NCBI GenBank assembly: GCA_021432635.1
Contig: MU270066.1
Coordinates: forward strand, 310,001-374,000
Source: Thozetella sp. PMI_491
Taxonomy: Eukaryota > Ascomycota > Sordariomycetes > Chaetosphaeriales > Chaetosphaeriaceae
DNA length: 64,000 nt
Reading direction: 5' to 3'
Shown here: positions 1-64,000 of the stretch, one piece after another
Layout of the letters: each line of letters begins with the position of its first letter
How positions within the stretch are numbered: position 1 is the first letter of the stretch
Translations under genes and position numbers: made by a program
Notes under the pieces: model-generated
Seen by the model: only the letters and a program-made list of their open reading frames with translations
Databases searched by the model: none
What the model was told of the DNA's origin: nothing

Positions 1-935
1 ACTGCTTGCCACGGCTACTCTCTCCCGGCTATTTAACTGATGAGTCGACCTATTACTTCGTATGACGATCTGAACAAGGAAGTTGACGTGGTCCTCGCCT
101 GACTGAATAGCAGACCGTCTAGCTCGTAAGCCTACTGCGCAGTTTCGAGCGCTGAATCCATGGCTCAATGCGAACTGTGATTTGGGTATTGGGCAGGTGG
201 TTTGTGTCTCTTGAATGGAGGTGAGCGAGGAATGGAACACAGGTTGAGTTAGTTAATAGTTGAGGAAGTGGTACAGTTTCAATATGATCAATCTGCACTC
301 ATTGGTTAACTATCCGAATTTGTAGTATATCAAACTCCACAAGATCAATGGGAACTAGTACCATACGAATACGGCAAGACAACCTAACGGCGAAGGCTAG
401 TAGCCCTTAGGAATGACTACCCCTTAGCTAGTAGATTGGGCACCCTGGGAAGAACGGGCTAATTACCCCGGATCCGGGTTATAAGTCTTCCGTAGCATCT
501 TCTTCCCACGGAGAAGCTCGCGCAATTCATGTAACCGCTGTGGGCCATCCGCGGAGGTTCCCACGCGGGGTTCCGTGCGGGGGAGACAGGCATCTTTCTG
601 TGGGGTACAGGGACGGGTCAAGATGCCTGGGTACTCGATGGCACCATGGAAGGATGCAATGAGGAGTGAATGGCTGGGACGGTTGCCTTGGAAAGGGGCA
701 CGTGAGTGCAATGCTACCCACACATCAGAAACGGGAGACTTCTCTTCTAAGCGGATGCGAGGCAAGTGTGAGTGAAAAAGTCCGATGGAAATAAAAATCC
801 GTCCACTTAGAGGGCTTGGGATTGGCCTGTGGCTGAGCTCACGCGCAATCGAGTATAAGATGGCTTGCGCTCTGTGGCAATCTAGGCCCTGAACGTCGTT
901 ATACTCTTGGCCATTGGCTATCAGTCTCTTTAAAC
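1..935. other. 5' intergenic stretch, no gene recognised
   Basis: No coding sequence with family resemblance is seen on either strand. Overlapping short frames at 463-775 look like chance. A TATA-like element (tataaga, about 854-860) lies some 75 bases before the start codon of the GH43 gene and is a plausible core promoter. Confidence 0.5.
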
Positions 936-2781
936 ATGCTCCCTGCTAAGATAATCACAGTTCTGGGATGGGCTGCCACTGCTCTAGGTGTCTCCTACAT
1001 CGCGCCAGGTGCTGTGTGGTACGACACCAATGGGGTCAGAATTGATGCCCACGGCGGCATGGTCTTCGAGCGGAGCGGTACCTTTTATTGGGTTGGATAT
1101 GCTGCTGAGAGTGAGTCGCAGATATTTGTAACATATTCAATGATAAAGCTGAAAATATTCAAGACCAAACGCCAATGATGTATTCTTCGACGGATCTAAT
1201 GAATTGGTCCAACCTTGGTGCAGTATCCGCAGTCACACAATTGTGGCGGCCCAAGTACGCCAAACCGAATGGGAGCTTCTGGGTATGTATTCTCCGGCAG
1301 TTCGATGGCCGGGCAGACAATCTGCAAAGGCGCGAAGCGACATATCTAATAATATGATGATTGTAGATATATGGCCAGTACAATCGTACCGCTATGTCGC
1401 TCAGGTCGGCTTCATTGACTTCGGGTTACAAGGAGGTTGAGGCAGTAAACCTCCCACCAAACAACTACACATACTCTGACACCGGAATGTTTTTTGACCC
1501 AGACGCTAGTAAGGGAGAAAGACTGCCAACTGCACAAAGGGAGTTTCTTACCAGAGAATAGATACCTACTATCTTCTAACGAGCGCCGACCACAACGTCA
1601 TTCAGATTAACCAAATTGACGCCGATGGATCTGTAGGTTCGCGCATATGCGCCCTCGGTTAGTCCTCTCCTACACAATCCATCACCACCCCTTGTTAACC
1701 ATTCCCAGCGCAAGGTGCATACGAGGCGCCAGGCATCGTGAAGGTGGACGGATACTACTACCTTATCGCCTCGTCCAAGACTGGCTATCGGGCGAATCCG
1801 AACAAGGTGTTTTATGCTTCAGCGCTCGCGGGACCGTGGGCAGGCGGCACCGATATTGCCCCAGAAGCTGAAAACACCTACGGATCGCAGAACAGCTTCG
1901 AGTTCACCCTCAAAGGCTCCAAGACCACTACTTACATATACATGGGAGACGCTTGGGACTCAACTGGTAGCGCTGCGTCGACCTATATGTGGCTACCAAT
2001 GTCCGTGGACACTAGGTAATCAATGTCAGTGTAAGAGAATTGACGTCCAAAGAGGCTAATTAGATACTGCATAGTTCTCACAACGTCACGTTGGATTACT
2101 ATTCGATGTGGACGATCGATGTGTCTACTGGTGTGGTCTCCGGCGCGGCAACGAAGAAAAGATATGAGGCTGAGCATGCCACGACCTTTGGTAAGGCAGG
2201 TAAGTTTCCTGATAAGCTCTATCTTTCGCCGGGCTGTATCACCGCGCTGACAAAGTCAGAGGTCCGGAGATGTGACAACTGTCCTAGTAAGCGGGCGGTC
2301 CACGACAGTAAGTTACTTATCATTGACGCCATTTAATCACGCCTCCGTCTAATATAGCACCCAGTTGGCCCCGGCAGCGAGGTTCTATTCAGCGGTATAG
2401 TGGGAACTGGAGAGATGGAACATGTGACCTTCCACTATACTCATATCAGTGGCAGCGGTATATAATTTCCCGTTCGTCGCATAGAATCTCTCCCGCTGAC
2501 TAGGAATAGGTGTTGGCGAGGCCCATATTTTCGTCAATGACGACAGTACTCCCATCCTACTCTCGGACCTCAACTCTCGCGCCGGACGACACAGCAGCGT
2601 CCCTGTACCGCTAAAATTAATGGCCGGTGAAACCAACACCATTCGATTCGGTGTAACGGGAAGCTCTGGTGAGTCAAGACAAAAGAAAGAGAGTGATTAG
2701 CCCCACAAAATTAAAGTATTTTACTGACCAAACCCCCTAGACTTTGCCATCATTCTTGATAGTATTGAGCTCCACATGTAA
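936..2781 (+). CDS. GH43 galactan 1,3-beta-galactosidase-like enzyme with CBM35 domain
   Basis: Secreted glycoside hydrolase of the five-bladed beta-propeller family GH43, closest in my reading to subfamily 24 exo-beta-1,3-galactanases, which trim the backbone of type II arabinogalactan. A signal peptide opens the protein, followed by GAVWYDTNG and AHGG, YSSTDLMNW, YEAPG (expected catalytic acid Glu) and the late blade motif TYMWLP. A CBM35-like module follows (YEAEHA, then CDNC and IRFGV), ending at TAA 2779-2781. Approximate exons: 936-1110, 1164-1282, 1367-1508, 1555-1636, 1709-2015, 2075-2209, then three or more small exons, the last from 2741. All junctions join in frame except exon 3 to exon 4: the donor at 1509 leaves phase 1, but the coding frame after the acceptor at 1554 needs phase 0. 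That is either a one-base lesion or an unusual splice. The family call is firm; an intact product is uncertain. Confidence 0.8.
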
Positions 2782-3494
2782 TTAGTGTTTATGAGACGTT
2801 GCTGTGTCTAGCGAAGAGTACAGAGACAGCTGCGCCAAGCTTCAAGGATCTAGCTAGTCCAATCTAAGCCGTCCATACAAGACCTGTAAACAGTAGCTGG
2901 GCTCTTCTATACTTAGCGCCCACGCTAAAAGCCCAGCTATGAATTGTGCCGATGAAGCCAAACAACAGCCCAGCGGAAAACGGCCTTGGCTAGCCGACTG
3001 TAGGCATATGGCCCCCTCCACTTCGTTAGAGACCCCGCAGTGGCAGCCGAATAAAAAAAAAGGCATCGGCAACGGATATAACGTTACCGAAAGCGTTGTT
3101 GAAGCTAGCAACATCCGGGATATGTGGGCCTGTACGCTCCCCTATTCACAGCCATATGTACCCTTTCCCAACCTAGTCACATATAGAGCATGAAGGTAAT
3201 GAATGGAATTAAGGGATCATGTCACCTAAATAGCTGTTGCAATGTTAGTGGCTCTATAGTAGGAAAGCCCATGGGACTTCGATTGGATGTGTACACAGCT
3301 ACTAGCACTGCACACACCGAAAGGGTAACTTGGAGAGGTAGGAATAAAGTCGCCTATTCTCGTTTTTAGAATTGGACTATGGAGAAATTCCTCCCGTCGG
3401 GAGTGCCGAAAATGTACATTAAATTTTGATGAGTGCGAAATAGGAACGCACTGCCCCCATATGAAATGAAATACCACTCTCACCATCCAACAGG
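2782..3494. other. intergenic, convergent 3' ends
   Basis: Lies between the converging GH43 (+) and GH28 (-) genes. An 84-codon open frame at 2939-3193 (+) starts with ATG but resembles no family I know and has no splice partners. I see nothing else. Confidence 0.4.
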
Positions 3495-5127
3495 TTAGAG
3501 ACCACGTCGAGTTCCCAAGCCATCGCGGTTCTTCACAGCCGCGGTTGCGGTTGCCTCCGGAGCGGATGGCTCTCCCCTCCCCTGAATAGCGCTATACCAA
3601 ACAGGGCCAGAATAAGAGAGCAAGGTCGAACGCGGTTTGAGACCAGGGAAGAAGGATGTAGCCATTGGGGGAATAGTGAAAGTTGTCGTAGCGGAGAGCG
3701 GCGCTGTTAGGTCCCCGGGCATGGTAGCAGGGAGCTTGTAAGAGGTTCTAGAACATGATGATTCAATATACTTGCACAAGACGGATTGGGACTAGTTGGA
3801 AAGAAACTCACGGTGTCGCAGTCACGGTTGTCACACTGGTGTACGTAGTCAGCGCTGAACCGCTCCTGAGGCATGCCCCCGAGCCAAACGAGTTGAAGCA
3901 GCTCCATTTGACATTGCTGCCGGACTCTGTCCAGAGGTTGACATTGCTGAGGGTGATGTCGTAGCATGGGACGTCTGGATCACACTCGAGTCGGATGGTT
4001 GGACGCGAGTTTACCGTGTTATATCCATACCAATTCTATCGACAGATTCCCACCGCCCCAAATCAGTCACGATACAACAGGTTACTAGTAGTAATACGAG
4101 GGGATATGGTGAAACCAGGAAGCAATGTCCTCTGCTATACGTTGAGAGAGATTGAACTCACCTTGAAGGTCAGCTCACTGATCTGTACACCAATGCTCCC
4201 CGAGTCTTTATTCCAAGCCTCATTGACAGCAAGGATGTAAGAGCCTCCATTGATGTACACCGTATCCCAGCTCACGCTCTTCACTGTACCATTCCCATTG
4301 TTAGTCTTGAGATAGCAGGCATCTGCATTGTTCATGTAGAGATTCTTGTACTCGATGTTGCTAACATCGGTGCCCGTGCCGAGTGACCCGATGGCGGTGC
4401 CGCCGCTTAGATTGCAGTAGATAGATTCGATCAAAAAGTTCTTTGCTGGACTTTTAACTGTCACGCACTCATCGCCGTTGGATACTTCAACGTCGTGGAT
4501 CCAGATGTTGGAGCCCGAGACGTCAAACGCATCTGTTTCTCCTAGTGTGGTCACGCCCCGCACGAGCATGTTGTAGACCTCGACGTTGCTGGATTCGATG
4601 ATACTGACGTAGTAGGATGGGGAATCCACTAAGGTCAACCCATGCAGGGACATGTTTGACATGTTCGTGAAGCGGAAGAAGCGCCCGCCATACGTCTCGT
4701 TCTTTAGATACTCCCACCCGTAGCCTTGGAAGGCGCCCTTAGAATTACCGCTGAATAGCTCAAAGTCGGCGCAGTTGGTGAAGGCAACCATATTGCCTCC
4801 AATGTCGGCATCTCGGTATACGGTGCCATCCCACTGGACAGCCATAGTCGTCGCATCCTTGACTTTGATGGCCGTGCGAAGTGGGTAATTTCCAGGAGGA
4901 ATATACACCAAACCACCGCCATGGTTCCCGGCGCAGTCGTCCCAAGCTGCTACAAATGCTACCCCAAAATCCGTCGTCGATGTGGCGCCGTAGTCGGTGA
5001 CATCACAAATGTATATGTCTCCCTTGTGGACTGTCGAGGTAGTAGGACCGACCCTGCCAGCAAGCTGAGCAAGCGTGGGTACGAATTGAACAGCCGCACT
5101 GGCGGCAAGGAGAATTGCTTGTCGCAT
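3495..5127 (-). CDS. GH28 rhamnogalacturonase (rhamnogalacturonan hydrolase)
   Basis: Secreted endo-acting pectinase that cleaves the rhamnogalacturonan I backbone. Three exons on the minus strand, 4162-5127, 3812-4035 and 3747-3495, sum to 1443 nt, giving 480 residues. The splice sites are GTGAGT/ATAG and GTGAGT/CTAG, and the frame is kept. The start is the ATG at 5127 ([13 protein letters not shown], signal peptide); the longer open frame upstream has only a GTG. Right-handed beta-helix GH28 features are clear: [37 protein letters not shown] with the catalytic Asp residues of the rhamnogalacturonase branch, GGTAIGSLG, and the C-terminal [17 protein letters not shown] block. The C-terminal tail after FFPGLKP runs about 40 residues past the usual end and is low complexity. 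It converges on the GH43 gene, whose substrate is also a pectin-associated polymer. Confidence 0.93.
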
Positions 5128-6347
5128 GATTTCTACCTTAGACACCGAGCGGAGACGGGTGCCAACCACAGAAGCATATAAAGCTTATATTGAGAAGAAA
5201 AGGTCAAGAATGAAACTGGCTTAAACGGGAACTAAAAGGAATTATTGAGGGCTAGCTGCCATGGCTTAAGGGTGGCAAGAGATTATGGCCCATAGGCTAT
5301 AGCAGAGGAGACGCTGGCCTTATATAGTTCGCAATGATCTAGCTATTCCTAACCGGCCTTGTCCCACCAAGGCGGAGGTATCTCCAAATGATGTACCCCA
5401 AATTGTTTCCGGAGCAAGTGAGGGTGTTACGGGCGAGCATTAGTCCGATGCCAAAGACAAAAGTTTACATCAATGATCTAGGTTGCAAACCATCACACAT
5501 TATAGCGATTGGGCAGTCGTTTTGCTGCACGACGATCTGGAGGAATTGTTCAAGGCCTAGCGGATCGAGGCCGACCAGGATGCAACAGTGGATTTCACGG
5601 ATACGATCTACAAATTCTGGCTCCTTCTACATTCTTCTCCTGCTAACTTAGAGACTTGGGCCACTGCAGATGGAGCCGCCAGCCCTAGTATAACTAGAAG
5701 ACCCCGGTTGTGAAACAATGAAGGGGATTTAGGTCGATTGGCTTACGAAATCATATAGCCGAAACCTTCTAGCAAGCACCACACCACCCTTGTCCTTAAG
5801 ACTAGGTACCATCGACCACACCAACCTAGCATGGCAGCTGATGAGGAGACCTCTTTCGGACAAACAGGTGCCGAGCGACACTACCCCAACAACTCTGCGT
5901 ATCCCGGAACACATATCCACCAATTAAGGAAACGTCTGAACGCTGCGTAGTGAGCGGTCTATAAATCGTCCGTTTCTGTGTGCAAACTCGGCCTACCGGG
6001 GTATCTGGCATTTGGCTCGAGTTAACTCGTAAATATTAAGGGGTGATCTTCTTTACAGGCTTCCAGGGAAAATGTGGATAGGCGGACCCATCCGCACAAG
6101 GGCGCCGGCCTTTTGCAGCAAAGGTAGACCCGAAATATCTTAGAGGGAGATGGGTTTAAAAAAGATTGAGAACGAATAAATCCTTCTAGTTCCTAGTTTA
6201 ACTGGCCCATTAAACAACTTGATACAAATTTACATCTATCTTTGCTCGTATGAAAGAGCTAGGGACTGGTAATAGGCAGGTCCATTTTAATATGGCGCTT
6301 TACACACAAATACGGATCGCAAGTGCTGCATCTCGATAGCCAGCCCT
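5128..6347. other. intergenic, 1.2 kb
   Basis: Promoter side of the GH28 gene; AT-rich TATA-like sequence is present at about 5175-5192. The rest, including short open frames at 5388-5651 and 5729-6011, shows no family resemblance or splice pattern. Confidence 0.4.
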
Positions 6348-7713
6348 CTAGACGCTCAATGGAACGTTCCCCGGCAGTGCTGGAAGCCACCCATCAATGA
6401 GCTCGTTCACAACCGCTGGTTTGGAACACTTGTTTGCCTCTTGGATGGTCTGCTTCTTCAGTAGCGGGCAATCGGAGCCACAGAAGTTGTCCATGGCTCT
6501 CTGCAGAGAATCGCCTTTCCATCCAAATAAGTAGTCTCCATGCCAGCCGTATCCTCGGTTGTCACCCGTGCTGAGGAAGAAAGGCTGGCCGTCAGTCGGC
6601 CACATGGACAAGTCATTGAAGGCCGAGGTGTTCCAAATCGTTTCGTACAGTATCTGAGGTAGCTTCACGGGATGACTATGTGATTGAATGAGTTAATTTA
6701 TGCACCTCCACTAGGTGTCCTAGTAGCCTGAGTTGGGGGAATCGAGGATACGCACGTAGATGGACACTCCCACTGCGTCTCAAAGGTTCCATTGGAGGGA
6801 TACGCAACGTGACTTTTGTGGTCCCAGCTGTCCACGTTGACGCCATCCCAGCATGTGGGAAAGAAGTTGTTGATGCGTAAGCCATAAGGGCATGGCTGGT
6901 TGGGGAATGTCCTGGTATCATAGCTGCCACCGATTGCCGAGTTTGCTGGAGCAGGTCCCCAGGGTGTTGTAAAGCAACGGAAGGCCAAACTTTTGAACTC
7001 ATTGACGTCGGGGCTGGGCTGCCGGTACATGGGGTCGCCAACAATCATGCGGAAACCCTAGAGGGGTGTTAGCCATTTATGCGGAAGAATAAGAATCAGT
7101 GTGGGATACGGTTGGAGGAACAGGAGAGAACGATATAGGATTCAGAGGTAATGCCTATAATGGGCACAGTGCTTGAGACTTACAGGCTTAAACGCAGTGA
7201 CTCGGGTCTTTTTGTCGTATGGGGCCGTATAGTATACAGTCATGCCCCCCCTTTGGCCTTCCAGGAACAGGTTTTCCATCAGCGGTACCCTATGGACAGA
7301 GCCATTACGATGGCGAAAAAAGAGGACTGCGGTCCAATAGTTCGATAGATCCTCAGTGAAAGTGCATGTTGTGCATGTTGCTTCCTCGGAGATGTTCAAC
7401 GACGGGTCCATTGTCGGTGCGAAGGCATTGCCTCCAACGATCTGGTGGAGGTGAGGCGATGGTACCATACCAGGAGTAACGAGCCTGTATCGTGACGTTA
7501 GAACTGTTTTCCTATACAACAATATCCGTGAGCCTACGGGTCAACCCGTTGTATGTTGAGCTCCGAGCAGGAGAATCGCAGAAAGTCCTTCATGGTCGGC
7601 CCCCCAGCGCCACTAGTAGGTTGGACGGCAGATGAGGCACTCGTGGTAGTCTGCGAAATGGCTTTTGACGCCAGTAGCGACAAGACGGCGGCATGGTACA
7701 AATACAGCTGCAT
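6348..7713 (-). CDS. secreted DUF1996 domain protein
   Basis: Four exons on the minus strand, 7538-7713, 7184-7484, 6756-7057 and 6348-6675, total 1107 nt (368 residues) and keep frame throughout. The N-terminus MQLYLYHAAVLSLLAS is a signal peptide with cleavage likely after AISQ. The rest is one DUF1996 domain: FLRFSCSELNIQRVDP, then VPSPHLHQIVGGNAF, CTTCTFTEDLSNYW, FKPGFRMIVGDP, FRCF, INNFFPTCWDG and the conserved Cys/Trp pattern to the end. Two introns are very short (53 and 80 nt). No C-terminal WSC or anchor domain is present, so it is a minimal DUF1996 form. The molecular role of this extracellular fungal family is not known; its conserved His and Cys residues could bind a metal or a polysaccharide, but this is inference. 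Confidence 0.92.
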
Positions 7714-9037
7714 GTTATCGGCCTACAAGATTTCGATCTCCGTACAATACCTGGTCGAGAACAAGAGGTGAAGACTGAGCGAAGGGTGATGGAAAGGTTG
7801 AGATTGAAAATGGAAGAGTACGATAAGAACCTGGCCCCCAAGATTCGCTGATAATTGGAATGTGATTGGGTCCCTGCTGGTATATTGCCGGAGAGTGGAC
7901 TGTTTAGCAAGACGCGGTATAAACTCAATATGCAGCTCAGCCAGTGGCAGGGTTTCTCGTAATTGCCAATAAGGGAGAATTCGCGGGCGTCAAAATCTAG
8001 ACTCCGTAGGTAGCTACGTAAGATATAAACTGCGAATATGAGCACAGTCGTGGTTGCCTTCACAAGCCCTCATTATATCCCAGAAAACGCTACACGATTG
8101 GGGAAAATAGGATATGAGCCGATGTGATAATGGGACTCGAGCCTTCTACTACGAGAGAGACAGGAATGCATGGCGGATGGCGTTTCGGGTTAACAATCAG
8201 TCGTACTGTCTTCATTACATTCAACAAACTGCCAGGACAACCTTTTCTCTCAATTATGCGAGGGTGGCACTGCCACCTGCTGTCTCAATACCTAACTCGA
8301 TCGTTGAGTTGGGCGTCATGGGCAATTTTATGCCCTACGCCGCGAGTGCCAGTATGCTGACACATGCGATGGGACATTCTTCCCCCCCCCCAGGTTATCA
8401 TCAAAATAATAATGCCAGGTCGACACTCGATGAAAATGACGCCCGTGTGCCCAGGGTCGGCTAGGTGTCGTCATCACAGAGAGGAGGAAAGTGTGTCCTG
8501 GTGAGCAAGACCTGAGTGACGAGAAGGCAACTTTTAGCTCGTGTATTTTCATACACAAGCTGGGACGCCCTGGGTTGATTAATTCATTTATAAGCACGAT
8601 TGAATCACAAATCGTACGACAAGCCAATTTTACATCAAGAATCGGGCGAGAAAGTCGATCGCGCGTTGTTGCCGATAGATGACCTTCGTTAGATTTCAGG
8701 GGAAAGAACTTTCCACAGAAACTGAAACTCTGAAGACTCATATTCATCACCATTTCAATTTTCTTTGAGACAAAGAATTACTCAATTGGGGTACGCTTCC
8801 AGGACATCACTTATACCGAGCATGTGTTCTAGCGACAGAGGCTCCCTTTCTTGCGAGGAGATGGAATTTTGGAGTCTAAGAGTTGCTATTTTTGCCAGCA
8901 AAGAATGAGAGGATGAAAGCAAGGTAATTTGTTGATTAGATCCCAGCGCCAAGCGATGTTCTCGGTTCAATCATGATTGGCTTTCCTTTAGAAATGACGA
9001 ATCCTCCTTATCCCAGTAATGCGCCATTGCAGGGTCT
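7714..9037. other. intergenic, 1.3 kb
   Basis: Between the DUF1996 start and the 3' end of the BTB gene. Open frames up to 140 codons occur on both strands (8114-8464, 8328-8753) but lack recognisable domains, consistent splice sites or an extended ATG-started frame. I see no gene here. Confidence 0.4.
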
Positions 9038-10195
9038 TCATTTGCCAGTTGGAAGACCTGTCTTCTTAGCCTGTACTTCTAAATGCTTAAATTGCTTCTC
9101 CTGGACAGCACTAGGCGCTTCATTTGGAATATCAAGTAATTCAGTCGTGATATTGCGCACATTGTGGCAGTTGAAGAGCACGCTGCAATCATCCCTGCAC
9201 TTGCAAGAAAATGGTCGTCGTAATTTTTCCAGGACCTTGATTCGGAGCTCCGAGGAAAACGAAATGACGCTCGTGAAGACTTCATCCGAATCTAGGGGAT
9301 AGTATCGAATTTGGTCGAGAAGAAATACTATGTTCCCTAAAGTATGGAAGGTGCAGTCTCTCTTGCTCTTCCCACACGCCTCTGGGCTTGGGCAAAGGAG
9401 GTGTGGGAACACCAAGTGCAACCTACGCAGGTGCAGATCAATAACTCCGCAAAGCTTTACGATAGTTTGATCTCTTATCTCCCAAATCTTTTCTGTAAAA
9501 AACGTTGGAGAGTTAACCTGTGTCTCGAGGATAGAGGGGATGGACTAGAGGCGAAACAAACCTAGGATGTCCGGTGCTCTGAGGTAATCGAAGCTTATTA
9601 GACATTCGCCATTGTGATTTAGGAGAGATCTTGTATCTGAGTTGATAGCTGCATTTAATGTGATGTACTTGACGGTACTGGTGAACAGCTGTCTGTCACC
9701 GACCTCCCAAGCAATCCAGAGTAGCGGCTCGCAGCCCGGCCGGCCCTCATATTGGGCCATATTTTCCATCCAACCTACCACCCATGGACGTAAGAGGTGT
9801 GCAAGATCGTATTTGTTGCTTAGGATGGTCAAGTTGAGAAGCTCCTGAAGTTCTAAAGCCTGGGGAATTTCGAAGGAACCGTGGATGATGTTGAGAAAAA
9901 TGGTGAGAGCAGCGGGGTCGTCGTCTGGCAGCGCCACCACCCAAGCTTGGGTGATGTCGGCTGGCTGACGTTCCGCGAAGCGGCCATAAAGCATAGCTTT
10001 CCATACTTTCGAGGCTCTGGAGAGTGACTTGGAACAGACGCGATAGCATGGCTGCTCCATATCTTCGTCATCGTGGCCTTTGGCGGGGCCAACGAGAAGG
10101 AGATCTCCCAGGTCATCAAATTCGACCGAGACTTGCCGTGGGGGAGTCGACAGTTCCATCTCTGACCGAGTGCGCTTTGTCCCACGACTTTCCAT
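9038..10195 (-). CDS. BTB/POZ domain protein
   Basis: Two exons, 9562-10195 and 9038-9492, joined through an intron of 69 nt with a GTTTGT donor and a TTTTTTACAG acceptor. The total is 1089 nt, 362 residues, in frame. The BTB fold spans about residues 20-130: GDLLLVGP, YRVCSKSLSRASKVWKAML, FAERQPADITQAW, LNIIHGSFEIPQAL and LTILSNKYDL. After this comes the usual fungal C-terminal helical region and a Cys/His-containing tail (CKCRDDCSVLFNCHNVRN). Fungal proteins of this type are of unknown function; BTB domains mediate dimerisation or Cullin-3 binding. No Kelch, MATH or zinc-finger partner is present. The gene is divergent from the coiled-coil gene, with 775 bp between start codons. Confidence 0.85.
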
Positions 10196-10970
10196 TATGA
10201 CCTTTTATCCGCAGGCGGCACCTGTTGAGGTTTGGGTGAGTTGCAGGATTTGATTTGAAGAAAAGTAGCCTGAGGTTTGGGTGACGGGTAGAATCAGCCA
10301 TCGTGAAGACATTGCAAACAGAGCTGTGACAACTCACCCTCCTTATATGATTCAATGTGAACGGTTCACTGATAGCACTGTAGGTAGGTAGTGACGAATG
10401 GATCAGAGGAGAGTCAGAGAACAACGCTCTCTTGTATTTGGTAGAGGACTTGCGTAGAGTTGCGGTCGGAACGGGGTCAAGGTATCTGTGCTTATACCGA
10501 ACGGCTCTAGAATGAGACTTGAATGGAACAAAGTACCTTTCTGGTACGAGGGTAGAAGATGTAAGATCTTTTGGCATCGAAAAATGGGATACTTGAGGTT
10601 TTGAAATTGCGTGTGGCTATGTTTCCTCACGAGCTGGGTTCGTCAAGGTGAGCTCGAGACACTGCACGCACTGTAGAGGCGAATCAGATTCCCAAACGAA
10701 ACGTGGTGGCCGTCTTGGTTGAGTTCTTTTTGTGATGATGCATGTCTTCAGTCACCTCACACTAGCCAGTGAGACGTCTTGACGACGACGGAAAGCGAAA
10801 TGATGATAGGCTAACGTAGCTGCAGGAGGCCGACCATCTAGAGGAACGGGCGTTTAGAGCAAGTCGCTAGAGACTATTTAAAGAGCGGAGCTTGTCACCA
10901 GCCAAAATATTCTTCTACTTCTATCGACAACTTTGCAAGTTCCGAACTGTGCTCTCCGCCGACAACCAAG
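10196..10970. other. bidirectional promoter region
   Basis: Separates the divergent start codons of the BTB gene (-) and the coiled-coil gene (+). Overlapping minus-strand frames at 10116-10630 show no domain. No further motif stands out. Confidence 0.4.
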
Positions 10971-12248
10971 ATGACCGACAAAAGCAAGCGTGGAACATCT
11001 GCCTCCGCTAGCAAAATTGCGGCAGACGGAAGTGGATTCTCAGCCAGGCTTCTGAAACTCACAGCTGAGCTTGAAATGTTGTGCAAGGATACTGATGGAC
11101 TCAAGGATTACGGGAGGCTCGTGGATAGTCAAAATGCTTTGCAAAAGGAACTTCAAGGAAAGGACCAACAGCTGTGGGAACTCCAGAAAGAAATTGAGAC
11201 TCTATGTGAGAAGAGGGAGGAAGATCTCGCTGGCCTACGCGCAGAAGCATCCGAAACGGAAAAGTTTCACGAACGCCTTGCCGAGGAATACAATGTCCGC
11301 TTCAAAGCTTGGGATGCGGCCATCAACCGGCATGCCCAGGACGCTGCCGAGCTTGCTCGGTTGACGAGGGAGCTGGATTGCGCCAATGAATCGGCCGAGA
11401 CCGCCGAGCGAGAGAGTCGGAGCATTCGAGACAAGCTGAACAAGCAAGGAAAGCAACTTCGCGACAGCCAATCCAGCATCTCAACGCTAAGTGACAAGCT
11501 TAAGATAACGGAGCTCCAGCTGAAGCAGTCACAAGCCGAACTGGAAACATGCCGAAAGACCTTGACGACCCTGAAAGATGACTTGGGCATTGTTCCTCTG
11601 GAGAAGAAGAAGATGTATGCATTCGCTATGCATTCCATGCCATTTTTAAAGCTGACTCGCCGTGCTTTCAGACAACAAAAGCTTGAGGATCTTGCTACCA
11701 GATCCCATGAACTCGTCCTACTGCATTTTGCTAAAGAAATAGCAGACCCTTCCGTAGGTTCCCTTTACATTTCTTTCCCATCTCGATTTAAGTTTAAGTA
11801 TAGTCAGGTTTGCAAGACTGCAGTATCGGGCACGCCTCTTGGGCGAATACCTCAAGTGGCATCGAATTCCTCGGCGGCGCTCGCAACTCGATGCGCCTTT
11901 GCAGAAGCAGTCATCGCTCAAGAACTAGAGAAACACATATTTCGTGACTTCTTTCTTCCGCGAGATACCAGAGGCATCGGATTGGAGGATATCAACAGAA
12001 CACTTGCGTGGCTAAGCGAGAGACGTCCTCTGGAAGCAACCATAATGCGATGCCAGCTGGCAAAGGCGTGCTATGAACTGGAGGGAGCCAGTAAAATCTC
12101 ATCTCGGGCTGCCGTCAGCGTTTGCGATATGCTTTGCAACTGGCTCGCAAACGATGAAGCGCGCAGGCAGCTCGAAGCTGACTTGGTATCTTGGTTTTCT
12201 GATGCCGTGATGCTCTGGAAAGATGCTCAGCGAAGAAGAGGAGGATAG
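10971..12248 (+). CDS. coiled-coil protein of unknown function
   Basis: A single intron-free frame of 425 codons from ATG 10971 to TAG 12248. Residues about 25-205 are strongly heptad-like coiled coil, rich in Glu, Lys, Leu and Gln. The C-terminal half (about 215-425) is a globular, conserved-looking region with helices such as LARRLTR-type basic segments and SRAAVSVCDMLCNWL. The layout resembles fungal nuclear or recombination-related coiled-coil proteins, but I cannot name the family. An ATG-started frame, 12223-12576 (+1), overlaps the stop and encodes 117 protein-like residues, so the true C-terminus may lie there by an unseen intron or a one-base change. Confidence 0.7.
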   Translation: MTDKSKRGTSASASKIAADGSGFSARLLKLTAELEMLCKDTDGLKDYGRLVDSQNALQKELQGKDQQLWELQKEIETLCEKREEDLAGLRAEASETEKFHERLAEEYNVRFKAWDAAINRHAQDAAELARLTRELDCANESAETAERESRSIRDKLNKQGKQLRDSQSSISTLSDKLKITELQLKQSQAELETCRKTLTTLKDDLGIVPLEKKKMYAFAMHSMPFLKLTRRAFRQQKLEDLATRSHELVLLHFAKEIADPSVGSLYISFPSRFKFKYSQVCKTAVSGTPLGRIPQVASNSSAALATRCAFAEAVIAQELEKHIFRDFFLPRDTRGIGLEDINRTLAWLSERRPLEATIMRCQLAKACYELEGASKISSRAAVSVCDMLCNWLANDEARRQLEADLVSWFSDAVMLWKDAQRRRGG

Positions 12249-12576
12249 GCGGCCGGAATACGACAGCGTGACTCCTGGACAGGAGAATATTTCCCAGAAG
12301 ATCGCATCCCAACTAACTGGACCGATCGCCGTTCTCTTTCCTCAAATATTCGCGGGAGACGACCTTCTCTTCCACGGATACGCCTTGTTTCCTTCGCAAC
12401 CTGCCGTTATTGCCGCAATGCAAGAGCGTGGTAGTCACTCGACTGCAGCTGTGGCACAAGGTCGAAGGACGAGCCAGAAGGTAAGAGGCCGGAAAGGAAG
12501 TAGCGCGGCCGGTGACGAATCACAGCTGGGGATCTCTAGTGATCTGTCGTACTCTGAGCAAGTAGTTTCACAGTGA
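12223..12576 (+). other. overlapping +1 frame, possible displaced C-terminus
   Basis: Frame of 117 codons with an acidic start (SEEEEDRRPEY) and a basic Ser/Gly-rich tail ending at TGA 12576. It overlaps the last 26 bases of the coiled-coil gene in the +1 frame. The composition looks like the disordered tail of a fungal nuclear protein rather than random sequence. It is either a separate short gene or the original end of the upstream gene; no GT-AG pair joining the two was obvious. Confidence 0.3.
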
Positions 12577-12890
12577 GGGAGTGCTAGATGTTAGTTGAAG
12601 AGGCACACTGTGGAACGAGCGCAGGGCGTTATCCGAATTCGAATATCAAGCCTATCACCGAAGTTCCAGATTCGTCTACAGGGTACTGCCCATCCTGTCT
12701 TACTTGACACCAGACGACCTCGTGCTGAGAGCAGTTAGTCACAAGATATGATCGCAGACCTGCTGTGTTGATGTCTAGATTGCACCTTTTTGCATCCCAT
12801 GACCATAAGAAGGAAGTTCAGATGTAGCCTCAAGGTCGATTAGCACATAGTACTGTAAGTTACAAGTTAGAACACCCTTGGGGAAGCGCA

Positions 12891-12917
12891 GGGTACCTAG
12901 GGTAGGTACCTAGGTAG
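12891..12917. repeat. repeated palindromic GGTACCTAGG motif
   Basis: The motif ggtacctagg occurs at 12891-12900 and again, slightly offset, at 12905-12914, so two near-palindromes sit almost back to back. Similar tacctagg blocks occur near 15682-15692. Such elements are common in Sordariomycete intergenic DNA; a regulatory role is not shown. Confidence 0.5.
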
Positions 12918-13370
12918 ACATGCATGCAAAACACATCGAGCTGCATAGGTGCAGAAATGATAGGCTGAGAAAATTGGCCTTCTGCGGGCTGAGTTCGGCG
13001 GCAAAGGAGCTAATGCACTTTTAGTTCCAGGTCGCCACCTCCCGACGGACGGGAGTGGCATTCCAACGTCTGCATGACTGAGAATTCTATTTACCACCAA
13101 AGTCAAGTCATGATGTCGTCTGTCTTCAAACACGAAAGAATTAGTCCTGAGGAGAGTTGGTTGCTATCTTTCCCCAGAGCCATAGCTAGTCAACATTCCG
13201 ATAGAGTGCTAAATGGCGTACGAATATTGTCTCCAGAAGACAAGATATATCTTCGTAGCACAGAAACTCGATAATATCGGGATAAATACTCTCCTTCAAC
13301 TGCAGAACCACGCTATCGTGAGTTCTATAAGAATTCTAGATCAACCTCCTTTGGTCCCTTCGAGATTCTA

Positions 13371-13577
13371 GAGTGATACGCTAGACGGTTGGCGGGATGG
13401 CTTCTACGCAAGACTCCTTGAAAATAAACTTGAGGCTCGAGTGTATGACTTTGAAGGAGTTCTACGCGAACTAAAACGGTATCTGGAGAGAAATTTCGAG
13501 GCGTTGAGAATCCTCGCAAAGGACTATCCTGACAGCAAGCTGCAACAGGAGAGCAGTAGTGGTGTATTCAGTTGATG
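13371..13577 (+). other. possible orphan or terminal exon
   Basis: Starting after an acceptor-like tctag at 13366-13370, an open frame of about 68 codons runs to TGA near 13577. It encodes charged helical sequence (DGWRDGFYARLLENKL, then LRELKRYLERNFEALRIL). The amino-acid texture is unlike random frames, but no initiator exon is convincing. It may be the last exon of an unrecognised gene or a decayed remnant. Confidence 0.25.
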
Positions 13578-14295
13578 ATAACACCCCTTCGGTAAAATTT
13601 AGAGCTGACATCTGCAACCTTCCCTGGATCACCATCCTACCACCAAATCTTTAGAGAGCGAAGTTGTATCAAAACGCAACTTGGGGATGCTCGTAGAACC
13701 CGACAGTAGAACAAATGTCTGGAGTCGCTATACAAGGACTGTGAAAATTCGGTGCTCATTTGTTTCCTAGTTATTCCAAATGATCGACTTTAACCTGCCA
13801 TCTGCCTCCATAGTTCGCCCCCAGGGGCAATCCATGCAGCCGATTATATCTTAATGACATCTCAGCCATCTTGGCTTGCAGCCAACCCACTCCAAAATTA
13901 CTAGCACCAGAACCAACCCCCATAGCCGGAAGACATACTTCATAAGAAAGAAACTCAGGAGTAATTCAAAGACAACAGGATCAGCACTGATAGAGGGGGC
14001 AGTACGTTGAAGTACACCAACCCTCCCTCCATTCCCTTCCCGAGAACCTCCAGATCATCCAAAGAAACCTAAGATGTGTTGGACCGACGGTCTGAATACC
14101 GTACGTTCCCTCATGTGCACACTCCATCGGGCCCACTATCCATCCGATCTCCCATAGGCGTTGCGTTGAACAAGCCTCTAGCACCAAAGTGTCTAGTCTC
14201 TGTACGAACAAACAGCCCTGGTCCTCTGAGGTGTGCAAATGCACTACGGCCCCCCGCGATAGCTCAAATCTTCATTCCTACCCTAGATCGTGCAA

Positions 14296-15107
14296 TCACT
14301 TGCTCCTCCGAGGTCTCCCCCGAGCACGCCTCTCACAGGCATCAACATGAGCAATGAAGTCATCTCCACTCCGAGGCTCCTGGATTGCGACTTGGTGGCC
14401 ACATGCGCAGACATAGGGGAGAAAATGTATAGCGCACTGCATTTTGCGGAAATGAGACCTGAATAGATCCTTGCGACCCCATGACCGTCCACACCGGCAA
14501 CTAAACTGCCGGGGAGAATGGGCAGGGGACGTCTTTAAGTGCCTTAACAAGGAGCGGGGGTCTGAGATGGTTGGGCAAGTCGCCATGCCACAGCTGTTTG
14601 GCGTTTCTGGGTGACCTTGTGTCAGGTGGCTCCTAGATGTGAGGAATTGGGGGTCAGTTGAAATCTACCAGCGATAGAGTGAGACAAGAGAGCGCTAACA
14701 TACAGAAGTGCCGCCGAGTCCTCGAAAGAATGTTGGCAGAGTCCACATATTTTAACATTGGCCGCGTTTGACGGCTGTGGCGGTGGGCCGGTCGACAAGG
14801 CCGTCATGGAGAGTGACGTCGCTAGCTCGGTTGTTCTGCTAGAGTGACTCTGAGAAGAAAGTGAGAGAGTAGTGGGATCACAGACATAGAGAGGGGAGTA
14901 TGGAGAGCTACCACAACCGTCCTCAATACCTGGACCAATACCATCTGTGGTGGGGATAGGCGTATCGAACTTGAAAACTCCCACGCCCAGATCCCGAACT
15001 TGATTGGGTATCCATCCACATGAATCCAGAGGAGACGATTGTTGGTAGTAACCACAACGAAGGAGCCAATTTACATCTTCGAGATGGCCGGTCACAACTT
15101 GTCCTAG
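14296..15107 (-). CDS. C2H2-type zinc-finger protein, 5' end not found
   Basis: Two exons are clear: one ending at 14704 and one at 14296-14632, separated by a 71-nt GTATGT/CTAG intron that restores a perfect first finger (CGLCQHSFEDSAALLSHLTQGH). Three further Cys/His units follow: C-x4-C with HLKTSPAH, C-x-C with HFRKMQC, and YVCACGH with AHVDAC. This is the pattern of degenerate multi-finger fungal C2H2 factors. The N-terminal part is Pro/Ser/Thr-rich and probably an activation region. The frame stays open upstream to about 15107 but has only a GTG and no ATG, so an upstream exon (acceptor CTCTAG at about 15108) is likely. It is probably nuclear and DNA-binding; targets are unknown. Confidence 0.7.
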
Positions 15108-16235
15108 AGGATGATCATTTTGATGCTCTGGGATGTTGTACGCGCCGAGATGCTCGGCGCTTCAACACAGAGTTTAACAAGCTGAAATTTGAACTGCCGC
15201 GCTATGTGTTATCCCTTTAGTGTTCCTCATGTGAAGAAAATAAGAGAGTGGCTCTAACGATGGCTTTTTGGGAGCTTACTAGCCTTGGTGCTTGACTGGT
15301 AGAGAGGTAGCAGATGGATAAGACCGACGCTTCGCCAAACCAGGTCGCTCTAAGGTCCACGAAGGCACACCGAGGAAGGTGTGCCCCGTGATGGCGCAGT
15401 TAGGAAGGAAGACGGAAGGAGTTTCGGTCAGGGGATGGACTGATTCATATCAAGTAGTGCTTCAGCCTCGGTGGATCTGCGATCGTCTAGCAGTGTTAGC
15501 TCGCGGTTTGGATGGCCAGGCGCCGGCCAATTTTTCTATTGGCTACAGCCCTCAGCCTGGTCTATCCGGGCTTTGTCACTTCGTAAGAGAAGCATGAAAA
15601 TTACGGTACAGAATATACTGTCTCTTTGCAGGGCGCTGAATGTCCTGATTGATTGAGTGGCGTAATTGTTTCGGTAACCACCTACCTAGGCACAGTACCT
15701 TGTCTACCTACGTGCTACACCTGGCCCGGAGAGACTTGAGCAGCAGATCTTTCACTCCTCCATTGGATTTCAATCTTAAGAGGAAACCAGGTAGTTTAGA
15801 CAATTCCTAATTCTTGCAAATTGCTTTGCGAATTGTAGTTGCTCTCGAGGGTATTGATGGCCTCCTCGTCATTGTCTACTACAAGTTGGCAGCAAGACCG
15901 AAACCCCGTATTAACGGGCTATGGAAACTAACAGCCTCGATACATCCTATCTCTAATTTGGGAAGCCTGTCTATCCCGTGCAGGCACGCACGTCATTCTT
16001 CCATCACATGGCGCATTCTTCAGAAAATAGTTGGCATATGTACGTCATTCTGTTACGACTACTAAATACGTACATGTGATTGTATCCTGAAAACTTTATC
16101 CGATAGCTTGGGAGCTTTCTGCGAGGCTAGTTTGCCCTTGGTGGTAAAATGTCTGACCATTCCGGGCCGCAAAGAGAACATATCTTGACATCCGTCATGA
16201 GAGATAGCTGGAAGCTACCAGAGGACCTGTTCCTC
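15108..16235. other. intergenic, 1.1 kb
   Basis: The upstream exon of the C2H2 gene should lie at the left of this stretch but was not identified. No other coding sequence, RNA gene or clear repeat was seen apart from tacctaggc-type motifs near 15682. Confidence 0.4.
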
Positions 16236-17350
16236 TTAAAGCCCGAAGAACGCCATATCCATGGACTCGTGGATAGGCACGGTGTGGCCGACGCCCTGGG
16301 CGCTGTATCCAACGAGCTGCGCCGTGGTGGCAGTACCATCGCCGTAGATGGTCTGGGTGTACCCGCTCTGGGGTGTGTTGGCAGTGTTCTTGGAACTGGT
16401 GAGCCCCATCACGTTCGACCACTCCTTCAACGTCTCTTGGTCTACCCGCGGGGGTTAGTATTTCTTTATGCAACCTAGGGAGCACGAGACTTACAGTTGG
16501 GGTAATGGAGCGTGTTGTCAGATGTTCCGTGCCAGCTACATCGAATGTCAGTCATCCAGCGGCTTTTCATGGCAGCCAAACTTGGAGAAATTCTTACATC
16601 TGCATCCTAGGCCGGGGACCAGTGTAGCCAGGGTAGTACGATCGGACAAGGTCACCCCACTGCTCGGCAGTCTTGGTGAGCTGGCCGTTCGCGCAGGCGT
16701 TGGCCCATCCTGGGGGGTCCTGAGTGGCAGTAGATCCCGAGACGAAGAAGCACCCGTCCGGCACGCCAGAGTAGACCGATCCGGCCTTGAACACATCGGG
16801 GTAGGCGCCGACGAGCACGTTCGTCATCATTGCGCCAGAACTAGTTCCAGTGACGAAGGTCTTGTTGAGATCACCGCCCCACTTCTCGGCCGCATACTTC
16901 ACCATGTTGATAATGGTCTGGCTATCGCCACCACCATTGTGGGTCAGCGCTACAAAGTGGTACCGTGTTAGCAAGCTTTTTCTCAGAAGACCCCTCGGCC
17001 GTCGCCTACGAGCCGTCACAGGGAGTCATTTCGGGGGGTTCCAACATACTGGCCGTAGAAGCAACATCGAAGCAGCCACCGCTCGAGCGCGAGTTCGGGT
17101 AGATGATGATGAAGCCCTTTGAATCCGCCAGGGGCTGGTACTTGGACTCGGTAGAGTACTGTTGCGCGGATCCCTGGCAGTGGTGTACGGCCACGAGGAT
17201 GGGTGCCGGAGTCGCGAGCTTCTTCGGGACGTAGACATACATGCCCAGCTTCGTGGGGCCGGCGCTGAAGTCATTGACCTTGGTGATGCCCTGGGCGCTG
17301 GCCATCACGGCGAGGCCGGCAAAGGCCGCGAGAGTGGATAGGAGCTGCAT
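16236..17350 (-). CDS. axeA: acetylxylan esterase, CE1 family
   Basis: Secreted serine esterase that removes acetyl groups from xylan. Four exons, 17050-17350, 16598-16949, 16495-16535 and 16236-16441, total 900 nt, 299 residues, in frame at every junction. The start ATG at 17350 opens a signal peptide (MQLLSTLAAFAGLAVM). Family signatures are GMYVYVP, AVHHCQGS, GFIIIYPNS, SGGCFDVAS, THNGGGDS, the nucleophile elbow GTSSGAMM (catalytic Ser), HGTSDNTL (catalytic Asp region), GVGHTVPIH (catalytic His) and the usual FFGL end. There is no CBM1 or linker, as in the Aspergillus-type enzyme. Exon 3 is only 41 nt. A TATA box lies at 17471-17480. Confidence 0.95.
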
Positions 17351-17470
17351 GTTGCCGAGGTATCCACTGATGAATGCCAAGAAATTTGCGAGGCCGGGTT
17401 CGTGACGACGATAGGGTGTGTGAAGTAGCCTCCGCGCAGAGTCGTCTGCAGGGCGGGCAGGCGGCTCCTG

Positions 17471-17480
17471 GTATATATAC
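17471..17480 (-). promoter_or_regulatory. TATA box of the CE1 esterase gene
   Basis: The self-complementary sequence gtatatatac lies about 120 bases before the start codon of the CE1 gene, a usual distance for a fungal core promoter. Confidence 0.5.
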
Positions 17481-18520
17481 GGCACCGCAGGAAAGCATCT
17501 CCGGTCGGCATACCGCCGCTTGATTCGCGTTTTCTCGAGTGCTCTCGCTGCCTCTGTTCCATTTTCCCGGATTTATTCTCTCAGTTATCACTTCTTGGCG
17601 GCTAATTTAGCACTCGGTAATCCGGATCCCAGCTCGTCGTGGATGCGGAGGCCTAAGTCGCTCAATTAAGCTTTCCCTCCGGGGAAATCTGGGGCTTGAA
17701 GGGCCTCGAATGAAAAATTGCGGACGAGCCCAGGGCCGCCGACAATAAAGGGTAATTGCCCATATTAGCCGGAGGTGCAGTATGGGGCCCCGTACCTTGG
17801 CGATTCCGCGTAAGCCACCCCTTCCGGCCCGGCCCCAGAGCAATCTGCAACATCAGATAGCATCGTACCTGACCTGAGAGCTAAGAGAGACAGGCTGGTT
17901 TGGGTAAGGCATCGAGGCCTTGGGGGGTGCGGAGAAGGTTATGTGGGGAGGCTATCGTAGGTCGACGCCGGCCTGAGATGATTCTGCAGGAGAAGTGTCA
18001 CGTTCCATAGCATAATGGAGCCTATCAAATCAAACTTACTCCGTTAAATTTCCCAAAGAGTATGTTCTCCGCTCTTCCGCCCCTATAACAGCGGTTAACA
18101 TCACAGAGGGGTGGACAAGGCACAGATCCGCTTAACCGTTCACCTAGCTGGGACCGGACGGGAAATTTCAGGTGCACAGAACCTGGCACAGCGTATATTT
18201 CCTTGCACAAAACCCTGGACAAGTGATTATGATGACTAAAAGGCATTTTTATACATCCTGCCGTGCCCATGCCGAATTGAGCCTCCCGCGATATTCCTGG
18301 CCCGAACATGATCAGGCCGACCCTCATCGAAGTCAGACTTCATGGTGCACTATGTTTAAGATGATACTAATTAAACTAAATATTAAGATAAAAAAATCCC
18401 AATCCTTCTCTGCTGCCTCTCATCTACTGTATAAGGTAGCTCATATCTTATGCCGAGAGGGGTTTGTTGTAGCTCGTGTGTATTTGCCACTGTTGCCATC
18501 TCCGGCTTGTGGGCCTTGTA
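17481..18520. other. intergenic, 1.0 kb
   Basis: Upstream of the CE1 gene and downstream of the surface-protein gene. GC-rich near 17600-17850, AT-rich at 18350-18400. No gene-like frame was found. Confidence 0.4.
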
Positions 18521-19652
18521 TCATGTAGCCCACGCAGCATTTTGGTCGTAAGGCATTTGATGCATGGTTGGAGCCGGCTGGACGGGCTGTGGCTGCAGTG
18601 ATCTGAGTTTCGTCTTTCGTAGCCGAAGGAACAAATATATCGCTGCAACAATGGCAATGGCGGCAATGCCTACGCTGACGCCGATACCCGCCTGGGCCCC
18701 AACGGATAGACCACCGCCATTCTCGGAGCCTGAAGACCAACCTGCCCCGACCAGCAAACCTATGCTTACCGGGGAGTCTGTGTTGACCGAGGAATCTATG
18801 CCCGCTGGGGAATCTGTGTCAGCCGGCGGAGGTGCGAGATTGGTAGAAGGGCTATTTTCGCCACTGCTGTCCGTCGGGGAATACGGTATGAGTGGAAGAA
18901 GAGTGATCAATAGTTTTGCTGCTGCTTGTGGTAGAGGAGGCCGACTTGGGGGACACAACCACATACCCCGTTGAAACCGAAGGCGTTGACACCGCAAGGC
19001 TCGCTGTTTCCCACCAGTCCACCGCCGCCTTATCCGTAGACTGCCACATGATTCGGAGCCCATCGACATTTACATAGAGCGTCGTGGTTGTCTGGATAGT
19101 GATCAAGCTGCCCGCGGGATCGCTAGTAACCCACACATTGGAGATTGTCTCGCCTGGCTTAACCACAAATTCGCAGTCCGAAGTCCAGCGCCAAAACGTG
19201 TGGTAGCCATATGGCCTCGGCGTGTATCCTCTGCGTACCCGGCCCAAATGCGACAATTAGCCCACATGGTTATTTGCGACTGAACACACCCCTATGGGCG
19301 ATATCCTGGGACGAATGGCGTACGAGGGGCAGCAAATCCATGCGGTCGTTCCAGTACCCAATGCAAATTCGGAACTGCCCTCTATGACCTTAGGGAGGTC
19401 CGTTTCTAGAGACATTGCTGGCGCCTACCCGCTCGGGCAAATGCTAGGCGAGTAGTAGTTTCCCATAGTGTGGAGGTCAATGAATCGGGTGCCCGACGGG
19501 TAGCATTCTAGCTCGTCCTTCCAGAAAGCAGCGACAAAGAAGCCCCCGATACCATCGCCGATGTATGAAGTGGTGGAGAAGCACGTCGTCGGGCCGGAGA
19601 AGACGGTGGTGAGCGGCTCGAGATTCTTGTAGACATGGCGGTAGCGCGGCAT
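18521..19652 (-). CDS. membrane-anchored Cys- and Ser-rich surface protein, 5' model unresolved
   Basis: The 3' part is clear: an exon at 18967 to about 19250 joined to 18521-18866 by a 100-nt GTATGT/CAG intron in frame. The last exon carries a Ser/Thr/Pro stalk, then GIGVSVGIAAIAIVAAIYLFL (one transmembrane helix) and a basic start-of-tail (RLRKTK) with a Pro/Gln-rich cytosolic end. Upstream frames contain PLTTVF, CFSTT, FWKDELECYPSG, YYSPSICPSG and WICCPS, the disulfide pattern of a widespread fungal plasma-membrane protein family of unknown, possibly sensor-like, function. The junction after CPSG and the next one do not join in frame by any GT-AG pair I could find, and no signal peptide exon is seen. 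The 5' half may be decayed. Confidence 0.55.
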
Positions 19653-20208
19653 GCCAAGCAGAAATCCCAGTACTGAACGGTCCGTTTACATGCGGCGCCA
19701 CCACGGTGCGAATAAAAAGTTACGAAGGGCGACCCCGGTTTCTTTAAAGATTCGGAAGACTCTGCCATATGCTGTTTTGGCAGGAGAGGATGTCGGTAGG
19801 GATTAACGGCGGAAGTTTGTGCCGTATTACAACGCTGCGTTGCTCGTTGTGGGGGCCTCTAATATGGACTGACGAGAAAGTACAGAAAGTCTTGAGATAC
19901 AGTAAGTTGACGCCGAAGCTTCTCAATGATTGGTCTGTCTGGAGTTTGTGGTGATATTGCTCTGAACAATGTTACTGGTCCCCGCTCAAGTCGATAAGTC
20001 AGTTTAGCACCTACCAGCGAAGCGAATCAAGAGTACCAAGTAGAGTAAGGATATGTCTCAATATGGCAGCAATTGTTTACTTTTGTATCTCCAGCCCGAA
20101 AGCCCGAAACCGCACTCTACCTTGTCTTGTTATTTTGTGACCTCCCCATAAGCAGCCCTAGAAATATGCCCAAAGACCGTAGAGCATCCAGCGAGATGAT
20201 ATAGCAGT
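19653..20208. other. intergenic, about 0.55 kb
   Basis: Expected to hold the missing signal-peptide exon of the surface-protein gene; an ATG at 19768 (-) is out of frame with it. Nothing else recognised. Confidence 0.35.
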
Positions 20209-23169
20209 CTAATCAGCTGCGAGCGAAAGCATGCGGACGACTGCCTCCTCGGCGTCGTTAGCATCGGCAAAGTAGAGAGGAGTGACCCCATCCGCATCCT
20301 GGCAGCTTCGAGAAGCCCCGTGGTCTAGTAGAAGCTGGACTATCTTCCCGTTACCCGATGCCGCCGCCCAGTGCAGCGGTGTCTGTCCCGCCCTGTTCCG
20401 CGCATTAGGATCGCTCCCTGCGCTCAGAAGCAGCGCAACGACGTCTTCATGACCGGATGAGTCTCCGCCGCTCATCGAGAAGGGCTCATACTGAGACTCC
20501 CCCACTCGGTGTTCCTGCCCCAACCCATGTCGCACACTTGCTCGGTTTCCACTGCAAGCCGCCCAGTGCAGGGCCGTCCATCCGCTGTTTGATCGCAAGT
20601 GCACGTCAACGCGTTCATCAAGCAAGAGCTGCTCGACTACCGCCCGGTGACCACGGCTCGCGGCCCAGTCGAGAGCTGTCCTGCCATCATTTGATGGTTG
20701 CGCTGGGCTAGCACCGTGTGATATCAATTGTACGATGGCGTCGAAGTGACCGAATTTTGCTGCCCAGTGAATGGGAAGCTTTCCCGTCGCTGACCTAGCA
20801 TTAGCGTCCGCACCGGCCTGACCCAAGCTTGCTATCACATCTGTAAAGCCCCCTCTTGATGCCCAGTGCATTGCGGTTCTGCCCAAGAGGTCTGTGCCAG
20901 TGACTTGGTGGCCGCTTCTGAGCAGCAATTCGACAGCCTCCAGAACGCCACATCGAGCCGCCAGCTGCACCGCAAGATTAGTGCTCGGATACATGTTGCC
21001 TAGGTGTTTCTCCGAGGTATCCGACTCGTCAAGTAGCAGTGAAGCTATCTGCACTGCCGGGAGATTTTCAAGGAAAGTGAGTAAAGTGCTCGCAACTTCC
21101 TTGTCGTATGCCTCCTTCGTATGGGCGCCCCAGTGCTGGGCAGCATACCGGATGAAGGGCTCTTTCGATACCCAAAGCCTGACATCGTCCCAAGTCATCG
21201 CTCTATCCTCTTCTGATATGATATGGCTTAAACATGTTAGACAAGCCTTCGTTATATCGTCGCGCGAGCTTGGAAACCAAGTTTCTGCCACTGTGTTAAA
21301 GTATTCGTAAACGGATTGGTGGGGGTATCGAAAAGTGTTCTTGTCGGCTTGCAATACCACCAGGCCAGCGCATACATCTGTCACAACCCTCGAGGCTACT
21401 ACGTCCTTGTATGACGATGGCGGCTCATTCAAACTGTACCCAAGCGCATGTACCAGCTCGCTGGTTGACATCTGGCGTTTAGAGTGATATATCCACGAGA
21501 GAGCCGACATGGCCAAGGTCCTTCTCTCCTGTGATTCTTCCGTGATCCGCTGCATAGACTTGTCATATGCGCTATACAATTCTCTAGGCAGCGAGTCAAG
21601 AGCCCGTCGGATCTGCGATGCCCGTAAGAGTTGAGTGAGATGTGTACACTGCAGCATCGCCAAGAGGATCCTGTAGTTGTCAGCAACGGCCAGGGTGTCA
21701 GGATCCAGGTGCTATACATTCCCCCAGCTTGTTTGGCGACCTTCTCAACTGCTTCTTTCCTCAAGTCTCCAGTTATGAGTTCCGAGAGTTCTTCATTGGA
21801 AGCAATCGTATGCTCTGCAAACAATTTGATATCCGAATCGCAACCGGTGATCTCCAGATAATCACATTGCGCAAAGGATCGGTCAAGATCAGCCAGATGC
21901 GGCCGGCATGAGATAAGAACCTTGGCAGAAACATCAGTAAACCCTTTTAGCAGCGATAGAATTTGTCTCCGTTGTAGCCTCGAGCCGTACTCGTCGAGAC
22001 CATCGATAATTATGTGGATCTTCTTCTTTTCTTGGCAGAGACGTCGGATCAACGTTGTTAGATCGTCCAGTTTTGGTGTGTCTAGGCCATTGCCGAGAGC
22101 TGTGTAGAGCTCCTCAACCGAGGCAGGCACGTACGGGTCAGCTTCCACCAGCTGCCGCAGAATGGCCCCGGCCACCGCTGTTGGATCGTTTTCGTGAGGT
22201 ACGCTATAGTCGCAATAGAAATAGGCGACATGATAGGGTTTACGAAGGTAGTTGACGACAAGCGACCTAGGTGGCATTAATGTCTGTATATCGCGCCCAA
22301 GAAGAACGGACGTACATTAACTGGGTCTTTCCAACTCCAGCTAGTGATAGCGGGTTAGTCAGAAGTAGATGAATAGATATCAAGGTACATACGATTTCCT
22401 TGGCAGTATAGGACTTGTGTTTCGCCTTGCAGCCATTTTCTAAACTCAGGGGCTTGGAATATCCACTTCCCTGTCTCGGGATGATGGGTGGCCGTGAGTT
22501 CCTTATGCTTCTGTCTCCATGTGTCGTTGCCTAGCCATTTGATAATCGCCACTCGTCGCTCTTCTAAACGAGTTGTAGTCAGTCAGCATCCAAGTCAAGA
22601 AAGTATGTTCTCAAGTACTTACCTCTCGCCGCCGACTCGCTTATGTGCCGGAGTTCTCGGACCTCTCGCAATGTGGCGAGTTGGAGGTGTCTAAAGGGTC
22701 AGCACACTGTAAATAATGTAAATAACAAAACTTGTAATTCGTACATGCCGCTTGTTGACAAAGTCGCTTGTATCCGGTCTCTGCATTGCCTGAGAGTCTG
22801 CGCCCACCGAAGAGTCTCGTCTTCGCGGAAGGGCCATACCACAGCCTTCACAATCACAGATGCCTGTCTTTGTTGCACTTCCTGGAGCCTGTCGCCAAGG
22901 CGTGTCATATCTGCGAAGAGATGTTCCAGATCTTTCACCAAGAGCTGGACTGCCGTGTCTTCAAAAGACGCATGTTCGGAATGCAAGAGCAAAGCATCTT
23001 GCATATCCCCAAGGAGCCTTTTCAGTGTCACCAGCTCCTCCAGATAACCTCTCACCTCTCTGGGAAGATTAGACAAGCTCGAGACCTGTTTTTGTGTGGC
23101 CTGAGTGATTTGAATCATAAGGCTAAGGAGGCCAGAGACCGTGGACGCAATGTTCATCACATCGTCCAT
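20209..23169 (-). CDS. NLR-like STAND protein: fungal N-terminal domain, NACHT, ankyrin repeats
   Basis: Six exons, 22745-23169, 22623-22690, 22393-22563, 22316-22340, 21718-22266 and 20209-21670, total 2700 nt, 899 residues, exactly in frame. The start is ATG 23169; the open frame above it begins with GTG. Residues 1-140 form a helical N-terminal domain resembling the HeLo-like/STAND leader of fungal NLRs (ASTVSGLLSLMIQI, LPREVRGYLEELVTLKRLL). The NACHT has Walker A PGVGKTQ at about 222-228 and Walker B HIIIDGLDEYG at about 314-324, then a sensor-type helical region and WIYHSKRQMSTSELVHALG. Ankyrin repeats fill about 644-899, with typical GRTALDWAASRGH and GQTPLHWAAASGN units and one interrupted repeat near 788-820. 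Likely an intracellular non-self or heterokaryon-incompatibility type receptor: ligand sensing by ankyrins, ATP-driven oligomerisation by NACHT, output by the N-terminus. This is inferred from the family. Confidence 0.92.
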
Positions 23170-24380
23170 GATGACGTGAAATTCTGCCTGGGAGACACGA
23201 AACGAGGGTGTAGTTTTGTTCACTCTGGCTCAGGATGTGCAGACAACAGAACGTACATCGTGTCGCGGCACGACATGGGTCATGAAGCTGAAGAGTAAAA
23301 GGTGGCATGGATCTCACCAGGCTATGAGTGCTTGGGAAACAACCAGCCGCCTAAACCTCTGTCCAAGCAGGGCTCGCAGCCAATCACAGCCAAGGTGCGA
23401 CCCAAGCATTCCGCCTCGTCTTAACCATTCGCTGAGGCGGTTTCGCCGTGCACGTGTGGCATGCGGCATTTTGATGGCAGTGGCTCAAATAGAATGTCTC
23501 TCGTGAGTGCATCGCTATCTCGCCCGAGAAACCCGATATCACGCCAGACTCTTGACACGGTGTGCCAAGATTTTGTGCATTCGTTCGGGCAGCTTCAAGC
23601 TTTCATAAACAAATCATGTACAGCTACCTAGAAGCATAACCATTCTTAGCCTTCGCTATAGTTCGATTCACACTGCTATTCAGATATTCATGAATTCGGT
23701 AAGGATAGGCAGCTTAGGTTGACCATGTCCATCAAGCTAAGTAATAGGCATACCAAACCAGTACCTGCGTGAGGATAAGTAGCACGTCTCATACGGTTAA
23801 GAGAGAAGAAGGGAATAGGGTAGCTGTGCCGGCTGCCATACTCGATATACCCTGCAATTTGCTACGCATCGCTTGCTGCACTTTGTCTTGTTCAGGGCCC
23901 ACTAGGCGGGGGAAAGGCCCTGCCCCCCGTGACTTGGCACGCAGAGTCAGTAACCTCCCCGCGCAACTCATCGCTTCACTGGGTGAGCGGCATAGAGATC
24001 ATCGTAAATGATGCCAAAATGGTGCGTTGGTGCCTTGTCAAAGCCCTATGTGCAGCCGGTATATGGGTAGGGCCAATCCGTGCTGGAATAGTGATGCAGA
24101 TCCCCCGTGAAGGATCATTAGAGGATACGCCAAACCCAGCGGTCGTCGCGCCCAAGGCCGTGACGTCAAATGCATAGCTATGCAGATAGGCCAGGGCATT
24201 TGTTTTACGTCTGTCCTCAAATTAAACTATGATTTGTACTACCCTCTGTACGAGCTTTTTTGTTAGTTGTATTACCACCTTAGTGGCACGAGTCCTTCGC
24301 CCAGCCAGGCATAGTGAGCTATGAGTAGCAATGCAGTCGTAGGACAGAAAACATGACAGTGCTAGCTCCATCTTCCACCA
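23170..24380. other. intergenic, 1.2 kb
   Basis: Shared upstream region of the divergent NACHT-ankyrin gene (-) and the broken sugar transporter (+). Short frames only; nothing recognised. Confidence 0.4.
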
Positions 24381-26279
24381 CTGGAGATTCTTCGTAGCCG
24401 CGATAATCGTCTCGACAGGCGGCTTTCAGTACACGTATGGATATTCCATCTTTTCCAATGTTTGGGCATGGAATACCCGGATTATCTGCGTAGGTTCTCC
24501 CCTCTTTTCACCTTATCGCAGCGAGTCATATCATCCCCGACACGACGACTGCAGGCGGAAGATCCGATGGCGGATGAATGCACGCCAGATGGGAGACAAG
24601 AGCCGGCGCTGCTGGTTGTAGGCTCAGTATTGATGTCCTTGGTAGTCGGAGCTACCTCGACATGGATGGGTCGGATAACAGGGCTCTGGGCAGCATGTTT
24701 CCTCTTCATCCTCGCAGCAGCTCTTGCGCATGGTTCCATTAAGAGATCTGTGCTTCAGGGCGCCATGTTTGTCATGGGCGTGGCCAGGTCGCTGTTCTTC
24801 GCACACACGCAGCTGTATATCCACGAATGCAGCTTACCCAGATATCGTGGCTTGGCCATAGGGTTGTTCAACTGCTTGAACCTGTTAGGTACGCAACCAG
24901 ATTATCCTCTCTGACCGAGCTACGGTCTCTTCTAAATCTGCGCAGGTAATCTTCTGGCAGTTGCAGCAGGTCAGAAGACTTGGGAGGATGACTCCAGCTT
25001 GGCCGGCGGTCCTTCCTCGTATGCTGTACCGCTGATCACGCTCTACCCATCTGCCTCCATCGCTGCGATCGGTTTGCTCTTGGTTCCGGAGTCCCCGCGG
25101 TGGCTGCTATCGATGGGGCGAAATGACCGAGCCAATAGGGCTCTCGAGAAGTTAAGGCCGATTTTGTGGCCAATAGAAACGGAATTGCGACAGATGAGCT
25201 CAATATCAGATCCATCTTTAAAGCACTGATGGTGGAATAACTTCCTCGAGCTCTCCCGAACGGCCACCAATCGGCGCCGAACAGCCCTTTCTGTCGCCGT
25301 CTTCACCTTGAGGGTCGTATGCGGTCAACTCTACCTGCTGATTTACGGATACGTATTCGTCATCAGCATAGACACATTTCCTGGGTTTCAATCAAATTAT
25401 ATGCTCCGGTCGATTGGGGTTACCGCAGCCGTTGTTAATTGCATCTTTATTACGAGATATGGCCACCGGAGGCCATTCCTGGTCACCAGCCTCAGTATCG
25501 TGTTCTGCGTTGTCCTCATCGTCGCCGTGATACTGAGCGAGGCTCGGGACAAAATCGTAGCGGGACAATTTGTGACCGCAGCCATTTTGATCTCCTCGTT
25601 TGTTTACTACGGCTTCATCGTTCCATTTGTATGGTCTCCGGAGTCGAGATACCCACACAGAGGCTGCGTTCTTGCGCGATTGGTCTTGCTTCGTCCGTGG
25701 AACTGCTTTTCTCGGTGAGACCTACACTATCTGTCGATATGGTCCCTAGTTTGTTTACTTTTAGAAACAGTTCATATTTCAATACACGTCCGGACGCATC
25801 TACGGCCCCCCTCCTGAGGGGCGCGGCATGGGGCCTCGGTACGGATATATCTGGGTGGGGTCGTCATTCTTGGCCGTAATATGGACCTACTTCTTTCTCC
25901 CGGAGACTAAGGACTTGTCGTTTGAGGAAATTGACATGCTTGTGAGTTATCCATGCCTAACCCCCGGTACTTTCACATAGCGCTCACAGCGACGCAGTTT
26001 GAGGCACGGATACCCGCTAGACAATTTCGATCCTTTCGATTTATCCCGGTCGCTAGTCCTACATCGGAGGCCGGAACCGAGTTGTCTACTGGAAAGACCC
26101 TATCTGAGCCCTTCCTGGAAACAGGAACTACCGAGCACCATGAAAGGCTATCAAAGGTGACTCGGAGGCTACGCTGTTGTCGGTCCCAATCCCGGCTGTA
26201 TCCTCAGCTGAATACCGACCATGAGAGGGCATGGGAGCCAGTCACAACTAAACCAAGATGGTGGGGATCGAAACGATAA
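24381..26279 (+). pseudogene. broken MFS sugar (hexose/lactose-type) transporter
   Basis: Sugar-porter family signs are spread through the region: QYTYGYS in helix 1, IHECSLPRYRGLAIGLFN after helix 4, VPESPRWLL at the central loop, EIPTQRLRS near helix 10, and FFLPETKDLSFEEIDML followed across an intron (25942-25997) by FEARIPARQF. Plausible introns also occur at about 24891-24944 and 25719-25769. Two lesions are not explained by splicing: an in-frame TGA at 25227-25229, and a one-base loss near 25632 that separates PFVW from VSGVEIPTQ. No start codon is in frame with the first helix. The intact ancestor would be a 12-helix plasma-membrane sugar/H+ symporter. One sequencing error could explain the frameshift but not both lesions. 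Confidence 0.75.
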
Positions 26280-26607
26280 CTACCCGTTTCATCGACAGAT
26301 ATTAAGCGACTACACGCTCTCTGAGCCCCGAGTATCGCGATGTAGTACAATTCTCGAAGCCCTTACAGGCAGTCATGAAACAAGGCTCTGCGCTGAGTCG
26401 CAACACCGCCCCGAGCGAATATTAATTGCATACGCGTTTCACCGTTTATCAGACACATGCTACTTGAAAGTCGGCATAGGTACATCAGAAAATAGTCTCA
26501 ACTGCACAGCTGAAAATGACCAGTCTTCCAAGTAGAATTTCAGATGCATCCGGGTCCGTAGGCAACGCAGCAAAACCGAATAGCTCCTAGTCTCTGTAAA
26601 CCCTAGA
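26280..26607. other. intergenic, convergent 3' ends
   Basis: Between the ends of the transporter remnant (+) and the sugar dehydrogenase (-). One short frame (26221-26535) has no resemblance; nothing else. Confidence 0.4.
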
Positions 26608-28116
26608 CTAGGCGGTCTCAAGTAGCACGTAGATCTCGCCGGTGGCGTCGGAGGTCATGAACAGTCGGCCGGCGCTGTCGAGGGCCAACCCAACAGGTCT
26701 GAAGCAGCTACCGGGGCAGAGGTTAAGATTCGAGTTGGTCATGATGTCGATAAGAGCCGTAGTGCTAGTAGCAGGCTCAACGGGCTCGCCGTTGGCAAAG
26801 GCAATCTGGGTCAGCCTGTAACCGATGGGTGGAGACCGGTTCCCTAGTAGTCATTAGCATTAGAGAGAATGAGACTCGGGTGTTGGGAAGACATACAGCT
26901 TCCATGGAAAGAGATATATGCTGCAGATCCATCAGGCTTGAAAAGCAGGTCTAGCGGGGCCATATGGGCCTGTCCTTTGTCAATATAAGAGGTTCCATGG
27001 TAGGTAGGTTTAGGAAACTTACCTGGAAAGTGAGGCGCGGAGCTACCTTCGTCTGGGCGCAGTAGCTATCATTGATAGTTGAGGTTTGTGTGGAAGTGAT
27101 CTGCATGCCGATCTCCAGGTTACCAGAGTTGGGCACGCCGGTTAAATTCCACACAGATAAGCACTGATAACCGTCAGCAACCTGAAGAAGAAGATCTCGG
27201 GCTCCATCTCATACATCAGGATAACCATAGTTCGGAGGAGGGTTGGTCGGCTCGTCGCTTAGCGGCCCAAAGTAATTCAGCTCTTCGCCGGGGTTGTTTG
27301 TGTGAATGTCGACGCCATCCCTAGCCAGGTTATCGACCGAGTTCTCGACCGAGTAAATGCCGCCAGTGGTGGGTTCCTCGGCAACCCCGACGTCATTGCG
27401 CAGACCCCATCCGAGAATTCGGCCCTCGGAGCTATAGTCGTAAGGCCGGTTTTCTGGAATGTTGTCCAAGTCAAAGACACGGATCTGAGATCGACCCGTG
27501 GTGATATCGCGGGTGCCGTCATCCAGGTTCTCTGCGCTACCGCGAGAAACCAGGAGCTGTGTGGGCTGTTTCTTGGACAGAGTTAAGGTCCGGCTCACAT
27601 GGTCATCGTTTGTCATGTTGTTGATGATGGTGGCCCGGTCGCTACCCGCGACACCTGCCGCGGAATCATAGCTCCAGGAGTAGACAGCCTCGGCCGATGA
27701 GGCGTACAGCGTCTTGCCGTCTGCAGAGAGCGCGATCCCATGCGTGAGCTAAACGGACTTGTTAGCAACCCGAGCCCGTGCCCTCGGAGCGTTTTGCTCA
27801 CATCTGTCTGACTCAGCAATTGGGTCGTAGTCGCGACGAGACAAGTGCCGCCGTTGTCTTGGAATGTGATCCTTGCAATCCCGGTCCCTGCTTGAGCCAC
27901 CAGGAGTGCGCCCTGGTCGTCGAACGTGATGCCTCGCGGGCTGCTCAGTCCTTTGACCACGAGCTGAGATTGCCAGCCAGAGGCTACGACAGGTGCCGGG
28001 TATGATGGCGTTAGCACGTTGGAGCAAGTCTGTCGAGGGACCGTGTTAGCCAGTATGGCTTGGCAGTTTGCCAAGACCGCTACGGCAGCCTGGAAGATGC
28101 TCAGTGATCGAGACAT
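26608..28116 (-). CDS. secreted PQQ-type sugar/sorbosone dehydrogenase-like protein (AA12 family)
   Basis: Five exons, 27802-28116, 27215-27748, 27023-27163, 26897-26969 and 26608-26843, total 1299 nt, 432 residues, all in frame. ATG 28116 begins a signal peptide (MSRSLSIFQAAVAVL). The body is a six-bladed beta-propeller of the glucose/sorbosone dehydrogenase superfamily: LSSPRGITFDDQGALLV, THGIALSADGKTLYAS, LLVSRGS, GWGLRNDVG, PGEELNYFGP, NYGYPDC, HMAPLDLLFKPDGSAAY, ISFHGSWNR and PVGLALDSAGRLF. This matches the fungal AA12 oxidoreductases, in which pyrroloquinoline quinone and Ca2+ serve oxidation of pyranoses and electrons can go to lytic polysaccharide monooxygenases. No cytochrome b or CBM1 domain is attached. 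Cofactor use is inferred from the family. Confidence 0.9.
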
Positions 28117-29651
28117 GGTAGTAGGCGAATGAAAAGTCAACCAGGCCCTTCCAAGCAGAAGGAATTCTCCCGTTCTATTTCCTCGCCGGGGAACCGGCAT
28201 TTATCAACAGATCTTGCAGTAACGGCATCATGATTAAGCAGGAATGCCAGGCGGCGGCGTGGAATGGAAGGTAGTATCCGGGGATCCTTGGAGGTTACAG
28301 CGATGTTAGCTGCCCAGAGCCAGGCTCCGCCTGGGTGGGTAAACTCGACGGCGATCGACACTCGTACTCCGAAAGTTCCACGAATCCGCAACCCAAGGCG
28401 CCTCCCTCATCCAGGGCGAGTGCCGATGCCAAGATGGACAACTACACCTCATCCTGGTCTCTCGGTGGCGGAGAGACCATGCACGTGCCAAAAGCTAAAA
28501 AGCAATGCAGCATGACAAAAGTCTTTGTGAGCAAGCAGATAAGAGCTTCCTTCTATGGTATAACAGTGACATTGCAGCAACGAAGGTAACACTTGTTCCT
28601 GGGATCGTAAATGCCGGCGAGAGCCCGCGCCTAGGTGCCGAGAGCCCCTTTTTAAGAAGGATCGCGTCATACCCGCCAGCTGACATAGCACCTTGGAATT
28701 CGGATCTAACGTTTCAGACAGATTTAACGCCGAGAAGTCTCAAAGGCAGCCTACAGCGCACTTGTTAACCTCGGGGTCGTCATGTGCTGCCTCTTGATCG
28801 GAAGTTGATAGACGGTGTCACGTCGCACACTCTGAATCAGTGTCTCGGCGACTCAGAAGCAAATAATCCGTAGGATCAGGAATCGCGCACTGCATAGAGT
28901 AAATTTGAGTAACCTTCCAGCGAGATCAAGGTTGTATTTCGATTTCTGGGGTAGCTAATCTCCGCGAGTCAGTGAATCCGTACTACGGGTCTCCAGAGGC
29001 TGTTTCGAAAGAAGTGCAGACTCAAAGATTAGGTAGCCTTGGGTGTCAGTGAAGCTACTTGTTTGCAAATCTACGGTAACCTAGACACTGAAGTCCCAGT
29101 TTGGCCATATATTGTATGGTGCCATTTTGGAACGGACCGCGGTATTTAGTACTCGAATCCTTGGTGTTTCCCCGATTTCTCGTACAAGAGGACTCTTCTC
29201 TACGACTTCTTAGCGGGCACTATTTGCGCTTTTGTTTGCAAAATGGAAATTCCTTAGGCGGGGAAGCTTTTGGGATAAAATACTATTAAGACAACGCGTA
29301 CTAGGTGCTCTGCTCTGAGAGTATAGCTGGATGTATATCAGAGCCCGCCCTTGTTCAGCCACGCTGCTGAGCGGTCAAATTTAGCATGTGGATCCTGGCT
29401 AGCCCCCTACTCAGTACCTCTTCGTTCCCCTGATAGCGATACCACGGGGGTCCTGTTGCCGGCCCACCAACTTTTCTTATTTTGGCTTCGACAGGGCTGA
29501 ACGAGTGCCGAGCTGAAGTCGCTCCTGACTTTATCTCAGCGCCCGGTTCTCGTAGTCTCTGAGGTCTCCTTTTTGTTGGCACCGAGGGGTATATCTTGAA
29601 CAACTCTGCAGTACTAACCGTCATCTCTACGCTCAAGCTCATCGAATCTCG
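28117..29651. other. intergenic, 1.5 kb
   Basis: Upstream of the sugar dehydrogenase. Frames such as 28505-28768 and 29355-29789 (-) have no domain, and the latter is the shadow of the phosphotransferase remnant. Nothing recognised. Confidence 0.4.
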
Positions 29652-30978
29652 GCCACCGTAATAGAGAAACGAGCATCTCGGGATGGCCTGGAATGGTACA
29701 ACGCTACCTGGGACCTTGAACCCCGATGGACCCGCGAGCCATCGGTTGAGGCTGTCAAAAAGGTCTGCTGTCAGCAACTCAGCATTCACGACAAATCAAG
29801 TTGTTCGGTCAAATTTTTCGCAGCTGGCGGCTTCAAAAAACCTTACCTAGTCGAATTCCTACTTCTCCGAATTTGTTGATGAGAGTCTCGCTCCCTGTAG
29901 ATCCTGGCAACAAAACTCGGGAAGAGGTTGCGACTCTGCGGTTTCTTCTCGCCAACACAACCATTCCGGTACCTAAAGTCACCGCATTTGACGATTCTGC
30001 TAGCAATGAGTTGGGTTTCGAGTGGATATTACTGGAGCCGATGCCAGGAGTCTCGGCCTACCAACGATGGCGCAAGCTGTCCTAGACCCAGAAGACTGAA
30101 TTGGTCAGTAAGCTTGCCGATTTTCAAGCACAGTTCTTCAGCTATGGATTTAGAGGAATCGGCACTCTAGAGGAGTCGAAGGGACCCAAAAGCGACATGA
30201 AGAGCTTCGCCCCGGGGCCCGGAGCCGTCGTATCTATGCGGTTCTTTTGAGGCGACCGTTTTGAATATGATGTGCCCCGAGGGCCTTTTAGATCTAGCTA
30301 CGATTAGCTCCATGCCCATCTCGATATCATTGTCCGCGAGCAGAGCCTTGCCATTGCAGCAGCGGAGGATGAAGATGACAAAGAAGAAGCGGAAAGAACT
30401 CGGGTACAGCCCAGAAACTCTTAGGTCTACTTCCCAAAATCTTTCCCGCCTTGCAAAGCCCACCCGCGCGAAGCTTTCTTTGGCACGCCGATCTTTCTCT
30501 TTCGAATATTCTAGTGGATGACCAAGGAAGCATCACTGCATTGATAGACTGGGAGTGTGTATCAGCTGTCCCTTTCTGGGCAGCGGCTCAAATGCCCAAG
30601 TTCCTGGGCAAGGGAGGACGAGAACAAGAACCTAAGTGCGATGAGTACACAGATGAGGATTTTACGACTGCGAAATCAGGACAAGGGGAAGATGAACTCG
30701 ATAATGAAGGCAAGAACTCCCTATACTGGGTTCATCTCATGGAGTACGATATGACACATATGAGGAAGGTATATACGGCCCGAATGCGGGAGCTTCAGCC
30801 AGGTTGGGATGAGGAGGTCGCAGAATGTTTGCTACGTACAGATTTCTGGAACGCCACAGTGCAGTGTAACAGCGGTTACTTTCTCAGGGATGTCGATGAG
30901 TGGGTTAGCGCCGTGGAAAAGGGTGATTTCATTAGCTTCCTTGATGTACAGGCTAGAAAAGTGGTAGAAGACGAGTAG
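29652..30978 (+). pseudogene. phosphotransferase (APH/choline-kinase-like) pseudogene
   Basis: Remnant of the large fungal aminoglycoside-phosphotransferase-like family. Recognisable pieces in order: WDLEPRWTREPSVEAV, VKFFAAGGFKK, LLMRVSLPVDPGNKT, IPVPKVTAFDDS, GFEWILLEPMPG, FRGIGTLEE, VPRGPFRSSYD, FLWHADLSLSNILVDD (catalytic loop, with HAD for the usual HxD) and ALIDWECVS (metal-binding Asp). Lesions: a frameshift near 29850-29880; stops at 30083-30085 (TAG), 30248-30250 (TGA) and 30305-30307 (TAG), each where the family usually has Trp; and a second frameshift near 30418. Only the last 175 codons or so, to TAG 30978, are open. Two of the three stop changes are CpA to TpA on the minus strand, as RIP makes. 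Confidence 0.85.
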
Positions 30979-31617
30979 ATTGGAACAGCATTGAACTAAA
31001 ATTCTTGTTGTTGCGCCGGCTAGGAATAAAACACTGGAATGTAGCAAGTGGCATGGGGATGCGGCGCCTCGGCCACGTTTGTGTTACAAACGCTAATGAT
31101 ATGCATCCTTTTCGTCCTAAACTAACCAAGTCAGTCTAGCTAGGCTTATCAATTCATTTACTTTGGCTAGCATTCCTTCAATTTCCCGCTCGTCAATAGC
31201 CACAATACTACATCCTCTATTGAGGACTTCGAACCGCTTCTGCCGATTACAGTCTTGAGAAACCATCTAAATACATAGCAGCCTCGAAAATGTTGGCTTA
31301 GCAGCAAACTATTGTTAACTTTTTCAGTGTCATGTTGTCTCATGGATGGAAAGGTGATAAACACCTTTCCATCGAAGGTAAACTCCACACCCCATCTCCA
31401 CATTCCCTTATGCTATTCGTCACAAGGGGTATATGATATCCTCCAGCTGCAGAATAGTCAAGTCTGCATGCAGAGCCACGTGCCGTTGCGCCCTTCCCCT
31501 CTTTGTCAACTTGATGCCCGACGCCGGCGATTTCCCTTTGAACAGGTCTTGCTCACCTTCCATCGAATCACCTTAGTCGACTACAATATTCTCTACCTGG
31601 AATCCCACACCGATAAC
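30979..31617. other. intergenic, upstream of the SDR gene
   Basis: Carries a perfect 12-bp hairpin (31345-31373, listed separately). The frame of the SDR is open upstream from 31312 but contains no sequence typical of the family before ATG 31618. Nothing else. Confidence 0.4.
31345..31373. repeat. perfect 12-bp inverted repeat (hairpin)
   Basis: Left arm 31345-31356 (gatggaaaggtg) is matched exactly by the reverse complement at 31362-31373, with a 5-base loop (ataaa). It lies 245 bases before the SDR start codon. A role as transcript hairpin or factor site is possible; neither is shown. Confidence 0.75.
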
Positions 31618-32511
31618 ATGGCTGTTGAGCGATCTGACCTGAAGAACAGGACCATCCCTGAGATGCGTTTCTGCTCCCCTGGCTCGCCCGCGCCACAATC
31701 TCGGGACTTCAAAACAGATCAGTCGACTGAACCGGCATTGGAGCGTTTCCGTGTTAAAGGAAATGCAATTGTGACGGGTGGCGGGGGTGACTTGGGCTCA
31801 ACAGCTGCCCGTGCCCTCCTCCAGCATGGACTCAAGGGCCTGATCGTCTTTGACTTGGACCTCGTGGAGGCCGGCAAGCGCATTGAGAAGCTCAAGGCCG
31901 AGTTCCCGGCCGCCGCCATCGATTTCAGGAAAGTCAACATCACCGACGCCGACATGGTGCGGCAGGCGGTAGACGAGGTCGTGGAGCTGTTAGGGTCAGT
32001 CGATATTCTTCTCAATTTTGCTGGCGTCGTGTCTGTCGCGCACAGCGTGGACGAGGACCCAAATAACTTCCGACGGACCATGGAGATCAACTCGACGGGA
32101 GCGTTTCTCATTTCTCAGGCCGTGGGCAGGAAGATGATCTCGGCGAAGACAGGGGGGAGCATCATCTTGATCGCGAGCATCTCGGGCCACCAGGTCAACT
32201 TTCCGCAGCCGCAGGTTGCGTACAACACATCCAAGGCGGCAGTGATGATGATCAAGAACTCGCTAGCGGCGGAGTGGGCGGTGCATGGCATTCGCGTGAA
32301 CAGTATCAGCCCTGGGTACATGGATACCATCCTAAACGAAGGAGACGGGCTAGAGGATGCTAAGAAGCAGTGGTACAGCCGCAATCCTATGGGTCGAATG
32401 GGCAATCGCGAGGAACTAACGGGTGCTGTGGTGCTTCTTGCAAGCAGAGCCGGGAGCTACATCAACGGTGCCGACATCCTGGTGGATGGTGGTCAGACAT
32501 TGACGTGTTAA
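31618..32511 (+). CDS. classical short-chain dehydrogenase/reductase (polyol/sorbose reductase-like)
   Basis: Intron-free gene of 297 codons from ATG 31618 to TAA 32511. Rossmann fold with cofactor loop TGGGGDLG at about residues 55-62, DLDL after beta-2, NFAGV in place of NNAG, the catalytic Ser in IASISGH, the catalytic YNTSK (Tyr and Lys), RVNSISPGYMDT, and the C-terminal INGADILVDGG. The N-terminal leader (IPEMRF, then ALERFRVKGNAIVTG) is that of fungal NADP(H)-linked reductases of the SOU1, D-arabinitol or mannitol dehydrogenase group. Asp after the second strand would favour NAD, so the cofactor is unsure. Likely cytosolic oxidation/reduction of ketoses or polyols; the exact substrate cannot be read from sequence. 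The start is chosen at MAVERSD because the upstream open frame lacks family sequence. Confidence 0.9.
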   Translation: MAVERSDLKNRTIPEMRFCSPGSPAPQSRDFKTDQSTEPALERFRVKGNAIVTGGGGDLGSTAARALLQHGLKGLIVFDLDLVEAGKRIEKLKAEFPAAAIDFRKVNITDADMVRQAVDEVVELLGSVDILLNFAGVVSVAHSVDEDPNNFRRTMEINSTGAFLISQAVGRKMISAKTGGSIILIASISGHQVNFPQPQVAYNTSKAAVMMIKNSLAAEWAVHGIRVNSISPGYMDTILNEGDGLEDAKKQWYSRNPMGRMGNREELTGAVVLLASRAGSYINGADILVDGGQTLTC

Positions 32512-33433
32512 AGGCCGAGAAAATCGAACCAAACCCCGAGCCCAAGCTAAATACCGAGTATAAGCTAGATGCCGGGCAGTTCCGGACCCGCAAGACCAAA
32601 GCGGGCTACTTAGAGCTGGTAGACTACTAGTGCCTGATTATGTTACAATAGTTATTCGATACTGTCCTTAATACATCAGTCTTGGCTAGGGTCAATATAT
32701 CTTGATGTATCTATATGTACATGTCTATGTCTAAACCCATTTATTATTTAGCCCTCTTAGGATCAAATCTGCTACGCTCAGTTGACCATCAAATGCACTA
32801 TTACGGACATACCAGCTCCCTCCCTGAGCCTCTCTTGCGGGTAAACGCGGTTCAAACTGCTTGTAAGTAGTATAGCGTGTAAACCAACACTGTATAACCT
32901 CGCCGACAACTCTCCTATCATGGCATGCAAATGTGTGGTCAATGATGTGGTCCTGCGGTATCCGAATACGAGAAGGACCGTAATCGGTTATTATCCCCAC
33001 AATTGCCAGGTCCTCGCCACTCGGGAGCCCGGGTGGCCCACTTTCAAGATCAGGTCATAAATTCACAGAGCCAGACGACTCGATACCCGAAAACTGCAGA
33101 GCTCAGTGTTGTAATTAAAAATGAAATGCCTCTCGCCCCTTTCTGCCCCTCCACTTGCATTTGGTATTAAATGCCGGGCGTCGAATCCTTAACTGAAACT
33201 TCCTGCTCCCAAACACTGCAACATTGTATTGTCTTCCTTTCAGCAGGAAACCTGAAAGCCGCGCAGTTTGGACTGCACGCCATCACCTAATTGGCCACTG
33301 TCCATTCATACACCCACGCCACAGAATCGAGGCTTCGTCTCGCATACGGCCGACCATGGAGAGTTTGGGGTTTTTGTATGTCCACCCCGACCTCGGTGTC
33401 GTAAACCGTTGTCCAACTTATGCGACCAGCAGC
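32512..33433. other. intergenic, 0.9 kb
   Basis: 3' region of the SDR gene and promoter of the ERG25-like gene. A GTATGT...CAG pair at about 33376-33432 could be a 5'-leader intron; if it is not spliced, an in-frame ATG at 33356 would add 26 residues. Nothing else. Confidence 0.4.
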
Positions 33434-34451
33434 ATGGCGAATGCCACCAACCAGATCCCCAGCCGATCCGAGCCTTACCTCACCGTGTTTGAGCAAACAT
33501 GGAACCAACAACCCCAACTTAACATCTTGGAGGCGCTGTGGGCCGTGGGTCACCCCCATTGTTTACTTTATGACCCCCCACCTTGTATCCTAACCGGTTC
33601 TGGCTCTGCAGGCTTGGTATGCGTGGTTCCAGAACGATATCCTTGCCACAGGCATCATGACCTTTCTCATACACGAAGCCGTCTACTTTGGACGGGCGCT
33701 ACCGTTCATTATCTGCGATCAGATTCCCTACTTCCACAAGTATAAGATCCAGCCGGTAAGCTCAACCCTGTTCTCTGTTCATTGGAGCGGACCTAACGCT
33801 ACGCAGGCCAAGATGCCAACCTTCAAGCAGCAGTGGGAATGCGCCTCCCTTGTCCTGTTGACACACTTCACTGTCGAGCTCCCACAGATCTGGCTGTTCC
33901 ATCCCGTCGCTACTTGGTGTGGTATGGAGTACACCGTCCCCTTTCCCAGCCTCTGGAAGATGGCTTTACACATCTCCATATTCTTTGTCGTGGAAGACGC
34001 ATGGCACTACTGGGTCCACCGCGCCATGCACTGGGGCCCACTATACAAGAACATCCACAAGGTGCACCATTACTACTCGGCCCCGTTCGGCATGGCCGCC
34101 GAGTATGCTTCTCCAATCGAAGTCATGGTATTGGGTTTCGGGACCGTCTGTAGCCCCGTGCTCTGGGTGCTCCTCACTGGTGAGCTGCACCTTGTGACCA
34201 TGCAGACGTGGATGATCCTTCGGCTTTTCCAGGCCATCGATTCCCACAGCGGGTACGATTTCCCATGGAACTTGCACCACTTCCTACCAGTTTGGGCCGG
34301 CGCGGCTCACCACGACATTCACCACGAGAAATTCATCGGCAACTATGCTTCCAGCTTCCGATGGTGGGATTATGTTATGGACACCGAGGCTGGAGCCGAG
34401 GCGTCTCAACGCCGCCGCGACAAGAAGCTCAAGGCTCTCAAGAGCCAATAG
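33434..34451 (+). CDS. erg25: C-4 methylsterol oxidase (ERG25-like)
   Basis: Di-iron membrane oxidase of the fatty-acid-hydroxylase superfamily, which oxidises the C-4 methyl groups of sterol intermediates in the ER with cytochrome b5. Three exons, 33434-33544, 33612-33755 and 33807-34451, total 900 nt, 299 residues, the usual family length. The histidine clusters are all present: HYWVHRAMH, IHKVHHYYSAPFGM and HHDIHHEKF. Other conserved blocks are EYASPIEVMVLG, IDSHSGYDFPWN and FIGNYASSFRWWD. Several hydrophobic helices precede and separate the His boxes. The C-terminus ends in a Lys/Arg-rich stretch (RRRDKKLKALKSQ), consistent with an ER-retention dilysine-like signal. ATG 33434 gives the family length; ATG 33356 is an alternative. 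Confidence 0.94.
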
Positions 34452-34939
34452 AGCAAAAGACACGATCTAAAGTGTAGATGCCGAGACACCACGCTCGTTA
34501 CATCTTGATCTATTCTCGGTATATATATAGACTTTTTTGTATCCACAACCATAACAGGTAGATTCCTGTAAATATCCTCTCTTTAGAAGAAGTAATGTAT
34601 AATACGCATAGACAAACCCTTGCGGACTGGGTGGAAATATCTTGTACATGTATATATAACTAAATGAGATTCAAAGCATAAGCTCCGAACTCATCTAAAT
34701 TATCACAGAATAGTCACAGCAAGCTAGGTTTGTCAAAATATCGTACCTAGAAGGTAGTGCTCATGTGTAACACCGGATCGATCCCACATCACCCATCTTT
34801 AGCACGAATTCTGGAGGCTACGCACTTCTCAGAGAGCATTTGAAGAAATAGATGATAACCGCGTACTACCATCAGTAGTTTGAAATCAGCAGATAAACGC
34901 AACGGTCTCGATTTGTAGTACAGCAGGCATAGGCTAGGC

Positions 34940-34965
34940 GCTATGGGCCGGGGCTATGGGCCGGG
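34940..34965. repeat. 13-bp tandem direct repeat, two copies
   Basis: gctatgggccggg at 34940-34952 is repeated exactly at 34953-34965. It is minor and of unknown role. Confidence 0.7.
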
Positions 34966-35440
34966 ACCGAGGCTGACCCGATGGCTCGGGTCAAGGCTTG
35001 CCAGCCCACACAAAGCCACGACAGCCTAGCGTCAATGACGCGGAGTCTAAGCCATGGTTTATCGCTGCGAATTACGCGGAAGTGGAAGACGGCGGCGGGA
35101 TCGGAAGAAACTGGCCAACCAGTGGTGCAGATACGAGCAAGGAGCGACTGCTGCTGGTCGAATGCCGGCAATCGTCCCGTTCGGTGGCAGATTAAGAGGC
35201 TTGGGGGGCTCAGCTAGCCAAAGGTGCCATGGCGGTCTATCCCCTAAAAACAAGGCTAGCTTGATATCCTCGCGTGGTTTCAAATCTGCTCCGAGCCGAT
35301 AGCTTGGTACCCAAGGCCACTAGGTAACTGTAGTTCAAGGCTAAAGACTATAGCGGCAAGAACGGCCTCGCCAGTTCGAAGGAAGCTCGAGAGGATGGTG
35401 CGGACCTGATAGATTTGTATGCGGGAGGACATAAATTCCC

Positions 35441-35447
35441 CTATAAG
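35441..35447 (+). promoter_or_regulatory. TATA-like element of the small secreted protein gene
   Basis: ctataag lies about 140 bases before ATG 35587 and is followed by a pyrimidine-rich leader (about 35528-35551). Confidence 0.4.
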
Positions 35448-35586
35448 ACGCGTCCATTGGGAGTTTACTCTTCTGGTCCTCTGCACTCAACATCTCGCAT
35501 CCAGGCAATCTGCTCTGAGTTACGTTTGGCTATTTTTTTTTTTTGTTTCCAGTCGCTCTTTTATGCTCGCTCACTGCGTCGTCGAC

Positions 35587-35844
35587 ATGAGACTCTCCAC
35601 GCTCGTTTCGTTCGCCATCTTTGGCCTCGCTTCCGCCAGCGCTCCTGCCCGCCGCCAGGAGTTCGATATCGACGCCTACGAGTCGGCTGCGGCCCAGGCC
35701 ACCACCGCCGCCCCTCCTATCGGCGATGCTGCTCCGCAGGGCACGGGGGCCTATGACCCAACCAGTTTGCAGGAGAAGGTTGTTGCTCAAATCACCTCGG
35801 CGGCTCCCGGCGACGCTACGCAGGCGGCCGTGGTTATCGCCTAG
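35587..35844 (+). CDS. small secreted Ala-rich protein
   Basis: An 85-codon intron-free gene, ATG 35587 to TAG 35844. The first 18-19 residues (MRLSTLVSFAIFGLASASA) are a clear signal peptide, followed by PARRQ, a dibasic site suited to Kex2-type processing. The mature part is about 60 residues, without cysteine, rich in Ala, Thr, Gln and Asp, and ends in hydrophobic AAVVIA. The lack of Cys argues against a typical effector or hydrophobin. It could be a cell-wall-associated small protein; the family is not recognised. An upstream in-frame stretch back to 35419 is open but without a signal sequence. Confidence 0.65.
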   Translation: MRLSTLVSFAIFGLASASAPARRQEFDIDAYESAAAQATTAAPPIGDAAPQGTGAYDPTSLQEKVVAQITSAAPGDATQAAVVIA

Positions 35845-37032
35845 AGCCCAAAAGCTACACAACCCATACCTTCGACAATCCGAGATGATCACTCCAGTCG
35901 GCACCTCAGAGGTGATCCTTTCCTACTAGCCTCTCGAATACACTGCCCAAGGCACAGCGAAGTCTACCAAAGTGCCCTACATTACTGCTGTGTGCTCAGC
36001 TTCGTGATGTCCAGGTGACTATAACCAAAAGTGCCTGGCTCGTTACTATCAACTTCGTCTTATATGTCTATTATTATCCGCATCACAAGATCCGTAGCAT
36101 GTGGCAATGAATGGGCCCTAGAGCTGTCACGTCACCACCTGCTCTTTCCAAACTGTGTATCTTGAGAAAATTTGCCGTAAGCCACCTATACCCTGGCAGG
36201 AACCCATAGAAATCCAAGTGCCATAGGTCATCTTAAATTAAAGGCCATATTACAAGACCACAGCGCCCAGGTCCCATCACCGCACTACTGCGCTTCACTC
36301 ACTGCTATGCTTAAGAAACGCGACATGCCAGTCACACTATAGATGTTGCTTCTTCCTCGCGTCCAGGGCGAGCCCAAGATAATCGCAATGAAAAAGAGAA
36401 AAAAGGCCGGTCAGACTTCCATCGACACCCACCCCGCCTAAGCGCCCGAAGGCAAGACCTCAGGAAATCGGGGTACCGATCATCGCCACCCTCTATACAG
36501 CTCTCAGAGAGAGCCGCCGCCTTTGCAGGCGGTGCGAGGGCAAAAGCTGCGTTCACAGTAGGGCGTCGAGGAGATAGTTCATCAACCCGGGTGGGTTCTG
36601 CGGCTCTTTTGAGAGACCGAGAAGAGGACAATAACTATAGAAATGATTCTATGAAGTATTGTCGACATGAAGAAAAAAAGAAAAAGAAGTCTGAAAGTTT
36701 GGGAGGGCGGCGCTGCTTAAGTAGGCGAGACAGATGGTCCGTGCGCACTGGCAAATTTTCGATCGCGAGAGCACATTTTTGCAGAATTAGTGGGGCTATG
36801 AAATTCTGCCCGGTTGACCGCCAAAATATCTCTTCGGCAGCAGAATTATCCTCGAGCATCACACGCAGAGTGACTGGCTAGAAGGGCAGGAGATATAGGA
36901 GGGCTTCAGAAAAGAAGCCTAGAAGTCCTTTCTTCTGCGGCTCGGTAACCCTCATTCCCTGAGGAGTGGGAGCCTGAAGCAGCACCAAGGTACACGCACG
37001 CGGAGACGAGACTGAATGGTTCTTGGAGCCCT
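35845..37032. other. intergenic, 1.2 kb
   Basis: Between the small secreted gene (+) and the 3' end of the NMN-adenylyltransferase-like gene (-). Frames at 36332-36631 and 36591-36881 have no family resemblance. Confidence 0.4.
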
Positions 37033-38115
37033 TCAGCTCTTCTCGTCATAAATTTCGCCTCTCTCTATCCACTTCCTGACCTCGGGCGTTACGAACTTTG
37101 CAAGACTGGCCCAGTCCCGCTTCACAGCTGCTTCCCTTGCCAGCGTACTGCTTACGATATCCTCTCCTTCGGCCCGACCCTCCTCCATCTTGAGTCTCGT
37201 CGCCCACTCCTTGGCGCCGCCTATGCTCTCGAGCCCGTCTCCATTTACGATACCTTCCAAATACGCGAGCTGGTCCTCTTTCCCTCCCCATTCATCATCG
37301 GTTCGCATAGTTACGCGGAGGCTCGCGCGGTCGAAGAACGGGCCCAGTGCTCGCTGCATAGGTGTCTCGGAGGACCCGTCCGGCGCACCGTAATATTTGG
37401 GTTTGAAGATGCGTATGAGAGTATCATACCCAGCGAGAATGACTTGTTCTGGGATCTTGCCCTCTTCCCTGTTGTCCGTGAGGTAGAAGTCCGACTCGGC
37501 GATCGCGCTGCTCTTGTTGGTGAAGTACGGCTCCGTCGTCAGCGCTATATCGATGGCGACGCCTTCGTCCTGCGCGGCGGCCGGCGTATCTTCTTCCATA
37601 ACCCCATCTCCCGTTTTTTCTCGTGACAATGTGTTCTGGATATCTTTGGCGAAGGCCCACATCATGGCTAGCCTCTGCTCGAACGCCGCGGGCTTAGGCG
37701 CCTTGTCCGCATTGTTGATTGCTAGTAACAACAACAAGCGCAGGACAGGACTCTCTGGCTTCTCGACGGGCTTCGCAGAGGATGCGCTTCTCAAATCTTG
37801 TATCGCGGAGGTGGCCATGCGCAGGTGCGCCATCGTAGGTGGGTTGAAGGAAGAGTCGAGCACGATTAAGGTTCGGGGTCGCACAGGAGGTGGGATCGGA
37901 GCAGGCAGCGTCGGCCCGTGTTCGACGAACTTAGCGACATCGCTGAGCGGATCGCGCGACGGCGGCGGAAGAGTGCAAACGACCTGAAGCTTCGTATCTG
38001 CCTCGCGAAAGGCGGCGAGTTTGCGGTCGAAGAATTCGACGAGCCGGCTCTGGGCAGGAAGGAGTGCTTGCGCTCGAAGATTACGTTCGATCATAGGCGG
38101 GAGGGGTTCCGCCAT
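37033..38115 (-). CDS. nicotinamide-nucleotide adenylyltransferase-like protein (Pof1 type)
   Basis: Intron-free gene of 360 codons, ATG 38115 to the stop at 37033; the open frame above begins only with TTG. It is a nucleotidyltransferase alpha/beta fold: LIVLDSSFNPPTMAHLRMA gives the (S/G)FNPxTxAH phosphate-binding motif at about residues 85-103, AINNADKAPKP is the substrate loop, and RLAMMWAFA follows. YDTLIRIFKPKYYG is the family's second block, and the C-terminus carries the IVSSTLAREA segment equivalent to the ISSTxxR motif. Fungal homologues of yeast Pof1 are annotated as nicotinamide/nicotinic mononucleotide adenylyltransferases, making NAD+ from NMN and ATP, with proposed links to protein quality control. 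The substrate is inferred from the family. The first 80 residues form a helical extension. Confidence 0.88.
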   Translation of the reverse strand: MAEPLPPMIERNLRAQALLPAQSRLVEFFDRKLAAFREADTKLQVVCTLPPPSRDPLSDVAKFVEHGPTLPAPIPPPVRPRTLIVLDSSFNPPTMAHLRMATSAIQDLRSASSAKPVEKPESPVLRLLLLLAINNADKAPKPAAFEQRLAMMWAFAKDIQNTLSREKTGDGVMEEDTPAAAQDEGVAIDIALTTEPYFTNKSSAIAESDFYLTDNREEGKIPEQVILAGYDTLIRIFKPKYYGAPDGSSETPMQRALGPFFDRASLRVTMRTDDEWGGKEDQLAYLEGIVNGDGLESIGGAKEWATRLKMEEGRAEGEDIVSSTLAREAAVKRDWASLAKFVTPEVRKWIERGEIYDEKS

Positions 38116-38870
38116 GGCCGCGAATGCATTCCTCTTGGCGATGAAGGCAAGGCAGACAGCAACCCGTGGTGCAATCAATGGAGCAATGGCGAACCCCTGC
38201 AGCTTGCAACTCGCCGCCGATCGTCAGGGCGGACGGGAAAGCCTCGCACGGACAACAGTTTGGCCCCGAGAGTGAAGCTTCTCGGGCTGGTGTGAGGGGA
38301 GCGGGGGTGGGGTAGCTGAGCTCAATTCCTTCCCTCACTCTAACGGCTGGCTGCATCAGGACGCTGAGCGGCGTAAATGACGTATCCCGCGGCTTAGCAT
38401 ATGCGCTGGGCTCCGCGGCTGGAAAGCGCAGTAGAGCTGCAAGGCTTAGGTACTTTATCTACCGGGATCTAGGGCTGACGTTCATTTTGCTCCCCCCCCG
38501 AAGGCGCAGGTCCATATAGATGGATGCTACCGCAATCGAGGCGTGTACTTCCGATACCCCGGCCCCTATCACGTGGCCCTGTTGGGGGGACGTGTTTGGT
38601 ATTTGGCCGTAGCTGCTCGGGCCCCCGGGCCCTGACTCGCGGGCGGAGACACAGCCGCTTCGCCGTCGGCCTCGTTCGTGGCCAGCCCCTCGATATCAAG
38701 AGCGATTTGTTCCAACCAGGACTTCCGGCGCGTCTCCCACCGCTCCCTCGACCGTCTCGGGAGGCCCTCTTTCCTCAGCGGGTCTCCGGAATATTGACAC
38801 GCACCCCCAATTCCCCCCCGTCCAGCCCCGTGCGGCGACTTGGGGCTTGCCCCTCTCTAACCTGCTATCG
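38116..38870. other. divergent promoter region, GC-rich
   Basis: Lies between the start codons of the NMN-adenylyltransferase-like gene (-) and the Zn2Cys6 gene (+). It is GC- and CpG-rich, with C-runs near 38491-38502 and 38807-38822. No gene was seen. Confidence 0.4.
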
Positions 38871-40195
38871 ATGCCGCGTTTGGGCTACAGCAAGTCTCGC
38901 ACCGGCTGCAAGCGATGCCGTCAACGCCGAGTCAAGGCACGTCTCTCCTGACCGAACCCATGTAGCACAGTATACTATACAGTGTGCTTCCCCTCTTCAC
39001 TCATACCTATCTTACTGACCCTTCTTCCTCCTATAGTGTGATGAGAAGCGTCCGTGCAGCGCTTGTCACAGGCATGGCCTCGTATGTAGCCTGGTCGAGG
39101 ACGGCTCCCCGGGCAGCGAGGTTTCTCAGAGCTCAAACCCGCGCGTGTCAGCTCCTGTAGAGGTACTTCACGCGCTTCGCCAGGCGTGCACCTGGTCGCC
39201 CGAGGGCTGTCTATAACTAACATCACTAGGCCGCCAAAGCCAAGCATACCCCACCCCCAGAGGCCGGTCCGGGGAGCGGCGGCGACGACTGGGTTACCGA
39301 CTTGGAGCTTATGCACCACTACAACACAAAGGCATATCTCACCCTCCCCAGAGCCGACGAGGTTGGCGACATCTGGCGGGACAAGGTCCCGGAGCTTGCC
39401 TTCCGGCACCGATACTTGCTCCACCACATACTTGCCATGTCGGCATTTCATCTTGCTTACCTGCGGCCAGACGAGCAGCGCCGCTACTATTGCATGGCAG
39501 CGCATCACCAGAGCCAGGGCATCGGCGCCACCCGGGCGGCTCTCGAGAGCCTGGATGTCGAGAGCTGTCATGCCCTATTCATGGCCGGGTCGTTCCTAGC
39601 GCTCGGGGGCTTCGCCGCGCTGGCCGTCAATGCCCAGGAGGAGACCACACGTACGTTAGTCGAAGATGCCGTCGAGACTTTCGGCCTGCTCAAAGGTATG
39701 AGTGCCGTCCTTCTCTCGTGGGAGAAGACCCTCCACGACGGACCGTTCGCGAAGCTGTTCGATTTAACGCCACCTCACCACTCATCGCTCTCCTTCTGGA
39801 ACGATATGAATGAGGGCCTCATAATTCTCAGCGACCATCTGGCCGAGAAGCTGGTCGGCGAGCCGTCTACGTTTGCAATCGTGAACCAGGAGTTGCTAGG
39901 GATCACAGAAATCTCGAAACATTCCCTCGAAACATCGACCGTCCCGGAGCTCCGCTTCATCATGCACTGGCCGAGCGTCGTCTCTAATGCCTACATCAAC
40001 CTGCTCCGGGCGAGGAGCCCGGCGGCTCTTACGCTGCTCAGCTACTATTGCGTGGTCGTACATGCGACCGAGTCCATGACCTGGTTCACAAGGGGATGGG
40101 CGACAAGGCTCATAAAGTCGATAGAGACAATACTTCCGCCAGACTGGGGGGACGCCATCGAATGGCCTATCAAGCGCATCTTGAAAATGAGATGA
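38871..40195 (+). CDS. Zn2Cys6 transcription factor, UPC2/sterol-uptake-control-like
   Basis: Three exons, 38871-38936, 39037-39162 and 39230-40195, total 1158 nt, 385 residues. Spliced residues 13-39 give a complete zinc cluster C-KR-C-RQRRVK-C-DEKRP-C-SA-C-HRHGLV-C. Intron 1 breaks it after RRVK and must use a GC donor (AAG|GCACGT) and TATAG acceptor, because only this joins the frame. The C-terminal half has the pattern of the fungal-specific regulatory domain in sterol-uptake-control (UPC2-type) proteins: DLELMHHYNTKAYLTL, RHRYLLHHILAMSAFHLA and WEKTLHDGPFAKLF. It is expected to be nuclear and DNA-binding; a role in sterol or drug response is suggested only by family and by its neighbours ERG25-like and DHA1 exporter. 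Confidence 0.88.
38937..39036 (+). other. non-canonical GC-AG intron
   Basis: A 100-nt intron whose donor is gcacgt directly after AAG and whose acceptor is ctatag. No GT donor nearby gives a continuous zinc cluster. A CTGAC-type branch site is present near 39013-39018. Confidence 0.65.
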
Positions 40196-40370
40196 CATAG
40201 CCGATAGGTATTTCGCCGCGGAGAGATGGCCCAGAAATGTCTTTTATGGCCTTGCAACCGATACCAGTGATAAAGGTTGGGTTTCGGGCTTGCCCAAACA
40301 ACCGGTGTTTCTGTCCAGTGTCTCTTCACCCATCGTATTTGTTTCGCTTCCTTTTCTCGCGGGGGGCAGA

Positions 40371-40386
40371 GGGGGGGGGGGGGGGG
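40371..40386 (+). repeat. G16 homopolymer
   Basis: Sixteen consecutive G residues, preceded by ggggggcaga. The length is prone to slippage or sequencing error and could form a G-quadruplex in DNA or RNA. Confidence 0.8.
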
Positions 40387-40815
40387 AGGCGCCGGACAGC
40401 ACCAGTATATAGAAGTCTTCTTTCCCAGAGGACGCTCTGGACGGCAGGGGGATGGATTACAGGTTTCCAGTTGCAACTTTTTGTGAGAAACTTCACGTAT
40501 GATTCATGCTTCCTTCAGATCTTTCTAGGCAGCGCTCGACAGGGGAGCTGTAGAACATCCCAGATACCACAGGGATATATATACGGTGTAAAAGGACTTT
40601 TCCCAGTTAGGTATCACACATCCGAACCCGTCCCAGCCAAATTCCAGTGTATAAATTATAAATGGATTCCATTACCCCCGAACTATGTATAACTTAGCTC
40701 AAGTGTCAAATCGGGCTTGCTCAAATTCTATCTTGGACTCTGACGCGTTATGAGGCGGTCATGACACAGCGTTAAACCCGATATGGCCATCGTTTTGTCC
40801 TATTCAGGTATAGCG

Positions 40816-40839
40816 GGCGAGAGCGAGAGCGAGAGCGAG
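40816..40839 (+). repeat. gagagc microsatellite
   Basis: About four units of gagagc in tandem. Related GA/GC-rich purine tracts appear at 54864-54888 and 55141-55171. Confidence 0.65.
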
Positions 40840-41115
40840 TACCACATGGTTGCTGCCGCTTCCCGGAGCATATGCCAAGGGGATGGGTGATACATACAAA
40901 ATGGCCCAATTTCTTAACTATGGAGGCTCCCAAGCGCAGTCAAAAGCCGAGGAAATTACCTAAGATGAAGATTTTTGTGCAAGATTCTCGGTAGCCCGGG
41001 TGCCGTAGGATTTCCGGTTCTCCACCGGCGCCGAGCGCCCCCGACATATAATTAACCACCGCGAAGCCGCCCTCCCGCCCCTCTAAGCACTGGTTGTGTT
41101 ATTAATCTCTCTACT

Positions 41116-42795
41116 ATGGACGTCGAGGCAGAGCCTAAAATTCAGCCGGAGAAGAGGCTCGAAAGTGCCGGCTCGGACGAGATGGGCCCCGAGCCCGCCG
41201 TCCCAAGCTCAAGCAGCGGAGATGACGCTGGTGACGCTGGTGCCAGGGACAAGTACCTGGTGTCGTGGGAGGAACCTGCGGAGAATGACCCAGAGAACCC
41301 CATGGCCTGGAGCACCGGAAGAAAATGGGGCATCATCGGAACTTTGGGGTTTCTCAGCTTCTTGGTGTAGGTCACTTCCCTCCCTATTGCACGCAACCCC
41401 CACCAGTTCACGATCCCAAGCCTAACGCACAATCATCATTCTTTTAGGCCGCTCGCGTCTTCCATGATGGCCCCGGCTGTCCCCGCGATTCTCACCGAAT
41501 TCGTCGTTACAAACAACCAGCTCGGCACCTTCTGTGTCTCCGTGTTCGTCCTGGGCTTCGCTTTCGGCCCTCTCCTTATCGCACCGCTCAGCGAGCTCTA
41601 TGGTCGGACTATCGTGTACCACGTCTGCAACTCACTATTCACGATCTTCACCATCGCCTGCGCACTTTCCAAGGACATGGGCATGTTGGTGGCCTTCAGG
41701 TTCCTCGCCGGATTCGCTGGCGTGGCCGTCCTGACGTGCGGTAGCGGCACGATCGCCGATCTGATGCCGCCAGAGACCCGTGGAAAGGCTATGGCCATCT
41801 GGTCCGCCGGACCTCTAATCGGGCCGGTCGTGGGTCCCGTCTGTGCCGGCTTTCTTGTCGAAGCCAAAGGATGGCAGTGGGTGTTCTGGATCATTGCGAT
41901 CGTGGTTAGTTTGCACCCTCTGTCTTGCTGCTATTGGCGGTTTCAAAAGACAACTAACAAGATTGTACAGGCTGGCGCTGCTACGGCCTTGTCCATGCTG
42001 GTCTTCCGCGAAACCTACCCCCCCGTTCTTCTCGAGAGAAAAGCAGCACGTCTTCGCAAGGAGACAGGCGATCCGGGGTACCGATCGAAGTTGCAGACCA
42101 AGGGCACGCCAAAACAGGTATTTGTGCGCGCCATCACACGACCGCTCCGGATGCTTGCGTTCTTCCCTATCGTCACGGCCGTATGCGTGTACATCGCGGC
42201 GATTTACGGCATCCTCTACATTCTTTTCACCACCTTCACCTTCGTCTTCGAAGGAACGTACGGGTTCAGCTCGGTCGGCGCGGGTCTGTCATTCATCGCT
42301 GGCGGCGTGGGAAATGTGTTGGGCCTCTTCTTCGCGTCGGTCTTATCGGATAAGATCGTTCAGAAGAGGAAAGCGTCGGGCCAACCACCCCGGCCGGAGG
42401 ATCGTCTGCATCCGTCCTTGGTAGTCCCATCAATCATAATGCTACCAGCGGGCCTGATTATGTACGGATGGACGGCTGACAAGGGCGTCCACTGGATCGC
42501 GCCAATGATTGGGACGGGAATCATGGGGTTCGGCATGATGGGCGTCTTCATGGCAGCGCAGACATACCTAGTGGATGCCTACACCCAGCACGCGGCCTCG
42601 GTGACAGCAGCCAATACCGTGCTGAGGAGTATCCTGGGCGCTGTCCTGCCATTGTGCGGCCTGGAAGTGTACAACGCTCTGGGCTTGGGCTGGGGGAACA
42701 CTCTGCTTGGTGGTATCATGCTGGTTATGGCGCCTATTCCATGGGCGCTAGGCGTCTTTGGAGAGAGGCTGAGGGCCAAGTCCAGAGCGGTATGA
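41116..42795 (+). CDS. MFS exporter, DHA1 multidrug-resistance type
   Basis: Three exons, 41116-41366, 41448-41904 and 41971-42795, total 1533 nt, 510 residues, in frame. A long acidic cytosolic N-terminus (about 70 residues, ending WSTGRKW) leads to 12 predicted helices. DHA1 signatures: ENPMAWS, SSMMAPAVPAI, LGFAFGPLLIAPLSELYGR (motif A region), FRFLAGFAG, GSGTIADLMPPETRGKAMA, GPLIGPVVGPVCAGF (antiporter motif C) and WQWVFWI. The second half has FRETYPPVLLERKA and the late YLVDAYTQHAASVTAANT. It is expected in the plasma membrane as a proton-driven drug or metabolite exporter. It lies 920 bp after the Zn2Cys6 gene on the same strand, a layout often seen for a regulator and its efflux target; that link is inference. 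Confidence 0.93.
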
Positions 42796-45700
42796 GCATG
42801 GAGGTTGTTAATATCCATTTTGTCATATAAATAGCATCATAGCAGGATAAAGCGTAAGCGCTGCTCTTAACGCATGGTTGTAATCTAGTGTCTATCTGCT
42901 CCTGCCCTGCATAAGATGGGTAGCTAAGCAGTAGCGGCGCACTCTTAGCTTTTGCGCTCAACTATAAGTGAAACCAAAGGGTAAAATCCTCGTCCGTACG
43001 AGAAGACTAAACATGAGAATTCTTGCGACAAAAAGAGTAGGATTACTACTGGTCAGGCCTTAGGCACATAGGCGTTTGTGTGCGTGCTTCCTTATGACCA
43101 TTGCCCCGTGCAGTTGTACTGTGACTCCAGACATGGCCAGTGGAAGTCTAAAGAAAAGATACTCTGCGATATTTTAAAGTGGATGATCTCGATACGGTAT
43201 ATTGACTCCTAAATAAGGGAGATTCGTTCGATAGCACATGGGCGAAGCCAGCTATACGGGCTCTACGTGATCTCAAACTGCCGTATGGTAGCAAAGCTCG
43301 ATTCTCAATCATTCTCTGCCGTACATTCTGCAGATCATACTTGATGAGTCAATCAAATGTTACTATTGGCAATAGAACATGACTGAGGATCTTAGATATG
43401 TAACTGCGCTTGTGCTTAGCCATCCATCTCCTGGCCGGATTAAACCAAGATGGAACTTTTCTAGCGCACGTGACAAGGGCTCTGGAAGCCAATCCAAGGA
43501 GTGGTCACCTGACGCAGTTCTCTGGTGGCTAGCAAGGAGACTGAAGGGGGAGAAGCAGATCTGGTCTAGAACGCGGCTTGGCGGGGCAAGCGGCGAACAA
43601 ACCCCCTTCTTTGTCGTCCGCCAGAGCCGCCAGTCGAGACACACTAGTACAGAGCAGCCTAGGAACCGCCAGTCTACAGTACAACCCTTGTCAAATCGGC
43701 TAAGAAAAAGCCCAGAGGGCTGTTTGTTGGCTTTCAAGTTCTCATGCCTGGCTGGTCTCTGTATTGTACTAAGCTAACAATCATCTAGGAGGTGAATTGT
43801 AAGCCGGGTAGTGGGGGCGAGCGGGAGTTGGCCAGCGGGGAGCATGGGGCAGGGGCAGTGGCAGGGGCAGGATGGGGGTTTGACTAAGGTAGAGCTGCGA
43901 TTGGCCCAGGGGCCGCAAGGAACTGCGATCCTGCACAAATCTGTTGGTCCTAGCCATGGTAAGCATGTGTCTTGCATTAATGATTCAAAGGTAGGCGACC
44001 ACGTCATGACCGAAGCTGCCGGGCGAACTACCCTTTGGTGTGACACAGAAAGAGCCGCATTTGTCCGGGGTTCGGCCATGGCCCTGTCAGTCGCTCGTCT
44101 ACTCTGTCGACTCGTCTAACGACTCCGGATCATATACTAGCTTTTATCGGTCAGCATCAAAGGTAGCAAAGGACGGGCCGCGCAGTCGAAGATTGTCCGA
44201 ATGTTGGCAGGACTTATCGCCTTTCATCACACTAGGTTGACCGAACATTCTAATATATCCGGTTGTAGTCTTCACTTTACTTTCGTTCAAGAAGCCGAAC
44301 ATACATACCGTCATTATGGACTGTTGTGATGCTGACATATACAGTTATATTGACTGACGGTAGGCTTGGCTGGATATCTTTGGGGCGGGTGCGCGCGGTT
44401 GACCCAGCCCATCACACCAAAGTTCGAAATAAATAAGGGCGCATAGCCCGCCAATCACTGTACCCTCCTACACCGACCTAGGTGAACATGGGGTGTCCTT
44501 CGCCGATATACGACCTCACGAGGCCGGGATTTAAGGGCCGCTGAGACGACAGAAACAAGTGCCGATCGGCCATTAGCTTGCATCATGCGAATCACGCGCC
44601 CTAGATGACCTTTCCCACTCTTCAAGGATTTCATGAGCCCGTATTACCCGGGCCAAGTGATATATGTCTCTGCGCGATTTCCTTACAATGCTTGAGTACA
44701 CAGTATATCCCGGACTGGATTGCATTGAATCATTGGATGGTTAAGCGGTGAAGGGTCTCCTAGCGCCTGCCACCCGCTTCCTGCTGGTTCCTACCGCGGC
44801 ACTCTAGCTCCGCCCATAGTAGCCGGGCACTGCTACCTTGCTTCAGGTGTGGTAACACATGGCTGAACTATTGATCCCTTCCCGAGAAATCTTGCCAGAC
44901 TAGGTAGACGCCAAGGCAGGGGGTGGGTGTCTCCATATCCTCCGACCCCATTCACTTTTTGAGCCTCTTCGTGGGTCATTTTGTGAGCCGCTTCGAGAGC
45001 TCTTCTTGGGCCCCTTCGTGAGTCTTGGGTTACCTAGTAGGAAGGCGAAGTGCACGTCTTACTACAATCTCACTTCAAAGCGTTACCACCCGTGGGCGGA
45101 TGAAAGGGAAAAGGCTACTTTTTGCTGCGGTACGGGGTCGTCAAGATGTGTGGAAATTACTCAATTGACTCGGAACGGAATCCTACAAGCCTTTTCGCCA
45201 CAGTCTGGGGTGCCTTCCCTCTTCAGCTACGGCTTTTTTTTCCCACCAGAATCGTCACGAGAAAATCTGCCTTGCTTCCCCTGGAAGAGTCCAGGTTATA
45301 TACCTCACGATGGAAACAAAATCTTTGCGTTGTCTCTCTCTTCGAACTATTTCTGTTCCTTCGATTCGAATGTTTCCCTAATCATCACCTTTGGTCGGAG
45401 CTATACGGCCAGGAGCATTCGCTACCTGACTAGCCTTACATTCTGCTCGAGCTCTAGAGCTCTGCTGCCAACCTCACTCCTCCTGTTCGTTCCTCCGCGA
45501 ATAGCCATTATCAGCAGCCTGGCCGAGGCAGCAATACATACCTCTAAGATACCAGCGCAAACATTTGTGTCAGGATGATCGGGTTAAAGCCACCCCACGC
45601 ATTAGATGCCCACCTCCTAGGGGTCACTCCCCATCCCCTGAGTTTCACCATCATCGCAATGCATGCTCTCCATGGCACGAGTCCAGCTGAACCGACTAGT

Positions 45701-46358
45701 TCCAATTCTCGGACCAACAACTTCTTCCCAAACAGGAAACAGTCTTAACCAATTTTGTGACGCTATTCACCGTGTACGACATGCTTATCTACTCGAATTA
45801 TTAACGACCTCACGACCGCCCAACAATGTTCCGCCGATGACGCCCCTCCCCCCGCCCTCCCCTTAGCTTGGTGACGTACTCGCTGGTTCCTCTACTAACT
45901 AGTGTCTCCCTGTCACTGGTAAGACGCAATGCCGGATAATGGTTGGAACCACTGGCGGCATTCGGAAGTGTCCCAGTCACGGGTATCGGATCCCCACGCA
46001 ACAAATGTTGGCCATTGAAGGGTCTCGACCGAGTGGACTCGGCGCTGCAATTCTGCTACCCTGGTCCATGCCCGATATCGACATTACCAACTTCCTATTC
46101 ACTCAGCACTAGAATGCCGGGCACGGCGAGGACCGGGAACCATCGTCACGATGTAGGTGCACAGAGGGGTTGGAAGAGGAGTGGACGGGGGAAGAGACGC
46201 CGCCCATTAAAACTGCTGGTAGCGCTTGCCGCAGGATCCCGACTTGTCATTGCGATGCCGAACGGACTGCCTTGGAATCGATGAATTGCAAGCTCATTCC
46301 TAGAATGCTATCCAAACTCCAGTCTATTCACGCGCCTCGCTGCCACCCAGTTGACACT
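42796..46358. other. gene-poor stretch, 3.6 kb
   Basis: No recognisable gene. The longest frames (43363-43777 on both strands, 45006-45578 +) lack ATG-supported family sequence. G-rich repeats of ggggca occur at about 43850-43876 and imperfect 24-bp repeats at 44955-45024. It could contain untranslated RNA or decayed elements. Confidence 0.4.
44955..45024. repeat. three imperfect 22-24 bp direct repeats
   Basis: Three successive blocks share the core (t)gagcc(t/g)cttcg(t/a)g(g/a)g(t/c). They begin near 44956, 44979 and 45003. Divergent, with no known family. Confidence 0.4.
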
Positions 46359-48903
46359 ATGTCAGCAATCCATGGACTCTCCGCCCAGAGGGACGAGATT
46401 GGCCAGAGACACCAAAGACCCCAGCTCGAACCTATTGAGCTCCCCGGCGGCGACACGTATTCACCAATAGGACGACCTCCACTTCCCTGCTCGTGGGTTT
46501 TGCCTCGACTTGTTTGTCTGTTCCTTGCTCATCGTCATTGTCTAGGTCCTCAACGCAACCGATGCTCCATATGGATGCAGAGACTGCTCTCCGCATCATT
46601 TGGCTTGGCAAAATCCGAGGAATTTCTACGCACCTTGAGTATCGCAAGAGAAACCAGTGCCCGCTTTGCCAGACAGACTTCGCCGACTTTCCATCCATGA
46701 CGACACACCTCATTGCCTGTGAAAATATATACCAGAACGTCTACTGGTGCTGGGATTGCCATACTTGGGAGCCCTTTCCACGACTAGGAGTTCGTGCCAC
46801 CGCCCAAAGAACCTCTGGACAAAAGCGAAAGCTGAGTGTCGTCAGCGATCTGAAAAAGGCACTCTGCATATCCGTGGCATGTTTCCGCCGTGGCGGTTCC
46901 CTCGATAGTCGTGGATCCGACATTGCCAGCGGCTTAGAAGGGGCCGACACGAATGTCTCGGCGCAAAAGAGAAGACTCCGGTCCCGAGCTACTTGGCCAC
47001 CGTCGCTATCCAAGCAAAGTCGCGACACTGTCACAAGCACTAGCCTACAGGCTGTGTCTCAACCTGTGCTGGGGCTACCAAATGTCGATCCCTGGCCGCA
47101 GGGATACCCGCCGCCCTACCTTGCCCAAGTCGCCTCGGTATCCTATCCGCCCTCGATTGATCAGAGCCAATCTCACTTTGCAAGATGGGATTCTGCAGTC
47201 AGCACACCAATCTTATGTGAGCCAGCCGCTTTCTCGGCGAACAAGATCGAACCCAACGCCGATCCTCCATCGGCAAGGACCAGCTCTACGGACAGTGCAG
47301 CAACAGTAACCCCAGGAGCCGCCCATCCAGATGTCGCCGGAACCCCACCCTGGCAACAAGCGTCCGCTAGTGCTCCGCGCTTCCAGCAAGGCGGCAGCGA
47401 CTCTTTCCTGTTCGAGCTCGATAGCAGACCGATCTGGCCAGATGGATCGCAAGCCTCTGAAGACTTTGCCGAGCCGCCACATCTAGTGTCTGCTCCCGCT
47501 GAGCTGGAGGCTCGAAGTTATCTGCCCTCACAGGCACCTACGGGTAGACAGTGTACCGTCTCGGATGCAGAACCCGCTACCGAGCCCTTGCATAACAAAT
47601 ATGTCGTCAGCCTCCTGTCACGCTTCTGGGAGACGTTTTCGCACGATTTTGGAAAACTATCAGCTGACCCGATCCGGAGCCTGGATCAAAGCAAGGCCCT
47701 TGAGGATGGTCTCAACAATATGGAGAAGGCCCTCCGTGATGGAGAGCATTTCGGTGGCCAATCGACAGTCTGTTACGTCAAGATTGTCCTCGCCATGTGC
47801 GATGCGCTCGAGGACGACTTTCCGCGTTTCGCCATCGAGAAGCTCCGAGAGGAAGGCAGCTTATTCGGTACCATGCTGTTTGGCAAAAGACCGGATCCTA
47901 GCTTTCTGAGAGCGGCGTGCTACTTTCTAGACGGTGAGTCCCCTATATATTACCTAGGCAAAGAATAACCACTAATTCTTTGATCTAGGGCTGAGCATTG
48001 CCAACCACTCCCCGCATTTTGACCCGTGTAAGGCAGATGGTTGTAGATGCAGATCTCCCGCGACCGGCCTTGAGTACAGAACTGTCGGCCGAAAGCTGGC
48101 CAAAGAATTCCCAACTCTCACTAGAGTGATTGAAGAGACAGTCCACGCAGGCAGCGGCTCACCCGCTCGGCATATGGAGTTATTGCTGATAAACGCTCCC
48201 CTGGCCTCCACTCAGAAAGTATGCGCGTCTTCTCTTTCCTTCGGTTGCCTCGCTAACGATTTTGACAATTTAGCGTCCACTTTCTCCGACGGTGTTCTTC
48301 GACAGATACATTCCGTTTGTGCAGCAGCTTCTGGACCCGAGCTATTGCTCTTGCACGAGAAGAGTGCACTACCGCCTTGCCTCTCTTGAACTGATACGGG
48401 AACGTCTCCTCACACGCGACACCGGTCGCCCAAGGCCGGTGACAGCCCCCTCTCGTCAGTGGTCCGGGGACTCTACAATAACTTTGGTGTCCGCGGATGA
48501 GCCAGATATGGCATCCTTCACTGGCTGTCCGATAACTAGTCCTCCTGAGGAAGTGATCCTGGAGGGCAATGATGGCAAGGAGAGCCAGGAAATGAACGGC
48601 GACTCGCTCTTTTGTCCCTGCTGCGAGAACTTTTCTCCGACTGGAGAAAACCAGCTTAAGAGTCTCCGGAGGCACTTTCGAGAGAAGCATCTCCCGATAC
48701 GCATGGTCTTCATCTGCGAAGAATGCGGGCAGGACTACGGCCGAGAAACCTCTCTTAAGCAACACCACACGAAATCTCGGCATAATGGAGATGTAAAGAT
48801 GAGGCGGGGACTGAGGGTTAACAAGGATATCAAGAGAGACGCGTTGGGTCTCTTTGAGCCTGGCCAGGCAGATGAGATGTGGAACATATGCTTAGCAGAA
48901 TAG
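46359..48903 (+). CDS. large C2H2 zinc-finger protein
   Basis: Four exons, 46359-46456, 46546-47933, 47989-48218 and 48274-48903, total 2346 nt, 781 residues, exactly in frame. An N-terminal Cys/His unit (CPLCQTDFADFPSMTTHLIAC) is followed by a Trp/Cys segment (YWCWDCHTW). The middle, about residues 130-390, is Ser/Pro/Gln-rich and looks disordered. A conserved helical block follows (FWETFSHDFGKL, TVCYVKIVLAMCDALEDDF), then exon 3 with CKADGCRC. The C-terminus has FCPCCENFS with LRRHFREKH and a standard finger ICEECGQDYGRETSLKQHHTKSRH. This is a fungal C2H2 protein type with paired terminal fingers, probably nuclear; targets are unknown. The start at MSAIHGLSAQ is inferred from splicing; a second in-frame ATG is at 46562. 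Confidence 0.8.
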
Positions 48904-49810
48904 GTTTGAGTAATTATTCCCGGCACAGAGCTCCTGTGTACCGCATAGAATTTGTTGGCACGAGTGCATTTACAGCGCATGAAATCGCCATCCGAAAGCT
49001 TCAATGGATGGTTATGGACTCCCAAGCCAATCCTTGCCCATGCTTGTAGTGCTGTTACAAGCTGCAAGTTTCTCCTCTACAGCCTCTTCCTAGTCGGTCG
49101 TTGGAATATGGATGCCTTAGGCACCTATTCGGGCGAGGTATAGCGGCTTTTTTCCTGGCCGTGCCGGTACGAAATGTGCAAGTAGCTGCCGGGGGACTTG
49201 TGGAGGCGAGAAAGCTGGGTACAGCCAGGGACCCCCAAACCATGCGGCTCTGGGTGGGCTGATAGGATCCCTTTGCTTTTGCGAGCCAACGAGTCACGAG
49301 CGCAGCTACGACCAAAGCATGACGGCCCGTTGGCCCCTCTCTAAAGGATGCATAATATACAGTGCAGTAGGCGGTACTGCACATATGGAGACGCATGTAC
49401 CTCACTGCACTAACTATGCATTCAGTACAGCACCTCTCCAAATTTAGCTGACAAAGCCTGATTCACGCAACTTTCGTCACAAACATCTCGAACCTTGGGA
49501 TGGACCATGTGCTAGCAGCGCCAAGTGGCGGGACAGAACCATCGGATTAGTCGTAAAGCTATTGCCTAGTCGGGTCCGTTGGAAAAAAAAAATTCAGTGA
49601 GAGAACCAACGGATCGCTCACCTTACAGACCAACGCATTGCAAAATGTCACGTGCGTGATTTGAGCTACATCTAATCTGTAGTGACCGTGGCATTTCGGA
49701 ACGTACTGTGTGCCCCTCCAGTTAGGAAGATGCTGGTGCGTCTTACCCTAGATAAAGAGTAGGCATTCTAATCGCCCAAAGTGGCTGGCCGGAAATGAAG
49801 AAAATGTATG

Positions 49811-49917
49811 GGCGGCGCAAGGCGGTCGCTACGCGCCTGTCATACCCACTAGTTCTAGTATGCGGCGCAAGGTGGTCGCTACGCGCCTGTCATACCCACT
49901 AGTTCTAGTATGCGGCG
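49811..49917. repeat. 50-bp tandem repeat, two copies plus a partial third
   Basis: Copy 1 is 49811-49860 and copy 2 is 49861-49910. They differ at two positions (g/t at unit base 1, c/t at unit base 13), and the first seven bases of the unit recur at 49911-49917. Each unit ends in actagttctagta, which is partly palindromic. Confidence 0.9.
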
Positions 49918-50181
49918 GGCGCGACAATGTCCTGGTCCTAAATTAGCCGTGTTATGGTCTTTCCCTCTTCCTTCTTAGCTAATGCTTGGAGGGCCAGAAC
50001 CATCTCGTAACTGCACCGGTCACTCGAAGGTTCCTGGTGTTTAGGGCGCTCATGCGTCGGTTGGCGTTCAGCGAGCCACCAGTAATCATGGGAACACCCG
50101 CGGATAAACGAATCCGGGCCTGGCTGAGATATCACTTCCCACCATGTTGGTCATGTCAACTTTGGGGGCGGCTTATGCCAC

Positions 50182-50310
50182 GAGCTCATAGACAAGGAAA
50201 ATGTATGGGAGGAGGCCCCCAGGAGCTCATCGATCAGGAGAATAGAGAGGGTGGATAAATGGTCCCTGGAACTCACCGACAAGGAGAAGGCGTGGATGGA
50301 GAGATGTAAG
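50182..50310 (+). repeat. degenerate triple repeat with coding flavour
   Basis: Three blocks starting at 50182, 50223 and 50269 begin ga(g/a)ctca(t/c)(a/c)ga(c/t)(a/c)agga(a/g)aa. Each reads ELIDKEN, ELIDQEN or ELTDKEK when translated, though the second is in a different frame from the other two. It may be the remnant of a repeat-containing gene. Confidence 0.45.
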
Positions 50311-51362
50311 GCGTCGAACAAATTTTATTTAAGCCAGGGCACTGACACCTTCATACCTCCCATTATACTCTCCTCGCTATCTCAGTCACTTCAAGCCAGA
50401 CCGGCACGAACCTTTTTGAGCCGCCGCAATTTTATCAACAATCAGACTGTTATACTGGGCAGAATACTTGGCCACACTGGACTTGCCAGCTTGAAACCAT
50501 GCCGTCCGCCAAACGCTCTAAGTACAGATTTATCCTTCCATGAGGCACTCTTTCTTAGACTAATACGGTAACAGGAAGTCCTCCTCCAAGGGCAAGCATG
50601 AATCCAGAACGCCCAAGATAAATGCAGAAACCCTTTCGCAGGTCGGCGAGGCCTCATCGCTAGACAACTATCTACACCATGTCCAAGCTTTCGAGAAGCG
50701 CGCCCTAGGACTGAGTTCGTCCCAGGACGACGGCAATGCGGGTGCCCAATATGACGGCGCATCTTGGCAGGGAGGTAGTTAGAGGTTGGCAGGGCATATT
50801 GATGCACTGGACGGCTAAGGATCTTGTACCAAGCATCATATTTAAGCCGTGCAGTCGACGGGATATTCTGTCGATAAACCTGCTGTTCAGTCAACCAATG
50901 GAAAAATCATGATGGTTGGGAGGCGCAATCTTGTCATTGGAGATACTTAGAGACCGTAGAGTAGCTTTGGCAGGAATAAGGAGCATAGTTTGGGAAACAT
51001 CGCATCGCTCCTATCTTACGGCTATAATCTAATCCTGCACGTGTCCTGCGTGTCCAGTGGCGGATGAGGGGTCATGATGCATTCTGTGCTTCTGGGCTCG
51101 ACTGTATGTGAAACTTGAGGCGGAAAGGCAACGCGGCAAGCGCCAGGCGTGCGCTGCACATTCGGGGAAATGCGGACATCGATTCGTGTACTCTCTGGCC
51201 ACTAGCAGCTGTTAGCAGACACTTCCCGATTTGGAGGGGCACGTTACCCGTTTCGTTCGCTACCTCAGCTTAGTGAGGAGATCAGCTGAGCCTTAGGGGC
51301 GCCTATCTCGCCTTTCAATCAAATGTTCCCCGGCAGCGCAGGGAAGGCGCCAGGTTGGCGAG

Positions 51363-53246
51363 ATGACTTCGATGCGTAAGAGCCCGCAAATTCATTCGGT
51401 ACGGGCGGGAGCGCTCACCGTATTGCAGATCGAATACGGCATCAGGCGCGCGCGGCGGCATGGAGCCGCCATGAGAGTCTCAATGGGTTCAACCCCTATT
51501 TTCGCACAGGGCGAGGCGGGCGACGGGAATGGGATGGAGGGGGTCTCGAGGCCCAGGATGCCGAGACCTCCGTATGGGGCGGACGAGTCACAGCTGACAG
51601 CGGTGCCGGAAACACTGCCGGCGCCATGGTGCTACCCCCAAAATCTAATGCCACAGTTACATTGGAGGAAGCCGCTCCGGACCGAAAGTCAGCCATAAAT
51701 GAAGCGGACAGCACAGAGCTAAACCCAGGCGCTCTGCGAAAGCGAAAGTGTGGCACAAGTGAGAACGAGCCTGTCGGGGAAGACGCTCAATCCATCTGGG
51801 TCTACGTGCAGTCGCTCTTCGGAAAAGAAGTTACCCTACAAGTCGACCCCTCTGACACCGTCTTGCAGCTCAAACAGAAGATCCAGGATCGAGAAAGCGT
51901 AGCACCGTCAAGGCAGAGGCTCAAATTCCAGGGGCAGATACTCGCAAACAGTGTTGCGCTCTCAGACTGTGGTATCCGTCGCGGCTCGACAGTCCATTTC
52001 GCTCTGCTTGGCCCTCCGCCTTTTGCGTTCCACGATCCTCCTAGTACCACGGTAGCAAGTCAGCTCCGGCTCTTGTTCGTCGCCTCATGGGCGCATATCC
52101 TACTCCTGGCTATCCCCGTCGGATTCGTCATCAACTACCTAGGGTCTCCCCCAGCAGCGGTGTTTGTCGTCAACTTCATCGCAGTCATCCCTAGTTCGAT
52201 CAATGTCAGTGTTGCGCTAGATGAGCTCATGCTGCGCGTGGGAGACGTGCTTGGCGCATTGTTGGACATGACCTTCAGGTAACTAGGCAGATATGCCGTC
52301 CCAACCACCGACCGGCAGACTGACGCTTCCTAGCAATGTTGTCCAGCTTGTTACGTCCATATTCCTGCTCCGGAATAATCAGGTTGCCGTTCTCAAGACC
52401 TCGCTCGTCGGCGCGATGTTATCCGATCTGCTCCTCATGAGCGGGCTATCCTTTTTCGTCGGAGGTATTAGACGCTACTCTCAGTTCTTCTCTGCGGTAT
52501 CCGCACAAGCCCTGACCTCTATGTTGTTGTTGGTCGTCGTGGGTCTTATGATCCCTACCGTGTGTCAACGTCTTGCCTTCATCGACGATGCCGGTATCCT
52601 CAAGCAGTCACGTGGGGCCTCTATCCTTTTCCTGGCTTCGTATATGCTGTGGCTATACTATCAGCTGTATACCCACAGGGTTCCCCCTGACATGATGTTT
52701 GCGCCATCGAAAAAGGTAAAGCGGAGGCTTGGAGGCCTGGATGCTGAACCGGAACCAGAGCCACCCGAAGATGAGGATATGGAGGAAGCTCAGCTCACCT
52801 ACCCATTCATCGCCGCCACGCTAGCCATTTTCATCACCTTGCTAGCCTTCAACATCCAGTTCGCCGCTGATAGCATCGACTTCCTCCTTCAAGATGCCGG
52901 CCTTACTCCTACGTTCATCGGCCTGGTCATTCTCCCAATTCTCAACATTGACCCCACCGTCCTCGTTGTCGCCCGCCGCGACAAGCTGGATCTCAGCATC
53001 GCCCTCACGGTCGGCAAGTGTATCCAGATAGCACTCGGCTTGGTGCCAACTGTCATGATTGTGGCGTGGGGGATGGGAAACACCGAGATGGATTTGGTCT
53101 TCGGGGTTTTCGAGGTTGTCATCGTCTTTGTTTCGGTTCTCGTGGTCTGTCAGGTCGTAGACAGAGGTCAGTCGGACTGGTTACAAGGGGCATTACTGGT
53201 ACAGGCGTACATCTTGGTGGCAGTTGCTTCATACTTCGTGCAGTAG
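51363..53246 (+). CDS. ubiquitin-like domain fused to CAX-type Ca2+/H+ exchanger, ion-binding motifs altered
   Basis: Proposed exons 51363-51375, 51429-52278 and 52334-53246 total 1776 nt, 591 residues. The conservative model starts at ATG 51626 (521 residues). In the long model residues about 127-200 are a ubiquitin-like fold: IWVYVQSLFGKEVTLQV, PSDTVLQLKQKIQDRE, RQRLKFQGQ, ALSDCGIRRGSTVHF. The Lys27 and Lys29 equivalents are kept; Ile44 is Lys, Lys48 is Gln, Lys63 is Arg, and there is no diglycine end. From about 225 it is a CAX exchanger: two sets of about five helices (SWAHILLLAIPVGFVINYLG, TSLVGAMLSDLLLMSGLSFF) with the family's acidic linker (EPEPEPPEDEDMEEA), then TFIGLVILPI and RDKLDLSIALTVGKCIQIAL. 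The CAX repeat motif GNAVE reads SNVVQ (288-292), and GNAAEH reads LNIDPT (491-496), so both ion-binding Glu are lost. Probably vacuolar or other endomembrane; transport activity is doubtful. Confidence 0.9.
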
Positions 53247-53519
53247 AGACCTGAAGATGTTATAAAGTTTGATTTATTTTATCTTATTGAAAGGAAAGCT
53301 CTTCTTCTCCTTAGTTTGGCCTCAATCATGTAGAAGCCTTTGTGCCGGAACATTCTAACTTGCCTGTCCCCGTTTACTGCCACGGCAGACTAATCTCTCT
53401 GCTTCGAGGAGGTTTGTTAGAATCGCGGCCAGCGCTTCGTCCGCACATTTTATCCTTCTAATTTTCCTTCCAGGAGTCATATCCCCTCCACAGAGAATAG
53501 CTGATCAGTGTTCTCAATT

Positions 53520-54423
53520 CTATGCCACCAGCTCGGCGTCAGCCACGCTCCTCTGGCTGCAGCGTGGCTGCAGAACGAGCTCCTCGGGAAGAAGCTGGGA
53601 CTTTGGCACAAGCTCTTTGCTCATCCATCCGCCAGCTATTGCGGGCAGCGCCACACCGAGCTGCATAAAGAAGAGGAGAATGAGTCGCGTGGCAAAGCTG
53701 CCAGTGACAGGGTCTAGGCTCGAGACTCGGAGGAAGGCGTAGGTGGTGTTGTACGCGAGGCGGACGAGGTGAAAAGGCATGGCGGCGCCGGCCGTGTAGA
53801 GCAACCACCTAGCCGAACGGTAGTTGGGGTGAGTCGGGACGGAGGAAACGCGCCGCCACGTCGGCCACATCCACCAGCAGATGGCGAACATGACGAAGAG
53901 CATCAAGCAGTTTCCAATCTGGTTGAGGTTTTCCGCCACGACACCTCCCTGCCCTGTCGGACTTGGAGCGCCACCGTATGTAGCCACCCCAATGCCGCCG
54001 GTATTTGCCAAGTGTGTCACTCCCAGAATGATCTTCTCCGTCCAGCTCTTCGGGGGAAGGGGAAGGATGATGTTCCTAAAGTGCAGAATGTGGTTAGCAT
54101 TGGGCTGGCCCAAATAGCGGCGTGGCAGCATACGCTTCGTAGACAAGACCGATGATGGTTAAAGATAGACATGCGAGGCTGCCAGCATTTGTCATGATGA
54201 TGACGGTGTTGTATTGTTGTGGCTCGTTGCGATGCATGATTTGGTAGATGTCGGACACAAAACGGAGGCCGAAGTAGGACAGAAAGATGGGCCAGCAGAC
54301 CATCCCTGCCTTTCCGTGCTTCCAGGTTATCCAGAGCGTAGGCGGCAGAAGAATGGCATAGATCACCAAGTCAGCGATAGCCAGGTTAATGAGGCTCGCA
54401 GAAGGTGGCTCCAGAGCGTCCAT
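53520..54423 (-). CDS. seven-helix membrane protein (DUF7702-like)
   Basis: Two exons, 54134-54423 and 53520-54075, joined by a 58-nt GTATGC/TTTAG intron; 846 nt, 281 residues, in frame. ATG 54423. Seven hydrophobic segments are seen: LAIADLVIYAILLPPTLWI, MVCWPIFLSYFGLRF, TVIIMTNAGSLACLSLTIIGLVYEA, a helix around IILGVTHLANTGG, LMLFVMFAICWWMWP, ARWLLYTAGAAMPFHLVRLAYN and TRLILLFFMQLGVALPAIAGGW. This matches a common fungal family of unknown function (DUF7702 in current naming, as I recall), with a topology like small 7TM receptors. The tail ends in a Leu/Glu/Arg-rich cytosolic part. It is divergent from the P450 gene. Confidence 0.85.
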
Positions 54424-55356
54424 GGTGCTTGTTCGGGCTGCAAGGAATCTTTTGCCACCGATGAATGCAGAATGGAGAAGGGTCGCTTGGTGTGCGTGTT
54501 GAGGATCGTGCTATGGTTCTAGGTTGGGTTATTTTTCAGCAGTGTGAAGCCAAGAAGTGACTGTGGTGAGAAAAGTGGGAGTATTACATTGATCTTATAC
54601 AATGTTGACGTAGCCACTGCGGCTCGAAACGAGAGGCTGAGGTCTATCCCAACATTAAACTTAGAATGGCGCTGCGGCTACTGCAGCCTGTCACAGACTG
54701 TAGCATGAAGCTACCGAGATCTACATGAGATTCTTAGCTACCTGCCTTACCACCTGCCAAAAGTGCCAGGGTGAATGACCGGGGCCGTGACTCGCGGCCA
54801 TTGCGATATAACGCCTCGTGTTTCTGTAGGAATGTGCATATTTCTCCGCTGTATAGTCTGGTTGAGACCGAGAGCGGGAGCGAGCGTTACAGAAAACCTT
54901 AATCGGCGCGAACCAGTGGTATCTTGTCCATTTTGGCTGATCCATATCTATGCGGCAAGGAAAGGCTGGTTACGAAGCTCGTGGCTTATACACCGATTCG
55001 CGGCAGTTTAACACCCTTTCTGGGTTCTGAGTGGTCGATGTGGAGCAAATGCGGTATGTGGAGAAGAGCCTTCCAGTAGAGCCAGGCTAAGTGCCGGCAG
55101 ATCGACCCACTGTTTCGCTGAACACTAGAGCAAATACGGATACGGGAGCGAGAGCGACGCCGAGAGCGAGTTTGTTCCATCTACAGCATAGGTGACATCG
55201 GTGCGTCGGGTTACTCATATCTCCAAGTTGACAAAACCCTTGTTGATCTACAGCACCAAGAAATTACGATGAGAGTGGTATATGTATATGGACAATGTCC
55301 TTTGTCCGCCGCCGTCGTTCGTCCGATGCTATCCCAATCCGCCTAGACCCATCAGC
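54424..55356. other. divergent promoter region, 0.9 kb
   Basis: Separates the 7TM gene (-) and the P450 gene (+). Purine-rich gagcg/gagagcg tracts occur at 54864-54888 and 55141-55171. No gene was seen. An ATG in frame with the P450 at 55282 would add 25 residues without a membrane-anchor pattern. Confidence 0.4.
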
Positions 55357-57341
55357 ATGATTACTGTCCAATCTCTTTGGCATGCCGCCGCCGGCCATGC
55401 GCCTGTGCTGCTTGCTGCGGCGACCGTTTGCGTGTCCATATACTTGATTCCGAAACTTGCAGCTGCCGTCCGATTGTTCTTCATCCCTGTCGTGGCGCAG
55501 GAATTGGGACCGGAAAAACGAAGGCAGGCCTATCTGGCCGGCGCAAGGAAGCTGTACAATGATGGGTACAAACAGGTTCGAAGCAAACATCGTGCTTTTC
55601 AAGGGCATCGAGACTAATACCGGATGCAGTGGAAGAATGGGGTGTTTAGGATTACTACTTCACGAAGTCTCTATAGCCCCACCACCACCGCATGTATTTG
55701 TGAGAGCGGCCTCTAATGAGATTTCAGAATCCCCCGTCATCGTCCTATCTCCCAAATTCCTACCAGAGCTTACGAAACTGCCGGACAATATCCTAAGCAT
55801 GCAGGCTGCAGTTGACGAGGTAATAATTCACGACTAGGCGTTCTTGCATCTTCCTGACGCTAACTACCTACGTAATAGACGATGGAGGCAAAATACACAA
55901 AAATCGAAACTTCTGTGCCCATCATTCCGCATACGATCACTGGAAAGCTCACACCATCGCTCAGTATGTATCAAATCGGGTGTTTCGAGGCGCATAAGGA
56001 TGCATTCTGACCCAAAGGCATCGGCAGCCCGTCTCAACCCGATGATCTCGCAAGACGTTAGTGAGGTTCTTGCGATCGAGATGCCCTCCTGTGTAGATTG
56101 GGAAGAAGTCAATATTCATCATAAGCTTCTCCGCATGGTCGCTATGGTCTCCGGTCGTGTCTTTATCGGCCCCGAGTTGTGTAGGTCGGAGCAGTACCTG
56201 GATGCGGCCATCAACTACACCATGGACGTCATGGCTGCACAGCGCGCAGTGCAGAGGATGAAGCCATGGAAACGCCCTTTCATGGCCCAGAGTCTCCCCG
56301 AGGTCAAGCGTCTCGATGAGCGAATCGAAGAAGCCAACGCATTTATTGCGCCGCTTGTCTCTCTCCGCAAGGAAGCTGCGGCCGAGGATCCCAAGTTTGA
56401 GAAGCCTGACGATGTCCTCCAGTGGATGATAGATGGCCAGGACAAGTACACCGACCGTAACAGCCAGAATCTTGCCAAGGCTCAGCTCGGCTTGGGCTTT
56501 GCCGCAATCCACACAACGACACTCACTGCCACAAATGCGTCAGTAACCCGTCATAACCGCGTTTATAATTGATACATATTATCTGTGCACGAGTGAACTA
56601 ACGAAATACTGTAGGTTCTACAATCTCGCCGCAATGCCAGAACTGATCCCAGAACTACGGGAAGAGATTGAGCAAGCACTAGCTGAAAACGACGGCATCA
56701 TTTCTAGCCGCGCTATGCAGTCCATGAAGAAGCTCGATAGCTTCCTAAGGGAGACGCTCAGAGTTCACCCCGCAACCATGGGTCAGTGAGAGCGCACGAG
56801 TGTCGCATAATCCATCCCAGCTAACCTTTACTGCACGGCACAGCTTCTTTCCAGAGAAAGGTTTTGAAGCCATTCACGTTATCCAACGGACAAGCCATTC
56901 CATCTGGCGTCACAGTAGAAGTCCCGGCCGTGGCTGTGAACTTTGATCCCGACATCTTCGAATCACCAGAGGAGTTTCAAGCGCTACGATTCTACAAGCT
57001 TCGCCAGCAGGCCAAGGCGAAGAAGAGTGTCGAGGGTGACGCCCTCAACCAGTTCGTCAGCGTCAACCCGAGCAGCCTAACTTTCGGGTACGGGCGCCAC
57101 GCCTGCCCGGGCCGATTCTTTGCCGCCAACGAGATCAAGATGATTATCGCGCACACACTGCTGCGCTACGATATGCGACTGGTGGACGGCACCAATGAAA
57201 GATATCCAAATATCGAGTTCGCTCATATGGTACGTGGCTAACCTGCTAAATAATGCCACTAAAAGCACCTAGCTAACGACAAGTTCTCAGTCTATTCCCG
57301 ACCCGTCTAAGAAGGTTCTTTTCAAAAGCCGAGAAATGTGA
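55357..57341 (+). CDS. cytochrome P450 monooxygenase
   Basis: Eight exons, 55357-55575, 55630-55666, 55728-55819, 55879-55963, 56028-56538, 56615-56780, 56844-57239 and 57291-57341, total 1557 nt, 518 residues, in frame throughout. An N-terminal membrane anchor ([18 protein letters not shown]) fits an ER microsomal enzyme. Helix I carries [16 protein letters not shown], where the usual AGxxT is replaced by AIHTT, as in many fungal secondary-metabolism P450s. ExxR is [10 protein letters not shown], and the haem loop is [14 protein letters not shown] with the axial Cys. The texture resembles ent-kaurene-oxidase-like or indole-diterpene-type fungal P450s ([19 protein letters not shown] block), but the substrate is not assigned. 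No synthase gene is near, so it is not clearly part of a cluster. The donor after exon 2 (gtctct) is weak, and exon 2 is only 37 nt. Confidence 0.92.
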
Positions 57342-57568
57342 TGCAAGCATCTAGCAAGCAGGCTCTTGGGAATTGGACGATGGGGGCAATATCATGTCTC
57401 GATGAGATGCTATTGGAAATATACCTAGTATTTAGATATGAAAGGGAAGCTTGTCACTTTGAAGCCATCGGCATTGCCGAATATAAGATTGGTGGATAAC
57501 CAGTAGACATTCCCACCAACTGCTGCATTATATGGACACCGAACAAGATTCGAAAACGCCCAACTCCG

Positions 57569-60058
57569 CTATTCTAATGTGAACCTTTTCTTGGGGCCCG
57601 CATAGAATCCTCGCGCTGCCCGCTCCTCTTCCACCCCCTTAAACTCAATTTTGAGAATTCCTCTCCGACAAGATCTTTGGTTCACTGTAGAAACAATGAG
57701 ACAGACGATCGCATCGTGTTCTTCGCACTCAAGGAGCTGTATCCGACCCTGGTCGGCGTCCTTGCTCTTCCCATCCGCGGCTATAATACTCCTGAAAACA
57801 TCCTCGCGAGGGTTCCCATGGGTGCCCAGCACGAGACACTCAAGCTCGCCCTCTAGTAGGCTCTTGAGAAGCCCCTTCATTGAATACGGCCCCATCGATA
57901 GGTATGCTCTGATCGAGATCGATGGTATCTTGCGGAATGACATGAGCTCGCGCCTCTCCCAAACGTACAGCTCCTTCGGGTTGAGGACATGTGCGTCAAA
58001 ATGGAGCGTCTTCGCTGTGAGAAGTTTGGTGTATTGCTCAGTTCGCTGCAAGAACGTATAGTCTTCTGTAGCACCACCTTGAAACCCTATCTCGACAGAG
58101 CTCAAGTGGCTTGTCCAACAGTAGGGGAAGTCAGTCCTGCCCTCGAGTTCGCCAAACCACCCGGTCCATGACCAAGACGGGAACTTTAACCGACGCTGGG
58201 GCCTAGGATTACTGCGAGGATTCCATGGTATTTCCCCACGGGTAGCGGACTTCCGGATATTCCCATTTGGGTCGTCCAGAATGTTCACGTGGTGCGCCCA
58301 GGCCAGAGCATAGCTGAGATAGTCTAGTTGTTCTTGTTTCATATTCCACAACCTTGCAATTGGGTATGGAATCGCCAATCCAGATAGACTCGCGATGTTC
58401 GCGCTCGTTCTAGCATAGAAACGGGCAATGCCGGTATAAGCATTGAGGATGTCGTCTTCGTTGGTCAGTTCCCGCTTGGTGTACTGCTGTGTCTGGTCCA
58501 GACACCGGCGGATTATGTCAATCTTGCGGTGGTTTGCCATGTTCTTCCGCACGTCGAGATGCGAATATTCGTTCGAATTGCCGCACACAAACCGACCGGC
58601 GCGGAGATACGCCCTGAAGCGCTTGCCACTTCGGATATGAAGAGTCTTCAAGTTGCTCTTAAAGATTTCCACGCAATTCATCGCGTTGCACTCAAAGTAG
58701 ACTTGATAATCGGTGAAGAAAAGACAACGAGTAGAGAAAAGCCCTTCCTGGTAAGTCCATCCTCGGGTTGACCATTTGGCCTGCTCGATGCAGAAATGAG
58801 GGTCAGGTAGGGTAGACACGAACTCGTAACCCCCGACTGTAGTTCGTGGCGGCAGTCGAAGTCGACGCCTAGAGCTCACTCCAGGCAAACCGTACTCCGC
58901 ATCGTCTCCCAATGCAAAAATAGTCAGGTCCGAACCGGAGTAGATGTCTCCCATGCGACTACATTGTTGTAGCTTCTCTTCTTCATCTTCCTGATTGATG
59001 CAATACTTGTCCACCCAGAGGCAGGAGTAGCCAAGGTCTCTAGTGACCTGTATAGCATCTTGGATAGTCAAGGGGACGTTCTCAGGGAGTTTCGACGGCA
59101 ATCTTTCTGGCACGCGGGCTCCACAGCGTGTTGCTTGGTGGGATGTAGAGGAAGTTCCCTTCATAGCGGACGTCTTTCGAGATGGGGCAAACTTTGACGA
59201 AAGCAAATGCAGGCTGGGCGGAGGGGAAGACTGGGGAAGCGGCGGCTCTGCGTTGGTAACATCTTCTCCTTCTTGGGGCTTTCTCTCCGTTGGGGACGAC
59301 GTAGTGGTTCCGCTTGGAGCTTGAGCTCCCCAAACGTAACTGAGGGCCGCGTATCTATCTTCGGGGCGGAAGCGACGGATGACTGGCTCCTCGAAGCTAC
59401 AGTCAATCACTTTCAATCCCTCGACTTTAGGGGGCCTTGGGTTGCAGCGATCTTTATGACGACGCTTGCACATGTCCAAACATGGTGAAACCACCTTGGG
59501 ATCGAACTGCCTGGTTACTTGTTGGGGCATAAACAGTTCGGATTCAGGGCGCCCCTTGACGATGACGGTCACCATTCCATTTGCTGCTATGTGCTTTAGC
59601 AGTTCCTCCCGCCACCCGCGTCCCTCTGGGACAACAGCAATGTGATATGGCGCGTCGTGTTTCCGTAGCACACTTCTAGCAGTTTGCCGATCGTTGACAT
59701 GGGGAAGATGTCGGAGGTGCGGGAAGATATGGATTCGATCTCCAGCATTGTCTGCGGCCCACGGCGTCGAGTCCCGGACTTTCACAAAGGGTGCTATCCA
59801 AGGTGCATGGAGTTGGCGGCAGAGTGTACAGGTCGTAGAGGGAGGGATATTCCGAAATCGAGTCCCAACATTGGCGATCCGTTTTCCAACCCAACTGATA
59901 GTTTCCCCGGAGGTTATTGCTTGTTCGATTTCACCCCAAGGAATCTTGGAACACTGATTGCAAAGCTGGCTGGCTCCGTGGCGAGGACGTTTGACGGCAT
60001 GTCTACTGCCTTTTCTAGAAACTTCGCGCCGGTTGTTCCTTGCCCTCTTTCCTAGCAC
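57569..60058 (-). CDS. HET-domain (heterokaryon incompatibility) protein, start codon not found
   Basis: A single open frame of 829 codons ending at TAG 57569. The HET domain is marked by YAALSYVWG (about residues 236-244), TIQDAIQVTRDLGYSCLWVDKYCINQ split over 331-356, DIYSGSDLTIFAL and STRGWTYQEGLFSTRCLFF (about 431-447). Upstream are the usual N-terminal blocks: LCNQCSKIPW, CTLCRQL and CLDMCKRRH. About 85 residues of Pro/Ser-rich sequence lie between YVWG and TIQDAI, several times longer than usual. The C-terminal part has PSWSWTGWFGE, typical of this family. The frame begins with GTG, and no ATG occurs in the first 160 codons, so an upstream exon is missing from my model or the gene has lost its start. 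The function would be non-self recognition and cell death on hyphal fusion. Confidence 0.85.
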   Translation of the reverse strand: MLGKRARNNRREVSRKGSRHAVKRPRHGASQLCNQCSKIPWGEIEQAITSGETISWVGKRIANVGTRFRNIPPSTTCTLCRQLHAPWIAPFVKVRDSTPWAADNAGDRIHIFPHLRHLPHVNDRQTARSVLRKHDAPYHIAVVPEGRGWREELLKHIAANGMVTVIVKGRPESELFMPQQVTRQFDPKVVSPCLDMCKRRHKDRCNPRPPKVEGLKVIDCSFEEPVIRRFRPEDRYAALSYVWGAQAPSGTTTSSPTERKPQEGEDVTNAEPPLPQSSPPPSLHLLSSKFAPSRKTSAMKGTSSTSHQATRCGARVPERLPSKLPENVPLTIQDAIQVTRDLGYSCLWVDKYCINQEDEEEKLQQCSRMGDIYSGSDLTIFALGDDAEYGLPGVSSRRRLRLPPRTTVGGYEFVSTLPDPHFCIEQAKWSTRGWTYQEGLFSTRCLFFTDYQVYFECNAMNCVEIFKSNLKTLHIRSGKRFRAYLRAGRFVCGNSNEYSHLDVRKNMANHRKIDIIRRCLDQTQQYTKRELTNEDDILNAYTGIARFYARTSANIASLSGLAIPYPIARLWNMKQEQLDYLSYALAWAHHVNILDDPNGNIRKSATRGEIPWNPRSNPRPQRRLKFPSWSWTGWFGELEGRTDFPYCWTSHLSSVEIGFQGGATEDYTFLQRTEQYTKLLTAKTLHFDAHVLNPKELYVWERRELMSFRKIPSISIRAYLSMGPYSMKGLLKSLLEGELECLVLGTHGNPREDVFRSIIAADGKSKDADQGRIQLLECEEHDAIVCLIVSTVNQRSCRRGILKIEFKGVEEERAARGFYAGPKKRFTLE

Positions 60059-60254
60059 AGGATTTTGCGGAAGTGCAGGCTTGCGTTTAAAGCGATTGTA
60101 TCGGCTTCCGGGGCTCGAGTTCTATACGTGATTGTTAGGATTTATCCCACAAATGGCGACCAGAGCCGGTGTGATAAGTTGGCTGGAAAGAAACATCTCC
60201 GACAGAGTCGTATCCTTTCAGTAACGGACCGAGATGCTCACCGTTTGTCTAGGC

Positions 60255-60464
60255 CTAGGTAAACTCGTCCCCGTACTTCTTCCCCGCGACCTCGGTCTCA
60301 CAGACAGCATATTTTTGTCGGGGCGCCTCGAGTACATGGATTCTGTGATCTTGTTCGCCCTGGTAGCGCGTGTATAGCTCGTCTTGGACATCGTATAGTT
60401 GGAACATAGTGGCACTTAGGACTGGGTATACTAAGTGGGCGATTGCGAGGTGTGTGTGACTCAT
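60255..60464 (-). CDS. hypothetical short protein or terminal exon
   Basis: ATG 60464 to the stop at 60255 gives 69 residues. The second half is charged and protein-like (YDVQDELYTRYQGEQDHRI, CETEVAGKKYGDEF). The frame is open further upstream without an ATG, so it could be the last exon of a longer gene. No family recognised. Confidence 0.25.
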   Translation of the reverse strand: MSHTHLAIAHLVYPVLSATMFQLYDVQDELYTRYQGEQDHRIHVLEAPRQKYAVCETEVAGKKYGDEFT

Positions 60465-62948
60465 AGGGGTAGTTTTGAATATGAGCGCCACCAAACGGTT
60501 ATCTATATCTTCAGCTCCCCCACGTCTTGAGACAATCGAAGGCCATCGAAGTGGTTCGTTAGAATAGAAGAAATCAGCCAATCAGGTCAAGGAGAAAATG
60601 TACGCCAACCGTTATTGTCTATCGGGGCTTCCCGCACCTTGTTTTGGCCTGCATGGTGTGATGCAGCCGAGGACCAGCTGATCACTAGTCCAATATTTGA
60701 TACTGCGAGAACAGGCCTGATCGGCACTGACCAGGCATATTTTCAGCGCCGAGGCAGAACAATGTCAGTCGCACAAAAAATAAAATCGTGTGACAACAAC
60801 AATAACAATAACATAAACAAAAGGTGACGTCATAATTTGCACGAGCTTCGAACCACCAGGCGCATCCATTCGAGGTTGCTTGCAGCCTGAGTACCGTACA
60901 TTGTGCATCTGCGCCGGAGAGTCCCGCCACAGACCACTGCAACTGCATTGCTTAGACCTGCGCCGCATTTACGGTGAATGGACAATATTTTTTACAGTAG
61001 ATTTTTTGAACTTACTCCCTGGGGCATTTCCAGGCGGCTAGTTTTAGAAAGCCTAAGATATGAACAATCGAATCGTAGAGTATAAGGAAAGCCTTGTGAC
61101 TTGGAAGGCAAGGCGTTCTTCTCGGCACAGGGTGGTAGCACCTCTCCGCACTACAAGAAAAGCGGGTTTGGCGACTGGCCTATACCTGACCGTTCAGAGG
61201 CCTGGCACCTGATTCCGTTTCAGTGGCCCAATGAGCTCGTTGCCAGATAAGGGGTCGACATCTTTACAAAGTGCAAGATTGGTGGAGAGCGATATCTACG
61301 GGCGAGGATACAGGTGCCCACTCGATCAGACCTTGAATTTAACCTTAACAAGACGGGTACGTCGCGGGCCGCGACTGACTCCACCGTCGGATATGAAGTA
61401 AGAGGCGCTCTGCAATACCGCAGAAAACCCCAACCATAGCTGCCCGGATATAAGATGGCTTCTTGTGCTTTGACATCCTGGTCGTACGCTTCCCTTCCCC
61501 TTTTTATTTCCTTCCCTGGGTGTCGTACGGGGTCCCACATGGCGCTCGTCATGCGCTATCTTCCTTAGCCACCAAAGCCCGGTGCTGTGCGCGGGAGCCA
61601 GTGCTGGACGTGGAATACAAGCCGAGAGCCTACGTAGGAGGCTACACTGGGGCAAGGGTTCTAGCGTCCCTCGGCAAACGAATGCCTGCGCTAGGCCGGG
61701 GTGCTCGACTAGGGTGGCATTTGCCGATGCCACGCTGCGGTTCTGCAAATACAGAAAGGGGTATAGGCTGTGCAAGCCTAGGTGTATAACATGTACCATA
61801 GCAAGGGAGACGGGAGGGGAGCCCAGGAAAGTCGTAGAGGGGTTCACCTCACAACGTGGCAAGGCAGGGGAGGTAGTTCAGTTTCGGCGGGCGGTCAACA
61901 CGTGGGCATGGGCAGCTACGAGAAACACACCATTCCTCTCCTTTCTCGCTGCAGTTGCTGCCCCTCATCGCGTATGCTCAGGCATCCACTGCACTCTTGG
62001 GCTACACCGAATAGTGGACTCGGCAGAAAAGTTGCCGCGTTTTTTTTTACGTTTCTCTTTGCACAGGTTCGGGCAATCTGGGTTCGCCAAGCCCAACGCT
62101 GTTGACAATAGTTGGCCCTGTGCCTCTATGCTTGCCGAACTGGGCCAGGTTAAGGGGGGCAACTTATTGGTTATTGAACGTGGGGTGGTGGCATAAGCGG
62201 TCCTATGCCCCTGTTCGGAGGTGGTCTTGCTGCACGCGTCAGTGCACCCCTTTATTTCCCAGCATGTAAATGCCTAGTCCTCCGTACAGAAAGACTCCTG
62301 ACAGCCCGGTAAACTGCAAGGATATGCTGACGCGTCGAATATCCCTCATGTCGGCTACAATTCAGCGAAACAGGCGAGAAAGTGATAAAGATAACAGAAT
62401 CATAACGAGCCTGATTGCAAAAGATTGCAGTGTGCAACGTGGTAAGTTATGGCAGGACCCTGGTAATCAAGCAGGGTTGCTGTTGGTCATTGACTTTGTA
62501 TGGCAAGGCTCAACTTGAGCGATCTGGTGTGTCTTCTTCGGCACAGGTGCGAGAGCGGGCGTTGCCGTCGGTCTCCCTAGATTCTACAATGTATGCACTA
62601 ATGTAGGTACAGCGTGCGTGCCAAGTCGCTTTAGCGAAGCGTTACAGCGGGGGTGGTATTTCCTCCCCGGCTAGGTCGTACCAGCAAGGGCTCGGAGGAG
62701 CATCGGAGCACGCATTGACCTCGGGGGATATGGATCTCAGTCCCGACACTAACCCAGGCAATTGGTAAATATACCGGATGTGTAACGCTAGAGGAATGTA
62801 ATCTGACCAGATCCCAGCTTTGGGGACGTTAGTGCAGTTGGGCCGTAGCTGTCAGAAGTGGGGTAGACAATAAGGAATCCAGTCGACGTCTGGGGGAAGG
62901 GGAGGGGGAGAGGCGTATGCTACGCTGGACGCACGCTACCTGCAGGAG

Positions 62949-62957
62949 TATATATAT
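62949..62957 (+). promoter_or_regulatory. TATA box of the tyrosinase gene
   Basis: tatatatat lies about 100 bases before ATG 63049, with no other TATA-like sequence in between. Confidence 0.55.
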
Positions 62958-63048
62958 TGGCGTGCCGGAATGCTCTGAAAGCTCTTCCGTGCTCAGCAAG
63001 CTCTCACCAGCTCCCGTCCCACCGCACAAACTCATCGGAACAGACACG

Positions 63049-64000
63049 ATGGTTCGATCGCTCGCTCTTCTCTTTCTTGCGGCCTGCGGGACGTCGCTGG
63101 CCGCTCCGCAGGGCTACAAGCGCGCAACCTGCGAGACAAAGACGGCGCGCAAGCCATGGTGAGCGAGAATTGCATACAGTTATCGAATCTATCGAATCCC
63201 GCAAGGCTAACGCAAGTCGTAGGGGCACCCTGACATCGGACGAGAAGTCGGCCTACATTGACGCTGAGCTCTGCTTGATGGCCGCGCCTAGCAAGTCGGG
63301 CATCGACGGAGCCCAGACTCGATGGGATGATCTTCAATGGAACCACATCGTGCAGGCGAATTTCATCCATGATGTCGTAAGTTTAAGATCTAGTAGCTCT
63401 CGGGGACACTATTAACGACGATTCAGGGCGCATTCCTGCCGTGGCATAGGTATTACGTCGTTGTCCATGGAAACCTCCTCAGGGACGAATGCGGATACAC
63501 TGGCCCACTGCCGTAAGTCAACTTAGCTACTACACGCACCCGATAGTTGATTGAGAGACTCATGCGCTTCAGTTACTGGGATGAAACGGCAGACGCGTCG
63601 CTTTCCTCCCTGGACGATGCCGAGATCTTCCAGGCCGACGCATTCGGCGGCGACGGTGCGGGGGATGAGGGTTATATCCAGGACGGACCTTTTGCAAGCA
63701 CAACCCTGCATCTCAAGCGGCTGGGCTACGAGAACGAAGACTACCACATCTACCGCGACCTCTATGTCGCCAACCTTACCGGTGCCCTCCAGTCTAGCCT
63801 TGATGCTTGCTTCGAACTCACTACGTACGAGGAGGCCTGGCCGTGTTGGCACTGGTCCCCGCACAATGGTGGCCACTCCTCAGTCGGCGGGCTTATGTTT
63901 GACGTTGTGCTCAGCCCTGGTGATCCGACTTTCTTCCTCCACGTGAGTCGGCCTTTGGCTTATCCACCGCATGGAAGCAAAACTAACTGTCGCAAATAGC
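63049..64000 (+). CDS. tyrosinase (type 3 copper oxidase), cut by window edge
   Basis: Secreted polyphenol oxidase. Exons 63049-63158, 63223-63376, 63427-63512 and 63573-63942 are in frame, and the next acceptor (caaatag) sits at the last bases of the window, so the 3' end is missing. The signal peptide is MVRSLALLFLAACGTSLAAP. The CuA site has NHIVQANFIHDVGAFLPWHRYY, split over two exons, with its three His. ECGYTGPLPYWDE is the conserved loop after CuA. The CuB site begins in the visible part with GGHSSVGG and FFLH, where a second His would follow after the splice. The enzyme would oxidise phenols to quinones. It belongs to the short fungal secreted group without a C-terminal shielding domain, as far as visible. 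Confidence 0.93.

Follow-up and report, generated by a model that had tools for sequence, protein, structure and literature searches.

A ubiquitin-like domain fused to a CAX-like membrane domain with altered ion-binding motifs in Thozetella sp. PMI_491 and a few other fungi

Introduction

Can a protein with the fold of a CAX exchanger still exchange Ca2+ for protons when the glutamates of its ion-binding motifs are replaced or lost, and what would a ubiquitin-like domain (UBL) contribute to it? The question is raised by a gene of the sordariomycete Thozetella sp. PMI_491 located in a 64,000-nucleotide stretch of contig MU270066.1 (positions 310,001 to 374,000 of assembly GCA_021432635.1), referred to below as the window. 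An original prediction, made from the letters of the window, had described a UBL fused to a CAX exchanger with neutralized motifs.

The bacterial exchanger YfkE provides the reference for the pocket. As described in the available text of PMC10227063, protons are carried by the carboxylates of E72 (alpha-1) and E255 (alpha-2) of YfkE, and the exchanges E72Q and E255Q each abolish Ca2+ transport. According to the same text, E72Q keeps Ca2+ binding, which is about 3 times tighter (Kd 0.14 versus 0.46 µM), and E255Q has no saturable Ca2+ binding; in a hypothetical model, S278 and H256 were restrained near phosphate.

Results

Translation of the three exons (Table 1) yielded a protein identical in 591 of 591 residues to the NCBI protein of Thozetella sp. 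PMI_491 (P0001). The gene sits on contig C52 of the 72.3-Mb Thozetella genome. The UBL is encoded together with the initial membrane helices by a single uninterrupted, stop-free exon. A mis-joined gene model was considered and dropped on account of this shared exon and of relatives with the same fusion, which supports the claim that the prediction is not mis-joined. PF00240 matched residues 130-196 with 71.9 bits, above the Pfam cut-off, and two PF01699 repeats were found. An AF2 model and structure comparison agreed with Pfam, giving a beta-grasp ubiquitin fold for the UBL and a full CAX fold, with a predicted membrane fold close to that of Vcx1. The predicted fusion was thus recovered, and so was the claim that the fold is kept despite altered motifs, with no stops in the frame. 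A DUF7702 exon adjoins the gene on the opposite strand (window positions 53523-54158, minus strand); a HET (heterokaryon incompatibility) domain is present in an 850-aa open frame at 57572-60121, also on the minus strand.

Table 1. Features of the fusion gene (positions in the window)
Feature	Position	Strand	Residues	Remarks
Whole gene	51363..53246	+	591 aa	stop codon within coordinates
Exon 1	51363-51375	+		
Intron 1	51376-51428			GT..AG
Exon 2	51429-52278	+		
Intron 2	52279-52333			GT..AG
Exon 3	52334-53246	+		
N-terminal tail motif	51372..51502	+	4-29	MHRIRHQARAAAW..FNPYF; split by intron 1
Ubiquitin-like domain	51791..52021	+	126-202	ends LLGPPP, not RLRGG
CAX-like membrane domain	52040..53243	+	209-591	split by intron 2
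alpha-1 motif SNVVQ	52277..52346	+	288-292	replaces GNxxE
Acidic linker between CAX halves	52746..52787	+	426-439	
Helix NIQFAADSID	52851..52880	+	461-470	Gln463
alpha-2 motif LNIDPT	52941..52958	+	491-496	3 residues shorter than GNAAEH
Asp494 codon	52950-52952	+	494	
GKCIQ	53013..53027	+	515-519	replaces GSSxQ
Lys516 codon	53016-53018	+	516	aligns with YfkE Ser278

With SNVVQ and LNIDPT in place of GNxxE and GNAAEH, the Thozetella protein does not have the Glu of either alpha motif. Upon alignment to YfkE, its alpha-1 Gln corresponded to the E72Q change, the retained Asp fell in the H256 column, and Lys516 in that of S278. Because S278 is near phosphate in the hypothetical YfkE model, the Lys516 position would lie in the pocket. 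The likeness to the E72Q mutant is confined to alpha-1, since that mutant retains GNAAEH and Ser278 and the Thozetella protein has neither. Compared with Vcx1 (PDB 4k1c), the fungal vacuolar Ca2+/H+ exchanger, the Thozetella protein is without the alpha-1 Glu, has an alpha-2 motif that is three residues shorter and a Lys for Ser in GSSxQ, and bears a long N-terminal tail with the UBL.

Relatives were collected by three protein searches, each covering the best ~8000 candidates and the last using a profile of subfamily members; these gave at least 94 distinct proteins. P0007, which has ubiquitin repeats and no CAX domain, was left out of the alignment. A three-residue gap in alpha-2 was taken to define a degenerate CAX-like subfamily and was present in 39 of the 95 aligned rows, absent from 54, and not assignable in two that lack the region. 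As the gap itself assigned the rows, evidence on the subfamily comes only from other columns, and the counts are of rows rather than independent events, with near-copies among them (P0027/28/29/32 and P0057/58). The Thozetella protein has the gap, no alpha-1 Glu, and the Lys in GKC, and it falls on the one branch of the subfamily.

At the alpha-1 Glu position, the 37 subfamily rows with data carry Gln (31), Asn (5), or Leu (1), compared with Glu in 54/54 elsewhere. The residue beside the alpha-2 gap is Asp in 36 rows, Glu in two, and Asn in one (P0047), so that an acid is retained in 38 of 39. The neutralization of the motifs proposed in the original prediction therefore stood in part: the alpha-1 Glu is replaced and the alpha-2 Glu is lost, but a displaced alpha-2 acid (Asp494) is kept. 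A joint loss of acids at three places was not upheld, because of this alpha-2 acid and because the TM7 Glu is changed to Gln (Gln463 in Thozetella) in only 14 of the 39 subfamily rows; in the 54 others, this position is mainly occupied by Glu (42 rows) or Asp (8 rows). A feature that had been overlooked is the basic residue at the second position of GSSxQ, which is Lys (34) or Arg (5) in all 39 subfamily rows versus Ser (53) or Ala (1) in the 54 others. Within the subfamily, conservation ranks among 347 columns were 14 for Q519, 26 for N289, 35 for D494, 40 for K516, and 57 for Q292; N289 and Q519 are also canonical CAX residues. Simple decay was set aside as an explanation in view of the conserved pocket. 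Acid-base covariation was likewise considered and discarded: just P0022 and P0061 have Glu in the column of Asp494, both together with Arg at the Lys516 position, and these rows are too few and are related.

Trees were calculated with 50 of the 95 rows (34 of the 39 subfamily rows and 16 others). The canonical rows occupied one side of a branch with support of 100/100 in the full tree and 100/99 after removal of the diagnostic columns. As they are confined to this side, the motif change appears to be a single event on these trees, even without the diagnostic columns. Branches within the subfamily are long, and caution is due for the long branch of P0069 (tree without diagnostic columns) and the odd composition of P0014 (both trees). 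Names in the subfamily include Botrytis, Botryotinia, Sclerotinia, Aspergillus, Corynespora, Acrodontium, Trichoglossum, Pyrenula, Thelotrema, and Xylographa, all of which we take to be Pezizomycotina (three were looked up). Several of these genes, e.g. P0026, P0028, and P0032, are labeled vacuolar calcium ion transporters in UniRef. The degenerate proteins of Botrytis, Sclerotinia, Aspergillus, Corynespora, Thelotrema, and others share the pocket signature of the Thozetella protein but, unlike it, show no UBL among their precomputed Pfam domains. Relatives in which no UBL was detected thus carry the altered motifs as well, so that the change does not hinge on the fusion. That canonical motifs would be restored by a corrected sequence, a possibility raised with the original prediction, is unlikely because relatives share the altered motifs.

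PF00240 and PF01699 were both above their cut-offs in at least four proteins, i.e. the Thozetella protein, a metagenome protein of 625 aa (P0003), P0025 (697 aa), and P0047 of Xylariomycetidae sp. FL2044 (584 aa), a second sordariomycete. In P0023 of Xylographa pallens (Lecanoromycetes), a ubiquitin-like start is present and the middle of the UBL is missing; its UBL end scored 19.2 bits and so missed the 25.4-bit cut-off. A UBL was therefore detected in 5 of the 95 aligned rows, P0023 being the one below the cut-off; the Pfam UBL scan covered 10 chosen proteins, and the remaining rows were judged from precomputed domains. The recommended search for the same architecture in other proteins thereby found at least three further cases above the cut-off and the half UBL of P0023, and a lack of fusion orthologs coupled with decay, which would have spoken against the prediction, was not encountered: fusion relatives exist, and the pocket is conserved in the subfamily.

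In the trees, the five fusion rows group with P0002, P0049, and P0054, which are N-terminally truncated, with only 0-7 residues ahead of alpha-1, so that they are incapable of showing a UBL. Support for this clade is moderate (91/77 in the full tree and 90/77 without the diagnostic columns). The tree requires one UBL change if the three truncated rows are left uncounted and three if they are scored as UBL-less. On these trees, a single UBL gain has moderate support when the rows of sufficient length are considered. Neither a UBL-CAX fusion nor the degenerate subfamily was found described in the open-access literature, with searches partly aimed at the fusion, which agrees with the earlier statement that no system of this kind is known. 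A review on Ca2+ transport in fungi (PMC6997533) does not use the word ubiquitin in its available text and gives four Vcx1 genes for M. oryzae and five homologs for B. bassiana.

The tail preceding the UBL was examined with the pattern [RK]..[AE][RHYK].{8,26}NP[FYW], which was devised post hoc from the tails and sought in the first 75 residues. It was present in 27 of 40 rows of at least 470 aa, compared with a mean of 0.04/40 for shuffled tails; this control excludes chance composition only, as the rows are related and the pattern is post hoc. By group, it occurred in 9/16 subfamily rows and 18/24 other rows, the canonical Thozetella paralog C106 being among the latter, and in three of the five fusion rows (P0001, P0023, and P0025, not P0003 and P0047). 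As the pattern is common to canonical and subfamily rows, the UBL was probably inserted into a pre-existing tail, between the N-terminal motif and TM1.

The UBL of Thozetella is identical to ubiquitin in 33 of 73 aligned residues; the values are 49/76 for P0003, 50/76 for P0025, and 40/76 for P0047. The Leu8-Ile44-Val70 patch reads Leu, Lys (Lys170), and Ala, so that the receptor-binding surface of ubiquitin is not preserved, and the C-terminal Gly-Gly of a conjugatable or cleavable ubiquitin is missing. Ile44 and Val70 are retained in P0003, P0025, and P0047, P0023 being without the middle part. Four of the five fusion UBLs end in Gly-Gly-Gly: ...RLHGGG (P0003), ...RLRGGG (P0025 and P0023), and ...TLRGGG (P0047). 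Judged by these alignments, the Thozetella UBL is the most derived of the complete UBLs, and the relatives would be better suited for studying UBL function. Lys at the Ile44 position and the missing Gly-Gly weaken an ordinary ubiquitin-receptor role in Thozetella, not in the relatives, and make it doubtful that the UBL has kept a conserved function in this species.

The Thozetella genome retains CAX genes with ordinary motifs. The canonical paralog C106 has the intron at alpha-1 in the same position and phase as the fusion gene and also shares a WDGxxLEAQ-like tail with it. Together with P0030, P0042, and P0048 it belongs to the canonical long-tail CAX proteins, whose group neighbors the subfamily in the tree. 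These proteins are like the Thozetella protein in the N-terminal pattern and, for C106, in the position and phase of intron 2; unlike it, they keep GNAVE and GNAAEH and show no UBL. Intron 2 splits the first codon of alpha-1 in the fusion gene, and the matching codon is likewise split in C106 and in the paralog on contig C45. The latter (C45:390281-391520; L015, L017, and L026) is a second degenerate CAX gene with the motifs SNIVL and PNCDF; PF00240 had no match on this contig. A further degenerate gene (C73:166674-167180; L018) comprised the second half only in the stretch examined, with TNCEY, GKSIQ, and an internal stop, and looks like a relic. A second UBL-CAX fusion was not seen in the genome: among the best candidates, the 17 PF00240 and 27 PF01699 matches were never close enough to belong to one gene.

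Discussion

As demonstrated above, the Thozetella gene is a true fusion that is shared by few fungi and lies inside a conserved, motif-altered CAX-like subfamily. By analogy with YfkE, Ca2+/H+ exchange by the Thozetella protein is unlikely. We infer its transport status, its localization, and the function of its UBL as follows. The protein may be a conserved CAX-like pseudo-exchanger with a rebuilt pocket that carries a UBL module and serves as a receptor or as a regulatory subunit, a proposal to which we assign about even chances. The pocket would have been rebuilt once, with the alpha-1 Glu changing to Gln or Asn, alpha-2 losing three residues including its Glu and keeping a nearby Asp, and Lys or Arg arising at the pocket position during the same rebuild. 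As the proton-releasing alpha-1 Glu is gone, a two-carboxylate Ca2+/H+ cycle would not be expected. The protein would most likely act in an endomembrane, where the Asp might bind a cation without turnover, like YfkE E72Q, or Lys516 might pair with Asp494 and replace the cation. The UBL in the N-terminal tail would serve in docking or trafficking and would probably lie on the cytosolic side. Known proteins offer partial parallels: residues before TM1 inhibit the activity of plant CAX (described in PMC9310016), CAX1 and CAX3 form heteromers (described in PMC5853972), and ubiquitin placed in frame on membrane proteins can drive internalization, for which Ste2 needs the Ile44 patch (described in PMC4276913). 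Against a pseudo-exchanger, the conservation of the pocket also fits an active transporter of another substrate, Asp494 may substitute for the Glu that was lost, and the fusion relative P0047 has Asn, not an acid, beside the alpha-2 gap.

A less probable alternative is that the protein still exchanges ions but has acquired another substrate: the pocket would be retuned for protons, for monovalent cations, or for an anion such as phosphate, with the UBL regulating turnover. The pocket residues are conserved and not drifting, the Lys stands where YfkE has S278 in the hypothetical phosphate model of PMC10227063, and, in the available texts of PMC5133943 and PMC10227063, selectivity in the superfamily shifts with changed ion-coordinating residues of the alpha repeats, which keeps altered selectivity viable. 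The absence of an alpha-1 carboxylate from all 37 subfamily rows with data argues against it, given that YfkE E72Q halts Ca2+ transport, and a buried Lys would disfavor cations. Unlikely, in our estimate, is an ion receptor in which the alpha-1 Gln pocket binds Ca2+ or another ion without release by the proton cycle; a conformational change would reach the UBL in the cytosolic tail and link the ion state to ubiquitin-binding partners or trafficking, and the Gly-Gly in the clade would allow release of a modifier. Still less probable is the persistence of an ordinary Ca2+/H+ exchanger of lower affinity, with Asp494 as a substitute for the alpha-2 Glu. The acid kept in 38 of 39 rows and the likeness of the predicted fold to Vcx1 are consistent with it, and partial loss would be tolerable beside the ordinary CAX genes of the same genome, but not one of the 37 rows has the alpha-1 Glu, and transport by YfkE needs both carboxylates (PMC10227063).

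We consider it very improbable that the UBL of the clade is a processed modifier that deubiquitinases free from the membrane part, as a tailed ubiquitin-like protein, by cutting after Gly-Gly. Such cuts are made by deubiquitinases in ubiquitin-ribosomal fusions, and four of the five UBLs end in Gly-Gly-Gly although they have diverged elsewhere; the Gly-Gly may, however, be a mere remnant of a ubiquitin donor, and with prolines at its LLGPPP end the Thozetella UBL is not expected to be cleaved. An artefact or decay, i.e. a mis-joined model or a dying pseudogene, is extremely improbable. The rarity of the UBL (5/95 rows, one below the cut-off), the long subfamily branches, and the relic-like C73 paralog could be read in its favor, but one stop-free exon covers both the UBL and the start of the membrane domain, the fusion recurs in the sordariomycete P0047 and, as a half UBL below the cut-off, in the lecanoromycete P0023, and the pocket residues are conserved.

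HERP, TMUB, and Dsc3 are membrane proteins with a cytosolic UBL. In these proteins, as in ubiquitin-ribosomal fusions, the UBL is chained to an unrelated partner; the partner in Thozetella has the fold of a multi-pass antiporter. If the pseudo-exchanger explanation is true, an exchanger fold was converted once by a precise change of pocket residues and kept across several fungal classes, and one branch later acquired a ubiquitin-like domain. Given the UniRef transporter labels, fungal calcium gene counts may then include non-exchanging proteins. The subfamily would also offer natural variants of the E72Q type for study of the exchanger mechanism.

Other CAX-like genes were observed in passing. 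At C8:581094-586009, several CAX-like matches lie on both strands within ~5 kb, some with the odd motifs GNAGEL and GIAGKA. The CAX-like genes at C77:203067 and C29:584626 (L020 and L021) have VEKAAEH where VGNAAEH is expected. In P0014 of Pneumocystis sp. 'macacae', a 691-aa model, CAX is followed by a J domain; this model may consist of two merged neighboring genes.
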